From NCBI RefSeq assembly GCF_002835995.1, contig NZ_PJBZ01000038.1, forward strand, positions 1 to 64,000: 64,000 bases of DNA, in the 5' to 3' direction. Source of the stretch: Psychromonas sp. Urea-02u-13 (GTDB lineage: Bacteria; Pseudomonadota; Gammaproteobacteria; Enterobacterales; Psychromonadaceae). Position 1 is the stretch's first letter; every line of letters starts with the position of its first letter. The notes beneath the pieces are model-generated. The model saw nothing but the letters and a program-made list of their open reading frames with translations. It was not told where the DNA came from and searched no databases. The position numbers and the translations under genes are program-made. This document shows, piece by piece, positions 1 through 64,000 of this stretch.

Positions 1-14
1 GGTAGTCGGCACCA
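1..14 (+). tRNA. tRNA-Thr, 3' end only (cut by window edge)
   Basis: The first 14 bases are a tRNA 3' acceptor strand with discriminator base and CCA. They match the end of the E. coli thrU-type tRNA-Thr (acceptor GCCGAC paired with GTCGGC, then ACCA). Only the tail is in the window, so the anticodon cannot be read. The identity rests on the remembered acceptor sequence and the nearby tRNA-Phe. Confidence 0.7.
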
Positions 15-44
15 GTTACAACTCATCGCAAGATGATAAAGTTA

Positions 45-61
45 GACTTAGTTAGCTCAGT
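45..61 (+). other. tRNA D-arm-like fragment
   Basis: The bases GACTTAGTTAGCTCAGT resemble the 5' part of a tRNA (acceptor end, then the TTAGCTCAGT D-arm). No anticodon arm or T-arm follows. It lies between the tRNA-Thr tail and tRNA-Phe and is probably a remnant of a deleted or partly duplicated tRNA gene. Confidence 0.4.
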
Positions 62-98
62 TTATTTAAGACAGAGTTGAAAGTTTAACAAAAGTTAT

Positions 99-174
99 GC
101 TTCGTTAGCTCAGTCGGTAGAGCAGAGGATTGAAAATCCTCGTGTCCTTGGTTCAATTCCGAGACGAAGCACCA
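99..174 (+). tRNA. tRNA-Phe (anticodon GAA)
   Basis: This 76-nt gene has a full cloverleaf. The acceptor GCTTCGT pairs with ACGAAGC, the D-arm is TTAGCTCAGTCGGTAGAG, the anticodon stem-loop GGATTGAAAATCC gives GAA, the T-arm is CTTGGTTCAATTCCGAG, and ACCA is encoded. The body closely follows E. coli tRNA-Phe apart from the acceptor stem. It is followed 8 nt later by a strong intrinsic terminator, and its 3' end is duplicated in degenerate form downstream. Confidence 0.95.
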
Positions 175-181
175 TCATTTA

Positions 182-214
182 AGCCCAGATAAAGAAATTT
201 ATCTGGGCTTTTTT
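182..214 (+). terminator. Intrinsic terminator of the tRNA-Phe transcript
   Basis: The stem AGCCCAGATAAA / TTTATCTGGGCT (12 bp, loop GAAA) is followed by a T run. It lies directly after tRNA-Phe and is the first of four similar terminators spaced about 100 bp apart. Confidence 0.85.
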
Positions 215-225
215 GTTTCTAGATT

Positions 226-585
226 CGGACTGCGTCCTTGGTTCAACTTTTAATTTGAAGCCCAGAGACGAAGTACCACCATTCAAGCCCTAAGTAATTT
301 ATTACTTAGGGCTTTTTTGTATTTAAAATCGGACTCCGTCCTTGGTTCACTTTTAATTTGAAGCCCAGAGACGAAGCGCCATCATTCAAGCCACAACTAT
401 TCATTTAGTTGTGGCTTTTTTGTTTCTATAACGGACTGCGTCCTTGGTTCAACTTTTATTAAAACCCAAGAGACGAAGCGCCATCATTCAAGCCACAACT
501 ATTCATTTAGTTGTGGCTTTTTTGTTTCTACAACGGACTCATCCTTGGTTCAGATTTTGATTAAAACCCAAGAGACGAAGCGGCT
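226..585 (+). repeat. Tandem tRNA-Phe-tail / terminator repeats (four units)
   Basis: Units start at about 226, 330, 433 and 534, a period of 101-104 bp. Each begins CGGACT, contains TCCTTGGTTCA (the tRNA-Phe variable loop and T-stem), then an insertion replacing the T-loop, then AGAGACGAAG (T-stem end and acceptor strand), followed by CCA-like bases. The first three units end in their own intrinsic terminator (stems at 286-312, 389-415 and 491-517); the fourth is cut short. The T-arm insertion can itself fold (TTCAA/TTGAA, or CTTGG with a later CCAAG). The arrangement resembles the tRNA-tail repeats after E. coli tyrT. No tRNA body is present, so these are not functional tRNAs. Confidence 0.85.
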
Positions 586-608
586 TAAACAGTTCAAAAG
601 CTCAAAGC

Positions 609-829
609 AATTCACCACGAAAGCACGAAGAAAAAGAAGGTTAAAGATTTCCTTCGTGTTCTCTGTGTAACGCAGTGGCTTCGTGGTTATCTTTGTTTTT
701 ATCTTTGTTTCTTTTTTATTTGCACAGCAAGCTTAAACAAGTTCAAAAGCAATTCACCACGAAGACACGACGAAAATGAAGGTTAAAGATTTCCTTCGGG
801 TTCTCTGTGTAACGTAGTGGCTTCGTGGT
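609..829. repeat. Two direct copies of a palindromic intergenic repeat
   Basis: Copies at 609-687 and 750-829 share TTCACCACGAA, GAAGGTTAAAGATTTCCTTCG, TTCTCTGTGTAACG and GTGGCTTCGTGGT. Within each copy ACCACGAAG and CTTCGTGGT are inverted, so each can fold as one long hairpin. A degenerate copy lies at 23424-23455 on the other strand. No open reading frame fits. The stretch 830-1004 after it shows nothing I can name. Confidence 0.7.
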
Positions 830-1004
830 CGAATTTGGTTTTGATAGTCTCATTAAGCCCCTCAAAGCGAAGATGGCAACAAAACTAAGCCACTCCACTC
901 ATTGTTGCAATGAGTTAGCCTCTACACCCGCGAGAGCGAATTAGGGCTATCAATAAGCATAACCAATTCCACGGTCTGAAGTGGCATAGTTAATTTCACC
1001 AAAT

Positions 1005-1041
1005 AAAAAAGCCCTAAGTACTTTCATACTGAGGGCTTTAT
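1005..1041 (-). terminator. Terminator of the DUF2955-HlyD-AI-2E cluster
   Basis: On the minus strand AGCCCT...AGGGCT forms a stem followed by a T6 run. It lies about 40 bp after the stop of the DUF2955 gene. The plus-strand reading is also a weak terminator. Confidence 0.7.
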
Positions 1042-1078
1042 TCATTGAATCGACATTGTTTTATCTAATAAACCGAGA

Positions 1079-2125
1079 TTAGCCTTTGCTATTCGCAATA
1101 CCAAAATGATCCAACACTTTTAACATCGTAACGATATAAGCAATAGCACCAGAGATAAGAACGATGCGATTAATCAAAATGGCATTAAAATCCGCGCCCG
1201 CGACCATACTGCTATTAAAGACAACTAGCATTGCGATTAAGGCAGAACTGTAATATTTAGCCGTACTCTTACTCGAGAATATATTACGTGCAAAATACAA
1301 CGAGGTGGCGAGCAATAACATAAGAAAAAAGTGATACTGCGGTACGGCAACCATCAACCAGTAAAAAACCCATGCGTAAGCACCTCCTAATAGTGTTGAT
1401 ATCATCGAATTTTTACCTGCGTCGATGCCAGCACTTAATTCAGGTTTTAAGATAAATAGTGCGGCAAAAACCATCACTAATAAATAATCAATCAAACCAT
1501 AACTAATAAAAACAGCCGCCACGGGAAAAGTAACCAAAGTACTTTTTAGGGCAAGTTGAGCTGCAACCTTGGCATATTTTTTTTGAAAACCAGGGGGTGT
1601 TGGAAAGGCGCTAAATTGAGGGTCAGGGAAAATAAAGTGCATTAGCCAGATCATCGCAATGGTTAACCAACTTGAGTAAACAAATCCTGCAGAAAACCCA
1701 ATGGCCAAGCCTTCACTGGTATTCGCTATCATCGGTAATATTAAAATAGCAATCAGGCTCATCAGGGTTAACCAGAATGATCCACCTCGATTGAGGTAAT
1801 AATAGATATGGAATAATGCCAAGCCTAGCATCAGAATATAAGCGATCGGATACTGTAAAAAGAACAACGAAAACACTAACCCTAAAGCAAACGCCTTTAG
1901 GGTATTAAGCATGTTTTTAAGGCTCGCTTGCAAACTAGGTTTAGGGAAAGGTAATGCTAATAACATGCAGCTAAAAATAGGCAGTAAAAATGCAAGTGGC
2001 CAGTTAATACCATACGCAAGAGCAGCAGACAATGTAACACCAAATGCAAAACGCATTTGGCGCATACAAGTAACATCTTGTTTGATGCTTTGCCAAAAAC
2101 CTATTTTTACAACCTTAGTAGACAT
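1079..2125 (-). CDS. DUF2955 / FUSC-like inner-membrane protein
   Basis: This 348-aa protein is almost entirely hydrophobic, with about eight to ten membrane segments in two halves separated near residues 170-190 (the IFPDPQFSAFPTPPG linker). That layout is typical of DUF2955, a relative of the FUSC/AaeB aromatic-acid exporter family. It overlaps the end of the HlyD-type gene by 11 bp, so the two are probably translated together. In such pairs the HlyD protein is the periplasmic adaptor and this protein the likely inner-membrane transporter. The substrate is unknown and no outer-membrane partner is present here. The family call comes from layout and sequence flavour only. Confidence 0.75.
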   Translation of the reverse strand: MSTKVVKIGFWQSIKQDVTCMRQMRFAFGVTLSAALAYGINWPLAFLLPIFSCMLLALPFPKPSLQASLKNMLNTLKAFALGLVFSLFFLQYPIAYILMLGLALFHIYYYLNRGGSFWLTLMSLIAILILPMIANTSEGLAIGFSAGFVYSSWLTIAMIWLMHFIFPDPQFSAFPTPPGFQKKYAKVAAQLALKSTLVTFPVAAVFISYGLIDYLLVMVFAALFILKPELSAGIDAGKNSMISTLLGGAYAWVFYWLMVAVPQYHFFLMLLLATSLYFARNIFSSKSTAKYYSSALIAMLVVFNSSMVAGADFNAILINRIVLISGAIAYIVTMLKVLDHFGIANSKG

Positions 2126-3251
2126 AGGATAACCAGCTAAGCGCCCTTATCCATAACCAGCCCATACTATTTACGAACCAGTTGTCTCCCGTATACACTT
2201 GCACGTCCGCTTGTCCGCCTGCACGTAACGACCCTTTAGGCATGCTAGCGATATCATCAAAAGAGATCATCACAGGGAAACGTTGCGCATCACGTAACCA
2301 CCCTGTTGTCCCTTCAACCGTATTTAACCCACCAATAGCATCTGGCGTAGATGAATTAACAGCAAAACCAATACTGCTTATTTTTCCGCTATAAATAGTG
2401 CCAGGCTGCACATCAAGGGATATCTCAACCGGATTGCCAATTTTTAAATTAGCTAAGTTGTTTTCACGCAGGTTTACTTGTAACCAGATATTACCAAATT
2501 CAACAAAAGTCATTACCGGCTGTCCTGCATTCGCATAGAAACCTTCATCAACTTGTAGGTTAGTAATGCCACCAAATGAAGGGGCTAACACTGTGGTACG
2601 GCTTAAGTTTAACTGAGCCTGTTTAAGGTTAGCCATCGCGCTACGAATACGTGGGTTTTTATCCCCTTCTGCGCCTAACGCTTGTTTCGCTTTATCTAAC
2701 CCTGCTTCAGCACTTCGCACTTGTGCTTTACCTTGTTTAATCGCAGCACGGGCTTTATCACCTTCAGACTTTGAGAAAACTTGTTTTTTTTCCATCTCAA
2801 ATACACGTGCACTTTGTGCTTGAATATGTTCTAGGTTTGTTTCAGCAACCACCAATTGTGCTTGTGCGGTCACCACAGTGGCAACACCCGCACCAATCTC
2901 TTGACCAGCAAGTTCTAATGATGACTCAGCCGTTTCAACGGCTAACTCATAATCACTAGCATCAATGCGAAACAACATTTTTCCCGCGTCAACGACTTGG
3001 TCTTTTTCGACATCAACATCAACAATACGCCCAGAAACTTGAGGAACAACAGGAATAACATAGCTATGTATGCGCGCTTGATCAGACCACGGTGCATGCC
3101 TATCTGCAATCACATACCAAACAAAGACAAAGGCGACCGCTATTAAGACTATTTTAGTAATGCGGCGCACCGGATCCTTCTGCACGGCCACAACCTCTTC
3201 CGCTACGTCAGCAACGGAAGATTGTTCTGTTTTTTCATTCTCTTTAGTCAT
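2115..3251 (-). CDS. HlyD-family membrane fusion (periplasmic adaptor) protein
   Basis: This 378-aa protein has a short acidic cytoplasmic N-terminus, one membrane anchor (about residues 33-50, IVLIAVAFVFVWYVIAD) and a biotinyl-lipoyl-like domain (VSGRIVDVDVEKDQVVDAGKML). A long alpha-helical hairpin of Ala/Gln/Lys-rich helices follows (about 90-215), then the second lipoyl half (LAPSFGGITNLQVDEGFYA) and a beta-barrel region. This is the EmrA/AaeA architecture. It overlaps the AI-2E-family gene upstream by 8 bp and the DUF2955 gene downstream by 11 bp, so the three form one operon. The role is probably coupling an inner-membrane exporter to an outer-membrane channel. Confidence 0.88.
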   Translation of the reverse strand: MTKENEKTEQSSVADVAEEVVAVQKDPVRRITKIVLIAVAFVFVWYVIADRHAPWSDQARIHSYVIPVVPQVSGRIVDVDVEKDQVVDAGKMLFRIDASDYELAVETAESSLELAGQEIGAGVATVVTAQAQLVVAETNLEHIQAQSARVFEMEKKQVFSKSEGDKARAAIKQGKAQVRSAEAGLDKAKQALGAEGDKNPRIRSAMANLKQAQLNLSRTTVLAPSFGGITNLQVDEGFYANAGQPVMTFVEFGNIWLQVNLRENNLANLKIGNPVEISLDVQPGTIYSGKISSIGFAVNSSTPDAIGGLNTVEGTTGWLRDAQRFPVMISFDDIASMPKGSLRAGGQADVQVYTGDNWFVNSMGWLWIRALSWLSYVY

Positions 3252-4329
3252 TACTATTCTCGTTTTTAACCAGCTCTTCAGTGCTGGTATTTAACCACTT
3301 CATAAACAGCTCATAACCTAATGCCAGTATGATCGCGCCAACAAAAAGTCCGATAATGCCCGACATCATCATGCCGCCAATAGCGCCCAATAAAATAACC
3401 AGCATAGGCGTTTCCATACCACGACCTAAAAATATTGGCTTGAGGAAACCATCACTTGCGCTAACAACCAGAGAGTAAATCATGAAGATAACCGCAGGTG
3501 TTGTATCTGCGACTGAAAACACATAGGAAATAACAAAACCTAATACTAAAATAGGCGGAAGTTGTGCAATCGCCATGACCAGAATAACTAAAGACCATAA
3601 ACCCCATGCAGGCACATCCATTATATACATACCTAATGCTGCCAGCGTCGCTTGAATCAATGCCACACCTAATACACCTTGTGCCACACTGCGAATCGTA
3701 TCGCGCGCAAGATCGGTATATTCTTTACCTGTTTTTGAGTCCGTTAAACGAGAGAATACTTTAATCAAAACCGCATAAGCACTCTCAGCACTGGCGACAA
3801 AAACAGCCGAGATGATGATAGAAAGCACAAACTGTAATACCGTCCCGCCGACACCCGCAATAGCCGAAAAGGCGCCTCCAGCAAGACTTTTCATTTGAGG
3901 TAAATGTGCGTTTAATGTGTTTTCAAGGTTCTTTGAAGCGCCATTCCAAAATGCATAGGCTTTTTCACCAATTAATGGCCATTCAGCTACATTCTTACTT
4001 GGTGGTGGTATTTTTAATGCACCACTCTGATATTGCTCGTTCAGTGCGACTGACGTATCAATCAATGAATTTGAGATCATTGCCGTTGGTGTAATTAACG
4101 CAGAAATTGCAATAATTGCATATAACGATGCGGCTAATTTAGCTTTACCGCCTAACACTTTTTTAAAGCGGGTGAACATAGGGTAAATTGCCACAGCAAT
4201 AATTGCGCCCCACAGTACAGGCATTACAAAGGGAGATAATATTTTCGCACAAAAATAAATAACGACCGCGACTAAACTGAGGCGAATAGTTGCTTCAATT
4301 GTGTTTTTTGTAAACTGATGACTTTCCAT
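3244..4329 (-). CDS. AI-2E / PerM-family transporter
   Basis: The protein is about 361 aa with paired N-terminal membrane helices, a central soluble stretch (about residues 85-150) and five to six C-terminal helices. The C-terminal part carries PPILVLG and GGMMMSGIIGLFVGAIILALGYELF, typical of the AI-2E transporter (UPF0118/PerM) family. I place the start at MESHQFTKN. A start up to 51 bp upstream (4380) is possible, because neither has a strong ribosome binding site. It leads the operon with the HlyD and DUF2955 genes. Known family members export signals or act as Na+/H+ antiporters, so the substrate cannot be read from sequence. Confidence 0.8.
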   Translation of the reverse strand: MESHQFTKNTIEATIRLSLVAVVIYFCAKILSPFVMPVLWGAIIAVAIYPMFTRFKKVLGGKAKLAASLYAIIAISALITPTAMISNSLIDTSVALNEQYQSGALKIPPPSKNVAEWPLIGEKAYAFWNGASKNLENTLNAHLPQMKSLAGGAFSAIAGVGGTVLQFVLSIIISAVFVASAESAYAVLIKVFSRLTDSKTGKEYTDLARDTIRSVAQGVLGVALIQATLAALGMYIMDVPAWGLWSLVILVMAIAQLPPILVLGFVISYVFSVADTTPAVIFMIYSLVVSASDGFLKPIFLGRGMETPMLVILLGAIGGMMMSGIIGLFVGAIILALGYELFMKWLNTSTEELVKNENSND

Positions 4330-4618
4330 GATAAATGTCCATATTGATGATGTAATGATTTTCATTCTAGTTACTAACATATTGAATTGATATTCTATTT
4401 ACATGATTAACTCAAAAGCGATAACCTAACACTGTATTTAACTGACTTAGCCCTTCTTGCTAACAATGCACTGCTGCTCTATGAGCAGTCTGCTGAGGAA
4501 AAATCCTTGATTAATGGCTTCTCAATGGCGTTCACAGTGACAGCCCATTAAAAATGGTTATCGAAACAGATTAAAAAACAGTAAACTAGATGCTCAATTA
4601 TTATCAGTGAGGTAAAAG

Positions 4619-5311
4619 ATGCACGCGTTACTTTCAAGGAAAAATGTGACTGAAAAGGATAACTTTTCGTATCTTTTATTTAGCCTGTTTTTTTTATTAT
4701 TATCGAGCGCATTGGTTGACCAATTTTTGGCGCACTCTTTAATCGGACAATCCTTGGTTATTGCACTTACTGTCATTAGCATGTCAATTGGTGTGTGGAG
4801 TTTACGATCCAGCCGTTATGCATTTAATACCGCATTAGGTTTAGTCGTCGCTACGATTGTTATCAGCGCAATAGTGATATTATTAGACAAAGCAGAACTC
4901 GAATTTATCCATCTGTTATTAATGCTCTACTTTTTTATCATCACCCTCAGGCTAGCCTCTCAACAGGTATTATTTGCAGGTAAAGTCACGCGTAATAGCA
5001 TTGTGGGCTCTATCTGTATCTTTTTATTACTCGGCCTTATTTGGGTAATGTTATATATCTTACTTACCGAGTTTACTCCCAATGCATTTGCAGGGCTTGA
5101 AGCAGGCTCATGGCAACAAAATTTCCCCGATTTTATCTACTTCAGCTTTGTAACCCTAACGACATTAGGCTTCGGAGACTTACTTCCAATTAGTCCCTTG
5201 GCACGTTTTCTTGTTTATATTGAAGCAATCGTTGGCGTGTTTTATATGGCGATTGTTGTTTCAAGTTTAGTCAGCGCCGGCTTGGCCAATGCACAAGAAA
5301 AAAATAGTTAA
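4619..5311 (+). CDS. Potassium channel protein (two-pore-helix ion channel domain)
   Basis: This 230-aa membrane protein has about six hydrophobic segments. The last two flank a pore loop with TLTTLGFGDLLP; GFGD at residues 184-187 is the K+ selectivity-filter signature. There is no regulatory cytoplasmic domain such as RCK, and the C-terminus ends soon after the last helix. No obvious arginine-rich S4 voltage sensor is seen. The start has a GAGG ribosome binding site (GAGGTAAAAG). The next gene begins 2 nt after the stop, so they are almost certainly one operon. That gene is a polyamine-synthesis enzyme, and polyamines are known blockers of some K+ channels, which makes the pairing suggestive. 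Confidence 0.88.
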   Translation: MHALLSRKNVTEKDNFSYLLFSLFFLLLSSALVDQFLAHSLIGQSLVIALTVISMSIGVWSLRSSRYAFNTALGLVVATIVISAIVILLDKAELEFIHLLLMLYFFIITLRLASQQVLFAGKVTRNSIVGSICIFLLLGLIWVMLYILLTEFTPNAFAGLEAGSWQQNFPDFIYFSFVTLTTLGFGDLLPISPLARFLVYIEAIVGVFYMAIVVSSLVSAGLANAQEKNS

Positions 5312-5313
5312 TT

Positions 5314-6144
5314 ATGTTTTATGAAGGTAGTGAAAAACGCTTAGAGATAACATCAACATTAAACTTACTTGAATTTGATGAGGATTTTTGGCAAGAAATG
5401 GTTAAGCAAGCAGGTGCTTTTATTATTTCTAAAATTGAAAATGAACAGATCAAAGCATTCTTACTGTCTGAGTCCAGCCTATTTGTGTGGAAAAATCGCT
5501 TATTGCTGATCACCTGTGGTGAAACACATTTATTGCAGGCTGCGCTATTTTTTCAAAAGGCCGTACAACGTCAGGAAATAACCTCTTTGTTATTTCAACG
5601 CCATCAAGCGCATTATCCAGAACGTCAAAAAAGCAGTTTTCAGCAAGACAGTTTACAGCTACAAAATAAATTAAAGGGTAATAGCCAGCATTGGTCTAAG
5701 GGTTATTGCGGTGATATTTTTCTGTTTGGTAATAACCAACAAGCTAACCCGACCAAAAACATATTTATGTTACATGAGCTAGGTAGTGTATTTTTTGAAG
5801 AGTTGCAGAAAGGTAAAGTAGATACATCGAGAGTCGCCAAGCAATTAAAGCTGACAAGCTATTTTAACGGTTTTAGCATCGACCAATACAGTTTTGAGCC
5901 TAAAGGGTATTCCCTGAATGCGATCGATGGAGAGCGCTATTTCACGCTACATATTACCCCAGAAAAACTCAGTAGTTACATTAGCTTTGAATCTAACTTA
6001 TCGGCCCATGAGGTGAGTGTATTTCAGCAGCATCTTAGTGTTCTATTTCAGCCCCAACGCGCTTACCTGATGTTATTTAATGCGACAAAACAAAAGTTAA
6101 ATATTGAAACAAGACAAGTAACTACTCAGGCCGTTGCCATTTAA
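5314..6144 (+). CDS. Eukaryotic-type S-adenosylmethionine decarboxylase
   Basis: This 276-aa protein aligns by eye with human AMD1 rather than with bacterial SpeD. FYEGSEKRLE matches the FFEGTEKLLE N-terminus (Glu4, Glu7 and Glu11 equal human Glu8, Glu11 and Glu15). LLSESSLFV holds the Glu53-Ser54 self-cleavage site that would yield the pyruvoyl group. TCGETHLL carries Cys68 (human Cys82). GYSLNA Ser200 and TLHITPE His213 match human Ser229 and His243, needed for processing. It is about 60 residues shorter than the human enzyme. It should make decarboxylated AdoMet for spermidine synthesis. No aminopropyltransferase is nearby, and the partner gene is the K+ channel 2 nt upstream. Confidence 0.9.
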   Translation: MFYEGSEKRLEITSTLNLLEFDEDFWQEMVKQAGAFIISKIENEQIKAFLLSESSLFVWKNRLLLITCGETHLLQAALFFQKAVQRQEITSLLFQRHQAHYPERQKSSFQQDSLQLQNKLKGNSQHWSKGYCGDIFLFGNNQQANPTKNIFMLHELGSVFFEELQKGKVDTSRVAKQLKLTSYFNGFSIDQYSFEPKGYSLNAIDGERYFTLHITPEKLSSYISFESNLSAHEVSVFQQHLSVLFQPQRAYLMLFNATKQKLNIETRQVTTQAVAI

Positions 6145-6154
6145 GCCTAGTTCA

Positions 6155-6215
6155 TCGTTGAAAAATACTCATTTAAACCATTAAACTGCGCTTTTTTGCC
6201 TTGAACTAGGCATAA
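6155..6215. repeat. Dispersed intergenic repeat, copy 1
   Basis: This stretch (TACTCATTTAAACC ... TTAAACTGCGCTTTTTTGCCTTGAACTA) matches two copies near 57606-57660 and, inverted, 57761-57850. No coding potential is seen. The following 130 bp up to the next gene include a C8 run at 6323-6330. Confidence 0.6.
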
Positions 6216-6351
6216 ATGGCTTATCCCTGAGCATTTACAGTTTATTTTTATAAAAACAACTCAAATTCGAAGGAGTGCTGAGTAGTTACCAACACAAGTC
6301 ATAAAGGGAGTTATTGAAGCTTCCCCCCCCTACAACTAACTAATAAACCAA

Positions 6352-7035
6352 TTACGGTTTCAGTATAAATACAGTTTCAACGCGGTCGTTAATCGTTATT
6401 GCTTTAGGCTGTACTGTTAATGACTCATTACTGTCCATTGCCATTGCGCGCATCATAACGGGTCTAGCCTGACTATTTTGATAGTTAATTGAATAAACCT
6501 TACCTAACTTCGCATCATATAGTTTAGCCAAATCACCCGCTTTTTGTTTACTGTCTAATACGGCCATTTCACGTACTTTCCCCTGCCATTGCTCAGGTGT
6601 TTGTAAACCGTATTGTAATGGTGAAATTGATTCTACCTTAGCGTTTAACAAAGCATCGATGAACTGATTCGCTTCGTTAACATCCGTTAAACGATAACTT
6701 AACTCGTGCGTTACACGCACACCTAACAAAATACGTTTATTCTTTTGGTAATCATATTCAGGGCGTGTTGATTGGCTAATGCTCTCTACTTTCTCAGTAT
6801 CAAACCCTGCTTTTTTTAAATTCTTTAATAAATCAGCGACCTTTTTATCAACCTCTTGCTTAGCCATCTCAGCATGTTTATTAGTGGCACTTGGCTGAAA
6901 TTGAATAATAACTTGATCTGCTTTTACTTCCATTGAAGCACTGCCCGTCACTGAGATGTAAGGGTCATCTGGAAAAGAACCTGCCATCGCCGAAAATGAA
7001 GAGATTGAAAATAGTGCCAATAATAAATAACGCAT
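6352..7035 (-). CDS. Periplasmic SIMPL-domain protein (YggE-like)
   Basis: This 227-aa protein starts with a clear signal peptide (MRYLLLALFSISSFSAMAG, likely cut after AMA). A SIMPL (DUF541) domain follows, beginning DPYISVTGSASMEVKADQVIIQF and ending with the beta-rich ARPVMMRAMA...VFILKP tail. E. coli YggE is linked to protection against oxidative stress, but the molecular role of the family is poorly known. It is divergent from the class I aldolase gene, and the 211-bp spacer contains a Fur-like palindrome. Confidence 0.85.
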   Translation of the reverse strand: MRYLLLALFSISSFSAMAGSFPDDPYISVTGSASMEVKADQVIIQFQPSATNKHAEMAKQEVDKKVADLLKNLKKAGFDTEKVESISQSTRPEYDYQKNKRILLGVRVTHELSYRLTDVNEANQFIDALLNAKVESISPLQYGLQTPEQWQGKVREMAVLDSKQKAGDLAKLYDAKLGKVYSINYQNSQARPVMMRAMAMDSNESLTVQPKAITINDRVETVFILKP

Positions 7036-7170
7036 ATGCTTTCCTTAATAAAGTAGTGACGGTAAGACCAACAGGGTAATAAACAGTTCATATTCTCAAT
7101 AAAAAAATAGTATTTCAATCATTTAATTTCCTGCTTATTAAAAATTTAGTTTAAATAAAAACAACAGAAG

Positions 7171-7214
7171 CAAATGATAACCATTTGCATTTGAAAAATA
7201 TCAATGTATATTAT
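7171..7214 (+). promoter_or_regulatory. Fur-like box overlapping the class I aldolase promoter
   Basis: GCAAATGATAACCATTTGC (7171-7189) has perfect 7-bp inverted arms and agrees with the classical Fur consensus at 14 of 19 positions. It overlaps a likely -35 (TTGCAT, 7186-7191). A -10 (TATTAT, 7209-7214) follows at 17 bp spacing, 33 bp before the aldolase ATG. Binding of Fur there should repress the gene when iron is plentiful. The regulator identity is inferred from the motif only. Confidence 0.6.
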
Positions 7215-7246
7215 CACTAAATTCATTCACCCACTGAGTCTTAATA

Positions 7247-8140
7247 ATGCAAACATTTGAAAAACAACTTAATCGATTTAAAACGGAAGTCGGCTTTATC
7301 GCCGCACTGGATCAAAGTGGTGGCAGCACACCAACTGCACTTAAAACCTACGGTGTAAATGAAGACGCTTACAATACTGACGAAGAGATGTTTGATTTAG
7401 TACATAAGATGCGCTCTCGCATTATCACTAGCTCAGCGTTTGATGGCGAACGTGTATTAGGTGCGATTTTATTTGAAAACACCTTAGACCGTGAAATCGA
7501 AGGAAAGCCCTCTTCTCAATATTTATGGCAAGAAAAAAATGTTGTGCCATTACTAAAAGTAGATAAAGGCTTAGAAGATGAAGTTAATGGCGTGCAACTC
7601 ATGAAGGCAATTCCTGGTTTAGATGTTTTGCTTAAAAAAGCCAAAGCCAAGGATGTGTTTGGCACAAAAATGCGTTCAGTCGTTAAACTAGCAAACGCTG
7701 CGGGTATCGCACAATTAGTAGATCAGCAATTTGAAGTAGCAAAACAAATTTGTGCAGCGGGTCTAGTCCCTATTATCGAGCCAGAAGTCGATATTAATAG
7801 CCCAGAAAAAGCAGCGGCAGAAGTCTTATTGAAAGCAGAGATATTAAAACAGTTAGCGCTATTAAGCAGCGATGAATTGGTTATGCTGAAGCTGTCATTA
7901 CCAGAAGTGGCTAACTTCTATCAGCAATGTATTGGTCACGCTAATGTGGTTAAAGTAGTTGCTCTATCAGGAGGTTTCCCTATTGATGAAGCTAACCGCC
8001 GATTACGTGAAAATAACGGAATTATTGCTAGTTTCTCGCGTGTTTTGACCGATAACTTATTTGCTGAGCAAGCAGACAATGACTTTGATGCCGCATTATC
8101 AGCGACAATCGAGCCAATTTATATCGCTTCGAAAACTTAA
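7247..8140 (+). CDS. Class I fructose-bisphosphate aldolase
   Basis: This 297-aa protein is a Schiff-base aldolase that splits fructose 1,6-bisphosphate into two triose phosphates without metal. Class I landmarks are present: ALDQSGGSTPTAL near the N-terminus, a lysine in LLKVDKGLE, the FGTKMRSVVKL segment, IIEPEVDI, and the probable Schiff-base Lys215 in VMLKLSLPE. A C-terminal LSGGFP phosphate loop follows. It faces fbaA, the unrelated class II enzyme for the same reaction, tail to tail. The Fur-like box at its promoter suggests use under iron shortage, but that is inference. Confidence 0.9.
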   Translation: MQTFEKQLNRFKTEVGFIAALDQSGGSTPTALKTYGVNEDAYNTDEEMFDLVHKMRSRIITSSAFDGERVLGAILFENTLDREIEGKPSSQYLWQEKNVVPLLKVDKGLEDEVNGVQLMKAIPGLDVLLKKAKAKDVFGTKMRSVVKLANAAGIAQLVDQQFEVAKQICAAGLVPIIEPEVDINSPEKAAAEVLLKAEILKQLALLSSDELVMLKLSLPEVANFYQQCIGHANVVKVVALSGGFPIDEANRRLRENNGIIASFSRVLTDNLFAEQADNDFDAALSATIEPIYIASKT

Positions 8141-8156
8141 TACGTAAAAAACAGGC

Positions 8157-8184
8157 AAAAAAAAGCCAGCAATTAAGCTGGCTC
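8157..8184 (-). terminator. fbaA terminator
   Basis: On the minus strand AGCCAGC/GCTGGCT forms a 7-bp stem followed by T8. It lies about 35 bp after the fbaA stop. On the plus strand the same stem may also end the class I aldolase transcript, although its T-run is poor. Confidence 0.75.
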
Positions 8185-8219
8185 TATTTACTTATAACGT
8201 AACCCAATAAGGGGTTAAA

Positions 8220-9296
8220 TTATAGTACGTTGATTGCGTTTAAGTCAGCAAATGCTTTCTCAAGACGTTCAACCATAGACGTTTGACCAGCACGTAACCA
8301 TACACGTGGATCGTAGTATTTCTTGTTTGGAGCGTCAGTACCCGTTGGGTTACCGATTTGACCTTGTAAGAAATCACGGTTAGCAGCTTCATAAGTACGG
8401 ATACCGTCCCAACAAGCCCACTGTGTATCTGTATCGATGTTCATTTTGATAACACCGTAACCGATAGACTCTTGAATTTCAGCTTCTGAAGAACCAGAAC
8501 CACCGTGGAATACGAAGTCTAGTGCGTTAGCAGCAATACCGTGCTTTTCAGAAACGAATTTTTGAGAATCACGTAAAATTGTAGGAGTAAGTTTAACGTT
8601 ACCAGGCTTGTATACACCGTGTACGTTACCAAAAGAAGCAGCGATAGTGAAACGAGGGCTGATTTTTGATAATTCAATGTATGCGTAATCAACTTCAGAC
8701 GGTTGAGTGTAAAGTAAAGACTCATCCATATCAGAGTTATCAACGCCGTCTTCTTCGCCACCAGTACAACCTAGTTCGATTTCTAGTGTCATGCCCATTT
8801 TAGCCATGCGTGCTAGATATTTACCACAGATTTCGATGTTCTCTTCTAAAGGCTCTTCAGAAAGATCGATCATGTGTGAAGAGAAAAGAGGTGCGCCAGT
8901 TTCTGCAAAGTGAGCTTCAGATGCAGTTAGTAGTCCGTCAATCCAAGGAAGTAGTTTCTTAGCAGCGTGGTCAGTATGTAGAATTACTGGAACACCGTAA
9001 GCAGCAGCCATAGCATGAACGTGCTTAGCACCAGAAACAGCACCAAGAATAGCAGCTTCGTGACCTTCAAGTTTAAGACCTTTACCTGCGTTAAATGCCG
9101 CGCCACCGTTAGAGAACTGAATGACAACTGGAGCTTGTGCTTTCGCAGCAGCTTCAAGTACAGCATTGATTGAATCAGAACCTACAACGTTTACCGCTGG
9201 AAGTGCAAATTTATGTTCTTTTGCAACTGCAAATACTTTTTGTAGATCATCGCCAGTGATAACACCAGGTTTTACAACGTCTAAAATCTTAGTCAT
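8220..9296 (-). CDS. fbaA: Class II fructose-bisphosphate aldolase
   Basis: This 358-aa protein follows E. coli FbaA nearly end to end, starting MTKILDVVKPGVITGDDLQKVF. HTDHAAKK carries the catalytic Asp and a zinc-binding His. ELGCTGGEEDGVDNS, SFGNVHGVYKPGN and VFHGGSGSS provide further metal and phosphate contacts. I chose the ATG at 9296 because AGGAAA lies 7-8 nt before it; the frame stays open 84 bp further upstream without a match to the family. It is downstream of pgk on the same strand with a terminator between them, as in the E. coli pgk-fbaA order, but epd is absent. Confidence 0.96.
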   Translation of the reverse strand: MTKILDVVKPGVITGDDLQKVFAVAKEHKFALPAVNVVGSDSINAVLEAAAKAQAPVVIQFSNGGAAFNAGKGLKLEGHEAAILGAVSGAKHVHAMAAAYGVPVILHTDHAAKKLLPWIDGLLTASEAHFAETGAPLFSSHMIDLSEEPLEENIEICGKYLARMAKMGMTLEIELGCTGGEEDGVDNSDMDESLLYTQPSEVDYAYIELSKISPRFTIAASFGNVHGVYKPGNVKLTPTILRDSQKFVSEKHGIAANALDFVFHGGSGSSEAEIQESIGYGVIKMNIDTDTQWACWDGIRTYEAANRDFLQGQIGNPTGTDAPNKKYYDPRVWLRAGQTSMVERLEKAFADLNAINVL

Positions 9297-9385
9297 GATA
9301 TATTTCCTATCTATTTTAGTTAAATTAAAAATCTGTTTAATTTCGCGCGCTATTTTACACAAAAGTGCGACAAAAAACACGCATA

Positions 9386-9413
9386 AAAAAAGCGAGGGGT
9401 TAACTCGCTTTTA
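9386..9413 (-). terminator. Terminator between pgk and fbaA
   Basis: The minus strand reads AGCGAG...CTCGCT followed by T6. It lies just after the pgk stop and about 90 bp before the fbaA start, so it should reduce read-through. fbaA may therefore have its own promoter, or may be fed by partial read-through. Confidence 0.65.
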
Positions 9414-9423
9414 AAATGATTGA

Positions 9424-10596
9424 TTAATCGTTTGCACGTGACTCTAACATTGTCACTGCAGGTAACGCTTTGCCTTCAACAAACTCAAGGAATGCGCCGC
9501 CACCAGTAGAGATGTAAGAAACATCAGCAGCAATGTTGAATTTATCGATTGCAGCCAGTGTATCACCACCACCCGCAACAGAGAAGCCAGCTGATTCAGC
9601 GATTGCTTTAGAGATACCTTCAGTACCTGCTTGGAAGTTTTTAAACTCAAATACGCCAACAGGACCATTCCAAAGGATTGTTTTTGCACCTTTGATGATA
9701 TCAGCCAATACTTTAGTTGAATCAGGACCTAAATCGAAGATCATGTCGTCATCTTGAACGTCAGCAACATTTTTGATGACTGCTTCTGCGTTTTCATCAA
9801 ATGCTTTTGCACAAGCAACATCAGTTGCTACTGGAATTGCACATTCAACCATTAATTTTTTAGCTGTTTCAACTAAGTCTTTTTCGTAGAGTGATTTACC
9901 TACGTTATGACCTTGTGCCGCGATGAATGTGTTTGCAATACCACCACCAACAACTAATTGGTCTGCAATTTTAGAAAGAGATTCTAAAACTGTTAATTTA
10001 GTAGATACTTTAGAACCACCAACGATAGCAACTAAAGGTCGAGCAGGGTTATCCATTGCTTTACCTAGCGCTTCAAGTTCAGCAGCAAGTAAAGGACCCG
10101 CACATGCAACAGGAGCATAAACACCAGCACCGTTTGTAGAAGATTGTGCACGATGAGCTGTACCAAATGCATCCATTACGTAAACGTCACATAATGCTGC
10201 TAGTTGCTTAGAAAGACCTTCTTCGTTTTTCTTTTCGCCTTTATTAAAACGAACGTTCTCAAGAACAACAACTTCACCGGCGTTTAATTCTAAACCGTTT
10301 AGGTAATCAGTTGCTAAACGTACTGGTACGTCTAATGCTTCGTTAAGGTAATCAACAACAGGTTGTAGAGAGAATGCTGCGTTTTCTTCAGCAGAAGCAC
10401 CTTCAGTAGGACGACCTAAGTGAGAAGTAATCATTAATTTAGCGCCTTTTTCTAGGGCTAATTTAATTGTTGGGATAGAAGCACGGATACGCGCATCAGA
10501 AGTTACTTTACCATTTTTGATTGGCACGTTTAAATCTTGACGGATAAATACGCGTTTGCCTGCTAAATCTAGATCAACCATTTTCTTTACTGACAT
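9424..10596 (-). CDS. pgk: Phosphoglycerate kinase
   Basis: This 390-aa protein is the usual length and matches E. coli Pgk from the start ([25 protein letters not shown]). It shows the substrate loop SHLGRPTEG, the hinge region [21 protein letters not shown], and the nucleotide loop [12 protein letters not shown] with [10 protein letters not shown] near the C-terminus. It makes ATP from 1,3-bisphosphoglycerate in glycolysis. It lies upstream of fbaA on the same strand. About 460 bp of AT-rich sequence separates its start from the divergent GGDEF-EAL pseudogene. Confidence 0.97.
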
Positions 10597-11060
10597 GATG
10601 TGTCCTTATTTAAATTTAAAACTATAAAATTCTGATTTGCGCCAGTTTACTTTACCTGGGCTTGCCATTAATGCTTCCAACTACAACATTTCCTCGTTGC
10701 ATTTGTGTTTCAGCGAGCATTATAGACGAAAGTTTTTGTTACATCGATCACAATGGGTACTAATTTACCTTTTTAATAGGGGGGGAGGGTTTGATTTACA
10801 TCATTTTCTGTAACTTTTTTTCAAAATGAGTAAAAAAAGAACATATATATATTTATTAAAAAAAAGCGAATAACATAAAAAAGAACCAATGAGGCTAGAA
10901 AATACGAGGCTTAAGGTGATAAATGGTTAAAATAGAATAAATTTATTTGATAGTGATTCTCAATAAAAAGTAAAAGGTGAACTAAAAAGTTCGTTATTTA
11001 AAAACAATTTCAGTCAATTAGCCTATTATTACCCAATATAAACCCCTCAGATTCGAGAAA
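10597..11060. other. AT-rich intergenic region upstream of pgk
   Basis: This gene-free stretch must hold the pgk promoter on the minus strand and whatever once drove the pseudogene on the plus strand. I see a G7 run (10779-10785), an ATATATAT stretch near 10843, and no open frame or clear hairpin. Confidence 0.5.
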
Positions 11061-12683
11061 ATATTCGGCTTTACGAATTCCTTATTAAAAAAAAACTGGT
11101 TACTCTTCTATATTATCGCCTTTACTGGCTTGATCACTTTCAGTAGCGCGACCTATTTAAAATATAACGAACTAGAGAACAGTTTAAAAAACGAACAGCG
11201 CTATGTGACTCAGTTGTTTAATTCTCATATCTCCTCCGCTTTCTTCCAGTTCGATACTATGTTGGGTTTAATCAGTTACGAATATTTTTTTAAGGACGAC
11301 TTAAAAATAGACGTGATTGGTAAAATTTTATTGAGTAACCCATTATTGTTAGGTGTCGCGTTATTTAATGTCGATGGCAGCCTTAAACACTCAAGTCGTA
11401 ACCTTAATTCCATCAATTTTCCTAATTTACGAACCAATAAAAAAACAGGTCAGTGGTTTGAAAAAACCTTAAATCAAGCACAAATGACCATTGGTCGTCC
11501 CTACTATCTTCCAGCATTAAAAAAATGGGTGATTCCGGTTCGAAAACGAGTCACCAATATCCAAGGACAAGTTGTTGGTGTTATTACTTCTGGATTAGAT
11601 CTAAAGACCTTGCTAGTGCAATGGGACGGAAGCAAAAATAGTAAGCGTATTTTACAGGCCACATTAGATCGTAGTTTTTACCCTGTTTTACGTACTATGA
11701 CACCACAAATAGACTATAGAGAAACCTATAGCACAGCAATAACACCTGAATTAATAAAAGACTTAAAAATACAACTTGCGCTACAAAAAATCACCCTGGA
11801 AGAGTTACGAAAATCAGGTGGCATAATACAATTACGCACCGGACAAGAACGTGGTAGGTATGCCTCAATATTATTTAATAGGAAATTGGATGTCTGGATT
11901 AGCGCCACTGAAGCCAACTCTACGCTAAAAGAAAAAATGATTTCACAAACCATTATCTATGGCACTTTTTACTTACTCTTTTTAGTGATTATTTTCTTTC
12001 TCTTTAAATGGATAGTACGCATTGAAAAAACAAAAATTGCAGTACTCACCTACCGAGCAGAACACGATTTATTAACCGGCTTGTATAATCGCAGTATATT
12101 AAAAATATAAAAAATTAAAATATCATCAAAAAAATTGCTCATTTTCTTTGCTCTATATCGATTTAGATCACTTTAAAGGCATCAATGATAGTTACGGTTA
12201 CAGTCACGGCGACGCCAGTTTGTGCAGCTCAATTTCTTTGAAGCATTGGTTGATTGCTTAGCCTGTTATAAATCACCTTATTTAGAGATTACCATTGAGA
12301 TAACAGAAAGCTTGTTTATAGAAAATATTGAACGCTTATTGCCTATTTTTCAAAAAATGAAAGATGAAAAAATTTCGCTTTCTTTAGATGATTTTGGCAC
12401 CGGCTACTCTTCATTAAGCATGTTAAGAAACGTGCCTATTGATGAATTAAAAATAGATAAAAGTTTTGTGGATCATATCGCCAATAATAAAAATGATTGT
12501 GCGATGGTTTCAAGCATTATTACTATGGGTAAAAACTTAGGCATGACGGTATTAGCCGAAGGCGTTGAGAATAAGGAGCAAGCAACGATATTACAAGAGG
12601 CAGGGTGTGACCTCTACCAAGGATATTATTTCTCAAAACCGTTAAACTTAACAGACTTAGAAAAATATATAGATACTCTTTAA
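11061..12683 (+). pseudogene. Decayed membrane GGDEF-EAL protein (twin of the next gene)
   Basis: The pieces match the intact protein at 12712-14931 in order: an N-terminal membrane anchor (KKNWLLFYIIAFTG), the Cache-like sensor, the second membrane segment, then LTGLYNRSILK and a stop at 12110. The next homologous stretch (FSLLYIDLDHFKGIND, from 12142) is in another frame. After the GDA motif near 12211 the sequence jumps to the end of the EAL domain (ITIEITESLF from 12288). That is a net loss of about 637 bp compared with the twin, removing the GGDEF signature and most of the EAL domain. No ATG precedes the N-terminus; an ATA at 11061 sits where one might be expected. Confidence 0.88.
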
Positions 12684-12711
12684 ATGGACTCAAGATTGTT
12701 GACGCTCGCTC

Positions 12712-14931
12712 ATGTATCCCCTGAATAAAAACATATGGGCTCTTTTTTATCTTATTATCATCATTGGAAGCGGGCTTTTAGCGGCCGCTGTTTACAATAA
12801 ATATAATGAGATATTAAACGAAACAAAAAACGATCAAATCTATCTTAACCATGTATTTTACAATACGTTAGATTCGCTGTTTGCTCAGCAAGAGGTGATT
12901 CAAAATTTAATTGCCGATGAATACCTGCATCAACAACATTTTGCCAGTAACTCCCTTGATGTCGCCCTTAAACAAAATCACCTTTCTGCGGGTATCTGGA
13001 TATTCTCTCCCCAAGGCGATCTATTAGTCACCAGCTCTAATCTTAAAGGGCAACAAATCACCAACCTGCTTAATCACCGTAATACACGAACTTGGTTTCG
13101 AGAAACCATTAATAGCTCAAAAATGGTCATTGGACGTGCCTATTTCCTAACAAGTTTGAATCGTTGGATATTACCTCTGCGTAAAAAAATCGTTAATAGC
13201 GAGGGGGAAATCATTGCCGTTATCTCTACTGGGCTTGATTTAGCGGTACTACAAAGTGAGTGGCAAAAAAACAACCCGCACACTATTGAAGCAACATTAG
13301 AAAATGGTAACTATCGCATTTTGCGTAACAATTTAACTATGTCGCAATTTGAACGCTTTTATAACCATGCGCCACCTGAAAATGAATTATTAAAAAATCA
13401 ATATAACAGTCAACAAGACAAGACTAATTTTCTGCAAACCTTTTTTTCACAAGGCCAAGATGAACATCTTTATACGCTGACTTACAATGAAAATTATCAC
13501 TTTTGGGTGAGTGCCTCACTGCCCTTTGAACACGTAAAACAACGTTTATACTCGCACTCCTTTTTCTATTCTATTTTTTATCTATTACTGATCAGCATTG
13601 GTTATATTCTGTTTCGTTGGATAGTCAAAGTCGAAAATTCTAAGATTAATGAATTAACCTACAAAGCAGAGCACGATACCTTAACTGGCCTGCCTAATCG
13701 CACCGTAATCAAAAGTCACTTTAAACGCCTTCAGGCTAAAGAAGGGGCCCATTTTTCGCTTTTATATGTCGATTTAGATAACTTTAAGAATATTAACGAT
13801 ACCTTTGGCCACAGTTACGGTGATGCCATTTTGATTGAGGCCAGCCAACGTATCACGAACAGTTTGGCACTTCATAGTGGTTTGGTCGCTCGTTATAGTG
13901 GCGATGAATTTGTTATATTTTTAGACGTCGCGGATCGTGAGAGCGTTGAAAATTATGCTAAACGCCTATTAGAAAGCATTGCCCTACCCTATTTGATTAA
14001 CCAAAATGCATTTCGCATCAGCTCATCAATTGGTATCGCCTGTTTTCCCGATGATGCCTCACATATTGAAACGTTACTGAGTTATGCCGATAACAGCATG
14101 ACCATGGCAAAAAAGAAACGTAACCAATACCTGTTTTTTTCTAAGCATGTCCATCATCAATTAATGCGCAATATCGAGATAGAACAAGCACTGCATCATG
14201 CCATTGAAAATGATGAAATCAACTTGGTTTATCAACCACAAATGGATAGAGATAATAAACTCTTTGGCGTTGAAGCCTTAGTACGTTGGCATAGTAAAAA
14301 ACTGGGTTTTATCGCACCGGATCAATTTATCCCCGTTGCAGAAGAGACAGGTTTAATGCCTAAGTTGGGGTTATATATCATGCATAAAGCGATGCAGGAA
14401 ATAGATGACTTACAACAACAAAACAACCTTTCATTTAAACTATCGATTAATGTTTCCGTGCGTCAATTTATTCAAATAGATTTTATAGAAAAGCTAATGG
14501 ATGCCTGTAAAAACTTCACCAGTGGCCAGATAGATATCACTATCGAGATAACCGAAAGCCTGTTTATTGAAAGCGTGGACAGCCTGCTCCCGCTATTCTA
14601 TAAAATGAAAGCGCATCATATTAGTATCTCATTGGATGATTTTGGCACCGGTTATTCTTCGTTAAGTATGCTGCGAAAAATCCCTATTGATGAGCTAAAA
14701 ATCGACAAAAGTTTTGTGGATAATATTAGTATTGATAAAAATGATAAAGCGATGGTCAATAGCATTATTAGCATGGGTAAAAACTTAGGTATGACGGTCT
14801 TAGCCGAAGGGGTTGAAACAAAAGAACAAGCGAGTATTTTATCTGATGCCGGCTGTGACCTTTATCAGGGTTATTATTTCTCCAAACCCCTTTCACTCGA
14901 TGCGTTAATCACATTTGCCAAGCAACATTAG
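12712..14931 (+). CDS. Membrane sensor GGDEF-EAL protein (c-di-GMP metabolism)
   Basis: This 739-aa protein has a membrane helix (about 8-27), a periplasmic Cache-like sensor (about 30-285, with TWFRETINSSKMVIGRAYF and VISTGLDL), a second helix (about 287-307), GGDEF (about 325-480) and EAL (about 495-739). The cyclase signature reads SGDEF instead of GGDEF, so cyclase activity is uncertain although some SGDEF proteins are active. The EAL domain keeps EALVRW, ITESL, DDFGTGYSS, KIDKSFV, EGVE and QGYYFSKP, so phosphodiesterase activity is likely. It lies 28 bp after a decayed twin, evidence of tandem duplication. Its 3' end overlaps the metR end by 23 bp, tail to tail. Confidence 0.92.
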   Translation: MYPLNKNIWALFYLIIIIGSGLLAAAVYNKYNEILNETKNDQIYLNHVFYNTLDSLFAQQEVIQNLIADEYLHQQHFASNSLDVALKQNHLSAGIWIFSPQGDLLVTSSNLKGQQITNLLNHRNTRTWFRETINSSKMVIGRAYFLTSLNRWILPLRKKIVNSEGEIIAVISTGLDLAVLQSEWQKNNPHTIEATLENGNYRILRNNLTMSQFERFYNHAPPENELLKNQYNSQQDKTNFLQTFFSQGQDEHLYTLTYNENYHFWVSASLPFEHVKQRLYSHSFFYSIFYLLLISIGYILFRWIVKVENSKINELTYKAEHDTLTGLPNRTVIKSHFKRLQAKEGAHFSLLYVDLDNFKNINDTFGHSYGDAILIEASQRITNSLALHSGLVARYSGDEFVIFLDVADRESVENYAKRLLESIALPYLINQNAFRISSSIGIACFPDDASHIETLLSYADNSMTMAKKKRNQYLFFSKHVHHQLMRNIEIEQALHHAIENDEINLVYQPQMDRDNKLFGVEALVRWHSKKLGFIAPDQFIPVAEETGLMPKLGLYIMHKAMQEIDDLQQQNNLSFKLSINVSVRQFIQIDFIEKLMDACKNFTSGQIDITIEITESLFIESVDSLLPLFYKMKAHHISISLDDFGTGYSSLSMLRKIPIDELKIDKSFVDNISIDKNDKAMVNSIISMGKNLGMTVLAEGVETKEQASILSDAGCDLYQGYYFSKPLSLDALITFAKQH

Positions 14932-15826
14932 CCTGAGTATTTGCATTCACTTTATTACCTAACTCAATAAAATGTTCGATATAAGCAACATTTTGATCTT
15001 CTTTTTTAAGCACCGCATATAAGGTTTTAAATACCCCCTGCTTGCCCAGTCGTAATTTACTGACCTTATATTGCGCAGCATAACTGTCCGCCAACCACTC
15101 AGGTAAGACACACACACCACGTTGATGAGCAACCATTTGCAACATGATAGCGACAGACTCTATCTGTTTGTGCATCTTAGGCTCTATATTCTCAGGCCAT
15201 AAAAACTGATTAAAAATATCTAAACGCTGTTTTTCAATCGGAAATGTAAATAACACTTGGTTCTGTAACTGCGTGGCAAATACCTCTGATTGCGCCGCTA
15301 AGGGATGCTCATTAGCCACTAATAATACTTGTTCATATTCAAATAATGGCACATTTAATAAACGTTCATGCTCACTTACATCCGGGGTGATCAATAGATC
15401 AACATGATGATGTACAAGCCCCTCTAAACCAGAAAATTGAAACTGTCGGATGATATCAACATCAATGTTTGGCCTGTCAGTTAGAAAATGCGCCACCACA
15501 TTAGTGAGCCATTCATGGCAAGGGAAACACTCAACACCAATGCGTAATAATCCTTGCTGTCCCTCCCCCATCGCCTTGAGCGACTGTTCTGTTTGTAATA
15601 ATGTTGGTATGACCTGATGTGCTGTTTTTAATAACAACTGGCCTGCGGGTGTTAACCGTAACCGTCGTCCACAGCGTTGCCATAATTTCACGTTCAACTT
15701 TTTTTCAAGATGACGTATTTGATGCGACAGCGCAGATTGTGTTAAAAAAAGGGCATCAGCAGCCTGCGTTAATGTGCCTTTTTCATCGAGGGCAATCATT
15801 ATTTTAAGATGTAGTGGTTCAATCAT
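14909..15826 (-). CDS. metR: LysR-type regulator MetR
   Basis: The protein is about 305 aa. An N-terminal winged HTH (MIEPLHLKIMIALDEKGT, then LTQSALSHQIRHLEKKL) matches E. coli MetR, followed by a LysR substrate-binding domain. I chose ATG 15826 because AGAGG lies 8 nt upstream; the longer frame would start at a GTG touching that site. It is divergent from metE with 101 bp between starts, the classical MetR arrangement in which homocysteine-bound MetR activates metE. I found no perfect TGAAN5TTCA operator. The 3' end overlaps the GGDEF-EAL gene by 23 bp. Confidence 0.93.
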   Translation of the reverse strand: MIEPLHLKIMIALDEKGTLTQAADALFLTQSALSHQIRHLEKKLNVKLWQRCGRRLRLTPAGQLLLKTAHQVIPTLLQTEQSLKAMGEGQQGLLRIGVECFPCHEWLTNVVAHFLTDRPNIDVDIIRQFQFSGLEGLVHHHVDLLITPDVSEHERLLNVPLFEYEQVLLVANEHPLAAQSEVFATQLQNQVLFTFPIEKQRLDIFNQFLWPENIEPKMHKQIESVAIMLQMVAHQRGVCVLPEWLADSYAAQYKVSKLRLGKQGVFKTLYAVLKKEDQNVAYIEHFIELGNKVNANTQANVAWQM

Positions 15827-15863
15827 TATGAGCACCTCTCATGGTTAACCTATTAATCATCAT

Positions 15864-15892
15864 TATTATTCATGTTTCATTGTAAATATAAT
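15864..15892 (+). promoter_or_regulatory. Probable metE promoter
   Basis: A perfect -10 hexamer TATAAT lies at 15887-15892, 35 bp before the metE ATG. The -35 region at 17-bp spacing (TATTAT, 15864-15869) is poor, as expected for a promoter that needs an activator such as MetR. A GATAAG ribosome binding region precedes the start. Confidence 0.55.
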
Positions 15893-15927
15893 CGCCATTC
15901 ACTTCAACTAACAGATGAGATAAGCAG

Positions 15928-18237
15928 ATGGCAAAACTACACCACCTCGGTTTTCCGCGTATAGGCAGCAAACGCCAATTAAAATTTGCATTAGAAAAAT
16001 TTTGGTCAGGTTCACTTTCACAGGCTGAACTTCAACAAACAGCAAGCAAGTTACGTTTAGATAATTGGTCTTCCCAACAAGCATTAGGCTTTGACTTTCA
16101 TACGGTAGGTGATTTTTCACTCTATGATCAGGTGCTCGACAGCAGCGTATTATTAGGTAATTTACCCAAGCGCGCTTTGCAGAGTGATAATCAGCTAGAT
16201 AACTACTTTCGTGTTGCTCGTGGGCGTTCACAGAAAAAAAGCTGTTGTGCTAGCGTACATGCCCATAATAATAAAAATGACGGCGAAACGGATGCGGGTG
16301 AAATGACAAAATGGTTTAATACAAATTACCATTACATCGTGCCAGAATTTGATCAACAGACGACTTTCAATCTTAATTCAGAAAATCTACTCGCCCAGAT
16401 TAAAGAGCTTCAGGGTATTAACAACAACGTAAAACCTGTCATTATTGGCCCTGTTACCTACCTGTGGTTAGGCAAAGAAAAAGACCAAAGCAACAAGTTG
16501 GCTTTATTACCCGCGCTGTTAGTCACCTATCAGAAGCTACTGCATGAATTACGAGAGAATGGTATTGAATGGGTGCAAATAGATGAGCCCATTTTAACCC
16601 TAGAAATAGATAAAAGTTGGCAAGATGCCATTAGCCTCACTTATAAAACACTCGCTCAATTAGACATTAAGCTGCTATTAACCACCTACTTTGGTGAATT
16701 AAAAGATAATTTAAACCTCGCTTGTCAGTTACCGGTTGCCGGATTACATATCGATGCGATTAACGCCAAACATGAAGTTGCACAAGTATTAGCCTTATTA
16801 GGCGAAGATAAAGTACTCTCCTTAGGTGTTATTAACGGCTGCAATATCTGGAAAACAGATCTTAATGCAAGCTTACGATGGTTAACACCTATCCATGAAC
16901 AGCTTCAAGATCGCCTTTGGTTAGCGCCAAGTTCATCGCTATTACATGTACCGGTTGATTTAAACAATGAACAAACGCTAGATAGCGAAGTTAAAAATTG
17001 GCTCGCATTTGCGATACAAAAATTAGATGAGTTAAGTTTATTAGGTCATGCGCTGAACACTAATATTGAAAGCGTCTTTGAACAATTAACAGAAAACAAA
17101 TTAGCGATTGAATCACGTAAAAATAGTGCACGTATCCATAACCCCACAGTTAAAAAGGCAGTCGCTAATATCACTCCTCATTTGGGTAAACGACAGCAAC
17201 ACTTTAACCTGCGTAAAACACGACAAAAAACACACTTAAACTTACCTGCTTTCCCAACCACCACCATAGGTTCATTCCCACAAACCAATGAAATTCGTGC
17301 CACACGTAAAGCAAAACGCTTAGGCGAAATAAATGCACACCAATATCAACAAGAGATGCAAAAATCGATTAAATACTGCATCGAAGAGCAGCACAATATT
17401 GGTTTGGATGTACTTGTTCATGGCGAAGCTGAGCGTAATGATATGGTCGAGTACTTCGGTGAATTGTTAGAGGGTTTTGTTTTTACGCAGTTTGCTTGGG
17501 TGCAATCCTATGGCTCACGCTGTGTTAAACCGCCTATTTTGTTTGGTGATGTTTCACGCCCAGATGCGATGACAGTTGCATGGGCTAAATACGCACAGTC
17601 ATTAACTGATAAAAAAGTAAAAGGCATGTTAACAGGGCCGGTGACCATTCTTAATTGGTCATTTGTACGTGATGATCAACCCTTAAAAACAACCTGCAAC
17701 CAAATTGCTCTAGCGATCCGTGAAGAAGTATTAGATCTTGAAAAAGCAGGCATTGATATTATTCAAATTGATGAAGCCGCATTACGTGAAAAACTACCTC
17801 TACATCGCTCTAAGTGGAATGAATATTTAGCCTGGGCCATTGAAGCATTTCGTATTAGTGCCAACGGCGTTGCTGATAAAACCCAAATTCATACCCATAT
17901 GTGTTATTCAGAGTTCAACGATATTATCGAAGCTATCGCCTCGATGGACGCCGATGTTATTACCATCGAAACATCACGATCTGATATGCAATTATTAGAA
18001 GTATTTGAAGCCTTTAACTACCCAAATGCCATTGGACCCGGCGTATATGACATTCATTCTCCCAATACACCAAATGTACAACAAATGGTTTCTTTAATGC
18101 ACAAAGCGGCTCAACATATTCCCAGCGAACACCTATGGATTAATCCAGATTGTGGTTTAAAAACAAGGCAATGGCATGAGGTCAAGCCTGCTTTAATTAA
18201 CATGGTAAAAGCAGCAAAACAATTACGCGCAAGCTAA
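15928..18237 (+). CDS. metE: Cobalamin-independent methionine synthase
   Basis: This 769-aa protein transfers a methyl group from 5-methyltetrahydropteroyl-triglutamate to homocysteine, the last step of methionine synthesis. The N-terminus ([20 protein letters not shown]) and the paired barrel domains fit MetE. Zinc and substrate ligands are visible in [23 protein letters not shown] and NPDCGLKTR. An insertion near residues 101-118 ([18 protein letters not shown]) between FRVARG and GEMTKWFN replaces a shorter E. coli loop and is rich in Cys and His. It is divergent from metR. Its stop codon overlaps the stop of the convergent EAL-GGDEF gene by 4 bp. Confidence 0.97.
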
Positions 18238-20135
18238 GCAGTTAATGAATAATCAAGCTTAAGCGATTGTTGATTATTCGTTTCATTGTTAGTTAATACA
18301 CTATTTTTTACTCGCTGTACTTTTACAGGGTGCTCAGTGGCTTTTATTGTAGCCACTTTGAGCGCCGACTCTTTTACAGCAGGGTTACCGGCAATATACA
18401 GAGAATTACCTTTGCACTTTTTAGCCATCGATTTAGCGTGGCTGGCTAACACAGCAACGTCATGATAACTTTTACAAGAAGGTGGCGATAACGCAACACA
18501 ACCAATTGATAAGCTTAACATTGGATAAAATTGCTTTTGCCCAAATCGATCTGAAGCAGAGATCCCCCCCATCATTTGATCTTCAGGTAAATAACGATGC
18601 CTTACCCATTCACTAAACTGCGTTAATATTTCATTACAAAGTATTTCCCAGTCCTGACTCGTGGTAACAACAATAAAGTCATCGCCACCAATATGGCCGA
18701 TAAAATCCATTTTATCTTCAATAACACTGCGTAAAATATCCGCGAGCCCAGTAATAATTTGGTCGCCTTTTTCATAGCCATAATAATCGTTGTAAGGTTT
18801 AAAATTATCGAGGTCTAAATAAGCAATCACAAAGGGAGATTGTGAGCGAATAAACTGGTCTAACTTTTTATTAATAGGGACATTTCCGGGTAGTAACGTC
18901 AGAGGATTCGCATGGCGTGCATTGCTGATTTGTAGCTGAGTAATGACCTTTATAAGGTCCATAATTGAACCAACACCCGCGTAATAGCCCTGCTCAGTAA
19001 TAATAAACTCAAGTGCTTTTTGCGCTTGTGATTGGTTATTAATGGCATGACTTGCTTGCTCTGTCAGCAGACAGCCCTCAATGACTAATACATTCCTATC
19101 AACTAATGTACTAATGGTATTTTTACCGGATAGCTCTCGCCCATACTTTGAAAAAAGTAACTGCGTCAAACAATTGCGTCGAATAAGACCCAGCGGTCTT
19201 TGCTTCCCAGATGGCGCTAATTCAACAACCGGAATGCTTTCCCAATCAGGGTTCAGCTCAAAGAGTTTGGCGCTATATTCAACGGTTTCTAATTCACTAA
19301 TCGCCGGTATTTTCTGTAGTAGTTCAGCCACAATGGGCGCTTGGTTATCTGAAAAATGAATGCTTTTTTCAATTTGAGATTGAAATAATTGTTTATCCAC
19401 TTTTCTTAATGGCAAAGCAGCGGGTTTAGCGATATAAAATCCTTGGCAATATTGCAAACCAATTTTCTCTATAAACTTAAACTCAGCTTCCGTTTCCACC
19501 CCTTCTGCAATCACTTTACAGTTGAGTTCCTTAGCAATATTTTTAATCGATAAAACAAACTTTTGCTTAACCTTATCGGCGCCTAGGTTACACATAAAGT
19601 GGCGATCTATCTTCACGTAATCAGGACGTAACTCGTACCACATACGCAAGCCTGAATAGCCTGATCCTAAATCGTCCATCGCAATTTCGAAGCCCATTTC
19701 TTTATAATGTTTTAGCGCTTCACGCACCACTTGATAATTTTCTAAGGGGCTATGCTCGGTTAACTCAATAACCACTCGGCTTGGTGATAAATTGGCTTTC
19801 TTTAACATTTTTAGCGTTTGTCCCGCGCGAAAGTCGGGTTGGAAAAGCGTTTCCGGGCTAGCGTTTAAAAATAGCTTTCCCGCTAACTGTAAGTGTTGGA
19901 ACTGCTCAATAGATAACTCTCGACACAATAACTCCAACTCCACAAGTCGACCTTGTTTTGTGGCTTCACTAAAGAGTACGACGGGGGAATGTAACGGGGT
20001 ATTAATAGGGCCACGAATGAGCGCTTCGTAGGCAAAAATATGTGCCTGTTTATTATTAACAATAGGCTGAAAATAAACAGTTAATAGTCGTTCTTTAATA
20101 ATCGAATCAAGCGAGATAGAAGTCATATCGGACAT
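18234..20135 (-). CDS. EAL-GGDEF protein with central CBS-like region
   Basis: This 633-aa protein has no membrane segment, so it is probably cytoplasmic. The EAL domain comes first (about 5-245) with [36 protein letters not shown] and CQGFYIAKP; active residues are mostly kept. A middle part (about 295-415) containing [19 protein letters not shown] looks like paired CBS modules. The GGDEF domain is last (about 425-590), with [15 protein letters not shown] and a GGDDF signature. This EAL-CBS-GGDEF order is the reverse of the common one. The gene converges on metE with overlapping stops. Both catalytic activities are plausible. Confidence 0.88.
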
Positions 20136-20210
20136 AGTAGTTTCTTATTATTAATCATTTAAGGCAATAATAAGAAACTTACATGACCGTTTGATGAAGG
20201 CAGAAAAATA

Positions 20211-21812
20211 TTAGCCGCGTGACTTACGGATACCCACATGTACCAATAATTTTTGACCAGGCTGAATATACTTTTGTTTTTGCAATTTGTTCCAGCGCAC
20301 TAAATCAGTGGTTTTAACATTAAACTTCTGTGCTATCCCCCCTAACGAATCACCCGAACGCACTTTGTAAGTTAATCGACGTGTTTTGTTATTCGTTGAT
20401 TTTGCAGGCTTCCAAATAGTTAGATTTTCACCCAAGCGTAATGTTTTCTTGGTGGTTGTCTTGTTCCATTTTGCAATTTCTTTCGAGGTCACTTTATATA
20501 AACGACTGATATCCCAAAGCGTATCTCCTTCAACCACGGTATGGGTTATTTTGCGCTTACCTTTACTATTCTTCGCTTCAAAACGTTCAAAGCGCTGCGC
20601 TTGGCTATACAGATAATCTTGCTGAGATTCACTGGCTAGCGGAATTAATAACGGCTGGCCGATTTTAATAAACGAACCACTAATATTATTGTTCTGTTTT
20701 AACACGCTGGTTGTGGTGTCATGATTATGAGCAATCACACTTAAACTATCACCCGAACGCACTTTATAACGCGCCCAACGAATACGTTCATTCTTACCCG
20801 TTGCATCCAATTTTTCGACAAATTCTTTGGCAACAACCGTAGGAATAAGCAGTTTGTGTGGTCCATCAGGGGAGGTTGCCCAGTGATTAAACGCCGGATT
20901 CAACAGCTGAATTTCTGCAACCGTTAACTCAGCTAATTGTGCAGCATAGGCTAAGTCTAACTGCGATCCTGTATCAACATAAGTAAGTACTTGCTCATTC
21001 TCTATGAACGGCAATTCAACACCGTACTTCTTATGATTACGTAAAACATCAACAAGCGCTAATAACTTAGGAACGTAGTTTTCAGTTTCAGTCGGCAGTG
21101 ACAAATTCCAATAATCTACCGGTTTATTTTGTTTTTTATTCTTTTGAACAGCGCGCTTAACACGCCCTTCACCCGAGTTGTAAGCAGCAAAAGCATATAA
21201 CCAATCATCACCTAAATAATTGTGCAATATTTCCATGTAACGCAGTGCGGCCGTTGTCGAGGCATAAACATCACGGCGACCGTCATACCACCAATCTTGT
21301 TGTAAACCGAAACGTTCACCTGTGACTGGCATAAATTGCCATAATCCAGAGGCGCTTGCAGGTGAATAGGCAAAGGGGTCAAAGGTACTTTCAACAACAG
21401 GTAATAAAGCCAATTCAAGCGGTAGGCCTTTCGCTTCTATTTGTTCAACAATAAGGTATAAAAAAGGTTCTGCGCGTTTAGAGACTTGTTTTAGATATTT
21501 AGGATGACGTAGATAATAGTCACGTTGCTTTGCGACTCGACTATTATCGGGCACTTCAAATTCAAAGCCTTCTGCCAATTTAAGCCAAATGTTTTTATGT
21601 TTCAGCTCAGTAACAGCTTCTTCAGGTTGCCCTTCGGTGATTGTTTTATCTTTAACCAGATTAGATAAACCTTCCTCATCGTCTTCTGACAACATTTCAA
21701 TGGCTTCTTGCTCTGCAACAGATGTTGTTTCTGATTCACTCAGCTCTTCTGTAGGTGTTATCTGACATGCAGAGACTAAAAATAATAATAAAAAAGGAAA
21801 AAATAACTTCAT
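20211..21812 (-). CDS. mltD: Membrane-bound lytic murein transglycosylase D (lipoprotein)
   Basis: The protein is about 533 aa and starts with a lipoprotein signal (MKLFFPFLLLFLVSAC, lipobox LVSAC). I chose 21812 for this reason, with AGAGTG upstream; the frame extends 39 bp further. The Slt domain has ALLPVVESTFDPFAYSPASASG (catalytic Glu in VVES), GLWQFMP and AYNSGEGRV. Three LysM peptidoglycan-binding repeats follow, each with a YKVRSGDSL- or HTVVEGDTL-type core. It cleaves glycan strands to 1,6-anhydro products at the outer membrane inner face. Next to gloB on the same strand, as in E. coli. Confidence 0.95.
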   Translation of the reverse strand: MKLFFPFLLLFLVSACQITPTEELSESETTSVAEQEAIEMLSEDDEEGLSNLVKDKTITEGQPEEAVTELKHKNIWLKLAEGFEFEVPDNSRVAKQRDYYLRHPKYLKQVSKRAEPFLYLIVEQIEAKGLPLELALLPVVESTFDPFAYSPASASGLWQFMPVTGERFGLQQDWWYDGRRDVYASTTAALRYMEILHNYLGDDWLYAFAAYNSGEGRVKRAVQKNKKQNKPVDYWNLSLPTETENYVPKLLALVDVLRNHKKYGVELPFIENEQVLTYVDTGSQLDLAYAAQLAELTVAEIQLLNPAFNHWATSPDGPHKLLIPTVVAKEFVEKLDATGKNERIRWARYKVRSGDSLSVIAHNHDTTTSVLKQNNNISGSFIKIGQPLLIPLASESQQDYLYSQAQRFERFEAKNSKGKRKITHTVVEGDTLWDISRLYKVTSKEIAKWNKTTTKKTLRLGENLTIWKPAKSTNNKTRRLTYKVRSGDSLGGIAQKFNVKTTDLVRWNKLQKQKYIQPGQKLLVHVGIRKSRG

Positions 21813-21872
21813 AAAAAACACTCTAAAAAAACCGGTCACATATTTTAGCAAAAAGAAGCGAATATTTCCTCT

Positions 21873-22643
21873 TTAAAAGTTATCTTTGTAGGTTCGTAGC
21901 GCACTAAAGGTATCAACACCTGCGTTAAGAGGCATTGCTAATCTATTTTGTAAGTGATCAACTAGCACCGCTTCCTCACAACGTAAAAAAGGATTAATTG
22001 TTTTTTCGAGACCAATATTACTCGGAATGGTCGGTAATCCAAGTTGACGTTTCTTAGCAACCTGTTGCATATAAGCTAACAGCGCGCTGTTTTTAGGTTC
22101 AAGCGCATAAGCAAACGCTAAATTATTTTCAGTGTACTCATGTGCGCAGTAGACCTTAGTCTCGTCAGGTAAGTTCGCTAGCAGAGAAAGGGCATCAAAC
22201 ATCTGTTGATGAGTACCTTCAAATACACGCCCACATCCACCTGAAAATAATGTATCACCACAGAAAAGCATTTGTTCATTATAATAAACAACATGATCTA
22301 GTGTATGCCCTGCTACTTCCATTACTTTTAATGAAAACCTACCTTTAAAAAAATGAAGCGTTTGCCCTTCTAATACTTCGATAGATTGCGGGAAAAGCTT
22401 ATTTTTACTATAAATTTTAATCTCTTTATTAAGGGCTGATAAAAGAGGCATAACACCATCAATATGATCATAATGCTTATGTGTAATAACAATCGCATCA
22501 AGGATTAAATCTTGTGATTCAAGCATTTCAAGCACCGGCGTCGCATCACCGGGATCAACCACAATACAGTGTTGGCTTTGACTATCTTTGATAAGCCAAA
22601 TATAGTTATCGTTAAATGATGGAATTGTTATTAAATTAACCAT
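21873..22643 (-). CDS. gloB: Hydroxyacylglutathione hydrolase (glyoxalase II)
   Basis: This 256-aa metallo-beta-lactamase-fold enzyme hydrolyses S-lactoylglutathione to lactate and glutathione, the second step of methylglyoxal removal. The metal motif THKHYDHIDG (THxHxDH) is present, with later ligands in VAGHTLDHV, FCGDTLFSGGCGR and YCAHEYTENN. The GGCGR-YTENN segments and the C-terminal KTINPFLRC are GloB hallmarks. It is divergent from the methyltransferase gene (34 bp between starts) and 60 bp before mltD, a conserved enterobacterial order. Confidence 0.95.
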   Translation of the reverse strand: MVNLITIPSFNDNYIWLIKDSQSQHCIVVDPGDATPVLEMLESQDLILDAIVITHKHYDHIDGVMPLLSALNKEIKIYSKNKLFPQSIEVLEGQTLHFFKGRFSLKVMEVAGHTLDHVVYYNEQMLFCGDTLFSGGCGRVFEGTHQQMFDALSLLANLPDETKVYCAHEYTENNLAFAYALEPKNSALLAYMQQVAKKRQLGLPTIPSNIGLEKTINPFLRCEEAVLVDHLQNRLAMPLNAGVDTFSALRTYKDNF

Positions 22644-22677
22644 GATAATTCTCTAAATAGTGAATAAGTGAATACAT

Positions 22678-23400
22678 ATGAAGATAGCTAAAACGTCGCG
22701 AATTTTAACGCCCATTGAATCATGGTCGCAACTTCCGCACGGGCAATGTTTGTTAAAACACACCCAACAGCGTATTGATCACACGATCACACGTTGCTTT
22801 GGCTATCACTTATTAAAATTAGGCCAGCTTAGCAGCCAATTAAGTACCGCAAAATCACCGATTATTCATCAGATAAACTGCGCAGCGAGCGGTGAAGATA
22901 TTGGTTTGTTTGCAGACTTGCATCTATTACCCGTGCAAGACTCTTCTATTGATCTTTGTATTTTAGCGCATGAACTCGATTTTTCGAGTGATCCGCACCA
23001 ACTATTACGTGAATTAGATCGTGTTTTAACACGAGATGGGACGTTAATTATTAGCGGTTACAATCCCATTAGCTTATTTGGTTTACGATCCTTGCTAACC
23101 CCTAAAAACCCACACACGGCGCGTTTGTTTTTACCAAATCGAGTGATTGATTGGTTGCACCTGCTGGGATTTGAAGTACAGCAAAAACAACATTTCGATT
23201 TTCTCTCTTGCCAATTTAATAGTAAGTTCTCAAATTTTGTTGAAAGCATTGGCCAACGTTATTTGCCTTACCTTTGTAGCACCTATTTTATCGTGGCTAA
23301 AAAACAAAGCATTCCGATGACCACCATTAAATCACCTTTTAAATTCAGTAAACCGATGATTAATCGCCAGCCTCTTGCTACCCGCCATCATAGACAATAA
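22678..23400 (+). CDS. SAM-dependent methyltransferase (YafS-like)
   Basis: This 240-aa class I methyltransferase-like protein has a glycine-poor nucleotide region (INCAASGEDIGLFADLHLLP), the acidic strand SIDLCILAHELDFSSDP, and LLRELDRVLTRDGTLIISGYNPISLFGLR, typical of the Methyltransf_11 family and of E. coli YafS. The position divergent from gloB and upstream of rnhA/dnaQ is the E. coli order. Substrate unknown. A weak degenerate SAM-binding loop suggests care in assuming activity. Confidence 0.85.
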   Translation: MKIAKTSRILTPIESWSQLPHGQCLLKHTQQRIDHTITRCFGYHLLKLGQLSSQLSTAKSPIIHQINCAASGEDIGLFADLHLLPVQDSSIDLCILAHELDFSSDPHQLLRELDRVLTRDGTLIISGYNPISLFGLRSLLTPKNPHTARLFLPNRVIDWLHLLGFEVQQKQHFDFLSCQFNSKFSNFVESIGQRYLPYLCSTYFIVAKKQSIPMTTIKSPFKFSKPMINRQPLATRHHRQ

Positions 23401-23423
23401 ATAACAAAATACGATCATAAAAC

Positions 23424-23535
23424 CACTTCGTTATACAGAGAACACGAAAAATACACCGCTAGAATGCAAAACTATCGTTTTTCGTGTTTGATTTTGACTT
23501 TACTGAAAGCTGATAGCTAAAAGCAGACAGCTTCT
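23424..23535. repeat. Degenerate copies of two intergenic repeats
   Basis: CCACTTCG, CAGAGAACACGAA (23424-23455) is an inverted, degenerate copy of the repeat at 609-829. The following GCTGATAGCTAAAAGCAGACAGCTTCTT resembles the CTGATAGCTGACAG sequences around 56157-56260. Both copies of the second repeat end a few bases before the stop codon of a minus-strand gene (rnhA here, purD there). Confidence 0.5.
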
Positions 23536-23536
23536 T

Positions 23537-23998
23537 TTAACCGTCATAACCTGTATCTTCTTGTGTCGGTTTTGCTTCAGCGGCTTCGCGTGCTAAATCA
23601 TCACAACGTTCATTTTCAGGATGCCCTGAATGTCCTTTTACCCAATGCCATTGCACTGTATGTTTTTCTTGCGCGGCATCTAATGCTTTCCACAGATCCA
23701 CATTTTTAACTGGTGCTTTAGCCGCTGTTTTCCAACCACGTTTCTTCCAGTTATGTATCCACTGTGTGATACCTTGGCGTACATACTGGCTATCTGTCGT
23801 TAAATCAACTTCGCAAGGTTCGGTTAATTGTTCTAACCCTTTAATACAAGCGAGCATTTCCATGCGATTATTAGTGGTACGTTTATATCCTTCAGCCATC
23901 TCTTTACGATGTTTATTAAAAATAAGCACCGTACCGTAACCGCCTGGTCCAGGGTTGCCTAAACACGACCCATCCGTATAAATTTCTATTTTTTTCAT
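23537..23998 (-). CDS. rnhA: Ribonuclease HI
   Basis: This 153-aa enzyme degrades the RNA strand of RNA-DNA hybrids. The four catalytic acids are in place: [14 protein letters not shown] (Asp10), NNRMEMLA (Glu48), LTTDSQYV (Asp70) and ERCDDLA (Asp134), together with [13 protein letters not shown]. It is divergent from dnaQ with about 180 bp between starts, as in E. coli, where the two promoters overlap. Confidence 0.97.
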
Positions 23999-24177
23999 TG
24001 TAGCCTCATAACCTTGCGCACATTTTGTTAGACTTAATTTATTTACAACAACTCAGTATCAATTAAAGTGCCTATTTCGATATAAAAACAGACACTAAAT
24101 GCTTTATAAAAACAAAAAAAAGCGTAAAGACGATGAACTGAGTGTGACATTTCTGCAAACTATAATTAGAGAACCCT

Positions 24178-24891
24178 ATGAACACAAGCAAAGAGATCAG
24201 ACAAGTTGTTTTAGATACTGAAACAACGGGTATGAATAAAGATGGCACTATTTATTTAGGCCACCGAATTATCGAAATTGGTTGTGTTGAAGTTATCAAT
24301 CGTCGCTTAACAGGACGACACTTCCACGTTTACGTTAACCCTGGGCAATATAGTGATCCCGAAGCGATAGCCGTTCATGGTATTACCGATGAGTTTTTGC
24401 AAGATAAACCGACTTTTGAACAAATAGCCGATGAGTTTATAGATTTTATTCGTGGTGCTGATCTAGTCATCCATAATGCACCCTTCGATGTCGGGTTTAT
24501 GGATCAAGAGTTTCGTTTTTTAAATAAAAAGACGCAACCCACTGAAGATATTTCGACAGTGACCGATACCTTAGTACTGGCTAAGAAGATGTTTCCGGGA
24601 AAACGAAACAATCTTGATGCGTTATCTGATCGTTTTGGCATCAATACTAAACATCGTGTTTTACATGGCGCACTTCTCGATGCAGAAATTTTAGCAGATG
24701 TTTACCTGCTAATGAGTGGCGGGCAAGCTAAGCTAAATCTAACAAGTAACGAATCAGGTACAGAATCAACGGGAAGAATAGCGCGGACAACACTCACGCC
24801 CTTTACCGTTATCCGCGCGACCGATGCGGAGGAACTTGCACATACTGAGCGTTTAAAACTAATAAAGGATAATTTGTGGCCATCTTCATAA
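24178..24891 (+). CDS. dnaQ: DNA polymerase III epsilon subunit (3'-5' proofreading exonuclease)
   Basis: This 237-aa protein carries the DEDDh exonuclease motifs: VLDTETTGM (Asp, Glu), VIHNAPFDVGFMD (Asp) and HGALLDAEIL (His, Asp). A C-terminal part (residues about 185-237) should bind the alpha subunit. The length is close to E. coli DnaQ (243). It is divergent from rnhA, and its last 16 bp overlap the next gene, so the two are probably co-transcribed. Confidence 0.97.
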   Translation: MNTSKEIRQVVLDTETTGMNKDGTIYLGHRIIEIGCVEVINRRLTGRHFHVYVNPGQYSDPEAIAVHGITDEFLQDKPTFEQIADEFIDFIRGADLVIHNAPFDVGFMDQEFRFLNKKTQPTEDISTVTDTLVLAKKMFPGKRNNLDALSDRFGINTKHRVLHGALLDAEILADVYLLMSGGQAKLNLTSNESGTESTGRIARTTLTPFTVIRATDAEELAHTERLKLIKDNLWPSS

Positions 24892-26150
24892 AAACGTTAT
24901 TTGCTTCTATTGTAATACTCTTTTCCCTTACTTCTGTGGCGCACACTATTTATGCGCCCAATGATATCCCTCTTTTAGATAATCGTTTTCGCATTGATCC
25001 CAAAACAGAACAAGCGACCTTTATCTTTCATCATAAAAAAGGTTATCAACAAGTCGTATTAGTAAAACCCGATGGCAGTAAGCTTTATCAGCAACGTCAT
25101 CCGGAAAGTGTTGCTTGGGTGAGCAATAAAAAACAAGATATTGTTACCATACAAAACCCAATGGCAGGGCCATGGCAAGCCATTGCTGAGCTTGATGATA
25201 ACAATCGCATAAAAATTATCAGCGAAGTACAGTTATCCGTTAATCGTTTACCACTCAAGCTTTATGCACAAGAATACATTACCACTCATGCGGCACTCTA
25301 TTCAGATAAAAAGCTGATGATCAATCCCAACTATATTAAAGGGGCTAAGTTATCCATTTCTTTACTCGGTGGCGCGAGCAATAAAATGGCGCTATATCAA
25401 GATGATGGGAAACATTACGATGAGCTCCCCTTTGATGGCAAGTTAACCGCGCGTTTATACGTGGATTTACAGCCAGGCCGTTACTTATTGCATATTCGCA
25501 CTAAGAACGACATTTTCATTCGTAATGTCAATAAAGATGCGGTGGTTTTTCTTTCTCCCCTAAAATATAAAATAAAAGCGCTCGAGACCGGTAGTGACCA
25601 AGCAAACATTACGTTTACGGTTGACGGTAGTGAAATAGACCCTAGCTCAGTCAGCATTAATGGCGTGCTTAAAGATACCAATAATAAAGTTGTGCAACAG
25701 GTACTTATGCATAGTCTTGATACTGTTTCAGAGTCAGGGGAGTTTAATGCGCCCTTTAAGCTTGGTTACGATATTTATACTTTTTCAGGAAAAGCCTATG
25801 CGACGACTCGCACTGGACGAGAAGTAGAATTGCAACTGCGAGAGAGCGTCTTTGAATTAACACCAAAATTCGAAATGCCAGAACAAACGGCAAGTGAAGC
25901 GCTAGCAACACAAACAGAGCAAACATTAATTGAAGAGACAACATTAGAAAGTTTAGATTCACCTTCACTGTTTGATAATTTATGGATCATCATTGCAATT
26001 TCGATCTCACTTTTATTATTTATTGCTGGAATTGCGTTTTTTCTTTTCAAAAGAAAGCAAAAACAAATAAATAGTGATGATGGAGACAGTGGAGAGCTTA
26101 GTTTAGATGAGTTGCAACCTATGCCGATTGACCTAACGGATAGTAAATAA
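24876..26150 (+). CDS. TIGR03503-like membrane-anchored periplasmic protein
   Basis: This 424-aa protein begins with a signal peptide (about 1-23, FIKTLFASIVILFSLTSVAHT). A beta-rich periplasmic region (about 25-355) follows, then one membrane helix (about 366-388) and a short acidic cytoplasmic tail. It looks like the TIGR03503 family found beside dnaQ in marine gammaproteobacteria; the function is unknown. The start is GTG, with AAGGA 7 nt before it inside dnaQ. The type I membrane layout suggests a sensor or adaptor for envelope material. Confidence 0.7.
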   Translation: MAIFIKTLFASIVILFSLTSVAHTIYAPNDIPLLDNRFRIDPKTEQATFIFHHKKGYQQVVLVKPDGSKLYQQRHPESVAWVSNKKQDIVTIQNPMAGPWQAIAELDDNNRIKIISEVQLSVNRLPLKLYAQEYITTHAALYSDKKLMINPNYIKGAKLSISLLGGASNKMALYQDDGKHYDELPFDGKLTARLYVDLQPGRYLLHIRTKNDIFIRNVNKDAVVFLSPLKYKIKALETGSDQANITFTVDGSEIDPSSVSINGVLKDTNNKVVQQVLMHSLDTVSESGEFNAPFKLGYDIYTFSGKAYATTRTGREVELQLRESVFELTPKFEMPEQTASEALATQTEQTLIEETTLESLDSPSLFDNLWIIIAISISLLLFIAGIAFFLFKRKQKQINSDDGDSGELSLDELQPMPIDLTDSK

Positions 26151-26332
26151 GCAAGACCTGAACGCAAATTAGACGTTTGCTAAATTAAAGCAATAATAAT
26201 GCATTTTTTTGCTCTTCAGTGTTGACTCAGCAATGGCAACTACGTATTATCAGCGCCTCAACAGAGACACAGCAAAACGTGTTGTTGATTTAACTGAATA
26301 TCAGTTACTTTAGACCTAGGTTTAAGATAATT

Positions 26333-26409
26333 GGAGTGGTAGTTCAGTTGGTTAGAATACCGGCCTGTCACGCCGGGGGTCGCGGGTTCGAGTCCCGTCC
26401 ACTCCGCCA
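26333..26409 (+). tRNA. tRNA-Asp (anticodon GTC), copy 1
   Basis: This 77-nt gene has acceptor GGAGTGG / CCACTCC, D-arm TAGTTCAGTTGGTTAGAATA, anticodon stem-loop CCGGCCTGTCACGCCGG, T-arm CGCGGGTTCGAGTCCCG, and encoded GCCA. Four copies are identical at every base I compared. The spacers between them differ completely in sequence, so gene conversion probably keeps them alike. Confidence 0.97.
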
Positions 26410-26475
26410 CTATCTTTGATAGTTGTTGAGTAGATTCTGTTAAATCGAATGTTGAATAGTTTATATGTCCAAGCT

Positions 26476-26552
26476 GGAGTGGTAGTTCAGTTGGTTAGAA
26501 TACCGGCCTGTCACGCCGGGGGTCGCGGGTTCGAGTCCCGTCCACTCCGCCA
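26476..26552 (+). tRNA. tRNA-Asp (anticodon GTC), copy 2
   Basis: This gene is identical in sequence to the first copy and 66 bp after it. No terminator lies in the spacer, so the array is probably transcribed as one precursor. Confidence 0.97.
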
Positions 26553-26627
26553 ACATATATAAACAAAACGGTTTTTCATGCCGACATGTAAAGGTAAAAT
26601 GAGAGTTCTGAATCAGTACTTCGTTAT

Positions 26628-26704
26628 GGAGTGGTAGTTCAGTTGGTTAGAATACCGGCCTGTCACGCCGGGGGTCGCGGGTTCGAGTCCCGTCCACTCC
26701 GCCA
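26628..26704 (+). tRNA. tRNA-Asp (anticodon GTC), copy 3
   Basis: This copy is identical to the others. The 75-bp spacer before it shows no promoter I can recognise with confidence. Confidence 0.97.
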
Positions 26705-26766
26705 ACGTACTGTGGATGAAAATGGTTTATCTCCATTAAAAAAGATTAAACTGTTACACACTCTAA

Positions 26767-26843
26767 GGAGTGGTAGTTCAGTTGGTTAGAATACCGGCCT
26801 GTCACGCCGGGGGTCGCGGGTTCGAGTCCCGTCCACTCCGCCA
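26767..26843 (+). tRNA. tRNA-Asp (anticodon GTC), copy 4
   Basis: This is the last copy of the array. The sequence right after its CCA (ACAGTGTGAAATAGTAAACATG) is repeated with the tRNA tail in the tandem units downstream. The first intrinsic terminator follows at 26871-26895. Confidence 0.97.
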
Positions 26844-27230
26844 ACAGTGTGAAATAGTAAACATGAAAATAACCGCTTAATTGCGGTTTTTCTGTTTTTG
26901 TAATTCGACAAATCCTCACCGTAGAAAAACACTTACATACTCAAAGCAGTGTTATACAGTTATACTCGAAATATTCGAGTCCCACGCTAATGTCCACCAA
27001 CAGTGTGAAAGAGTAAATAAGAAAATAACCACTTAATTGTGGTTTTTCTGTTTTTAGAATTCGATAAATTCCCACCATAGAAAAAATACTTACATACTCA
27101 AAGCAGTGTTATACAGTTATACTCGAAATATTCGAGTCCCACGCTAATGTCCGCCAACAGTGTGAAATAGTAAACATGAAAATAACCGCTTAATTGCGGT
27201 TTTTCTGTTTTTAGAATTCGATAAATTCTG
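26821..27230 (+). repeat. Tandem tRNA-Asp-tail / terminator repeats
   Basis: Units begin at TTCGAGTCCC (26821 inside tRNA-Asp copy 4, then about 26974 and 27131), periods 153 and 157 bp. Each holds TTCGAGTCC, a CCGCCA- or CCACCA-like end, ACAGTGTGAAA, then a terminator stem AACCGCTTAATTGCGGTT (or its compensated variant AACCACTTAATTGTGGTT) with T5, and CAAAGCAGTGTTATACAG. In downstream units the T-arm is preceded by ACTCGAA, which pairs with TTCGAGT. The third unit is incomplete. The remaining gene-free stretch to 27430 shows nothing further. This is the same design as the array after tRNA-Phe. Confidence 0.85.
26870..26898 (+). terminator. Terminator of the tRNA-Asp array
   Basis: AACCGC-TTAA-TTGCGGTT (AACCGC pairs with GCGGTT) is followed by TTTCTGTTTTT. 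Copies follow at 27028-27055 and 27184-27212. The middle copy has changed both arms (CCGC to CCAC and GCGG to GTGG), which preserves pairing and argues that the structure is under selection. Confidence 0.75.
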
Positions 27231-27436
27231 CATAGAAAGTTATAGCGCTACAAAACCACCTCAGAAAAACATTAATCTCCTATCTATTAACTGCCCTATC
27301 TAAACAATAAAATACTTATAAGTAATTCTCAGTCAATTAATTGCACATAAATCATCGACTCTAAAATTTAATTATCCCTTCCAAATTAACAATGCCTTTA
27401 CCCCCTCTAAAATTAATACTCATATAAATTTCAGAC

Positions 27437-27464
27437 ATAAAAAAGACGGTATAAATACCGCCCT
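27437..27464 (-). terminator. pilU terminator
   Basis: The minus strand reads GGGCGGTATTTATACCGTC followed by T6. It lies about 35 bp after the pilU stop. Confidence 0.75.
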
Positions 27465-27498
27465 ACTCATTAATGCTAACCGAATTTATTATAATTTA

Positions 27499-28653
27499 TT
27501 AAGAAAAATCTAAATCATCAAAACTCATTTTAGGTTCAAGCGTTAAACCGCCTCCCTCTTTTTTAGCATTTTCTTCCATTTGTTCTGCAACGCCACCTTT
27601 ATGCAATTTAAACTTAAGTGCAATATTAGTCGGTGAATCCGAGTTTTTTGTCGCTTCCTCTTCACTAATACGCCCTTCAATGGCAAGTTCAAACAATGCT
27701 CCATCAAAAGTCTGCATACCTAATGACTTAGATTTCTCCATGACATCTTTTAACAAACCAAAATCACCTTTCTTAATCATGTCGCGCACGGTTAATGTGC
27801 CCATCATCACTTCGATAGCGGCACAACGCTTACCATCTAAGGTAGGCACTAAACGCTGAGAAATGAAGGATTTAAGATTATTACCCAGATCGTTTAATAA
27901 TTGCGGACGACGCTCCTCAGGGAAAAAGTTAATAATACGGTCTAAGGCTTGGTTGGCATTATTGGCATGTAAAGTTGAGATAGCTAAATGCCCTGTTTCT
28001 GCAAATGCTAACGCATGATCCATGGTTTCTCGGTCACGTATTTCACCAATCAGAATAACGTCTGGCGCCTGGCGAAGTGTATTTTTTAAAGCAGCGTGAA
28101 AACTACGGGTATCAACCCCTACTTCGCGTTGATTAATAATACTTTTTTTATGTTTATGTACAAATTCAACGGGATCTTCAATGGTAATAATATGACCCGA
28201 TGCATTTTCGTTACGGTAATCAATTAATGCAGCCAATGAGGTTGATTTACCCGAGCCTGTTGCACCAATAAATAAGACTAAACCACGTTTTGTCATGATC
28301 ACATCTTTTAGAATCTCAGGTAAACGCAAATCAGAAAACTTAGGAATTTCTACTTTAATATTACGTGCAACAATGGAAACTTCATTACGTTGCTTGAATA
28401 TATTGACACGAAAGCGACCTACGTTCGAGATAGAGATAGCGAGATTCATTTCTAATTCATGCTCAAATGTGGCCTTTTGCTCACTATCCATAATTGAATT
28501 AGCGATGATAGCCACCTCACCCGGCTGTAAAACATCATCACTTAAGGTTTTTAAGCTACCTTCAAACTTCGCTGAAGGTGGCGCGCCTGTCGCTAAATAA
28601 AGATCAGAACCATCTTTACTCGACAAGATATTCAGCATCTGTTCAAATTCCAT
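27499..28653 (-). CDS. pilU: Type IV pilus retraction ATPase, PilU type
   Basis: This 384-aa PilT/PilU-family ATPase has an N-terminal PAS-like domain (SDLYLATGAPPSAKFEG), Walker A GATGSGKST (about 132-140), the Asp box, IITIEDPVEFVH, Walker B DVILIGEIRD, the His box HLAISTLHANN, and a PilU-like C-terminal extension ending in acidic residues. The length and C-terminus favour PilU over PilT. No pilT is next to it, unlike the usual pilT-pilU pair. It stands alone with its own terminator. PilU helps PilT retract pili. Confidence 0.88.
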   Translation of the reverse strand: MEFEQMLNILSSKDGSDLYLATGAPPSAKFEGSLKTLSDDVLQPGEVAIIANSIMDSEQKATFEHELEMNLAISISNVGRFRVNIFKQRNEVSIVARNIKVEIPKFSDLRLPEILKDVIMTKRGLVLFIGATGSGKSTSLAALIDYRNENASGHIITIEDPVEFVHKHKKSIINQREVGVDTRSFHAALKNTLRQAPDVILIGEIRDRETMDHALAFAETGHLAISTLHANNANQALDRIINFFPEERRPQLLNDLGNNLKSFISQRLVPTLDGKRCAAIEVMMGTLTVRDMIKKGDFGLLKDVMEKSKSLGMQTFDGALFELAIEGRISEEEATKNSDSPTNIALKFKLHKGGVAEQMEENAKKEGGGLTLEPKMSFDDLDFS

Positions 28654-28760
28654 CGTTAACTCCCTTAATTCAAATTAAGCTAAAGTATGACATCAACACA
28701 CTTGCCCAACACAGTGATTTTTATCACTTTAATCATATTTTTAATTACGCTTTAAAGATA

Positions 28761-29641
28761 TTACGGCTGAATAGCGACTTTACGTATTAGCTCATCATAA
28801 TAAATTTTATCCGCCTGCATTTTAATCTTTGTCGACTCACTCAATAATGGATTATTCAGCTCAACAATAGTTCTATTATGCATATTCAGAAACCGTAATG
28901 TTTTCCCAAAATTACTGCTAAACATCGCTTCATATTCGTCATTATTTTGCAAAATAGCGAGCCCTTTACTGATACGCTCAGCAAGTTCAGGTTTATCCTG
29001 ATTAACAAAATAATAGAGTGGTAACGGATAATAAATAATAAGACTATTTTCTATCACTAAGCCTTTATATCCGTGAGTATAAAACTCTTTCACCACTTCA
29101 TTGGCACCACGAGAAAAACAATCAAAACGCCCAGCGGCCAGTAAATCGAACAATAAACTGTATTTTTTTGCCTTCCATAATTTCAAGCCATTGGCTTCCA
29201 TAATCTCAGTATCAGGCCAATTCTGGTGCAGCCCAATTTTTAACTTACTGCTTCTCAAGTCCTCTAAACTATAAATATGGTTAAATTTATCTTGGCTATC
29301 GGCCTGAATAAGGCAAATCCGATAACTCAGCAATGACCCGGTGACGGGGATGCGAATTGGAATCGCGAGTTTTTCTCTTTTTTCATTAGGTGCAAAAACG
29401 GCAATATCAATCCTTTTTGATTGTAATTGCTTGATGACCCTTCCCTGTTCCATTGCTTCTGAGGGGATAAGTTGGTATTCACCATATTCGTCACTGGTTA
29501 CCTGCAAAGCCCGCTTTAATAGCTCAGGCACCATCGAATTGGGATGCGTTATAACTGATCCCACACAACAATAGGCTGACTGTTACTCACAGTTGAAAAC
29601 ACAGCTAATAACATGATCAAAGATATTCTAAATAAATTCAT
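28761..29641 (-). pseudogene. Periplasmic solute-binding protein gene, frameshifted
   Basis: Downstream of a GGGGAGAGGGA ribosome binding site, ATG 29641 opens a signal peptide (MNLFRISLIMLLAVFSTVSNSQPIVV) that runs out of frame and stops. The mature part continues in another frame from about 29562 for 267 codons (SVITHPNSMVPELLKRALQ...). It has family 3 solute-binding features (LIPSEAMEQGRVIKQLQSKRIDIAVF; FDLLAAGRFDCFSRGANEVV). The switch lies at a (TG)3 run, CACACA on the plus strand at 29562-29567. Removing one TG restores VVGSVITHP. It is therefore broken, phase-variable, or a sequencing error. No transporter genes adjoin it. Confidence 0.75.
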
Positions 29642-29930
29642 TTCCCTCTCCCCTTTATTATCTTAAATATAGTATCTAGCCCTAAATTTATCTGCATAAT
29701 AAAAATTGTGTCACTTTAAATAGAAAAAACCAAAGCTATCTGCATCACATAAATTAAGCATAGATTAATATTTACGACTTCTATCACAAATAAACATCAT
29801 GAAAACATGATCAAACCCTCGCTAAATGGCTAACAATTAAACGGATTTAACATAGTATTAACAGCGTCTTTTCAGATATGGACAAAATATTGATGTGAAG
29901 TGATACATAACTGATTAAAAGGGAAATAAA

Positions 29931-30194
29931 ATGAGTTTTGAAAGTAAAGATACAGCTAAAAAATATTGGGACGAGAATATAAAACTCGTTATATCCCTAT
30001 TAAGTATTTGGGCGGTCGTTTCATTTGGATGTGGCATCTTATTCGTTGATTATTTAAACGAAATACAGTTTATGGGTTTTAAACTAGGATTCTGGTTTGC
30101 TCAGCAAGGCGCGATATACGTGTTTTTAGTGCTGATTGCTGTGTACGTACACAAAGCAAATAAACTTGATGAAAAATATGGCGTTGACGAATAA
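29931..30194 (+). CDS. DUF4212 small subunit of a sodium:solute symporter
   Basis: This 87-aa protein has two membrane helices (about 21-42 and 55-77). It matches the DUF4212 family (AKKYWDENIKLVISLLSIWAVVSFG; GFWFAQQGAIYVFLVLIAVYV), which occurs directly upstream of acetate-type symporter genes. AAAGGGA is 6-7 nt before the ATG. The 16-bp gap to the symporter gene implies one operon. It probably acts as an accessory subunit. Confidence 0.9.
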   Translation: MSFESKDTAKKYWDENIKLVISLLSIWAVVSFGCGILFVDYLNEIQFMGFKLGFWFAQQGAIYVFLVLIAVYVHKANKLDEKYGVDE

Positions 30195-30209
30195 TAGGAA
30201 GTAATAAAA

Positions 30210-31928
30210 ATGGATGTTCAAACATTAACTTATCTGGTTATTGGTATTACCTTTGCGGTATATATCGGTATCGCAATCAAAACACGTGCAGGCTCAACAA
30301 AAGAATTTTACGTAGCTGGCGGTGGTGTTCCACCAATTTTAAACGGTATGGCAACAGCGGCTGACTGGATGTCTGCGGCTTCATTTATATCACTGGCTGG
30401 GATCGTTTCCTTTGTTGGTTATGACGGTAGTGTTTACCTGATGGGCTGGACAGGTGGTTACGTACTACTTGCTCTGTTGATGGTGCCTTACCTACGTAAG
30501 TTTGGTAAATTTACAGTGCCAGATTTCATTGGTGATCGCTATTACTCGCAAACTGCGCGTACTGTGGCCGTCATTTGTGCCATCTTTATCAGCTTTACTT
30601 ATATTGCTGGTCAGATGCGTGGAGTAGGTGTTGTATTCTCTCGTTTCCTTGAAGTAGAAGTAGATACGGGCGTTTATATCGGTATGTGTGTGGTATTTTT
30701 CTACGCTGTTTTAGGTGGCATGAAAGGTATTACTTATACACAAGTAGCGCAATACGTCGTGATGATTTTTGCTTTCATGGTACCGGCTATCTTCCTTTCT
30801 GTGATGATGACTGGTCATGTGTTCCCGCAACTTGGGTTTGGTGCTGAAGTATTAGATGCAACGGGTAATAGCTCCGGTGTTTATCTACTTGATAAGCTAG
30901 ATGGACTTTCTACAGAACTCGGTTTTGCGCAATATACTGAAGGTGCTAAGAGCATGATTGATGTGTTCTTTATCTGTGGTGCGTTGATGTTTGGTACTGC
31001 CGGTTTACCCCACGTAATTGTTCGTTTCTTCACTGTGCCAAGTGTGAAAGCGTCACGTAGTTCTGCTGGTTGGACATTACTGTTTATCGCAATTATGTAC
31101 ACAACTATTCCAGCACTTGCTGCTTTCTCTCGTGTGAATATGATTGAATCTATCAATGGTGCAGATGGTAAAGGCATTCCACATGAGCAAGCACCTAACT
31201 GGGTTAATAGCTGGGAAAAAACAGGCTTGATTCAATGGGAAGATAAAAATAGCGATGGCAAAATGCAGTACACTAAAGGTGCTGAAAATGAGATGAAAAT
31301 CGACCGAGATATCATCGTATTAGCAACACCAGAGATGGCTAATTTACCAGCATGGGTTATTGCGTTAATGGCAGCCGGTGGTTTAGCTGCAGCGTTATCT
31401 ACTTCCGCAGGTTTATTGTTAGTTATTTCAACATCCGTTTCACATGATTTACTGAAAAAGAACCTTATGCCAAATATCTCCGATAAAAAGGAGTTAATGT
31501 ATGCACGTATCGCATCAGGCGCAGGTGTTGTCATGGCCGGTTACTTTGGTATTAATCCACCGGGTTTTGTGGCAGCCGTGGTCGCAATAGCCTTTGGTTT
31601 AGCAGCTTCTTCATTATTCCCTGCAATTACGATGGGTATTTTCTCTAAGAAAATGAATAAAGAAGGCGCAATCGCAGGTATGCTTGCTGGTCTATTATTT
31701 ACCACTGTTTATATTGCTTACTTCAAGTTTATAAACCCAAGCGCTAATAACGCTGACAACTGGTTATTCGGTATTTCGCCTGAAGGTATCGGTATGCTAG
31801 GTATGTGTATTAACTTTGCCGTAGCAGCCGCTGTGTGTAAAGTTACCGCAGCAACACCTCAATCGGTTGTTGATATGGTCGAGTCTATCCGTTTCCCTAA
31901 AGGAGCGGGTGAAGCACAAGATCATTAA
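30210..31928 (+). CDS. Sodium:solute symporter (ActP-like, probable acetate/monocarboxylate)
   Basis: This 572-aa protein of the SSS family has about 13 membrane segments. Landmarks are EFYVAGGGVPPILNGMATAADWMSAASF, GGMKGITYTQVAQYVV and AAGGLAAALSTSAGLLLVIS, which fit ActP-type symporters paired with DUF4212. A hydrophilic loop near residues 330-375 contains DKNSDGKMQY, similar to a calcium-binding EF-hand loop. The partners (DUF4212, then the CNMP-CBS-DUF294 and exonuclease genes) form a recurrent cluster in marine gammaproteobacteria. With acs 13 kb away, acetate is a plausible substrate. The exact substrate is not proven. Confidence 0.9.
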   Translation: MDVQTLTYLVIGITFAVYIGIAIKTRAGSTKEFYVAGGGVPPILNGMATAADWMSAASFISLAGIVSFVGYDGSVYLMGWTGGYVLLALLMVPYLRKFGKFTVPDFIGDRYYSQTARTVAVICAIFISFTYIAGQMRGVGVVFSRFLEVEVDTGVYIGMCVVFFYAVLGGMKGITYTQVAQYVVMIFAFMVPAIFLSVMMTGHVFPQLGFGAEVLDATGNSSGVYLLDKLDGLSTELGFAQYTEGAKSMIDVFFICGALMFGTAGLPHVIVRFFTVPSVKASRSSAGWTLLFIAIMYTTIPALAAFSRVNMIESINGADGKGIPHEQAPNWVNSWEKTGLIQWEDKNSDGKMQYTKGAENEMKIDRDIIVLATPEMANLPAWVIALMAAGGLAAALSTSAGLLLVISTSVSHDLLKKNLMPNISDKKELMYARIASGAGVVMAGYFGINPPGFVAAVVAIAFGLAASSLFPAITMGIFSKKMNKEGAIAGMLAGLLFTTVYIAYFKFINPSANNADNWLFGISPEGIGMLGMCINFAVAAAVCKVTAATPQSVVDMVESIRFPKGAGEAQDH

Positions 31929-31942
31929 TCGCTAACTGTTAT

Positions 31943-31980
31943 AGCGAACAACTACTCTCAAAGTAGTTGTTCGCTCTTTC
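31943..31980 (+). terminator. Hairpin after the symporter gene
   Basis: AGCGAACAACTACT / AGTAGTTGTTCGCT is a perfect 14-bp stem with loop CTCAA, followed by the weak T tract CTTTC. It lies between the symporter and the CNMP-CBS-DUF294 gene and may be a partial terminator or an mRNA 3'-end protector. Confidence 0.6.
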
Positions 31981-32007
31981 ATAGACAATTCTATAGGTTA
32001 CCTTGTA

Positions 32008-33852
32008 ATGGACACAACCGAACTTCAACCCGTTAGTAATTTCATCAAAACACTTCCCCCCTTCGACCAATTAACCGACCGACTTATTAACCAATGCTGT
32101 AGCGCATTATCTGTGGTTTATTACAGTAAAAATGAGCTATTAGTGCATGTTGATAATAACCAACCACAACTCTATATCGTGCGCAGTGGGGCCTTTGAAG
32201 TAACCACCGAGAAAGGCGCCTTGATTGACCGTATCAGTGATGGCCAGTTTTTTGGCTTTAGTGGCATGTTATCAGGTGAAAAAGTGGTTAATAAAGTACA
32301 CATTTTAGAAGACGGATTAATCTATCAACTGCCTTTAAAAATCTTTAATCATCTGCGCGCTTCAAGCCAAGTATTTGATCATTTCTTTAATCAAGCTTTT
32401 GCTAAACGTTTACGCCATCAAGGCGAAATTAAAAGTAGTAAGATTAATAGCAGTCGTATTCATTCGCTCATTTCAGAAAAAATGATTAGCATTAATAGCG
32501 ACTCATCGATCCAAAACGCAGCCAGTTTAATGTCCGAAAAACGCGTTTCATCGTTAATCATTATTGATAATAACCAGCTAACAGGCATTTTAACCGACAG
32601 AGATTTACGCAATCGTGTTCTCGCGAAAGGCTTAACCGGTGATACCTTAATAAAACAGGTTATGACCACCAATCCGGTCACCATTCCTAAAAACGCACTT
32701 GTCTTCGAAGCCATGTTATTAATGAGTGAAAAAAACATTCACCACTTACCCGTGGTTGAGAATAACTTACCGATATCGATGCTAACCAGTACCGACATCA
32801 TGCGCAGTCAAAGTTCACAGCCTCTACTATTAATCGGACAAATAGACCGTCAAAACAGCATAGAAAATATTGTTAACGTCAGTAAACAACTGCCCTCTTT
32901 ATTGCAAAACCTGATTGCAGGCGAAGCCAAAGCGCAAGAAATTGGGCGCATACTCACCTTAGTGACCGACGCATTAACAAAACGTTTAATTTTTATTGCT
33001 CAGGAGCAACTCGGTGAGGCGCCAATGCAATTTTGCTGGTTAGCCTTTGGCTCACAAGCACGCCAAGACCAAGCCGCAGGCGCTGACCAAGATAACGCCT
33101 TACTGCTTGAACAAGAAACAGATGAAAGTAGTGAACTTTATTTTAAAAAACTCGCAACAATAGTCTGCGCGGGTCTCGATAAATGTGGCTTCCCTTATTG
33201 CCCTGGTGACATCATGGCGACAACCCCTAAATGGCGATGCTCACTTGCTCAATGGCAAACCTACTTTCGCGACTGGATAAGCATGCCACAACCACGTGCA
33301 TTGCTTAATGCCAGCATATTTTTTGATATGCGCCCTATTTATGGGCAAACAGCCCTCTTTGAACAATTACAAAATGGCGTATTACAACAAACAAAAAACA
33401 ATGATATTTTTATCGCAGCTTTAACACGGAATGCAGTGCAACGTGTCGCACCATTAGGTTTCTTTAAAAACTTTGTGATAGAACGAGATGGAAGCGAAGT
33501 GAAAGGCATTGATCTTAAGCACAAAGGACTGGCACTGATTAATGATATTGCACGTATTTATGCATTAGCAAACGGCATTAAAGCCGTTAATAGCCAACAA
33601 CGCTTAATCGCCCTCATCGGTAATACAGGCCTTAACCAGCAAGATATGCATAACTTAATCGATGCGAGTGAGTTTATCGCGCATAAACGCCTTATGAATC
33701 AGGGCCTTCAATATGAGCAAGGCAGTGATTTATCAAACTATCTATTACCCAACAACCTCAGCCCATTAGCAAGGCACCATTTAAAAGATGCATTTAAAGT
33801 TGTGCATGATAGCCAAGCGGGTATAAAGCTTAAATTCTTAAGGCAGTTTTAG
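32008..33852 (+). CDS. CNMP-CBS-DUF294 putative nucleotidyltransferase
   Basis: This 614-aa cytoplasmic protein starts with a cyclic-nucleotide-binding-like domain (about 15-135). Paired CBS domains (about 155-275, with LTGILTDRDLRNRVLAKG and NIHHLPVVENN) and a DUF294 nucleotidyltransferase domain follow. The last has GSQARQDQAAGADQDNA (about 347-363), which keeps the GS...DxD active site. The helical DUF294 C-terminal domain ends it. The layout recalls GlnD-like regulatory uridylyltransferases. It overlaps the exonuclease gene by 1 bp and lies behind the symporter, so it may regulate that transporter in response to nucleotides; this is inference. Confidence 0.87.
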   Translation: MDTTELQPVSNFIKTLPPFDQLTDRLINQCCSALSVVYYSKNELLVHVDNNQPQLYIVRSGAFEVTTEKGALIDRISDGQFFGFSGMLSGEKVVNKVHILEDGLIYQLPLKIFNHLRASSQVFDHFFNQAFAKRLRHQGEIKSSKINSSRIHSLISEKMISINSDSSIQNAASLMSEKRVSSLIIIDNNQLTGILTDRDLRNRVLAKGLTGDTLIKQVMTTNPVTIPKNALVFEAMLLMSEKNIHHLPVVENNLPISMLTSTDIMRSQSSQPLLLIGQIDRQNSIENIVNVSKQLPSLLQNLIAGEAKAQEIGRILTLVTDALTKRLIFIAQEQLGEAPMQFCWLAFGSQARQDQAAGADQDNALLLEQETDESSELYFKKLATIVCAGLDKCGFPYCPGDIMATTPKWRCSLAQWQTYFRDWISMPQPRALLNASIFFDMRPIYGQTALFEQLQNGVLQQTKNNDIFIAALTRNAVQRVAPLGFFKNFVIERDGSEVKGIDLKHKGLALINDIARIYALANGIKAVNSQQRLIALIGNTGLNQQDMHNLIDASEFIAHKRLMNQGLQYEQGSDLSNYLLPNNLSPLARHHLKDAFKVVHDSQAGIKLKFLRQF

Positions 33853-34532
33853 TGTTACGCCAATATTTTATGAGGGCTTCTTTAGGTTATCAATCTTATC
33901 GATGCCCAGATAAGCGCTTGCGCGCCTACCAGCAAGCTTGTTTAGGATTATTAGCCCTACCGATTAGTGAAGCGCCCCTGCTCGCTTTAGACCTTGAAAT
34001 GACAGGGCTGGATGCCAAAAAAGATCAAATCATTAGTATTGGTATTATCCCGGTTATCAAGGGTCGGATAGAACTCAGTAAAGGCCAACATAAACTAATA
34101 AAAATTGCCGGCAGTGTCGGGCAAAGTGCCACGATACATGGCGTTGTAGACAACGACCTAGCGCAAGCGCTGTCATTAAGTGATGCATTAGAGTGGTTAT
34201 TTAGAGAAGCCACGGGTAGCTTGTTAGTCGCACACCATGCGCCATTAGATCTCAGTTTTCTAGAGCAGGCCTTGTTAAAAGAAAATTTTAAAAAGTGTCG
34301 CTTATTTGCCATTGATACCCTGCATATTGAGCACCAACGATTATTACGCAAACAACTCATGATAAAAGAAGGCGAACTAAGATTAACTAACTGCCGTAGA
34401 CGCTACAACCTGCCCTATTACGAAGGCCACAATGCACTTATTGATGCATTAGCCTGTGCAGAGTTATTACTTGCGCAAGTGAGTAAAATGGGGGGATTAA
34501 ATAAGATTAAAGTATCAGAGTTATTACGCTAG
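33852..34532 (+). CDS. DnaQ-like DEDDh 3'-5' exonuclease
   Basis: This 226-aa protein has exonuclease motifs ALDLEMTGLDAKKDQI (DxE), LLVAHHAPLDLSFLEQAL (Asp) and YEGHNALIDALACAELL (His, Asp). It is related to the polymerase III epsilon subunit but is distinct from dnaQ in this window. The GTG start overlaps the previous stop (TAGTG), implying translational coupling to the CNMP-CBS-DUF294 protein. The nucleic-acid substrate and why it travels with a transporter cluster are unknown. Confidence 0.88.
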   Translation: MLRQYFMRASLGYQSYRCPDKRLRAYQQACLGLLALPISEAPLLALDLEMTGLDAKKDQIISIGIIPVIKGRIELSKGQHKLIKIAGSVGQSATIHGVVDNDLAQALSLSDALEWLFREATGSLLVAHHAPLDLSFLEQALLKENFKKCRLFAIDTLHIEHQRLLRKQLMIKEGELRLTNCRRRYNLPYYEGHNALIDALACAELLLAQVSKMGGLNKIKVSELLR

Positions 34533-34584
34533 TAAATAAAGGCGTAAATAGAAAAGGTAATAATTGCAGATATAACAGCTAAAA

Positions 34585-34617
34585 AAACGCCAATCTATAA
34601 GTGATAGATTGGCGTTT
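34585..34617. terminator. Bidirectional terminator between the exonuclease gene and glnS
   Basis: AAACGCCAATCTAT / ATAGATTGGCGTTT forms a perfect 14-bp stem with a 5-nt loop. An A run on the left serves the minus-strand glnS transcript and a short T tract on the right serves the plus-strand cluster. Confidence 0.8.
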
Positions 34618-34662
34618 AAACAGACAATTATGCCCTAGCAATACACATTGCTAAATGCGTAA

Positions 34663-36318
34663 TTAAAAAGTCGCGCGTAATGCGGCAGTACGGTTGAATA
34701 CTAAGTTATCTACCGTTGAATCTTTACTGTCTGTGCAGAAATACCCTTCACGCTCAAACTGATACGCTTTTTCAGCAACCGCTTCAACTAAGTTTATTTC
34801 AACAAAACCTTTCTGTACCACTAATGATTCAGGGTTTAACGCAGTGTGAATGTTTTCTTCAGCAGCTGGGTTATCCACTAAAAATAGACGGTCATAAATA
34901 CGGAACTCAGCAGGTTTATTGATTTTTGCATCAACCCAATGAATAACACCTTTTACTTTACGGCCATCTTCAGGATTTTTACCTAAGGTGTCTGCATCAT
35001 AAGTACAGTGAACTTCTGTAATATTACCCGCTTCATCAGTTTTAAAATCATCAGCACGAATAACATAAGCATTACGTAAACGTACTTCTTTGTTCAATTT
35101 AAGGCGCTTGTATTGCTTATTACCGACTTCTTTAAAGTCAGCACGGTCAATGTATAACTCGCGAGAGAAAGGTAACGTACGTGTGCCCATGCTTTCATCT
35201 TTAGGATGACACGGTGCAATCAGTTGCTCACTTTTGTCTTCATCGTAGTTAGTAATGATCACTTTAATCGGATCTAATACCGCCATTGCGCGAGGTCCAT
35301 TTGCTTCAAGATCTTCACGTACACAAGCTTCTAATGAAGCAAGTTCAACTGTATTTTCTTGTTTAGTGACACCAATACGTTTTGAGAATTCACGTAATGA
35401 CGCAGCAGGGTAACCACGGCGACGCATCCCAGAAATCGTAGGCATACGTGGGTCATCCCAACCAGTTACGATATTTTCATCGATTAATGCTTTCAACTTA
35501 CGCTTAGACGTTAGTGTGTATTGCAGGTTTAAACGAGAAAACTCAATTTGACGCGGCTTCGCTTCAATACTGATGTTTTCTAATACCCAGTTGTACAGTG
35601 GACGATGATCTTCAAATTCTAAGGTACATAAGCTGTGTGTTATGCCTTCAATCGCATCCGAAATACAGTGCGTAAAGTCGTACATTGGGTAGATGCACCA
35701 TTTATCAGCTGTTTGATGATGGTGTGCAAAACGAATACGGTAAATAACCGGATCACGCATCTTCATATTAGGCGATGCCATATCGATTTTAGCGCGAAGC
35801 ATCATCGAACCTTCTTCAAACTCCCCCGCACGCATACGTGTAAACAAATCTAGATTGTCAGCAATTGAGCGATTTCTGAATGGGCTATCTTTACCCGGAG
35901 AGGTTAAATTACCGCGATATTCACGTGTTTGCTCTGCATTTAATTCACAGACATAAGCTTTGCCAGTTTCAATTAGTTCAACAGCAAACGCGTATAATTG
36001 ATCAAAGTAGTTTGAAGAATAACGGACTTCACCTTGCCATTTAAAACCTAACCAAGACACGTCTTTTTGAATTGCATGAACAAAATCAACATCTTCTTTA
36101 ACCGGGTTTGTATCATCAAAACGTAAGTTACAAGCTGCATTTGCATAATCGTTAGCAATACCAAAATTTAGGCAGATAGATTTTGCATGACCTATATGTA
36201 AATAGCCATTTGGCTCAGGCGGAAAGCGTGTCTGGATAGACTGATGTTTGCCCGTTTGTAGATCTTCATCGAGAATATTACGAATAAAATTGCTTGGGCT
36301 AGTGTCTACCTGAGTCAT
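34663..36318 (-). CDS. glnS: Glutaminyl-tRNA synthetase
   Basis: This 551-aa class I synthetase has the HIGH-type motif [12 protein letters not shown] and the KMSKS-equivalent TSKRKL. Other markers are [32 protein letters not shown] and the C-terminal beta-barrel domains characteristic of gammaproteobacterial GlnRS. It loads tRNA-Gln directly. It lies just downstream of nagE on the same strand but behind a terminator, the same order as in E. coli. Confidence 0.97.
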
Positions 36319-36410
36319 TGTCTACCTCTAAAATTAACTTATAAAAAAACAGAGAGCAATCATCTTATATTCTGTAACTAAGCTCAAGAGAAAAGGCAAA
36401 TAGAGGGCAA

Positions 36411-36439
36411 AAAAAAAGACACTCCGAAGAGTGTCTTTA
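36411..36439 (-). terminator. nagE terminator
   Basis: The minus strand reads AGACACTCTTCGGAGTGTCT followed by a T8-9 run. It lies about 45 bp after the nagE stop. Confidence 0.85.
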
Positions 36440-36482
36440 TAACGTTATCGATTAACAGCGATTAGCTGTCAAGATAATGAGA

Positions 36483-37943
36483 TTATTTTACAGCTTTCAT
36501 GCGGTTAGCAATGCTTTCTGCTTGTGGACCGATGATAACCTGTAGGTTATTTTCGCCAAGCTTAACAACACCCATCGCACCAAGACCTTTAAGTTCAGCT
36601 TCGCTTACTACGCTACGGTCTTTTAATGTAAGACGTAGACGTGTAATACAAGCGTCAATTACTTCAAGGTTATCAATGCCACCAAGTGCAGCAACATATT
36701 GATTAGCTAATTCGTTAGCATCTTCTTTGCCAGCAGCTACTTTCGGAGCATCAGCTTCTTCTTCTTCACGACCAGGAGTCTTAAGATCCATGCCTTTAAT
36801 TAGCGCTAGGAATATGAAGTAGTAGATTGCGAAGAATGCAATACCTTGAACAATTAGCATGTACCATTGTTTAGCAAGAGGATTTTGTGAAGAAAGAACC
36901 ATATCCACAAGACCAGCTGAGAAACCAAAACCAGCCATCCATTCCATGCTTGCAGCGAAGTATACTGAAACACCTGTTAGCAATGCGTGAATTACGTAAA
37001 GCAAAGGAGCAGCGAACATGAATGAGAATTCAAGAGGTTCTGTAACACCTGTAAAGAATGAAGATAAAGAAGCAGCAAGCATGATAGATGCTACTTTTTC
37101 TTTGTTTTCAACTTTTGCAGCGCTGTAAATAGCAAGTGCAGCACCAGGAAGACCAAACATCATGATTGGGAAGAAACCAGCTTGATACATACCAGTTTTA
37201 CCAATGATAGCCGTACCTGCATCGATACCAGACTGACCACTTAGGAAGTTTGGAATATCGTTAATACCAGCAACGTCAAACCAGAACACAGAGTTAAGTG
37301 CATGGTGAAGACCAACAGGAATTAATAGACGGTTAAAGAATGCGTAGATACCAGCACCAACTTCACCAAGTCCTGCAATCGTTTCACCGAAATGCTGTAG
37401 ACCAGAGAAGATAACAGGCCATACTGCCATTAGTACAAACGAAACAACAATCATTACAACTGAAACAACGATTGGTACTAAACGACGACCAGAGAAGAAC
37501 GCTAGCGCTTTATGTAATTCAACACCAGAGAACTTGTTGTATAGCTCAGCAGAAATAATACCTACTAAGATACCAACGAATTGGTTGTTAATTTTGTTGA
37601 ATGCGAATGGCACATCAGCGGCTGGAATGCCCTGAATTTGCGCAACAGCACCAGGAGAAAGAAGTGTAGTAACTACTAAGAAACCCACTAAGCCAGAAAG
37701 TGCAGCTGCACCGTCTTTATCTTTAGACATACCGTAAGCAACACCTACTGCAAACAATACAGACATGTTATCAATTACAGCAGCACCTGCTTTAATTAAA
37801 AATGCAGCCATCGGTGAACCACCACCCCAGCCATTTGGATCGATCCAGTAACCAATACCCATTAAAATTGCAGCTGCTGGTAAAACAGCAACAGGAACCA
37901 TTAAGGCTCTACCTACTTTTTGCATGTAACCAAGAATATTCAC
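36483..37943 (-). CDS. nagE: N-acetylglucosamine PTS permease, IIC-IIB form
   Basis: This 486-aa protein has an EIIC membrane domain (about 1-375) with ten or so helices and signature segments PVGLHHALNSVFWF and GVTEPLEFSFMF. An EIIB domain follows (about 410-486), with the phosphorylated Cys in DACITRLRLTLKD. It lacks the C-terminal IIA domain of E. coli NagE (about 650 aa), so a separate IIA such as IIA-Glc must donate phosphate. It is divergent from nagB and imports GlcNAc as the 6-phosphate for NagA and NagB. Confidence 0.94.
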   Translation of the reverse strand: MNILGYMQKVGRALMVPVAVLPAAAILMGIGYWIDPNGWGGGSPMAAFLIKAGAAVIDNMSVLFAVGVAYGMSKDKDGAAALSGLVGFLVVTTLLSPGAVAQIQGIPAADVPFAFNKINNQFVGILVGIISAELYNKFSGVELHKALAFFSGRRLVPIVVSVVMIVVSFVLMAVWPVIFSGLQHFGETIAGLGEVGAGIYAFFNRLLIPVGLHHALNSVFWFDVAGINDIPNFLSGQSGIDAGTAIIGKTGMYQAGFFPIMMFGLPGAALAIYSAAKVENKEKVASIMLAASLSSFFTGVTEPLEFSFMFAAPLLYVIHALLTGVSVYFAASMEWMAGFGFSAGLVDMVLSSQNPLAKQWYMLIVQGIAFFAIYYFIFLALIKGMDLKTPGREEEEADAPKVAAGKEDANELANQYVAALGGIDNLEVIDACITRLRLTLKDRSVVSEAELKGLGAMGVVKLGENNLQVIIGPQAESIANRMKAVK

Positions 37944-38167
37944 TATTAACTCTCCTAAAGTTTGATTATTCGGGTGATTTTAAATTTTTATTATGGATTT
38001 ATTTAACAGTCCTAAAGAGCATGCGGTTAAAAAATCTATTGATGACTCTAAAGACTTTCTTACCCTACGCAAATCAAAACAAGCTCTTTTGTGATAATAA
38101 TCAACTATAATGGCGTTTTTATTGCAAATGTGGTGGTAAGTTAAACAAACTTAATTTACGCTACGCA

Positions 38168-38183
38168 TTAACTATATAGTTAA
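38168..38183. promoter_or_regulatory. 16-bp perfect palindrome before nagB (candidate NagC operator)
   Basis: TTAACTATATAGTTAA ends 20 bp before the nagB ATG. A second inverted repeat (TAAGTT-AAACA-AACTTA) begins about 30 bp upstream. AT-rich palindromes are typical of ROK-family operators, and nagC is the third gene of this locus. Assignment to NagC is inference. Confidence 0.45.
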
Positions 38184-38203
38184 CTCAAACTTTGGAGAAG
38201 AAA

Positions 38204-39004
38204 ATGCGTTTAATCCCTCTTAACTCGGCACCTGATGTTGGCCTTTGGTCAGCTCGTTACATTGTTAATGTAATTAACAAATTTGCACCTACAGCGGAAC
38301 GCCCATTTGTTTTAGGCCTACCAACAGGTGGAACGCCACTATCTACTTACAAGCGTTTGATTGAATTACATAAAGCTGGCGAAGTAAGTTTTGCTAACGT
38401 AGTTACCTTCAATATGGATGAATATGTAGGTATCGAACCATCACATCCAGAAAGCTACTACAACTTTATGCACAGTAACTTTTTCAGACATATTGATATC
38501 CAAGCAAAAAACATCAACCTATTAGATGGTCTTGCTGCTGATCTAGAAGCTGAATGCCAACGTTACGAAGATAAAATTAAAAGCTACGGTCAAATTAACC
38601 TATTTATGGGTGGCATTGGCACTGATGGTCATATCGCATTTAATGAACCAGCTTCATCATTAGCTTCTCGTACACGTATCAAAACATTAACGCCAGATAC
38701 ACGTATCGCTAACTCTCGTTTCTTCGATAACGATATCAACCAAGTACCAAAAGTAGCATTAACGATTGGTGTTGGTACATTGCTTGACGCACAAGAAATT
38801 CTTATTCTTGTAACTGGCCATAACAAAGCATTAGCGCTTCAAGCGGCTGTTGAAGGTTCTGTAAATCACATGTGGACGGTTTCAGCACTACAACTTCACC
38901 CTAAAGCGATTATCGCTTGTGATGAAGGCGCAACAATGGAGCTTAAAGTGAAAACACTTAAGTACTTCACTGAGCTAGAAGCTGACAACATCGGTAACCT
39001 ATAA
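38204..39004 (+). CDS. nagB: Glucosamine-6-phosphate deaminase
   Basis: This 266-aa enzyme converts glucosamine 6-phosphate to fructose 6-phosphate and ammonia. It starts [20 protein letters not shown] as in E. coli Nag[13 protein letters not shown] binds phosphate, [10 protein letters not shown] carries catalytic Asp72, and [17 protein letters not shown] the active-site Asp and His. GGAGA lies 7 nt before the ATG at 38204; the frame runs 12 bp further upstream only through the ribosome binding site. It is first in the nagB-nagA-nagC series. Confidence 0.97.
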
Positions 39005-39019
39005 AGGCTACCAACTAAC

Positions 39020-39079
39020 GGGGACAAGGCTTTAGCCTTGCAAATTGCTTGACAATCGCGGGGTTAAAACCCCGTCCCC
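39020..39079 (+). repeat. Three-way-junction hairpin element between nagB and nagA
   Basis: The outer arms GGGGAC (39020-39025) and GTCCCC (39074-39079) enclose two perfect hairpins: CAAGGCTTTAGCCTTG (39025-39040) and CGGGGTTAAAACCCCG (39059-39074). It ends 22 bp before the nagA ATG. It could stabilise nagB mRNA, lower read-through, or be a dispersed repeat unit. Confidence 0.7.
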
Positions 39080-39101
39080 TTTATTTCTCTTAGGGGTTCC
39101 C

Positions 39102-40235
39102 ATGTACGCATTAACCAATTGCACAATCTACACAACACAGTCTGTATTAACAGACCACGCCGTTATTATTGAAAACGACTTAATCAAAAACATCGTTAGC
39201 AATACAGAGCTTGATTCAAGCATTGAAAAAATTGATTTAAATGGCGCAAACCTAAGCCCTGGTTTTATCGACTTGCAACTTAATGGTTGTGGTGGCGTAA
39301 TGCTAAATGGCGCAGAAACCCAAGAAACACTTGAAATAATGCAAGCTGCCAATCTAAAATCGGGTACAACAAGTTACCTACCTACTTTTATTACTGATGC
39401 TGATGAAGGCATTAAACGTGTTTTAAAAGTCGCACGTAGCTACATTGATAAAACACCGAATGAAGTATTAGGTCTGCATTTAGAAGGTCCTTACCTCTGT
39501 ATTGAGAAAAAAGGTATTCACCGCCCTGAGTTTATTCGTAAACCTGACGCAGACATGATTGACCTTATCTGTAAAAACAGCGACATTGTTAGCATGCTAA
39601 CACTTGCTCCAGAAAACAGTCCTGCTGAAGTAGTTAGACAATTAAGCGAGAGCAATATTGTTGTTTCATTGGGTCATACCAATGCCACGTATGCACAAGC
39701 AAAAGTTGCTATTGATAACGGTGCAAGCTGTGCCACTCATCTATTTAACGCAATGAGCGCAATTACAGGTCGTGAACCTGGTGTTGTTGGCGCTATCTAT
39801 GATACTAATATTTACGCTGGTGTGATTGTTGATGGTTTCCATGTTGCTTACGAAAATGTACGCATTTCTAAAAAGATCATGGGTGAAAAACTATTTTTAG
39901 TGACTGATGCAACAGCACCCGCTGGCGCAAATATTGAGTCGTTTGATTTTGTTGGCACCACGGTTTATTACAAAGACGGTAAATGCTTTGGTGCAGACGG
40001 CACATTAGGCGGTTCTGCAGTAACGATGATCGAATCTGTTGAACAAACAGTTAAATTTGTAGGCATCGAACTAGAAGAAGCTATTCGCATGGCAACGCTG
40101 TACCCTGCAAAAGCAATCTCAGTAGAAGACAAACTTGGTAGCATCGAAGCAGGTAAAATTGCTAACCTTGCTATCTTTAACAACGATTACAAAGTAAACG
40201 CAACGGTTGTTAATGGTGTTTATAAAGCATCATAA
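39102..40235 (+). CDS. nagA: N-acetylglucosamine-6-phosphate deacetylase
   Basis: This 377-aa amidohydrolase removes acetate from GlcNAc-6-phosphate. Metal and substrate residues are visible in LHLEGPYL (Glu), SLGHTNATY (His), ATHLFNAMS (His) and [10 protein letters not shown] (catalytic Asp). The start [10 protein letters not shown] at 39102 follows TAGGGGT; the frame is open 57 bp upstream across the hairpin element, which is unlikely to be translated. The acetate released could feed the acs gene product. Confidence 0.95.
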
Positions 40236-40282
40236 TTATAATGAACGATACTAAATAAGTGTTCATTACATTAGTATGACGA

Positions 40283-40324
40283 TGATTCAGCCCACCTACG
40301 AGCCTTCATAGGTGGGCTGAATCA
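40283..40324 (+). terminator. Long perfect inverted repeat after nagA
   Basis: TGATTCAGCCCACCT / AGGTGGGCTGAATCA gives 15-bp perfect arms with a 12-nt loop. There is no clear T run, so it may be a weak terminator or an mRNA stabiliser between nagA and nagC. Confidence 0.55.
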
Positions 40325-40369
40325 ATTAAATTCTTTGGCCAATAATTAAAACCTCAACATAGGTATTAT

Positions 40370-41602
40370 ATGCAACAATTAAATTCAAAACCCACTTCAA
40401 GTGTTGCTAATATCGATCTGATTAAACAGGTTAATTGCGCCATCATTTACAAAGTCATCGAGCAACATGCGCCCATTTCTCGTGTAAAAATAGCAAAAGT
40501 GAGCAAGCTTGCTCCTGCGAGTGTGACTAAAATAACACGTTATCTCATCGAAAGCGGCATTGTCACGGAAACCGAACGCCAAGCATCGACAGGTGGCCGT
40601 TGCGCTATCTCTCTTGCACCCAACGCTAAAAACATCAACGTTATCGCGATCAAAATAGGTCGTAAGCTTCTTTCTCTCAGTATCTACAATTTAACGGGCC
40701 ACAAGTCCGTTGATAGACGTATTAATGTTGAAGATAAAACCGGCGCTCAGCTCATCACTTTATTACAGACAGAAATTCAAACATTAATCGATGATGAACA
40801 ACAGCAAGGTAATCAGGTATCAGCCCTCTCTGTTACGCTTTCTGGATTGATCGACCCTAAACAAGGGAAGGTAATTTATACCGCCCTGAATAAGCTCAAC
40901 AATGTCGCACTGGTGGATATTTTAGAAGAAAAATTCAATATCCCCACTTTTATCGGTAACCATACCCGCGCATTAGCATTAGCTGAACACTACTTTGGTA
41001 CGACACAAGAAAACCAAGACTCGATTGTGATCAGTATTCATCATGGTGTAGGTTCAGGCATTATCATTCAAGGAAAAGTGTTATTAGGTGTTAACTGCAA
41101 TATCGGGGAAATTGGCCATATTCAAGTTAATCCGATAGGCAAACAATGCCATTGTGGTAACTTTGGATGCCTTGAAACGGAAGTTGGCGATACGGTTATT
41201 GTTGAAAAAGTGCAACAGGCAATCGCACAAGGAGCAAGTACCTCTCTTGACAGCGAAATATTAACCATAGACAGTATCTATCAAGCGGCAGCCACAGGTG
41301 ATCCTCTGTGCGAGCAAGTAGTCGCAAAAGCAGCAAGCTACTTAGGTAAAACTATCGCGATACTGATCAATATGCTTAACCCTGAAAAAATAGTCATCGC
41401 AGGAAAAATAACAGCCGCACAAAACACACTATTTAATGCCATTCAACAATGTATCGTGCACCAATCTTTACCAGACTTTCAAAAAAGAGTCGTTATTTCT
41501 ACTTCAGAATTACATGCAGACTCAACTATCGCTTCATTTTCTTTAATCAAACAAGCAATTTACGAAGGTGATCTTCTGCAGAAGATGCGCATTAAAATTT
41601 AA
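40370..41602 (+). CDS. nagC: ROK-family repressor NagC
   Basis: This 410-aa protein has an N-terminal winged HTH (SRVKIAKVSKLAPASVTKITRYL) and a ROK sugar-binding domain. SIHHGVGSGIIIQGKVLLG and the zinc motif GHIQVNPIGKQCHCGNFGCLE are visible. NagC represses nag genes and is relieved by GlcNAc-6-phosphate. It follows nagA by 134 bp containing a strong inverted repeat, so its expression may be separated from nagBA. The E. coli order nagE / nagB-nagA-nagC is kept. Confidence 0.93.
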   Translation: MQQLNSKPTSSVANIDLIKQVNCAIIYKVIEQHAPISRVKIAKVSKLAPASVTKITRYLIESGIVTETERQASTGGRCAISLAPNAKNINVIAIKIGRKLLSLSIYNLTGHKSVDRRINVEDKTGAQLITLLQTEIQTLIDDEQQQGNQVSALSVTLSGLIDPKQGKVIYTALNKLNNVALVDILEEKFNIPTFIGNHTRALALAEHYFGTTQENQDSIVISIHHGVGSGIIIQGKVLLGVNCNIGEIGHIQVNPIGKQCHCGNFGCLETEVGDTVIVEKVQQAIAQGASTSLDSEILTIDSIYQAAATGDPLCEQVVAKAASYLGKTIAILINMLNPEKIVIAGKITAAQNTLFNAIQQCIVHQSLPDFQKRVVISTSELHADSTIASFSLIKQAIYEGDLLQKMRIKI

Positions 41603-41614
41603 AGCCACTATTGC

Positions 41615-42316
41615 TTAAACCCGAGAGAGTACCGAGAAGCTTTGTTGATTATCCAAGTAGTCAACATACTCAAATTCAATTTCTTTAGCGATACTAATAC
41701 GACTAAAACTAACCGTTTTTGCATCTACACGCGACATTTTTACCGACAACTTACCTTCCTGTTGCTGTGACTGGTGGTAACTTAATAGTTGCTTCGCAGT
41801 AGGGTTTACAGAAGTAACTATTTTGTTGAATGCTATTTTCCGCGCCAGATAAACTTGATCATAATCCACACCCGATGAAGTAATCGGTAATGTTTGCACA
41901 AGCTCAGTTAAACACTCACCATTCCATTGGAAACAATGTAGCTTGTTATTTTCAAGCGTTAAATCAGGTGCAAAAACACATAACTGAAATGCTTGATAAC
42001 AATTTAATATCATGCCCCTTAATACTTCAATTACCTTGTCTGGTTTTTTCAATAACGTCAGTATTATTTCACCTCGACTATTAAAGTGGTCGGTAGACGT
42101 CTTTTTTTCCGCTTGGTAATAATTAAGTAATGCGAGGGATAATCCACTCTTATGTACTGCCAGCCAAGTACCTTTACCAGCAGGATCAATAGGATAAATT
42201 GCATTAAGATTTCGGTTAATTTGAGGAGGTAATGCTTGAGCCCGACTACGCTGTTCATCTCGATTAAAGAACAACTCATAACCTGTTTTAGTTAAACGGT
42301 AGGTTAACGTACACAT
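41615..42316 (-). CDS. NRDE-family protein (TANGO2-like)
   Basis: This 233-aa protein starts MCTLTYRL and has FNRDEQ (the NRDE motif) and PIDPAGKGTWLAVHKSGL, marking the TANGO2/NRDE family with an N-terminal cysteine reminiscent of Ntn hydrolases. The biochemical role is unclear; links to haem or lipid handling are reported for eukaryotic relatives. It overlaps the DinB-like gene by 13 bp, so they are one operon. Confidence 0.85.
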   Translation of the reverse strand: MCTLTYRLTKTGYELFFNRDEQRSRAQALPPQINRNLNAIYPIDPAGKGTWLAVHKSGLSLALLNYYQAEKKTSTDHFNSRGEIILTLLKKPDKVIEVLRGMILNCYQAFQLCVFAPDLTLENNKLHCFQWNGECLTELVQTLPITSSGVDYDQVYLARKIAFNKIVTSVNPTAKQLLSYHQSQQQEGKLSVKMSRVDAKTVSFSRISIAKEIEFEYVDYLDNQQSFSVLSRV

Positions 42317-42873
42317 TTTTTATCACTTATTTTTTTGTTACTTATATTCTCAATTTTATTAGTCTTTAAATTTTCATTGCTACGCAGAAACGTCGCGGTT
42401 GCTGGTGCAATACCAAATTTATCCGGCGTGGAAATTTGTTGTGCTTTAGATATTTGCTGAATCATTGCAAAGTGATGTATTGCATGAGCCCCTACAAAAA
42501 TAAGCTCTCTTGCGAGTGTAGTCTCAACCACTTCAATCTGTTTTTTTACAACACAAACTTCTGTTGAAAGCTTTATTGTTTGTTGCAACTGTTGTGGAGA
42601 AAGCGAATTGAGGAAGGACTCTATTTCAGAGATTAACGACAGAGCAGCAGAAGTTTCACTTTCAACTACCCCACCACGGCTACGTTTATCATAATCGATA
42701 CAACCTACTTTTAAGCCATCAATAATTGCTAGATAGTGGTCCAAGATATGACGGATATGCGCGCCAGCGGAGCTAATAAACAGTGGGCTTACAATTTGAG
42801 AATATAATAAAGGAGTAACGGTTTGCAGATAAACTTTGGCTTGCGCTAATATATTTATTTGGCTCTTAATCAT
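42304..42873 (-). CDS. DinB-like four-helix protein
   Basis: This 189-aa helical protein has the histidine pattern of DinB/YfiT-like metalloproteins: HIRHILDHY (about 38-46) and HAIHHFAMI (about 131-139), with DYDKRSRGG between. The last 30 residues are Asn/Lys-rich and may be disordered. It is translationally coupled to the NRDE gene. The pairing suggests a shared but unknown role. Confidence 0.75.
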   Translation of the reverse strand: MIKSQINILAQAKVYLQTVTPLLYSQIVSPLFISSAGAHIRHILDHYLAIIDGLKVGCIDYDKRSRGGVVESETSAALSLISEIESFLNSLSPQQLQQTIKLSTEVCVVKKQIEVVETTLARELIFVGAHAIHHFAMIQQISKAQQISTPDKFGIAPATATFLRSNENLKTNKIENISNKKISDKKCVR

Positions 42874-42944
42874 AGAAAGGGACTCTTTGTATTCATAGTG
42901 TTAATAACCATAACATATCAATACAAAGCACTTTACTCTTTTAT

Positions 42945-43670
42945 CTAATCTGTGAATAGAGAAGCTAATTCAGCATTATCGATGCGACCGAGATTTTCCC
43001 AACCATCGGAAACGGTAGAAATACGCTCCCCAGATTGTTGACCAGAACCATTTGCATAAAAAATCGGAGGGTCAATAGATCTTGCATCATCTCCCCCATT
43101 ACCTACCGAATGCACTGCTGTTGAATGAAAAATCTGACTGTTATAAATAACATAGGCATCGTTTTTATAACCCATATTTGCTTCAAAATACCCTACTTTA
43201 TTTGTTTTTAATAAATTATCGATGGTGTTCTCAAAACCGTCACCTGTATTTTCCCCGTAAGCATCCAGTAACATAGCAAGAGAGATTTGCTCAGAATACA
43301 TAAAGGTCTGATCAGCTCCAATTGCATCACTCCAAGTAATACTCAACTCAACCGTACGAATATCATCACCTCCGCCAGTAACTGGTTCAACACTCCACAG
43401 CAACCCAAAAGAAGTATTCCCGATAGTAATAGCCTCAGGGGTGTTTGTATCATCGAGTTTATCAACCTCAGCAATCGTTTGTAATTCCATTACCTCAGCA
43501 AACTTTTCCGTTGCTAACTCAACAACTGCCGTATGAGAAAAATTATCACGATTTTGATCTCCCACTAACTTTTGCAAGCCGGATATATTAACAGCGGCAA
43601 TGCTCACAACAAATAGAGAAACTAATATTTCAACGAGCGAAAAACCTAAATGGTTATATTTTATTAGCAT
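42945..43670 (-). CDS. PilV-like minor pilin (type IV pilin N-terminus)
   Basis: The protein is about 241 aa. A short leader ends in Gly before FSLVEILVSLFVVSIAAVNISG, a class III prepilin cleavage site with Glu5 and a hydrophobic stalk. The rest is a beta-rich head with little I can recognise. ATG 43670 is preceded by GGAGG at 8 nt and overlaps the stop of the upstream gene (TAATG), so it is coupled. The 5-codon longer start is unlikely. The partner gene is PilX-like. No pilE, fimT or pilW is adjacent. Confidence 0.78.
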   Translation of the reverse strand: MLIKYNHLGFSLVEILVSLFVVSIAAVNISGLQKLVGDQNRDNFSHTAVVELATEKFAEVMELQTIAEVDKLDDTNTPEAITIGNTSFGLLWSVEPVTGGGDDIRTVELSITWSDAIGADQTFMYSEQISLAMLLDAYGENTGDGFENTIDNLLKTNKVGYFEANMGYKNDAYVIYNSQIFHSTAVHSVGNGGDDARSIDPPIFYANGSGQQSGERISTVSDGWENLGRIDNAELASLFTD

Positions 43671-45217
43671 TAAAAGTCCCTCCATGTACCAGATATTAGG
43701 CGATAACCATTACCAATGGAGTCTTGATTCATTTCAGAATATAACGCCCCTAGAAGTAATTTGTCATAATTAGCAGAAAAATGCTCTTTTGTATCTTGTT
43801 GCCCCGTACTACTTTCATCTTGGCTTTCAGTTGTTCTACCACTATAAGTACATTTATATTCACTTAATAACGCGCCATCGACCGTTACTCCACTCAAATT
43901 AACCGTGACCAGATCACTTTTTAATACCGTGTCACGGGAAAAATCACCATCTATCCCGACAAACTCCTCTACACCATCCACAAGTTTCACAAGCTGTTCA
44001 TCTTCATTAAAATAGACCCCCTCTAAACCATCAATAACGGTGCCATTGAAATCTGTTAAAATATCTACGCCATCTACATTTGTATCCACTAAAACACTTG
44101 GGAGTAGGTGCAACATCCCCATCACTTTCGCCCCCGTATTGGGAGCAGTGACGAAACTACCACCTTCAACAAATACTAATTTAGGGTGTTTTGTAGAGCC
44201 AATCGTTAATATTTTATTTTCTGAACTAACACTTTGTTCGGCATAGGAGTTGCTAATTTCACAATCACCAGTAATGAAAATAACATCATCCTGTTCCCCT
44301 ACATCCTGTAATTCTTCATCGCAACGCTCACCATCTATTAATATCACTCCAGATTCACCAACCTCTGCTGAGTATTCTTTAATTTTTACAATATTTTCTT
44401 CGCTAAACTCAATTCCGTAAGTTGCTTCAAATAAAGATGTTGGTGTTTCAATAACTGAATTATTGACTGGAATCCCAAAAATAGTAGAGCCTGGTTTCAC
44501 ACTTGACTCCCAGATACCTTCATTATCTAAGACTGCATTATCACTATCATCTGAACTGCCACTCATATCAAAACTATTTTGATTATATGTAGTAGCGCTA
44601 GTATCCATACCCGAACACTCATCAGTCGCTTTACCCAAAATACCAGGGTTACTCTCAATAATTGTCTCTGCAATATTTCCATCCGCGAGGCAGTCTTGCG
44701 GATCCAGTCCATTACAACCGCTATTACCACTATTGAATTTATAAAAATTTATTTTCCCATTTACACCAATCGGCGACTCAGGAATTGTGAAGTTTACATA
44801 TGTCTCAACATCTAACGCTATAACCCGCGTAGCACTCTCGTCCATTGACTTACCTATAGATTCAATCGAAACACCACTTGCAGAGCCACTCACAGTGACA
44901 GAGTAGTGATTCGCAGTAGAGGGATATATCACCTCCCCATTATTAGAGTTATATAAGTCTTCATGTAATTTTTTAGCCAAAGCAGGATCATCTAAAATGC
45001 TCAGTACAAAATTCATGCCTGACTCTGCATTTGCGAAGGCTTCATTATTACGGTAATAATTACCAATGATCTGATTATCAACTAATTGAGAGGACGCCAT
45101 ATTAGCCGTAAATACAATACCTGCGACGCTAAGTAAAATAGCAGAGGTTAACACCGCAAAACCTTGCTGTGTTTTTAGTTTTTTAAAAGGTAATTTATTG
45201 CAGGTATTAGGTAACAT
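43670..45217 (-). CDS. PilX-like pilus assembly protein with long C-terminal domain
   Basis: The protein is about 515 aa. Its N-terminal segment GFAVLTSAILLSVAGIVFTANM plus NYYRNNEAFANAESGMNFVLSIL is the PilX N-terminal pattern. The following 450 residues are Ser/Asp/Gly-rich, look like a secreted head, and include cysteines that may form disulfides. It is much longer than typical PilX (about 200 aa). I chose 45217 because GGAG lies 6 nt upstream. It is the first gene of a two-gene unit with the PilV-like gene. It may be a tip adhesin of a type IV pilus. Confidence 0.72.
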   Translation of the reverse strand: MLPNTCNKLPFKKLKTQQGFAVLTSAILLSVAGIVFTANMASSQLVDNQIIGNYYRNNEAFANAESGMNFVLSILDDPALAKKLHEDLYNSNNGEVIYPSTANHYSVTVSGSASGVSIESIGKSMDESATRVIALDVETYVNFTIPESPIGVNGKINFYKFNSGNSGCNGLDPQDCLADGNIAETIIESNPGILGKATDECSGMDTSATTYNQNSFDMSGSSDDSDNAVLDNEGIWESSVKPGSTIFGIPVNNSVIETPTSLFEATYGIEFSEENIVKIKEYSAEVGESGVILIDGERCDEELQDVGEQDDVIFITGDCEISNSYAEQSVSSENKILTIGSTKHPKLVFVEGGSFVTAPNTGAKVMGMLHLLPSVLVDTNVDGVDILTDFNGTVIDGLEGVYFNEDEQLVKLVDGVEEFVGIDGDFSRDTVLKSDLVTVNLSGVTVDGALLSEYKCTYSGRTTESQDESSTGQQDTKEHFSANYDKLLLGALYSEMNQDSIGNGYRLISGTWRDF

Positions 45218-45624
45218 AATAGACTCCGGGAAAGTCATTTAAGTATGTAAATACACTTAAAAAACAGAATTTACTGAAGAATTTTAGTCTAAAAATCACT
45301 GTTAAAAATCTAAATTTTCACTTTCAAAGCGCGTAAAAGACTAATATCCATCACTAAGTTTAGAAAAGAAAACCTAAAAGTAAACTAACCAACATAAGAT
45401 AAAACAATGATCTTTCCAAGGCGGTTTATAGCTCCCTGTTTTTATTGATATTGATCCCAAAAACAATTTTACATACTCAACTGGTTAACATTTGTTTAAC
45501 AAGCTCAAGCCACCTCACAATTTATTTTTTGTTGCTGTTTTAGAATGTCCGTCTAAATATCAGACAATTTCAAGTATTTATGTGCAAACCAAATGCTTGT
45601 CTCTTTAATTATGTGGAGTTAAGA
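45218..45624. other. Intergenic region upstream of acs
   Basis: This gene-free stretch separates the divergent pilX-like gene and acs and must contain both promoters. Near acs GTCT-AAATATC-AGAC (about 45551-45565) is a short inverted repeat that could be an operator. I see no strong CRP site. Confidence 0.4.
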
Positions 45625-47571
45625 ATGAGTGGAAATCACGTTTACCCTGTATCAGCTGAATTAGCTGAAAAAAGCCTACTAACTAATGAGCAATATCTAG
45701 CAGACTATGCATCATCCATAAGTGATCCTGACGCATTTTGGGGTGAAAAAGGTAAAATTTTAGATTGGATAAAACCTTATACTAAAGTAAAAAACACCTC
45801 TTATGCGCCTGGTAATATCGATATTAAATGGTTTGAAGATGGCGAACTTAACGTTTCTGCTAACTGTATTGATCGCCACCTTGCAACGAAAGGCGACCAA
45901 GTCGCTATTCTTTGGGAAGGCGACTCACCAGACCAAGACCAAAGCATCACTTATAACGAACTACATAAACGTGTTTGTAAGTTCTCAAATGCATTAAAAG
46001 CACAAGGCGTACAAAAAGGCGATGTAGTTTGCTTATACATGCCAATGACACCAGAAGCTGCCGTCGCAATGCTGGCTTGTACACGTATTGGCGCAGTACA
46101 TTCAATTGTATTTGGTGGCTTTTCACCAGAAGCGATTGCAGGTCGTATTATTGATAGTAAATCAAAAATCGTTATCACTGCCGACCAAGGTCGCCGTGGT
46201 GGTCGCGTAGTCCCTCTTAAAGCAAATGTTGATGAAGCCCTAGAGAAAAAAGGCACTGATTGCGTTGAGAAAGTAATTGTATTTAAAAACACGGGTGGCG
46301 ATGTCGCTTGGCATGAACAGCGCGATTTAGATTGGGAAACGATCACTGAACCCCAATCTGAAGAATGTGCACCAACGGCAATGAACGCAGAAGATCCTCT
46401 ATTTATTCTTTACACATCAGGTTCAACAGGTACGCCAAAAGGTGTTTTACACACAACCGGTGGTTACCTTGTTTACGCAACAATGACATTCAAATATGTA
46501 TTTGATTACCAAGAGGGTGACATTTACTGGTGTACTGCTGATGTAGGCTGGATCACCGGTCACAGTTACTTGGTATACGGACCACTCGCAAATGGTGCTA
46601 CAACACTGTTATTTGAAGGTGTTCCAAACTACCCAACAACAGCTCGTATGAGTGAAGTTGTTGATAAACACAATGTTACTTTACTTTATACGGCACCCAC
46701 TGCGATTCGAGCATTAATGGCTAAAGGTGATGACGCGATTAAAGGGACTTCACGTAAGTCATTACGTCTTTTAGGATCAGTGGGTGAGCCCATTAACCCT
46801 GAAGCATGGGAATGGTATTACGACAAGATTGGTAATAAATCTTGCCCTATCGTTGATACGTGGTGGCAAACAGAAACAGGTGGTATTTTAATTACACCGC
46901 TCCCAGGTGCAACTGATCTTAAACCCGGTTCAGCAACACGCCCATTCTTTGGCGTACAACCTGCATTAGTTGATAATGAAGGTGTTATTTTAGAAGGCGC
47001 GGTTGAAGGTAACTTAGTTATTCTTGATAGCTGGCCAGGACAAATGCGTACGTTATTTAATAACCATGATCGTTTTGAGCAAACTTACTTCTCAACCTTT
47101 AAAAACATGTACACAACAGGTGATGGCGCACGTCGCGATGAAGATGGTTATTTCTGGATCACCGGTCGTGTTGATGACGTATTGAATGTTTCTGGTCATC
47201 GTATGGGTACCGCTGAAATCGAAAGTGCATTAGTATCTCATCCTAAAATTGCAGAAGCAGCCGTTGTTGGTGTGCCGCATGAAATTAAAGGCCAAGGTAT
47301 TTATGCTTATGTAACCTTGAATGACGGAGAATATTCTTCTCCTGAACTTTATGCTGAAGTGAAGCAGTGGGTTCGTAAAGAGATTGGGCCAATCGCAACA
47401 CCTGATATCTTGCATTGGGCAGAGGGGTTACCAAAAACACGTTCAGGTAAGATTATGCGTCGTATTTTACGTAAAATCGCGACTGGCGAAAGTGATCAGC
47501 TTGGTGATACATCCACATTAGCTGATCCAAGTGTTGTTGATCAGCTAATCAAAGAAAATGCAGAGCTATAA
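45625..47571 (+). CDS. acs: Acetyl-CoA synthetase
   Basis: This 648-aa AMP-forming ligase makes acetyl-CoA from acetate, ATP and CoA. Motifs are [15 protein letters not shown] (P-loop), [24 protein letters not shown] and the C-terminal TRSGKIMRR, whose Lys is the acetylation control site in the family. The start MSGNHVYPV at 45625 follows GTGGAG; 15 upstream codons in frame lack family similarity. It ends in a terminator that abuts the aroQ start. The ActP-like symporter, nagA acetate release and a nearby two-component pair fit an acetate-use theme. Confidence 0.97.
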
Positions 47572-47660
47572 ATAGCCCTACTAACTGGAAGTGAGAGATG
47601 CCTCTCGCCTTGTTTCTTTGATAAACAGAGAATACTAGCCAGTTAATTGCCAAGCAGTTA

Positions 47661-47696
47661 GACTCCTAAATATATTGATTTAGGAGTCTTTTTTTT
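47661..47696 (+). terminator. acs terminator carrying the aroQ ribosome binding site
   Basis: GACTCCTAAA (47661-47670) pairs with TTTAGGAGTC (47679-47688), followed by T8 running directly into the aroQ ATG at 47697. The 3' arm contains AGGAG at 47682-47686, the only Shine-Dalgarno candidate for aroQ, 10 nt before the ATG. The hairpin would therefore terminate acs mRNA and, if transcribed through, hide the aroQ site. Confidence 0.8.
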
Positions 47697-48146
47697 ATGC
47701 CCAAGAAAATAAATGTTTTAGTCTTAAATGGCCCCAATTTAAACCTACTCGGACAACGTGAACCCGAGGTCTACGGAACACAAACTTTAAGCGATATTAT
47801 TAATAGACTGACGCTAGAAGCGAACGCGCTAGATATTGAGCTTACCCATCTGCAAAGTAACCGTGAATATGAGTTAATAGAAAAAATTCATGACGCGTTT
47901 AATCATATTGATTTTATTATCATTAACCCTGCAGCATTCACCCATACGAGTGTTGCGATAAGAGATGCACTGCTTGGCGTTAATATCCCTTTCATCGAAG
48001 TGCATCTCTCAAACGTACATGCACGGGAAAGTTTCCGTCATCACTCTTATCTGTCTGATGTTGCGCGTGGTGTGATTTGTGGATTAGGCGCTAAAGGTTA
48101 TTCTTTTGCTTTGCAGTCTGTTCGCGATCAATTAGCGATAGCCTAA
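47697..48146 (+). CDS. aroQ: 3-dehydroquinate dehydratase, type II
   Basis: This 149-aa dodecamer-type enzyme performs the third step of the shikimate pathway. It shows [19 protein letters not shown] (with catalytic Arg and Tyr), [31 protein letters not shown], and [19 protein letters not shown] with the catalytic His. It begins with the family-typical [14 protein letters not shown], so the unusual position of the start right after a terminator is real. accB/accC, its frequent neighbours, are absent here. Confidence 0.96.
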
Positions 48147-48488
48147 GAAATTAAATATCGCCTGTTATTAAACGTGACTTTGTTCACACAAATACGCTTG
48201 TATGTATTGTTTACTCCTCGAGGAACAAAAAACTACCCGGGTAGGTAGTTACGTAAACAATCAAGGTAGGGCATTCTTAACTTGTCTTAAGGAATTAAGG
48301 AATTAAGGCATAGTAGTAAACCCACTTTTGATGCCCAACAAATGGATTTGATTGTTATAAAAATTTGTAATAATAAGAGACATATTACAGGCAAGCCTAA
48401 CTTTGTTAGGCTTTTTTTTGGTTTTTTTTTGCTAAGGTTATTAGCTAAAGTGTTATTATGATCAATAAGTTATATCCAATTTAATCTT
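48147..48488 (+). other. Structured intergenic region, candidate small RNA
   Basis: AACTACC-CGGGTA-GGTAGTT (about 48230-48250) forms a hairpin nested within TGTTTAC ... GTAAACA. The direct repeat GGAATTAA occurs near 48290-48305. A strong terminator GCCTAAC-TTT-GTTAGGC plus T8 lies at 48394-48419. No open frame is present. The terminator is about 250 bp past aroQ, so it could end a long aroQ 3' region or an independent small RNA. Confidence 0.45.
48394..48419 (+). terminator. Intrinsic terminator in the aroQ-kinase spacer
   Basis: AGCCTAAC-TTT-GTTAGGCT (7-8 bp stem) is followed by T8 and then a second T8 after GG. The long U-rich end is like those of Hfq-bound small RNAs. Confidence 0.8.
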
Positions 48489-50153
48489 ATGAGTACTATG
48501 CAGACTAACAAAGAGTTTCTATTTAAAAGATGGCAGTCACTACGCCTTTATAACATCGTTATCCTTAGCGCTTTCCTGCTTTTCTATGCGGTAGGCACAC
48601 TGCAAAGCTATAGTGTTTTCACGCCTCCAGCCGCCTTTAACTTACCTATTTCATTACCGCTTATTGCTATCTTTTTGTGTGCTTATCTTATTCATTGTTT
48701 GCTCGCTAAGAAAGATCAACAAAGCATTTTATTAATACCAATAGTCACGCTCTTTACCACATTATTTATCACTATTAATAGCCACTTCGAAACAGAAACA
48801 TCACAGAATAGCTTTCTCTATTTCACTCTGTTATTACCGCTTTTTTACGCCTATCTGCTCTCTTATAACTTTCAATTACTGATCGCGAATAACGCGATTG
48901 CCATCATTAGTTATAGTTTTACAGCCGTTGTGGGTGATACCAGTACGCTGGTATTTATTTTGAATTTAACATTCCTCTTTACACTTGGTTTTTTAACTAT
49001 TTACTCGCATATAAAGAACAATACTTACACCTCAAAAAATAGCGTAATGAAAGCCAATCGAGGACCAACACTCAGTAAACAACATTCACTTTATTTAAAA
49101 AGTATCATTCATGATATCAGACAGCCTTTAAGTAGCTTATCGCTCTATAGCCATTTACTTGAAAAACAAGTTCAGGACGATCAACAATCACTGCTTGTCG
49201 AAAATCTATTAGGCGCCTCAAAACAATTAGATCGTTGGTTATCTTCACTACTTGAACTCGCCACACTTGATTCTAAAAGCCAACAAGCGAATGTAAAAAA
49301 CACACCGCTAAAGACTTCTCTGTTTACAGTCATCAAAAAATACAACGATCAAGCAACTGAAAAAAATATGCGTCTAAAGGTTCGCTTAACCAAAGCCGTT
49401 CTTTATACAGACAGCAAACTACTCAGCGATGTCATCGACAATTTATTAAGTAATGCTTTCTTACATGGTTTACAAACACCAGGTACCACTGTGTTATTAA
49501 GCGCTCGCCAATTACAGTCCGGCATAAACATTCAAATTTGGAATAAAGGCCCACGCATCAATGCTGATCACCTTGATTCTCTATTCGATGAATTGTATTA
49601 CCCTAAAAATCCTCATCATAATAAAGCCAAAGGGCTAGGATTAGGGCTCGCGCTATCACAGCGAAAAGCTTTACTTTTAAATACTCAAATTCAGGTAAAA
49701 ACCTCTGATAATGGTTGTTGCTTCTCGCTTAAAATAGCGAAAGGAATAGAAACGCCTGAAGTTTATGCTCCCGTGTGTTTAACCAAGGAAAACAGTGAGC
49801 ACATTTTATTGATTGATGATGATGCGAGTATTCTGACGGCACTCTCCATGTTATTAGAGAACTGGGGATATAGTGTAGATTGTGCGGAAAATAGTGAGCA
49901 AGCAATAGAGGCATTAACCACCGGAAACTTTGCCCTTATTATTTCAGACTACCGATTGCCCGGTGCGAAAAATGGTATTGACCTCATAAAAATAGCGCAA
50001 CAGAAACAAGGCATTCCTTCGGTATTATTAACCGGTGAGGTGGATCCTGATAAGCTGAAAGAGGGGGAATTCAGAAGTTATAAAATATTACACAAACCCA
50101 TAAAGCCGGCAGCATTACGATTATTACTACGACAACTATTAGCGCCTAAATAA
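48489..50153 (+). CDS. Hybrid sensor histidine kinase / receiver
   Basis: This 554-aa protein has five to six N-terminal membrane helices (about 20-175), HisKA with HDIRQPLSSLSLYSHLL (His208), HATPase_c with DNLLSNAFLHG and GLGLGLALS, and a C-terminal receiver (about 437-550) with ILLIDDDAS, phospho-Asp near 487 in ISDYRLPG, and HKPIKP. The HDxRQPL box is typical of NahK-like kinases. The convergent next gene is a NarL-type regulator and probable partner. The signal is unknown; the membrane part has no recognisable sensor domain. Confidence 0.9.
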   Translation: MSTMQTNKEFLFKRWQSLRLYNIVILSAFLLFYAVGTLQSYSVFTPPAAFNLPISLPLIAIFLCAYLIHCLLAKKDQQSILLIPIVTLFTTLFITINSHFETETSQNSFLYFTLLLPLFYAYLLSYNFQLLIANNAIAIISYSFTAVVGDTSTLVFILNLTFLFTLGFLTIYSHIKNNTYTSKNSVMKANRGPTLSKQHSLYLKSIIHDIRQPLSSLSLYSHLLEKQVQDDQQSLLVENLLGASKQLDRWLSSLLELATLDSKSQQANVKNTPLKTSLFTVIKKYNDQATEKNMRLKVRLTKAVLYTDSKLLSDVIDNLLSNAFLHGLQTPGTTVLLSARQLQSGINIQIWNKGPRINADHLDSLFDELYYPKNPHHNKAKGLGLGLALSQRKALLLNTQIQVKTSDNGCCFSLKIAKGIETPEVYAPVCLTKENSEHILLIDDDASILTALSMLLENWGYSVDCAENSEQAIEALTTGNFALIISDYRLPGAKNGIDLIKIAQQKQGIPSVLLTGEVDPDKLKEGEFRSYKILHKPIKPAALRLLLRQLLAPK

Positions 50154-50198
50154 GGCTTATTGCACTAACTGCGTAGTCAGTTGAAAAAGGAAGAGAGG

Positions 50199-50837
50199 TT
50201 AAGCGGTTAACAAGCCAACTTGTATTGCTTTTTCGATGGCTTTAGCACGACTATTAACACCCGAGACTTCTAGCACCTGATAGATGCCCTTTTGATGAAA
50301 CTTAACCGTATCAGGAGAAATCGATAATAACAGTGCAATTTCTCGATTCGTTTTTCCGCTATGTATCAGCGATAAAATTTCCGTTTGGCGATCTGATAAG
50401 TGATACAGCTCTTTATTCTTTTTCTCTTCTAATATTAACAGTTCTAATTGTGCTTTTATTTCTGTTGGAATAAAAACATCTCCCATCAATACCGCTTCTA
50501 AACCAATTAACATGTCCTGTGGCGAATAAGATTTAGGAATAAACCCCATCGCACCTTTTTGTAAGGCAGTCACAACCTCTTTATAGTCTTCGCAGGCAGA
50601 CAGCACAATCACCGGTGATAAAATTTGTCGTTTGGCCAGTTCATCAATCATACAAATGCCGTCCATCTCGGGCATGCAGAGATCCATCAGAATGAGATCT
50701 GGTTGCAACTGCTCGATCTGCATCAAAGCAATCATAGGGTTATCAAAAACTAACACCTCATTCTCACTATTTTCGAGGGTTAATTTTAACCCATGTAAAA
50801 ATAGCTGGTGATCGTCGATAATCACAATTTTATTCAT
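50199..50837 (-). CDS. NarL/LuxR-family response regulator
   Basis: The protein is about 212 aa. The receiver has VIIDDHQLFLHGLK, phospho-Asp52 in LILMDLCMPEMDG and PKSYSP. The C-terminal LuxR HTH is LSDRQTEILSLIHSGKTNREIALLLSISPDTVKFHQKGIYQ. I chose MNKIVIIDD as start, since the upstream 20 codons are unlike any receiver. It is tail to tail with the hybrid kinase, 45 bp apart. Relatives such as ErdR and CrbR activate acs in other gammaproteobacteria, and acs is 3 kb away here, so acetate control is a reasonable guess. Confidence 0.88.
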   Translation of the reverse strand: MNKIVIIDDHQLFLHGLKLTLENSENEVLVFDNPMIALMQIEQLQPDLILMDLCMPEMDGICMIDELAKRQILSPVIVLSACEDYKEVVTALQKGAMGFIPKSYSPQDMLIGLEAVLMGDVFIPTEIKAQLELLILEEKKNKELYHLSDRQTEILSLIHSGKTNREIALLLSISPDTVKFHQKGIYQVLEVSGVNSRAKAIEKAIQVGLLTA

Positions 50838-51027
50838 TGGCGAACTCGTGGTTAAATATCGCGTGATTTTATAATAATTTGTAGAATTTACAATCAACTT
50901 GTACTGATTAACGGCAATATGTTTGTATTTTGTCTAGTTAATCCCACTCAGTAACGCCTTACTGCATTGGAATATTATTCACTTCCCCTGTATTCTCCCC
51001 CAAAACTCAATAAACAGGATGCAAACT

Positions 51028-51912
51028 ATGCCTTGGATACAACTTAAATTAAATGCAACATCAGCTAACGCAGAAGATATTGGTGAATTACTAATGAATA
51101 ACGATGCGCTTTCAGCAACCTTTACCGATGCACAAGACACCCCTGTTTTTGAACCACTACCAGGTGAAACACGACTTTGGGGTGATACAGATATTACCGG
51201 TCTTTATGAAGCTGATGCCGATATGACATCTATCATTGAAGTGCTTAAAAAAAGCCCTCTATTAGCTGATGATTTTGCTTATAAAATTGAGCAATTAGAA
51301 GATAAAGATTGGGAACGTGAATGGATGGATAACTTCCACCCAATGCAGTTTGGCAAACGTTTATGGATTTGCCCAAGCTGGAAGCCAGTACCTGATGAAA
51401 ATGCAGTTAACGTGATGCTTGATCCTGGCCTAGCTTTTGGTACAGGTACACACCCAACAACAGCACTTTGCCTAGCATGGCTTGATGGGCAAGACTTACA
51501 AGATAAAGTCATTATCGACTTTGGTTGTGGCTCAGGTATTTTAGCTATTGCAGCTCTTAAACTCGGTGCAAAACGTGTTATCGGTATTGATATCGATCCA
51601 CAAGCAATTACTGCAAGTCGTGATAACGCACAACGTAATAACGTATCAGACCAACTTGAACTTTACTTACCAGCCGACATGCCAGAAGGCATTTTAGCGG
51701 ACGTTTTAGTGGCAAATATTCTTGCTGGACCACTACGTGAATTGTCTACAAGTATCGAAGCATTGATCAAACCAACGGGTAAACTTGCTCTTTCAGGCAT
51801 TCTAGAACAACAAGCGGCTGAGTTACTTGAAACTTACGGTCAGTGGTTTGAGATGGACAAAGCAGAAATAAAAGAAGAGTGGGCACGTCTATCGGGCCAA
51901 AAGCGCTCATAA
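51028..51912 (+). CDS. prmA: Ribosomal protein L11 methyltransferase
   Basis: This 294-aa protein begins [22 protein letters not shown] as in E. coli PrmA. A substrate-binding N-terminal domain is followed by a linker ([12 protein letters not shown]-like) and a class I methyltransferase domain with [21 protein letters not shown] and VANILAGPL. It trimethylates L11. The start at 51028 is set by AGGA 8 nt upstream and by the family; a start 9 bp earlier is possible but less likely. It precedes dusB-fis, the usual gammaproteobacterial order. Confidence 0.97.
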
Positions 51913-52000
51913 AACAGACAATAAGCCATCAAAAATGAGATCAATCTGAATATTGGGCGATTTGCAAGCAAAATAATTGCGCTATGGTCAATTATTAACC

Positions 52001-52029
52001 TTTATTCTGTTTGCAAAAATGCGTACACT
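52001..52029 (+). promoter_or_regulatory. Probable dusB-fis promoter
   Basis: A -10 TACACT (52024-52029) lies 17 bp after a weak -35 TTTATT (52001-52006). A GC-rich ACGCCGCC follows. Such a discriminator is typical of stringently controlled promoters like fis. It lies 36 bp before the dusB ATG. Confidence 0.45.
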
Positions 52030-52064
52030 ACGCCGCCTTGAGTTAGAGAGATTGGCTGTTTTAT

Positions 52065-53024
52065 ATGCACATTGGACAACATCAATTAAAGAACAAAATT
52101 ATTTTAGCACCAATGGCTGGGGTGACCGATCGCCCCTTTCGTGAACTTTGTCGAAGCCAAGGTGCTGGACTGGCTGTTTCTGAAATGCTGTCATCTAATC
52201 CACGTGTATGGAATAGTAAAAAATCTAGATTAAGAATGGATTACCATGGCGAATCGGGTATTCGCTCCGTGCAAATTGCAGGCGCAGAGCCAATTGCAAT
52301 GGCCGTTGCTGCACAGTTATGTGTACAGCAAGGCGCGCAGATTGTTGATATCAATATGGGTTGTCCCGCTAAAAAAGTGAATAAGAAAAAAGCAGGCTCA
52401 GCTTTACTGCCTCACCCTGATCTTGTGAAAGCAATTTTAGAAAGTGTCGTAGATGCGGTTGATATACCTGTTACTTTGAAGATTCGCACTGGCTGGGACC
52501 CGGAAAGTAGAAACGGTCTAGAAATAGCACAAATTGCCCAAAATGCTGGTATCCAAGCACTTGCAGTACATGGTCGAACTCGCCAATGCCTTTATAAAGG
52601 TGAAGCAGAGTACGACACAATAAAAATAATTAAAGAAAATGTAACTATACCTGTGATTGCGAATGGTGATATCACCAGTGTTGAAAAAGCCAAATATGTG
52701 CTCGACTACACTGGCGCAGACGCCATTATGATTGGACGAGGCGCACAAGGTGCACCTTGGATATTCAACGATATAAACCACTACTTAACCACTGGTGAAC
52801 ATAGAACACCATTGGGAAAACAGGAAGTTACCTCAATTCTACTTAATCACGTGCAAGCATTGCATGGGTTTTATGGCGAAGTGATGGGACCCCGTATTGC
52901 TAGGAAGCATGTAGGCTGGTATTTACAATCGCAAGACCAATTAGGTTGCTTTAAACGACAATTTAATGCCATTGACTGCGCTACCGAGCAGTTAAAGTCA
53001 TTAGAAATTTATTTGAATAATTAA
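52065..53024 (+). CDS. dusB: tRNA-dihydrouridine synthase B
   Basis: This 319-aa FMN enzyme reduces uridine to dihydrouridine in tRNA D-loops. [16 protein letters not shown], the catalytic-Cys motif [55 protein letters not shown] and [14 protein letters not shown] are all present. It is first in the dusB-fis operon, 13 bp before fis. Confidence 0.97.
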
Positions 53025-53037
53025 AGAGTTAATAGCC

Positions 53038-53337
53038 ATGTTTGAACAAAATATTCCTCAAGAAGCACTTACAACGACAACTAGTATTCCGGCTACCGGG
53101 CAAATAACTCAAAAACCACTTCGTGATTCAGTGCGTCAAGCTGTTTCAGGTTACGTGGCGCAATTAAACGGTCAAGATACGACTGAATTATACGAGTTAG
53201 TATTATCTGAAGTTGAAGCACCAATGTTAGATATCATTATGCAGTACACACGTGGTAACCAAACTCGTGCTGCAACTATGTTAGGTATTAACCGTGGTAC
53301 GCTACGTAAGAAATTGAAAAAATATGGCATGGGTTAA
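53038..53337 (+). CDS. fis: Nucleoid-associated regulator Fis
   Basis: This 99-aa protein is nearly identical to E. coli Fis in its C-terminal half ([31 protein letters not shown], the HTH) and core ([19 protein letters not shown]). It bends DNA and activates rRNA and tRNA promoters. It is co-transcribed with dusB and followed by a strong terminator. Confidence 0.98.
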
Positions 53338-53354
53338 TTAACCTAATAGCAATT

Positions 53355-53385
53355 TAAAAAAGCGACTTTTTAGTCGCTTTTTTTA
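53355..53385 (+). terminator. fis terminator
   Basis: AGCGACT-TTTT-AGTCGCT is followed by T7, 20-45 bp after the fis stop. Confidence 0.88.
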
Positions 53386-53739
53386 TGCCTTGATTTTATC
53401 AATAACTTTACACTTAGTGGCTAAAATCGCCTCAAATAATACCAATCGGCATAACCCCCCTTCAACGTAACTTACTTACCGTAATCGAAATAGACACTGA
53501 AAAATTTCTGTCACTTTTATGATTACGATAAACTGCTCGTCATGCACAAGCGTCACCTTTTTATGCATTGATCGCGCAATAAATGCCTTAACCCTGATTA
53601 TTACCTCTTAGTTCTTTATAATTCCTCGTTACAAAGTATCGAATCATCCTATTTAAAGGCACCTTCCGGTGGCTTTTTTGTTGATTCAATATATGCTTGC
53701 CCTTCTTTCAGGTAATTACTTTCAACGATTAGGAAAACT
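53386..53739. other. Intergenic region fis to DUF416
   Basis: No gene is visible. Near the end AGGCACC-TTCC-GGTGGCT (53657-53674, one G-G mismatch) is followed by T6, a terminator-like element 60 bp before the DUF416 gene with no gene ending in front of it. It could end a small RNA or act as an attenuator. The rest shows nothing I can name. Confidence 0.4.
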
Positions 53740-54321
53740 ATGCTGTCACTACCGATTAACGAGCAACTAAAGAACTTATTAAGCTGGCAACAAAGTGTTT
53801 TTTGTATGGCGCTCAGTGAGCATACCGTTTTACATTTCCATCTTTTTTGTGATGCGATTGAAAGTGATTTAGGGGATGACATTGATAAACTCAATGAACT
53901 TTTCTGGGAAAAAATGACCGTTAAAGGCGCAAAAATCAATTTCACTACACAGCAAGAGCAGTTCGATGAAATAATTCCTGACATGCGTGATCATGATTTT
54001 TATGGTGTTTATCCTGCTATCGATCATTGCGTGATTTTAAGCTGTGCTTTTAACACTTTTTTAATCAAATCAAATGAAGAAGCACTCGACGCAAGCCAAA
54101 CCAGCTTCTCAACCATTGCGAGTTTTATTGAATTACAAAGTGATACTGAGATAGATGATGAGGCATTAATTGCTGAACCATTATTTATTGAACAGCTTGA
54201 ATTTCAAACAGAACTACTACGAATGTTAGACAATGCACGCAGCCCAGAATTAATAAAATCCATCCGCGCCTTTGTACGAAGCCACGGAGTCACTAACCTA
54301 GGCATTGCGCTGACTGATTGA
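53740..54321 (+). CDS. yjaG: DUF416 protein (YjaG-like)
   Basis: This 193-aa protein is recognisably E. coli YjaG: LLSWQQSVFCMALSEHTV, ELFWEKMTVKGAKINF and FYGVYPAIDHCVILS are shared, and the C-terminus ends in the same RAFVRSHGVTNLGIAL-type pattern. The function is unknown. It sits just upstream of hupA, as yjaG does in E. coli, which supports the identification. There is a 158-bp gap before hupA. Confidence 0.88.
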   Translation: MLSLPINEQLKNLLSWQQSVFCMALSEHTVLHFHLFCDAIESDLGDDIDKLNELFWEKMTVKGAKINFTTQQEQFDEIIPDMRDHDFYGVYPAIDHCVILSCAFNTFLIKSNEEALDASQTSFSTIASFIELQSDTEIDDEALIAEPLFIEQLEFQTELLRMLDNARSPELIKSIRAFVRSHGVTNLGIALTD

Positions 54322-54478
54322 TTTAACAACTTTTATGTGATTTTTAACACAATAAGAACATTTAAAAGTGATAAATCATACTTTTACGCTCATAAGACTT
54401 TACTTAACAAGTGCACTTGAAATACATTGATTCGGTAAGTTACATTCAACCCACACTTATATAAATGGAAATCGAGAA

Positions 54479-54754
54479 ATGAACAAAACTCAACTTGTTG
54501 CAGAAATCGCAGAAAAATCAGAACTGTCTAAAGTACAAGCAAAAGCGGCTTTAGAGCAAATTCTTTCAAGCATCACTGATAGCCTTAAAGATGGCGAACC
54601 AGTACAGCTAATCGGTTTTGGTACTTTCAAAGTAAATCACCGTGCTGCACGTACAGGTCGCAACCCACAAACGGGTGCAGACATTCAAATTAAAGCGGCA
54701 AATGTACCCGCTTTTGTTGCTGGTAAAGCACTGAAAGAATCAGTTAACGTTTAA
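54479..54754 (+). CDS. hupA: DNA-binding protein HU-alpha
   Basis: This 91-aa HU protein has [45 protein letters not shown] (beta-arm) and [15 protein letters not shown]. It is closer to E. coli HupA than HupB. It follows yjaG, has its own upstream region and ends in a strong terminator. It compacts and bends DNA as a dimer. Confidence 0.97.
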
Positions 54755-54780
54755 TTTCGTTAATAATAAAGAACAATAAA

Positions 54781-54811
54781 AAGGTGAAACTTCGGTTTCA
54801 CCTTTTTTTTT
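54781..54811 (+). terminator. hupA terminator
   Basis: AAGGTGAAAC-TTCG-GTTTCACCTT is followed by T8. A 10-bp stem with a UUCG tetraloop, directly after hupA. Confidence 0.92.
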
Positions 54812-54818
54812 GTTACTC

Positions 54819-55081
54819 ATACCCGTCATCAATCAATATGCTTTGCTCAGTCGCTAGCTCGTATACCAAGGCAAGGCGCAACATGATGAAAATTGCTAGC
54901 CCTTATCGAATTTTGTAACGCTGAATTGGTTTACGAGCTAACGACCCGTAGGGCAAGTTTTGAGGCAAACATCTTCGTTGTTAGAAAGCGTTGATTGAAC
55001 CAGTTAGATCTTCCACTTCCTGCCTAGAATCTCTTCACCTCAATACTTGCTGAGCTTTGCATCTTGAATGATAACGGGTAT
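54819..55081. mobile_element. MITE-like element with 32-bp terminal inverted repeats
   Basis: The left end ATACCCGTCATCAATCAATA... (54819-54850) and the reverse complement of 55050-55081 (ATACCCGTTATCATTCAAGA...) agree at about 26 of 32 positions, both ending in GCTCAG. Inside, GCTAGCTCGTATACCAA (54853-54869) and TTGGTTTACGAGCTAAC (54926-54942) form a second inverted pair. No open frame for a transposase exists, so the element (263 bp) would need one in trans. No clear target duplication is seen. It sits between the hupA terminator and the Hcr-like gene. Confidence 0.7.
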
Positions 55082-55117
55082 ATTGCTCTAAATGTCCGCA
55101 TAGAACGAGAGAGCAGT

Positions 55118-56137
55118 ATGCCTACGAATAACAATCAATTTGAACGCCTACGTTGTATTAAACGTATTGACCAAACCACTGATGCCAGCACCTTTGAATT
55201 TGAACACCTCGAACAAACCCCTTTTGAATTCCAAGCAGGTCAATTTTTAACGTTTGAGATCAATCATTACAACAATTTGTTATACCGCGCTTACTCTATT
55301 TGCTCTTCTCCTGAAAAACCAAACAGCGTGACAGTGGCTATCAAACGCGTGCCAGGCGGTAAAGTGTCTAATTACTTGCTTGATAACCTAAAAGCTGGCC
55401 ATGCGCTTCCTGCAATGGCACCTGCTGGTCAATTTACGCAAGAAGCTAATAAAACCACTAAAAACCTATTATTGATGAGTGCGGGTAGTGGTATTACGCC
55501 TTGTTTAGCGATTGCTCAAGATAGTTTAGATAAAAACTTAGATGTGAATATTCATTTCATTCATAGCGCACGTATAAGTGACGATGTGATCATGGCTTCG
55601 CTATTAACAGAATTAGCGATAAAACATGATAACTTCCGCTTAACGCTTATTCTAGAAAAGAGCGACAACGCTGAGCATTTTGAAGGTCGCTTAGATAGCC
55701 CCCTATTCACTCAATTAGTGCCTGATACTAACGAGCAAACCATCTTTATTTGTGGTCCTTCGTTATATATGAAATCAGTAGAAGAGATTGTCTCCGCAAC
55801 TGACTTTAATATGGAATATTTCCACAAAGAAAGCTTTGTCCCTGAAGCAAAAGCAGGAGAGCCTGTTTTTTCCGATATTAACCATCAAATTACATTTCCT
55901 GCGCTTGATAAGCAGTTTATGGCAAACGATCAGCAAACCCTATTGGATGCTATGCAAGGAGCTGGTATTAAAGTGCCTTATTCGTGTAAATCAGGTATCT
56001 GTGGCGCGTGTAAGTGTAAAGTCTCTGGCGATGTAGTGAGTAGCAGCAGTGAAGCGCTGACAGCGGAGCAAATTGAACTAGGTTATGTATTAAGTTGCAG
56101 TACCAAAGCCAACTCTGATTTAATTGTAGAACTGTAA
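55118..56137 (+). CDS. Hcr-like NADH oxidoreductase with C-terminal 2Fe-2S ferredoxin domain
   Basis: The protein is about 339 aa. A flavin domain (LYRAYSICSSPEK) and an NAD(P)H domain (LLMSAGSGITPCLAI; FICGPSLYM) are followed by a plant-type ferredoxin with SCKSGICGACKC and the fourth Cys in LSCST. The order matches E. coli Hcr, the reductase for the hybrid cluster protein, but hcp is not adjacent. It could instead serve another oxygenase or reductase. The start 55118 has GAGAG upstream; the frame extends 54 bp back into the end of the MITE-like element. Confidence 0.85.
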   Translation: MPTNNNQFERLRCIKRIDQTTDASTFEFEHLEQTPFEFQAGQFLTFEINHYNNLLYRAYSICSSPEKPNSVTVAIKRVPGGKVSNYLLDNLKAGHALPAMAPAGQFTQEANKTTKNLLLMSAGSGITPCLAIAQDSLDKNLDVNIHFIHSARISDDVIMASLLTELAIKHDNFRLTLILEKSDNAEHFEGRLDSPLFTQLVPDTNEQTIFICGPSLYMKSVEEIVSATDFNMEYFHKESFVPEAKAGEPVFSDINHQITFPALDKQFMANDQQTLLDAMQGAGIKVPYSCKSGICGACKCKVSGDVVSSSSEALTAEQIELGYVLSCSTKANSDLIVEL

Positions 56138-56156
56138 AGAGAGCTATTAGCCGTCA

Positions 56157-56260
56157 GCTGTCAGTTATCAGCAGGTAATAAAAAAGCCGACATACTTCGT
56201 ATGTCGGCTTTTTTATTCTTAGTACCTAACTGATAGCTGACAGCTACTAACTGACAGCTT
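56157..56260. repeat. Terminator nested in inverted copies of a short repeat
   Basis: A bidirectional terminator (AGCCGACATACTTCGTATGTCGGCT with A and T tracts, 56180-56214) serves the Hcr-like gene and purD. It is flanked by CTGTCAGTTATCAG and its inverted form CTGATAGCTGACAG, with further CTGACAGCTTCTT near the purD stop. A related piece lies at 23507-23535. Confidence 0.75.
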
Positions 56261-56268
56261 CTTAAAAG

Positions 56269-57555
56269 CTACTTCTCTGCTTCACGTGCAATAGCACGGT
56301 AAGCGATATCGTTACGATGGAACATGCCATCCCAACTAATCTGTTTAGTTAGCGCGTACGCTTTCTGTTGCGCTTCAGTCACTGTATTACCTAGTGCCGT
56401 TGCACAAAGAACACGACCACCGCTTGTCACGACTTTACCGTCAACGACAGCAGTACCGCCGTGGAATACTTTCAGACCTTCAGATTCAGCAGGGATATCA
56501 GAGATAACCAAGCCTTTCTTGTAATCAGCAGGGTAACCGCCAGCAGCCAAAACAACACCAATGGCAGCACGAGGATCAAACTCAGCAACCATGCCTTCAA
56601 GCTCGCCATTCACACCAGCAAGACATAAAGTAACGATGTCAGACTTCATGCGTAACATGATTGGTTGTGTTTCAGGGTCACCAAAACGACAGTTATACTC
56701 GATAACTTTCGGTGTTCCGTCAGCCATGATCATAAGACCCGCGTAAAGGAAACCAGTGTAAGTATTACCTTCAGCAGCCATACCTTCAACGGTTGGGTTG
56801 ATAACTAATTCCATGATGCGATCATGCATTTCAGGAGTCACAACAGGCGCAGGAGAATAAGCACCCATACCGCCCGTGTTTGGACCTGTATCGCCGTCAC
56901 CAACACGTTTGTGATCTTGGCTTGTTGCCATTGCTACGATATTTTTACCATCAACCATTACGATAAATGATGCTTCTTCACCGTCTAGGAACTCTTCAAT
57001 AACAACACGATGTCCCGCTTCGCCAAATGCGTTGCCAGCCAACATATCTTGAATTGCATCTTCAGCTTCTTGTAACGTCATCGCTACAATAACGCCTTTA
57101 CCAGCAGCAAGACCATCAGCCTTGATGACAATAGGTGCGCCTTTTTCACGAACGTAAGCCAATGCAGGCTCAACTTCAGTGAAGTTTTGGTACCAAGCTG
57201 TTGGAATATCATGACGGTCTAAGAAATCTTTAGTGAAAGCTTTAGAGCCTTCTAACTGTGCAGCCGCTTTAGTAGGACCAAAACAAGCAAGACCCGCTTC
57301 TTGGAATGCATCAACCACACCAATAACAAGCGGTGCTTCAGGACCAACAATCGTTAGCTCAACGTTATTTTCTTTTGCGAAAGCCACTAATGCATCAATG
57401 TCTTCAACACAGATATTTACGTTAGTTACTTTAGCCTCTAGTGCACTACCGGCATTACCAGGTGCAACAAAGATATTTTCTACTTGTTCGTTTTGTGCCA
57501 CTTTCCATGCCAAAGCATGCTCACGACCACCACTACCAATAATCAATACATTCAT
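56269..57555 (-). CDS. purD: Phosphoribosylamine-glycine ligase
   Basis: This 428-aa ATP-grasp enzyme makes GAR in purine synthesis. Features are the N-terminal MNVLIIGSGGREHALAWK, KADGLAAGKGVIVAMT, GDGDTGPNTGGMGAYSPAPV and EYNCRFGDPETQP. The length is the usual one. It lies downstream of purH on the same strand, but a terminator and repeats (about 300 bp) separate them, unlike the tight purHD operon of E. coli. Confidence 0.97.
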   Translation of the reverse strand: MNVLIIGSGGREHALAWKVAQNEQVENIFVAPGNAGSALEAKVTNVNICVEDIDALVAFAKENNVELTIVGPEAPLVIGVVDAFQEAGLACFGPTKAAAQLEGSKAFTKDFLDRHDIPTAWYQNFTEVEPALAYVREKGAPIVIKADGLAAGKGVIVAMTLQEAEDAIQDMLAGNAFGEAGHRVVIEEFLDGEEASFIVMVDGKNIVAMATSQDHKRVGDGDTGPNTGGMGAYSPAPVVTPEMHDRIMELVINPTVEGMAAEGNTYTGFLYAGLMIMADGTPKVIEYNCRFGDPETQPIMLRMKSDIVTLCLAGVNGELEGMVAEFDPRAAIGVVLAAGGYPADYKKGLVISDIPAESEGLKVFHGGTAVVDGKVVTSGGRVLCATALGNTVTEAQQKAYALTKQISWDGMFHRNDIAYRAIAREAEK

Positions 57556-57605
57556 TTTATGTCCTTACGCAACTCTGCTCGTCGCCATTTATAATTAATT
57601 TCTGC

Positions 57606-57660
57606 GTCGAAAGTGCTCATTTAGACGACTAAACTCCGCGCTTTCTTCTTGAACTAAATT
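57606..57660. repeat. Dispersed intergenic repeat, copy 2
   Basis: AAGTGCTCATTTAGACGACTAAACTCCGCGCTTTC is similar to copy 1 at 6155-6215. It lies in the purD-purH spacer and is inverted relative to copy 3 on the other side of the terminator. Confidence 0.6.
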
Positions 57661-57695
57661 AAAATGGCTTAGCCCAGAATTACTTTCATAATATA

Positions 57696-57726
57696 TATAA
57701 AAAACTGGTGGCATAAATGCCACCAA
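57696..57726 (-). terminator. purH terminator
   Basis: The minus strand reads TGGTGGCAT-TT-ATGCCACCA then GTTTTTT. It should end most purH transcripts before purD. Confidence 0.75.
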
Positions 57727-57760
57727 ATCAAATAGATTAATCGTCTTTTTGCTAAGTGAT

Positions 57761-57853
57761 TTCGTTCGAAATCAAGGCAAAAGCGCGGAGCTTGCTACTG
57801 CAAGTGAGCACTTTTAAGGCCGAGTTCGAACTAAAGCACGACGCAAAAACAGA
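57761..57853. repeat. Dispersed intergenic repeat, copy 3 (inverted)
   Basis: Read on the minus strand it gives AAAAGTGCTCACTTGCAG...CTCCGCGCTTTTGCCTTG, the same core as copies 1 and 2, flanked by TTCGAACT / TTCGAACGAAATCAC. It begins directly after the purH stop. Confidence 0.65.
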
Positions 57854-59446
57854 TTAATGGCGGAAGTGACGCATTCCCGTAAATACCATTGCCATGTTGT
57901 GCTCATCTGCTGCTGCGATAACTTCTTCGTCGCGCATTGAACCACCAGGCTGGATTACACAGCTAATGCCTGCTTCTGCAGCTGCATCAATACCGTCACG
58001 GAATGGGAAAAACGCATCCGATGACATCACTGAACCTTCAACCACTAGGTTTTCGTCAGCAGCTTTAATACCTGCAATTTTAGCACTGTAAACGCGGCTC
58101 ATTTGACCTGCGCCAACACCAACCGTTGCACTGTTTTTAACGTAAACAATGGCATTTGATTTAACATATTTAGCGACTTTCCAGCTAAATAATAAATCAG
58201 AGAATTCTGCTTCAGTAGGTTGACGTTTAGAAACAACTTTAAGGTCTTCAAGTCCAACCATACCTTGGTCGCGATCTTGTACTAATAAACCACCGTTAAC
58301 ACGTTTAATGTCAAACTCAGTTGTTTTATCAGCCCATTCGCCACATTCAAGTAAACGTAGATTTTTCTTAGCTGCAACAATTTGTGCAGCTTCTGCTGTT
58401 ACTGATGGTGCAATGATCACTTCAACGAATTGACGAGAAACGATTGCTTCAGCTGTATCTGCATCTAACTCACGGTTAAACGCGATGATGCCACCAAATG
58501 CTGATGTCGGGTCAGTTTTGTAAGCACCTTCATAAGCATCAAGGATGTTACCGGCAACCGCTACACCACATGGGTTTGCATGTTTAACGATAACACAAGC
58601 AGGTTCAGAAAATTCTTTAACACATTCAAGTGCTGCATCTGTATCTGCAATATTGTTGTAAGAAAGCGCTTTGCCTTGAAGCTGTGTTGCTGTTGCAACA
58701 GATGCTTCTTGTACTTCATTTTCAACATAAAAAGCAGCTGCTTGGTGAGAGTTTTCACCGTAACGCATATCTTGCTTCTTCTGGAATTGCATGTTGAAAG
58801 TACGTGGGAATTTAGATTCCTCATCGCCTTCTTTGTTTTCGCCGTAGCTTGCTACTTTAGTACCGAAGTAGTTTGCGATCATACAGTCATATTGTGCAGT
58901 ATGTTCGAAAGCTGCAATCGCTAAGTCAAAACGCGTTTTGTACGTTAGGCTACCTTCGTTGCTATTCATCTCAGTTAAGATGCGCGAGTAATCAGAAGCG
59001 TTTACTACGATAGTCACGTCTTTATGATTTTTAGCAGCAGAACGAACCATTGTTGGGCCACCGATATCGATGTTTTCAATCGCATCTTCAAGCTTACAAT
59101 CAGGGTTAGCGACTGTAGCAGCAAATGGATATAGGTTTACAACAACCATATCAATTGCTTGAATCTCGTTAGCAGCCATGATGTCTTCATCAATACCGCG
59201 GCGAGCAAGAATGCCACCGTGAATTTTTGGGTGAAGTGTTTTAACACGTCCATCCATCATTTCAGGAAAACCTGTGTAGTCTGAAACTTCAGTTACTTTA
59301 ATGCCATTTGCAGCAAGTAGCTTACAAGTACCACCTGTAGAAAGGATTTCAACACCCTTTTCAGCTAATTCACGTGCAAATTCAACAATACCTGCTTTGT
59401 CAGAAACACTCAGTAGTGCTCTTTTTATCGGTCGGCTAGTTTCCAT
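57854..59446 (-). CDS. purH: Bifunctional AICAR transformylase / IMP cyclohydrolase
   Basis: This 530-aa protein catalyses the last two steps of IMP synthesis. The N-terminal MGS-like cyclohydrolase domain (about 1-200: [43 protein letters not shown]) is followed by the AICAR transformylase domain with [32 protein letters not shown] and [12 protein letters not shown]. It is preceded by a PurR-like box. Position near purD, hupA and hemE is as in E. coli. Confidence 0.97.
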
Positions 59447-59524
59447 TTCGTACTCATTCCTCGGTTAAATTAATCATTAACAATAGCTCTAACTGAACTA
59501 TTAGATCCAGGTCTCGTATTCTAC

Positions 59525-59540
59525 CCGAAAACGATGGCAA
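59525..59540 (-). promoter_or_regulatory. PurR-like operator in the purH promoter
   Basis: On the coding strand TTGCCATCGTTTTCGG matches the PurR consensus ANGCAANCGNTTNCNT at 8 of 11 fixed positions. It sits between a weak -35 (CTCAAA) and a -10 (TAGAAT, 59518-59523), about 80 bp before the purH ATG. Confidence 0.45.
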
Positions 59541-59769
59541 TTTGAGCTATTTATTTATAAATAAAGGGATTTCTAAGTTAGCTTGAGAGAATGCTTATAG
59601 ATTAAACAAAAACAGGTGGGGATATATCCGTTACGACTTAATAGGCTTTATTCCATCGCCCGTGCGGATACTAAGGTAAGGCATGCCTGGGCGATGAGTT
59701 AGCTAAAATATTACTGTGGTTTGATAAAAATAGAGCGAGTAAATTCTAAAGTAAATAATGCGCTATTCA
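59541..59769. other. Intergenic region upstream of purH
   Basis: CATCGCCC (59654-59661) and GGGCGATG (59689-59696) form an inverted repeat around CGTGCGGATACTAAGG. It may be a decayed repeat element. No terminator for the downstream GGDEF-EAL gene is obvious. Nothing else is recognised. Confidence 0.4.
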
Positions 59770-62052
59770 TCAATGTTCTATACGAGCAAGAAAGTGATTA
59801 CCTTTGTTTTGTTCATGCCAGCACTCAAAATCGTTGCATCGAAGTGGCTTAGAAAAATAATAACCTTGAATGATATCGACAGTTAATATTTTTAGACGCA
59901 ATAATTGCTCTAATTCTTCCACACCCTCAGCAACAACAGATAAATTCAGAGCATGCGCCATTTCAGTGATAGCAACCACCAAGGCATCATTTTGTTTATC
60001 ACTATTAAGCTCAGTAATAAATGAGCTATCGATTTTTAAACAATCAAAGGGGAAGTTTTTTAAATAATTAAGCGATGAATAACCGGTACCAAAATCATCT
60101 AATGATAAACGCACACCACGCTGATGTAGGGCTTGCATCGTTTTTAATACTAACGCCTGATCGCTGATTAATAACCCTTCCGTAATTTCAATCTCTAGCG
60201 CCTGAGCATTAATCTCGTTTTTACGCAGTGCATTATCAACCACATTAACTAAATCACCATATAAAAACTGCCGAGGGGAAACGTTAACAGCAAGATAAAA
60301 ATCGTCTCCAAAACGGTCAATCCAACGTTTAAGTTGTAAACATGCTTGTTCAATCACCCAACTACCTATCTCAACAATATCTCCAGTTTGCTCTGCAATA
60401 GGAATAAACTGATCGGGATAGACTTCACCGAGCTCTTCGCTACGCCAGCGGAGCAATACTTCCGCTCCCATTAATTGATCCGTGTGACTATTTACAAAAG
60501 GTTGGAAAACAAGATGAAACTCTTCTTTTTCTAATGCATGAGCAAGACACTTCTCAATACGCATATTTGCTTGAAGCGACTCTTCTAGTGCCCCCGTATA
60601 AAGCTGGGTGCGAACAGCCCCTGATGATTTCGCAACATGCAGGGAAATATCTAATTTATTTAATAATACAGCAGCACTTTCACCGTCATTAGGGAAAACA
60701 ACCGCCCCCACATTCAAGGCTAACTTAACATCGACATCATGTAATTTTAAAGGCAAGTCAAACAACTGATGTAATCGTTCAAGTTGTAATTCGAGATGTT
60801 CGACTGATGAGATATCTTCAATGATGAAAGCAAACTCGTCACCATTATAACGACACAACATAGTCAAGGATTCGCTTAACAAACTGATTTTTTGAGAAGA
60901 GAATTTTAACGCTTGATCACCAATATCATGCCCTAAAGTATCATTAATACGTTTAAAATCAGAGAGGTCAACTACACAAATGGCCACCAAGCTGGTTGCC
61001 TCTAAATCATCCAGATACTTATCAAGTTTATTAATAAACACATTACGATTTAATAACCCAGTCAACAGGTCATATTGTAAAAAGTATTCGATGCTTTCAG
61101 CTCTGCGCTCAGAGGCCGAGAGCAAGCGCCCTATTACCAGCGTTAATTGTGATTCGTTTCCCTGCTCAATCTTAATTTGTGAAAAACTCGCTTCGTGCAA
61201 TATGCCAGCGCTGTCTAACAACTCTTTTTTATAGTTACGTATGCTCGTTTGGCGTTTAACAAAACGGCTCGGCAGCATGGCATTTAAAGGATCTTTTTCA
61301 CTATTTTTTTTGGGAGAATCATACTGATTATTAAGCGTTCCCCCAATGAAATCAATGACAAACTTATTCGCTAGAATGGTTTTGTTATTATTGTCTTTTA
61401 CAAAAATAAGGTACTTCATATTATCAATAATATTAGTGAGAATACGCTCCTTGCTTTGCAATTCAGCGAACATAATACGCTGTTGATTAATGTTTTGAAT
61501 GTGACCTTGTAACTCAATGCCCATTTTAGTTTGCTGCAATACAGTACTAATCTCAGCCCAAAGGTGAGAGCCATCTTTACAAACAAGCTCTACCTGCAAA
61601 CAGTGAGGGTTGACACTAAAATTTCTAATTTGAGATTTTATCACTTCATAATCTAGCGCTTTTAAAAACAGAGAAGAAAACGCACGAGATATTAATGTTT
61701 CTTGTCGGTAACCTAATAAGCCGTAACACATAGGTGAAATTGAAGTAATCTCTCCTCTGCTATTCAGCGTAAAGGAGATATCTGTTGAGCTCTGAACTAA
61801 GGCTTCACTTCTTTTTAATCGATGATGCTCACGGCTTACTCCTTCGGCTAAATTTCTGGTTAAGAAATACAGTCGAAAACTCCAAAAAATCGCACTAAAC
61901 AGCAATAAAAATAAAATCTCTGCCATTTTTTTTTGTTGAAAATTGAGACCGTCTAAGAGAATTGATAACGAAACATTGTGATATAAAAAGTAGAAAGTGA
62001 TTAAGATGCAAAAATACAAAACAAGTGATGTGAGGATACTATTTTTAAGCAT
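59770..62052 (-). CDS. Membrane PAS-GGDEF-EAL protein
   Basis: The protein is about 760 aa, with two membrane helices (about 5-24 and 42-62), one or two PAS-like domains (about 85-320), GGDEF (about 325-485) and EAL (about 500-745). The cyclase signature is NGDEF, so cyclase activity is doubtful. The EAL motif reads EVLLRW, but EITEGLL, LDDFGTGYSSLNYL, KIDSSFI, AEGVEELEQ and QGYYFSKPL are kept. ATG 62052 has GGGGAG 5 nt upstream; the 20-codon longer start lacks one. It is inserted between purH and hemE compared with E. coli, probably a lineage-specific c-di-GMP gene. Confidence 0.9.
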   Translation of the reverse strand: MLKNSILTSLVLYFCILITFYFLYHNVSLSILLDGLNFQQKKMAEILFLLLFSAIFWSFRLYFLTRNLAEGVSREHHRLKRSEALVQSSTDISFTLNSRGEITSISPMCYGLLGYRQETLISRAFSSLFLKALDYEVIKSQIRNFSVNPHCLQVELVCKDGSHLWAEISTVLQQTKMGIELQGHIQNINQQRIMFAELQSKERILTNIIDNMKYLIFVKDNNNKTILANKFVIDFIGGTLNNQYDSPKKNSEKDPLNAMLPSRFVKRQTSIRNYKKELLDSAGILHEASFSQIKIEQGNESQLTLVIGRLLSASERRAESIEYFLQYDLLTGLLNRNVFINKLDKYLDDLEATSLVAICVVDLSDFKRINDTLGHDIGDQALKFSSQKISLLSESLTMLCRYNGDEFAFIIEDISSVEHLELQLERLHQLFDLPLKLHDVDVKLALNVGAVVFPNDGESAAVLLNKLDISLHVAKSSGAVRTQLYTGALEESLQANMRIEKCLAHALEKEEFHLVFQPFVNSHTDQLMGAEVLLRWRSEELGEVYPDQFIPIAEQTGDIVEIGSWVIEQACLQLKRWIDRFGDDFYLAVNVSPRQFLYGDLVNVVDNALRKNEINAQALEIEITEGLLISDQALVLKTMQALHQRGVRLSLDDFGTGYSSLNYLKNFPFDCLKIDSSFITELNSDKQNDALVVAITEMAHALNLSVVAEGVEELEQLLRLKILTVDIIQGYYFSKPLRCNDFECWHEQNKGNHFLARIEH

Positions 62053-62154
62053 AAAGACTCCCCTATAAAAAGATAAGCCCAATAAAGATAGTAAATTGGT
62101 GTTATTTTTCAAATTTCAAAGCGTTTAATTTTGATTGTTTTTTATTCTAAAAAC

Positions 62155-62183
62155 AAAAAACCATGTCGAAACATGGTTTTTTT
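62155..62183. terminator. hemE terminator (bidirectional)
   Basis: AAAAAACCATGT-CGAA-ACATGGTTTTTTT gives an A/T-tailed stem, 30-55 bp after the hemE stop on the minus strand. Confidence 0.82.
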
Positions 62184-62210
62184 ATTAGCAAGCTGAATTA
62201 AAGGCTGGCT

Positions 62211-63275
62211 TTATTTGTGGTAAGGCACACTTAGCTCATGTACTGCATCAACAAATACTTTTGCATTCTCAGGCGGTACATCCAAATGAATACCATGGCC
62301 TAAGTTAAATACGTGACCGGCGCCACTACCAAAGCTTTCAAGAATCGTTGCCACTTCTTGGCGGATACGTTCTGGCGACGCATATAACATTGATGGGTCC
62401 ATGTTGCCTTGTAACGCAACACGCGAGCCAACACGTGCTTTCGCTTCAGCCATATCGATAGTCCAATCTAAGCCGATTGCATCACAACCTGTGTCTGCAA
62501 TCTGTTCGATCCATTGACCACCATTTTTTGTGAATAAAGTAACCGGAATTTTTTGACCATCATAGTTACGGGTTAAACCATCCACTATTTTTGCCATATA
62601 TTGTAGTGAGAAATCTTTATAATCGCGTGGCGATAAAATACCACCCCAGGTATCAAATACCATTACAGATTGAGCACCAGCTGCAATTTGTGCATTCAAG
62701 TAACTGATAACAGAATCAGCTAATTTATCTAATAAAGTATGCAGGATTTGTGGTTCAGCAAAGGCCATTTTTTTAATTTTAGTGAAAAATTTTGAACCGC
62801 TACCTTCAACCATATACGTTGCTAATGTCCAAGGGCTGCCTGAAAAACCGATTAATGGCACTTCACCTTTAAGATCACGGCGAATAGTACGTACTGCATT
62901 CATAACGTACTGAAGTTCACCTTCAGGATCTGGCATGATCAGGTTATCAACGTCTTTCTTACAGCGAATAGGACGTTCAAATCTAGGACCCTCACCTTCA
63001 GAGAAATACAGACCAAGACCCATTGCATCTGGAATCGTTAAAATATCAGAAAATAGAATAGCAGCATCGAGATCAAAGCGGCGTAGAGGCTGTAACGTCA
63101 CTTCACAGGCAAGGTCTGCATTACGGCATAACGACATAAAATCGCCAGCTTGTGCACGTGTTGCTTTATATTCAGGTAAATATCGTCCAGCTTGACGCAT
63201 CATCCATACAGGTGTTTTATCAACCTCTTGTCTCAATAATGCGCGAATATAACGATCATTCTTTAATTCTGTCAT
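62211..63275 (-). CDS. hemE: Uroporphyrinogen decarboxylase
   Basis: This 354-aa enzyme converts uroporphyrinogen III to coproporphyrinogen III. It shows [17 protein letters not shown] (active-site Arg), [16 protein letters not shown] (catalytic Asp), [28 protein letters not shown] and [15 protein letters not shown]. It follows nudC on the same strand with about 80 bp between, the E. coli order; nfi is absent. Confidence 0.97.
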
Positions 63276-63353
63276 GCTTATCTACCCTACTAAATAATTG
63301 TAAAATTTTGTTGTTCGTATGCTATCACTTTTCACTTCGATATTAATATTTTT

Positions 63354-64000
63354 CTAATCACACTGACTGATCATGCGGTTAATTAATTTTCTTGCTAACG
63401 TGCCTTCATTCGGGAGCTTAGGTAAATCATTAATATCATACCAATCAGCGCTAACTAGCTCTCTTGGGTCAATTTTAATTTCGCCCGATAGATAATCCGC
63501 CGTGTACCCCATCATCAAGGAATGTGGGAAAGGCCACGGCTGACTAGTCACATATTGAATATTGGTTATTTTAATCGCAGACTCTTCAAATACTTCCCGT
63601 TCGACACAATGTTCTAGGGTTTCACCCGCTTCAGTAAAACCTGCTAACACAGTGAAAACCTGGTTATTACTTTTCTGATGACGACGGTGCAACGCCAGTA
63701 AAATTTTATTTTCTTTACGAATGCCCACAATAATACAAGGTGAAACTCGCGGATAACAACGATGTTTACACGGGTAACATTGCATGGCGACTTCCCAATC
63801 TATCGCTTGCATTTTTTGGCCACACTGACCGCAGTATTGATGGGTTTTATAAAACAACAGTAGCTGAAATGCCCGTCCTGCAATATCGAAAAGACGATCG
63901 TCTACGCGTCCTAGCAATGCACGTAAATCGTCATATTCACCAAAACCAACATCACGCGGCTCTTTTAATTCAACAAGATAACAGGGGCTAGACTGATATT
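63354..64000 (-). CDS. nudC: NADH pyrophosphatase / RNA deNADding enzyme NudC, start cut by window edge
   Basis: The reading frame stays open to the last base, so the N-terminus lies outside. The visible part has the zinc ribbon CGQCG...CYPCKHRCYPR, the Nudix box GFTEAGETLEHCVEREVFEES and the NudC-specific SQPWPFPHSLMMG, ending after about 215 codons. The N-terminal part continues as CYLVELKEPRDVGFGEYDD. E. coli NudC is 257 aa, so roughly 40-60 residues are missing. It removes NAD caps from RNA and hydrolyses NADH. Confidence 0.94.
   Translation of the reverse strand, partial: YQSSPCYLVELKEPRDVGFGEYDDLRALLGRVDDRLFDIAGRAFQLLLFYKTHQYCGQCGQKMQAIDWEVAMQCYPCKHRCYPRVSPCIIVGIRKENKILLALHRRHQKSNNQVFTVLAGFTEAGETLEHCVEREVFEESAIKITNIQYVTSQPWPFPHSLMMGYTADYLSGEIKIDPRELVSADWYDINDLPKLPNEGTLARKLINRMISQCD

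Follow-up and report, generated by a model that had tools for sequence, protein, structure and literature searches.

Tandem arrays of tRNA 3' ends and intrinsic terminators behind several tRNA genes of Psychromonas

Behind the tRNA-Asp cluster of a Psychromonas genome we found a tandem array in which the tail of the tRNA gene and an intrinsic terminator are repeated together, and arrays of the same design lie behind several other tRNAs of the same genome. Judged from sequence, the units of each array come from the 3' end of the tRNA gene upstream of it, and intermediates are preserved at some loci. The interpretation that we favour, and consider probable, is that these arrays are of the rtT type: a tRNA end was duplicated in tandem together with its terminator, the 5' part of the copies decayed, and the units were retained as serial fail-safe terminators. 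With arrays behind several tRNAs, with intermediates and with measurable constraint, the origin and purpose of such repeats become a comparative and experimental question. We also note that tRNA finders miss this structured, probably transcribed sequence behind tRNA operons.

The tRNA-Asp array

The window is the whole 64,000-nucleotide stretch that was analysed (G000:C57:1-64000), and all coordinates refer to it. The host is a Psychromonas, its closest named PilU being that of P. ossibalaenae (88% identical). The genome, G000, is a draft of 320 contigs, in which array copy numbers are provisional, and contains 74 tRNA genes (RF00005). The tRNA-Asp cluster is flanked on one side by a gene at 24876-26150, whose neighbours resemble dnaQ and rnhA (Pfam RNase_T and RNase_H), and on the other by a pilU-like gene (27499-28653, T2SSE) in convergent orientation. 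The features of the locus are as follows.

26333..26843, + strand: cluster of four tRNA-Asp(GUC) genes (ARAGORN; RF00005, 70.4 bits each)
26333-26409, 26476-26552, 26628-26704 and 26767-26843, + strand: tRNA-Asp genes 1-4 (ARAGORN)
26821..26900, + strand: tail, trailer and intrinsic terminator of tRNA-Asp gene 4, the parent of the array (TTCGAGTCC at 26821, CCA at 26841-26843, stem at 26871-26888)
26906..26963, + strand: linker ahead of unit A, weakly similar to both the tRNA-Asp 5' half and the degenerate Asp copy in G011
26964..27056, + strand: extra unit A (hairpin, CCA at 26997-26999, trailer, terminator at 27027-27044 with CCAC/GTGG)
27121..27213, + strand: extra unit B, with the layout of unit A (TTCGAGTCC at 27131, CCA at 27154-27156, terminator at 27184-27201 with CCGC/GCGG)

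The initial annotation had described a tRNA-tail/terminator array behind this cluster, and the array is real: a tandem repeat spans 26837-27228 (period 157, 2.5 copies, 91% matches), and terminator-like stems are found on its + strand at 26871-26888, 27027-27044 and 27184-27201. Two of the annotated units are indeed extra units, but the first is the own tail and terminator of tRNA-Asp gene 4. The start-to-start spacing is 156 and 157, which replaces the unit length of 153-157 bp given previously. The T-arm sequence TTCGAGTCC occurs at 26821, 26974 and 27131 and is present too in the three earlier tRNA-Asp genes. Between positions 26100 and 27500 there are seven terminator-like sites on the two strands, compared with 1.1 (s.d. 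1.1) in shuffled sequences.

Each extra unit has a new ACTCGAA that lies upstream of the T-loop remnant TTCGAGT and pairs with it, so that in unit A the remnant forms one arm of a hairpin at 26964-26980 (ACTCGAA-ATA-TTCGAGT). The likeness of the unit tails to tRNA is modest: the local scores are 22 and 27, and shuffles have their 95% point at 18 and reach at most 25. What makes the link between the units and the tRNA firm is that the units match one another and also the gene 4 trailer and terminator. For the linker, local alignment of region 26920-26990 is borderline (shuffle p = 0.039 with tRNA-Asp and 0.028 with the G011 copy). A dispersed mobile repeat was rejected as the source of the Asp units, the array sequence matching only itself within G000.

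The Asp terminators of G000 read, in order, CCGC/GCGG, CCAC/GTGG and CCGC/GCGG. The two-sided change reported in the initial annotation is therefore real, but its direction is likely the opposite of the one proposed there, in which the CCAC/GTGG unit had changed. Of the two relatives having this terminator, G006 has a single copy reading CCAC/GTGG, while G011 has CCAC/GTGG twice and CCGC/GTGG once, this third copy being a G-U intermediate. Because G006 and two of the three G011 copies read CCAC/GTGG, it is more likely that unit A keeps the older state and that the other two units have changed.

The nearest relatives by PilU are G006 and G011 (both 91%). The pilU-side Asp region was taken from 17 relatives, the stretches from G002 and G023 being only 230 and 510 bases long, and no tRNA-Asp was present at this region in G018 and G022. 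Near-full-length degenerate tRNA-Asp copies follow the cluster in six of the 17 (four copies in G003, three in G017, two each in G005, G011 and G012, and one in G007), and G001, G003 and G005 each have one truncated copy between functional genes. A homologue of the array unit outside G000 was found only in G011; the match in G006 is to the terminator region, and the rest among the matches listed are 24-40 bases long. Since homology to its unit is restricted in this way, we take the Asp array to be younger than the Phe and Leu arrays, and it may still be nearly neutral.

These observations also bear on an account in which the arrays are pure birth-and-death noise, with recombination among identical tRNA copies making and losing partial duplicates that have no function. 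The Asp array, taken by itself, is quite likely to be a case of this. As a general account we consider it unlikely; it is favoured by the narrow distribution of the Asp unit, by copy numbers and forms that differ between species, by the many degenerate copies and by the tRNA loci of G000 that have no array, and it is opposed by the Phe units discussed below.

Two further features of the Asp region are worth recording. The truncated copies, which lie in spacers L171 (G001), L175 (G005) and L176 (G003), keep the 5' half of the tRNA, with a hairpin in the D-loop and another replacing the T-arm. Behind tRNA-Asp in G009 (L177), G016 (L178) and G023 (L179) there is a tandem 9-base unit of the TTCTCTATA type in up to ten copies, occupying the position of the degenerate tRNA copies in other species.

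Other tRNA loci of G000 and the Leu locus of relatives

Twenty-five other tRNA loci of G000 and the two in the window make 27; three of these run into a contig edge after 38-78 bases, and the remaining 24 are informative. Tail arrays are present at five (Asp, Phe, Leu-UAA and two Pro loci, on C201 and C283) and single extra tails at two (Ala-GGC and Leu-CAA); 17 have neither. At each locus the tail copies match their own upstream tRNA. The suggestion in the initial annotation of a phenomenon common to unrelated tRNAs is borne out by these counts, such units being present behind some other tRNA operons of the genome. Within the Leu array of G000, the identity is 0.91 for the tail and 0.94 for the trailer and terminator, compared with 0.47 for the linker. 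In the two Pro arrays, for which there is one comparison each, the terminators are 0.81 and 0.71 identical, compared with 0.93 for the linker.

Leu-UAA tail copies follow the Gly-Cys-Leu operon in G000 and also in G003, G009, G011, G015, G016, G017, G020 and G023, but were not found at 13 other Leu loci of the genus (21 were read, one per genome and two for G011). Further repeated short matches are seen at the Leu loci of G001 and G022. The Leu units of G003, G015, G016, G017, G020 and others begin in the anticodon loop, and those of several species share the variable-arm sequence AAAATCCCCGCATCTAATTCTGG, which is unlike that of the functional gene. Leu tails were also sought in other genera with an exact pattern, but this is a narrow test, as only 21 of 119 genomes gave any match. 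Among 15 non-Psychromonas Leu loci, the 11 with a readable tRNA-Leu and downstream sequence have no tail copy, and no tRNA was called at three; the remaining one, in G081, has a Leu tail at a contig start with its own gene cut off.

The anticodon loop and the T-loop are usual crossover places of integrases. Unit edges fall at one or other of these places, which would fit an origin in integrative elements that attach at tRNA 3' ends, the tandem tails being left behind as their relics or decoys. We regard this as very improbable. In G000, to which this survey refers, none of the contigs with arrays or single tails (C57, C302, C201, C283, C288 and C306) has an integrase match, and the tRNA locus on C46, which has an integrase about 1.3 kb away, is without an array. 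Furthermore, the units carry the terminator of their own operon, and in every relative whose cluster was read at this location the Asp array or copies occupy the short interval that precedes pilU. The initial annotation had put forward recombination at tRNA ends as a possible common mechanism; integrase recombination as the cause is not supported, the 16 integrase-domain matches of G000 all lying on contigs without arrays.

Constraint on the Phe units

The first array of the window lies behind tRNA-Phe and has the following features.

99..174, + strand: tRNA-Phe(GAA), parent of the array (ARAGORN)
206..582, + strand: Phe tail/terminator array (period 102, 3.7 copies), with the T-loop expanded by a non-tRNA insert

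Phe units were collected by searching with window positions 99-420 and then reading the loci, which gave 48 units in 13 genomes, with 1 to 8 per genome. Together with G002, G007 and G012, whose units were added by model R1 combined with reading or alignment, Phe units are present in 16 of the 24 genus genomes; the unit of G002 retains a remnant of the anticodon arm. The Phe loci of G017 and G001 have one decayed remnant each, and the Phe operons read in G008 and G022 have no units. Model R1, which represents the Phe unit, was run on 295 genomes and scored with stricter filters. Strong matches were obtained in 20 genus genomes, those listed for G001, G008, G017 and G022 being the gene's own tail and terminator, and outside the genus only two other members of the order gave matches, which were weak at about 41 bits. 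On this distribution, a dispersed mobile repeat was rejected as the nature of the Phe units.

The terminator helix was investigated using 22 of the 48 units, picked for diversity. Paired cells amount to 95.1%, compared with at most 57.2% for slid versions of the helix, and eight of the 12 pairs have changed on both sides. The covariation is 0.525, compared with 0.170 (s.d. 0.022) in shuffles. The T-loop insert, which is absent from tRNA-Phe, has a mean identity between species that is higher than the identity at pilU fourfold sites in all 55 pairs among the 11 species with both pilU and units. Insert identity also exceeds the shuffle 95% point (0.61) in 39 of the 55 pairs, and nine of the 16 pairs below this value involve G005; these identities are inflated by gapped alignment, the shuffled mean being 0.50. 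The Phe terminators have thus been kept by two-sided change, and conservation of the Phe insert surpasses that of fourfold sites. Selection on structure, as first proposed for the Asp array, is upheld for the terminators of the Phe units at least. In our view, constraint acts on the Phe and Leu arrays, which are old. The presence of Phe units in 16 of 24 genomes, the two-sided changes and the conservation of the insert are difficult to reconcile with units that come and go without function.

A test for a hairpin followed by a T-run was passed by 33 of the 48 Phe units, compared with 47 of 2000 random window segments. About nine of the 15 units that failed hold a dispersed repeat of about 99 nt instead. 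Strong folding of the tail core as an RNA was not borne out, as the Phe core ahead of the terminator does not stand out clearly from its shuffles (mean z of -0.55, with 3 of 47 below -2).

The dispersed repeat, which has complementary ends (GGATCG...CGATTCC), takes the place of the terminator in Phe units of five species: in G016 at L189 and L298 (G016:C1:218400-219312), and also in G013, G009, G003 and G015. It is MITE-like and present in 16 of the 24 genomes, with at least 24 matches in G000 and 57 in G004 among the matches listed. Directly 3' of the Phe array, window positions 604-875 contain two copies of a repeat of about 142 bp that is rich in CACGAAG, and similar sequence is also found 3' of the tRNA arrays L034 and L044.

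The Phe insert, which follows TTGGTT in the T-loop, resembles the D-loop insert of the degenerate Asp copies. In comparisons with five hand-typed Asp inserts, the best score was reached by 0 of 500 shuffles for G011, 0 for G003, 3 for G007, 7 for G005 and 19 for G012. The shared motif was not found in viral contigs, and ectopic recombination at TTGGTT as its source is a guess on our part. The units might form a genus-wide class of unit-repeated tRNA-derived RNAs. In such a class, 3' portions of the Phe, Leu, Pro and Asp tRNAs would have been rebuilt with one common type of loop insert (about CTCTTTGTTTAAA, following TTGGTT in the T-loop of Phe units and the D-loop of Asp copies), each with its own terminator, and would serve as decoys in regulation or tRNA processing whose copy number can be adjusted. 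We consider such a class distinctly unlikely.

Known systems, origin and function

The rtT repeats are known mainly from one E. coli operon and their role is unclear. In E. coli MG1655 the tyrT repeats have a period of 178 and 3.1 copies, starting 19 bases inside the 3' end of tRNA-Tyr; the tRNA tail closes three of the units, and another unit is found between the two tRNA genes. The Psychromonas arrays have the same architecture as these repeats (rttR/tpr; RF00391), namely a tandem unit that takes in the 3' terminus of the neighbouring tRNA gene. In rtT an insert rich in hairpins interrupts the T-arm piece, and the Phe units are likewise expanded in the T-loop, whereas in the Asp units the T-loop remnant forms one arm of a new hairpin. 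The Psychromonas arrays also differ from rtT in that every unit ends in an intrinsic terminator, in that several different tRNAs per genome are involved and in that no tpr-like reading frame was seen, the nine ORFs listed over 26840-27300 being short (20-57 amino acids). RF00391 did not exceed its gathering score (45 bits) in the window or in any of the 24 Psychromonas genomes, the best match being 16.1 bits. A search of Rfam with the window, and permissively with the array, gave only tRNA above gathering scores, and the best non-tRNA matches were far under their cut-offs.

In passages of the literature on these elements, RtT of Actinobacillus is located near tRNA genes (PMC4986893), rtT is likened to BIME elements (PMC2965389) and covariation is described in the tyrT element (PMC8250186). 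The P. ingrahamii genome paper gives only a count of 86 tRNA genes (PMC2405808, in part). A limited literature search, which is a weak negative, found no paper on tRNA-tail arrays in Psychromonas.

The units might instead be small regulatory RNAs, that is, tRNA-tail RNAs with an intrinsic terminator which come from leaky or processed transcripts and whose copy number sets their dosage. The rtT RNA is described as being freed from tyrT transcripts and as influencing the stringent response (PMC4986893, in part), and 3'ETS-leuZ is described as an sRNA sponge from the 3' spacer of E. coli glyW-cysT-leuZ (PMC7154689, in part). The G000 Leu array belongs to the counterpart of that operon: the operon type (Gly, Cys, Leu-UAA) and the place are the same and the trailer ends in a terminator, but 3'ETS-leuZ is single copy in E. 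coli, compared with up to five tail copies in Psychromonas. The conservation between species of non-tRNA sequence in the Phe units and in the Leu units (AAAATCCCCGCATCTAATTCTGG) would fit a regulatory RNA. We nevertheless regard it as unlikely, as the Leu trailer, compared by eye, has little sequence in common with 3'ETS-leuZ beyond the terminator, the array matches no sRNA family of Rfam and the folding of the core is near random. Pairing with RyhB of the 3'ETS-leuZ type finds no partner in the genus, since none of the 24 genomes has a RyhB match and, to the extent that Rfam can show it, this sponge target is missing.

Intrinsic terminators in series are a feature of strong stable-RNA operons. 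The dual terminators of three E. coli rrn operons are one described example (PMC8144298, in part). The Psychromonas terminators are likewise serial, but each is bound to a copy of a tRNA tail within a repeat unit. Comparison of loci and genomes shows that the 3' stretch of an operon (the end of the last tRNA gene, the trailer and the intrinsic terminator) was duplicated in tandem. A copy that lies behind a terminator has lost its role as a tRNA gene; its 5' part decays or is deleted, in a series leading from whole degenerate tRNA copies through 3' halves to the T-arm/CCA tail, with the tail and terminator staying alike within an array. Unequal recombination between tails may then change the number of units. 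The terminator of each unit would act as a fail-safe stop behind a heavily transcribed tRNA operon, and the tail may be a recombination anchor, perhaps also a processing signal.

Several points sit uneasily with retention as serial terminators. A single strong terminator should suffice, and terminators in series alone leave the kept tail and insert unaccounted for. The Pro terminators are also less alike than the linker, the Phe core does not stand out clearly from its shuffles, 15 of 48 Phe units fail the terminator test and two Phe operons have no units. The probabilities of this reading and its rivals overlap because the same origin is common to it, to regulatory RNA and to neutral birth and death.

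Finally, we note degenerate tRNA copies of another kind in the Met/Leu/Gln cluster L034 (G000:C2:29900-34000), where Gln-like copies and related remnants lie between functional tRNAs. In two of these Gln-like copies the acceptor ends, read by eye, are TGAGA/TCTCA, compared with TGGGA/TCCCA in the gene.
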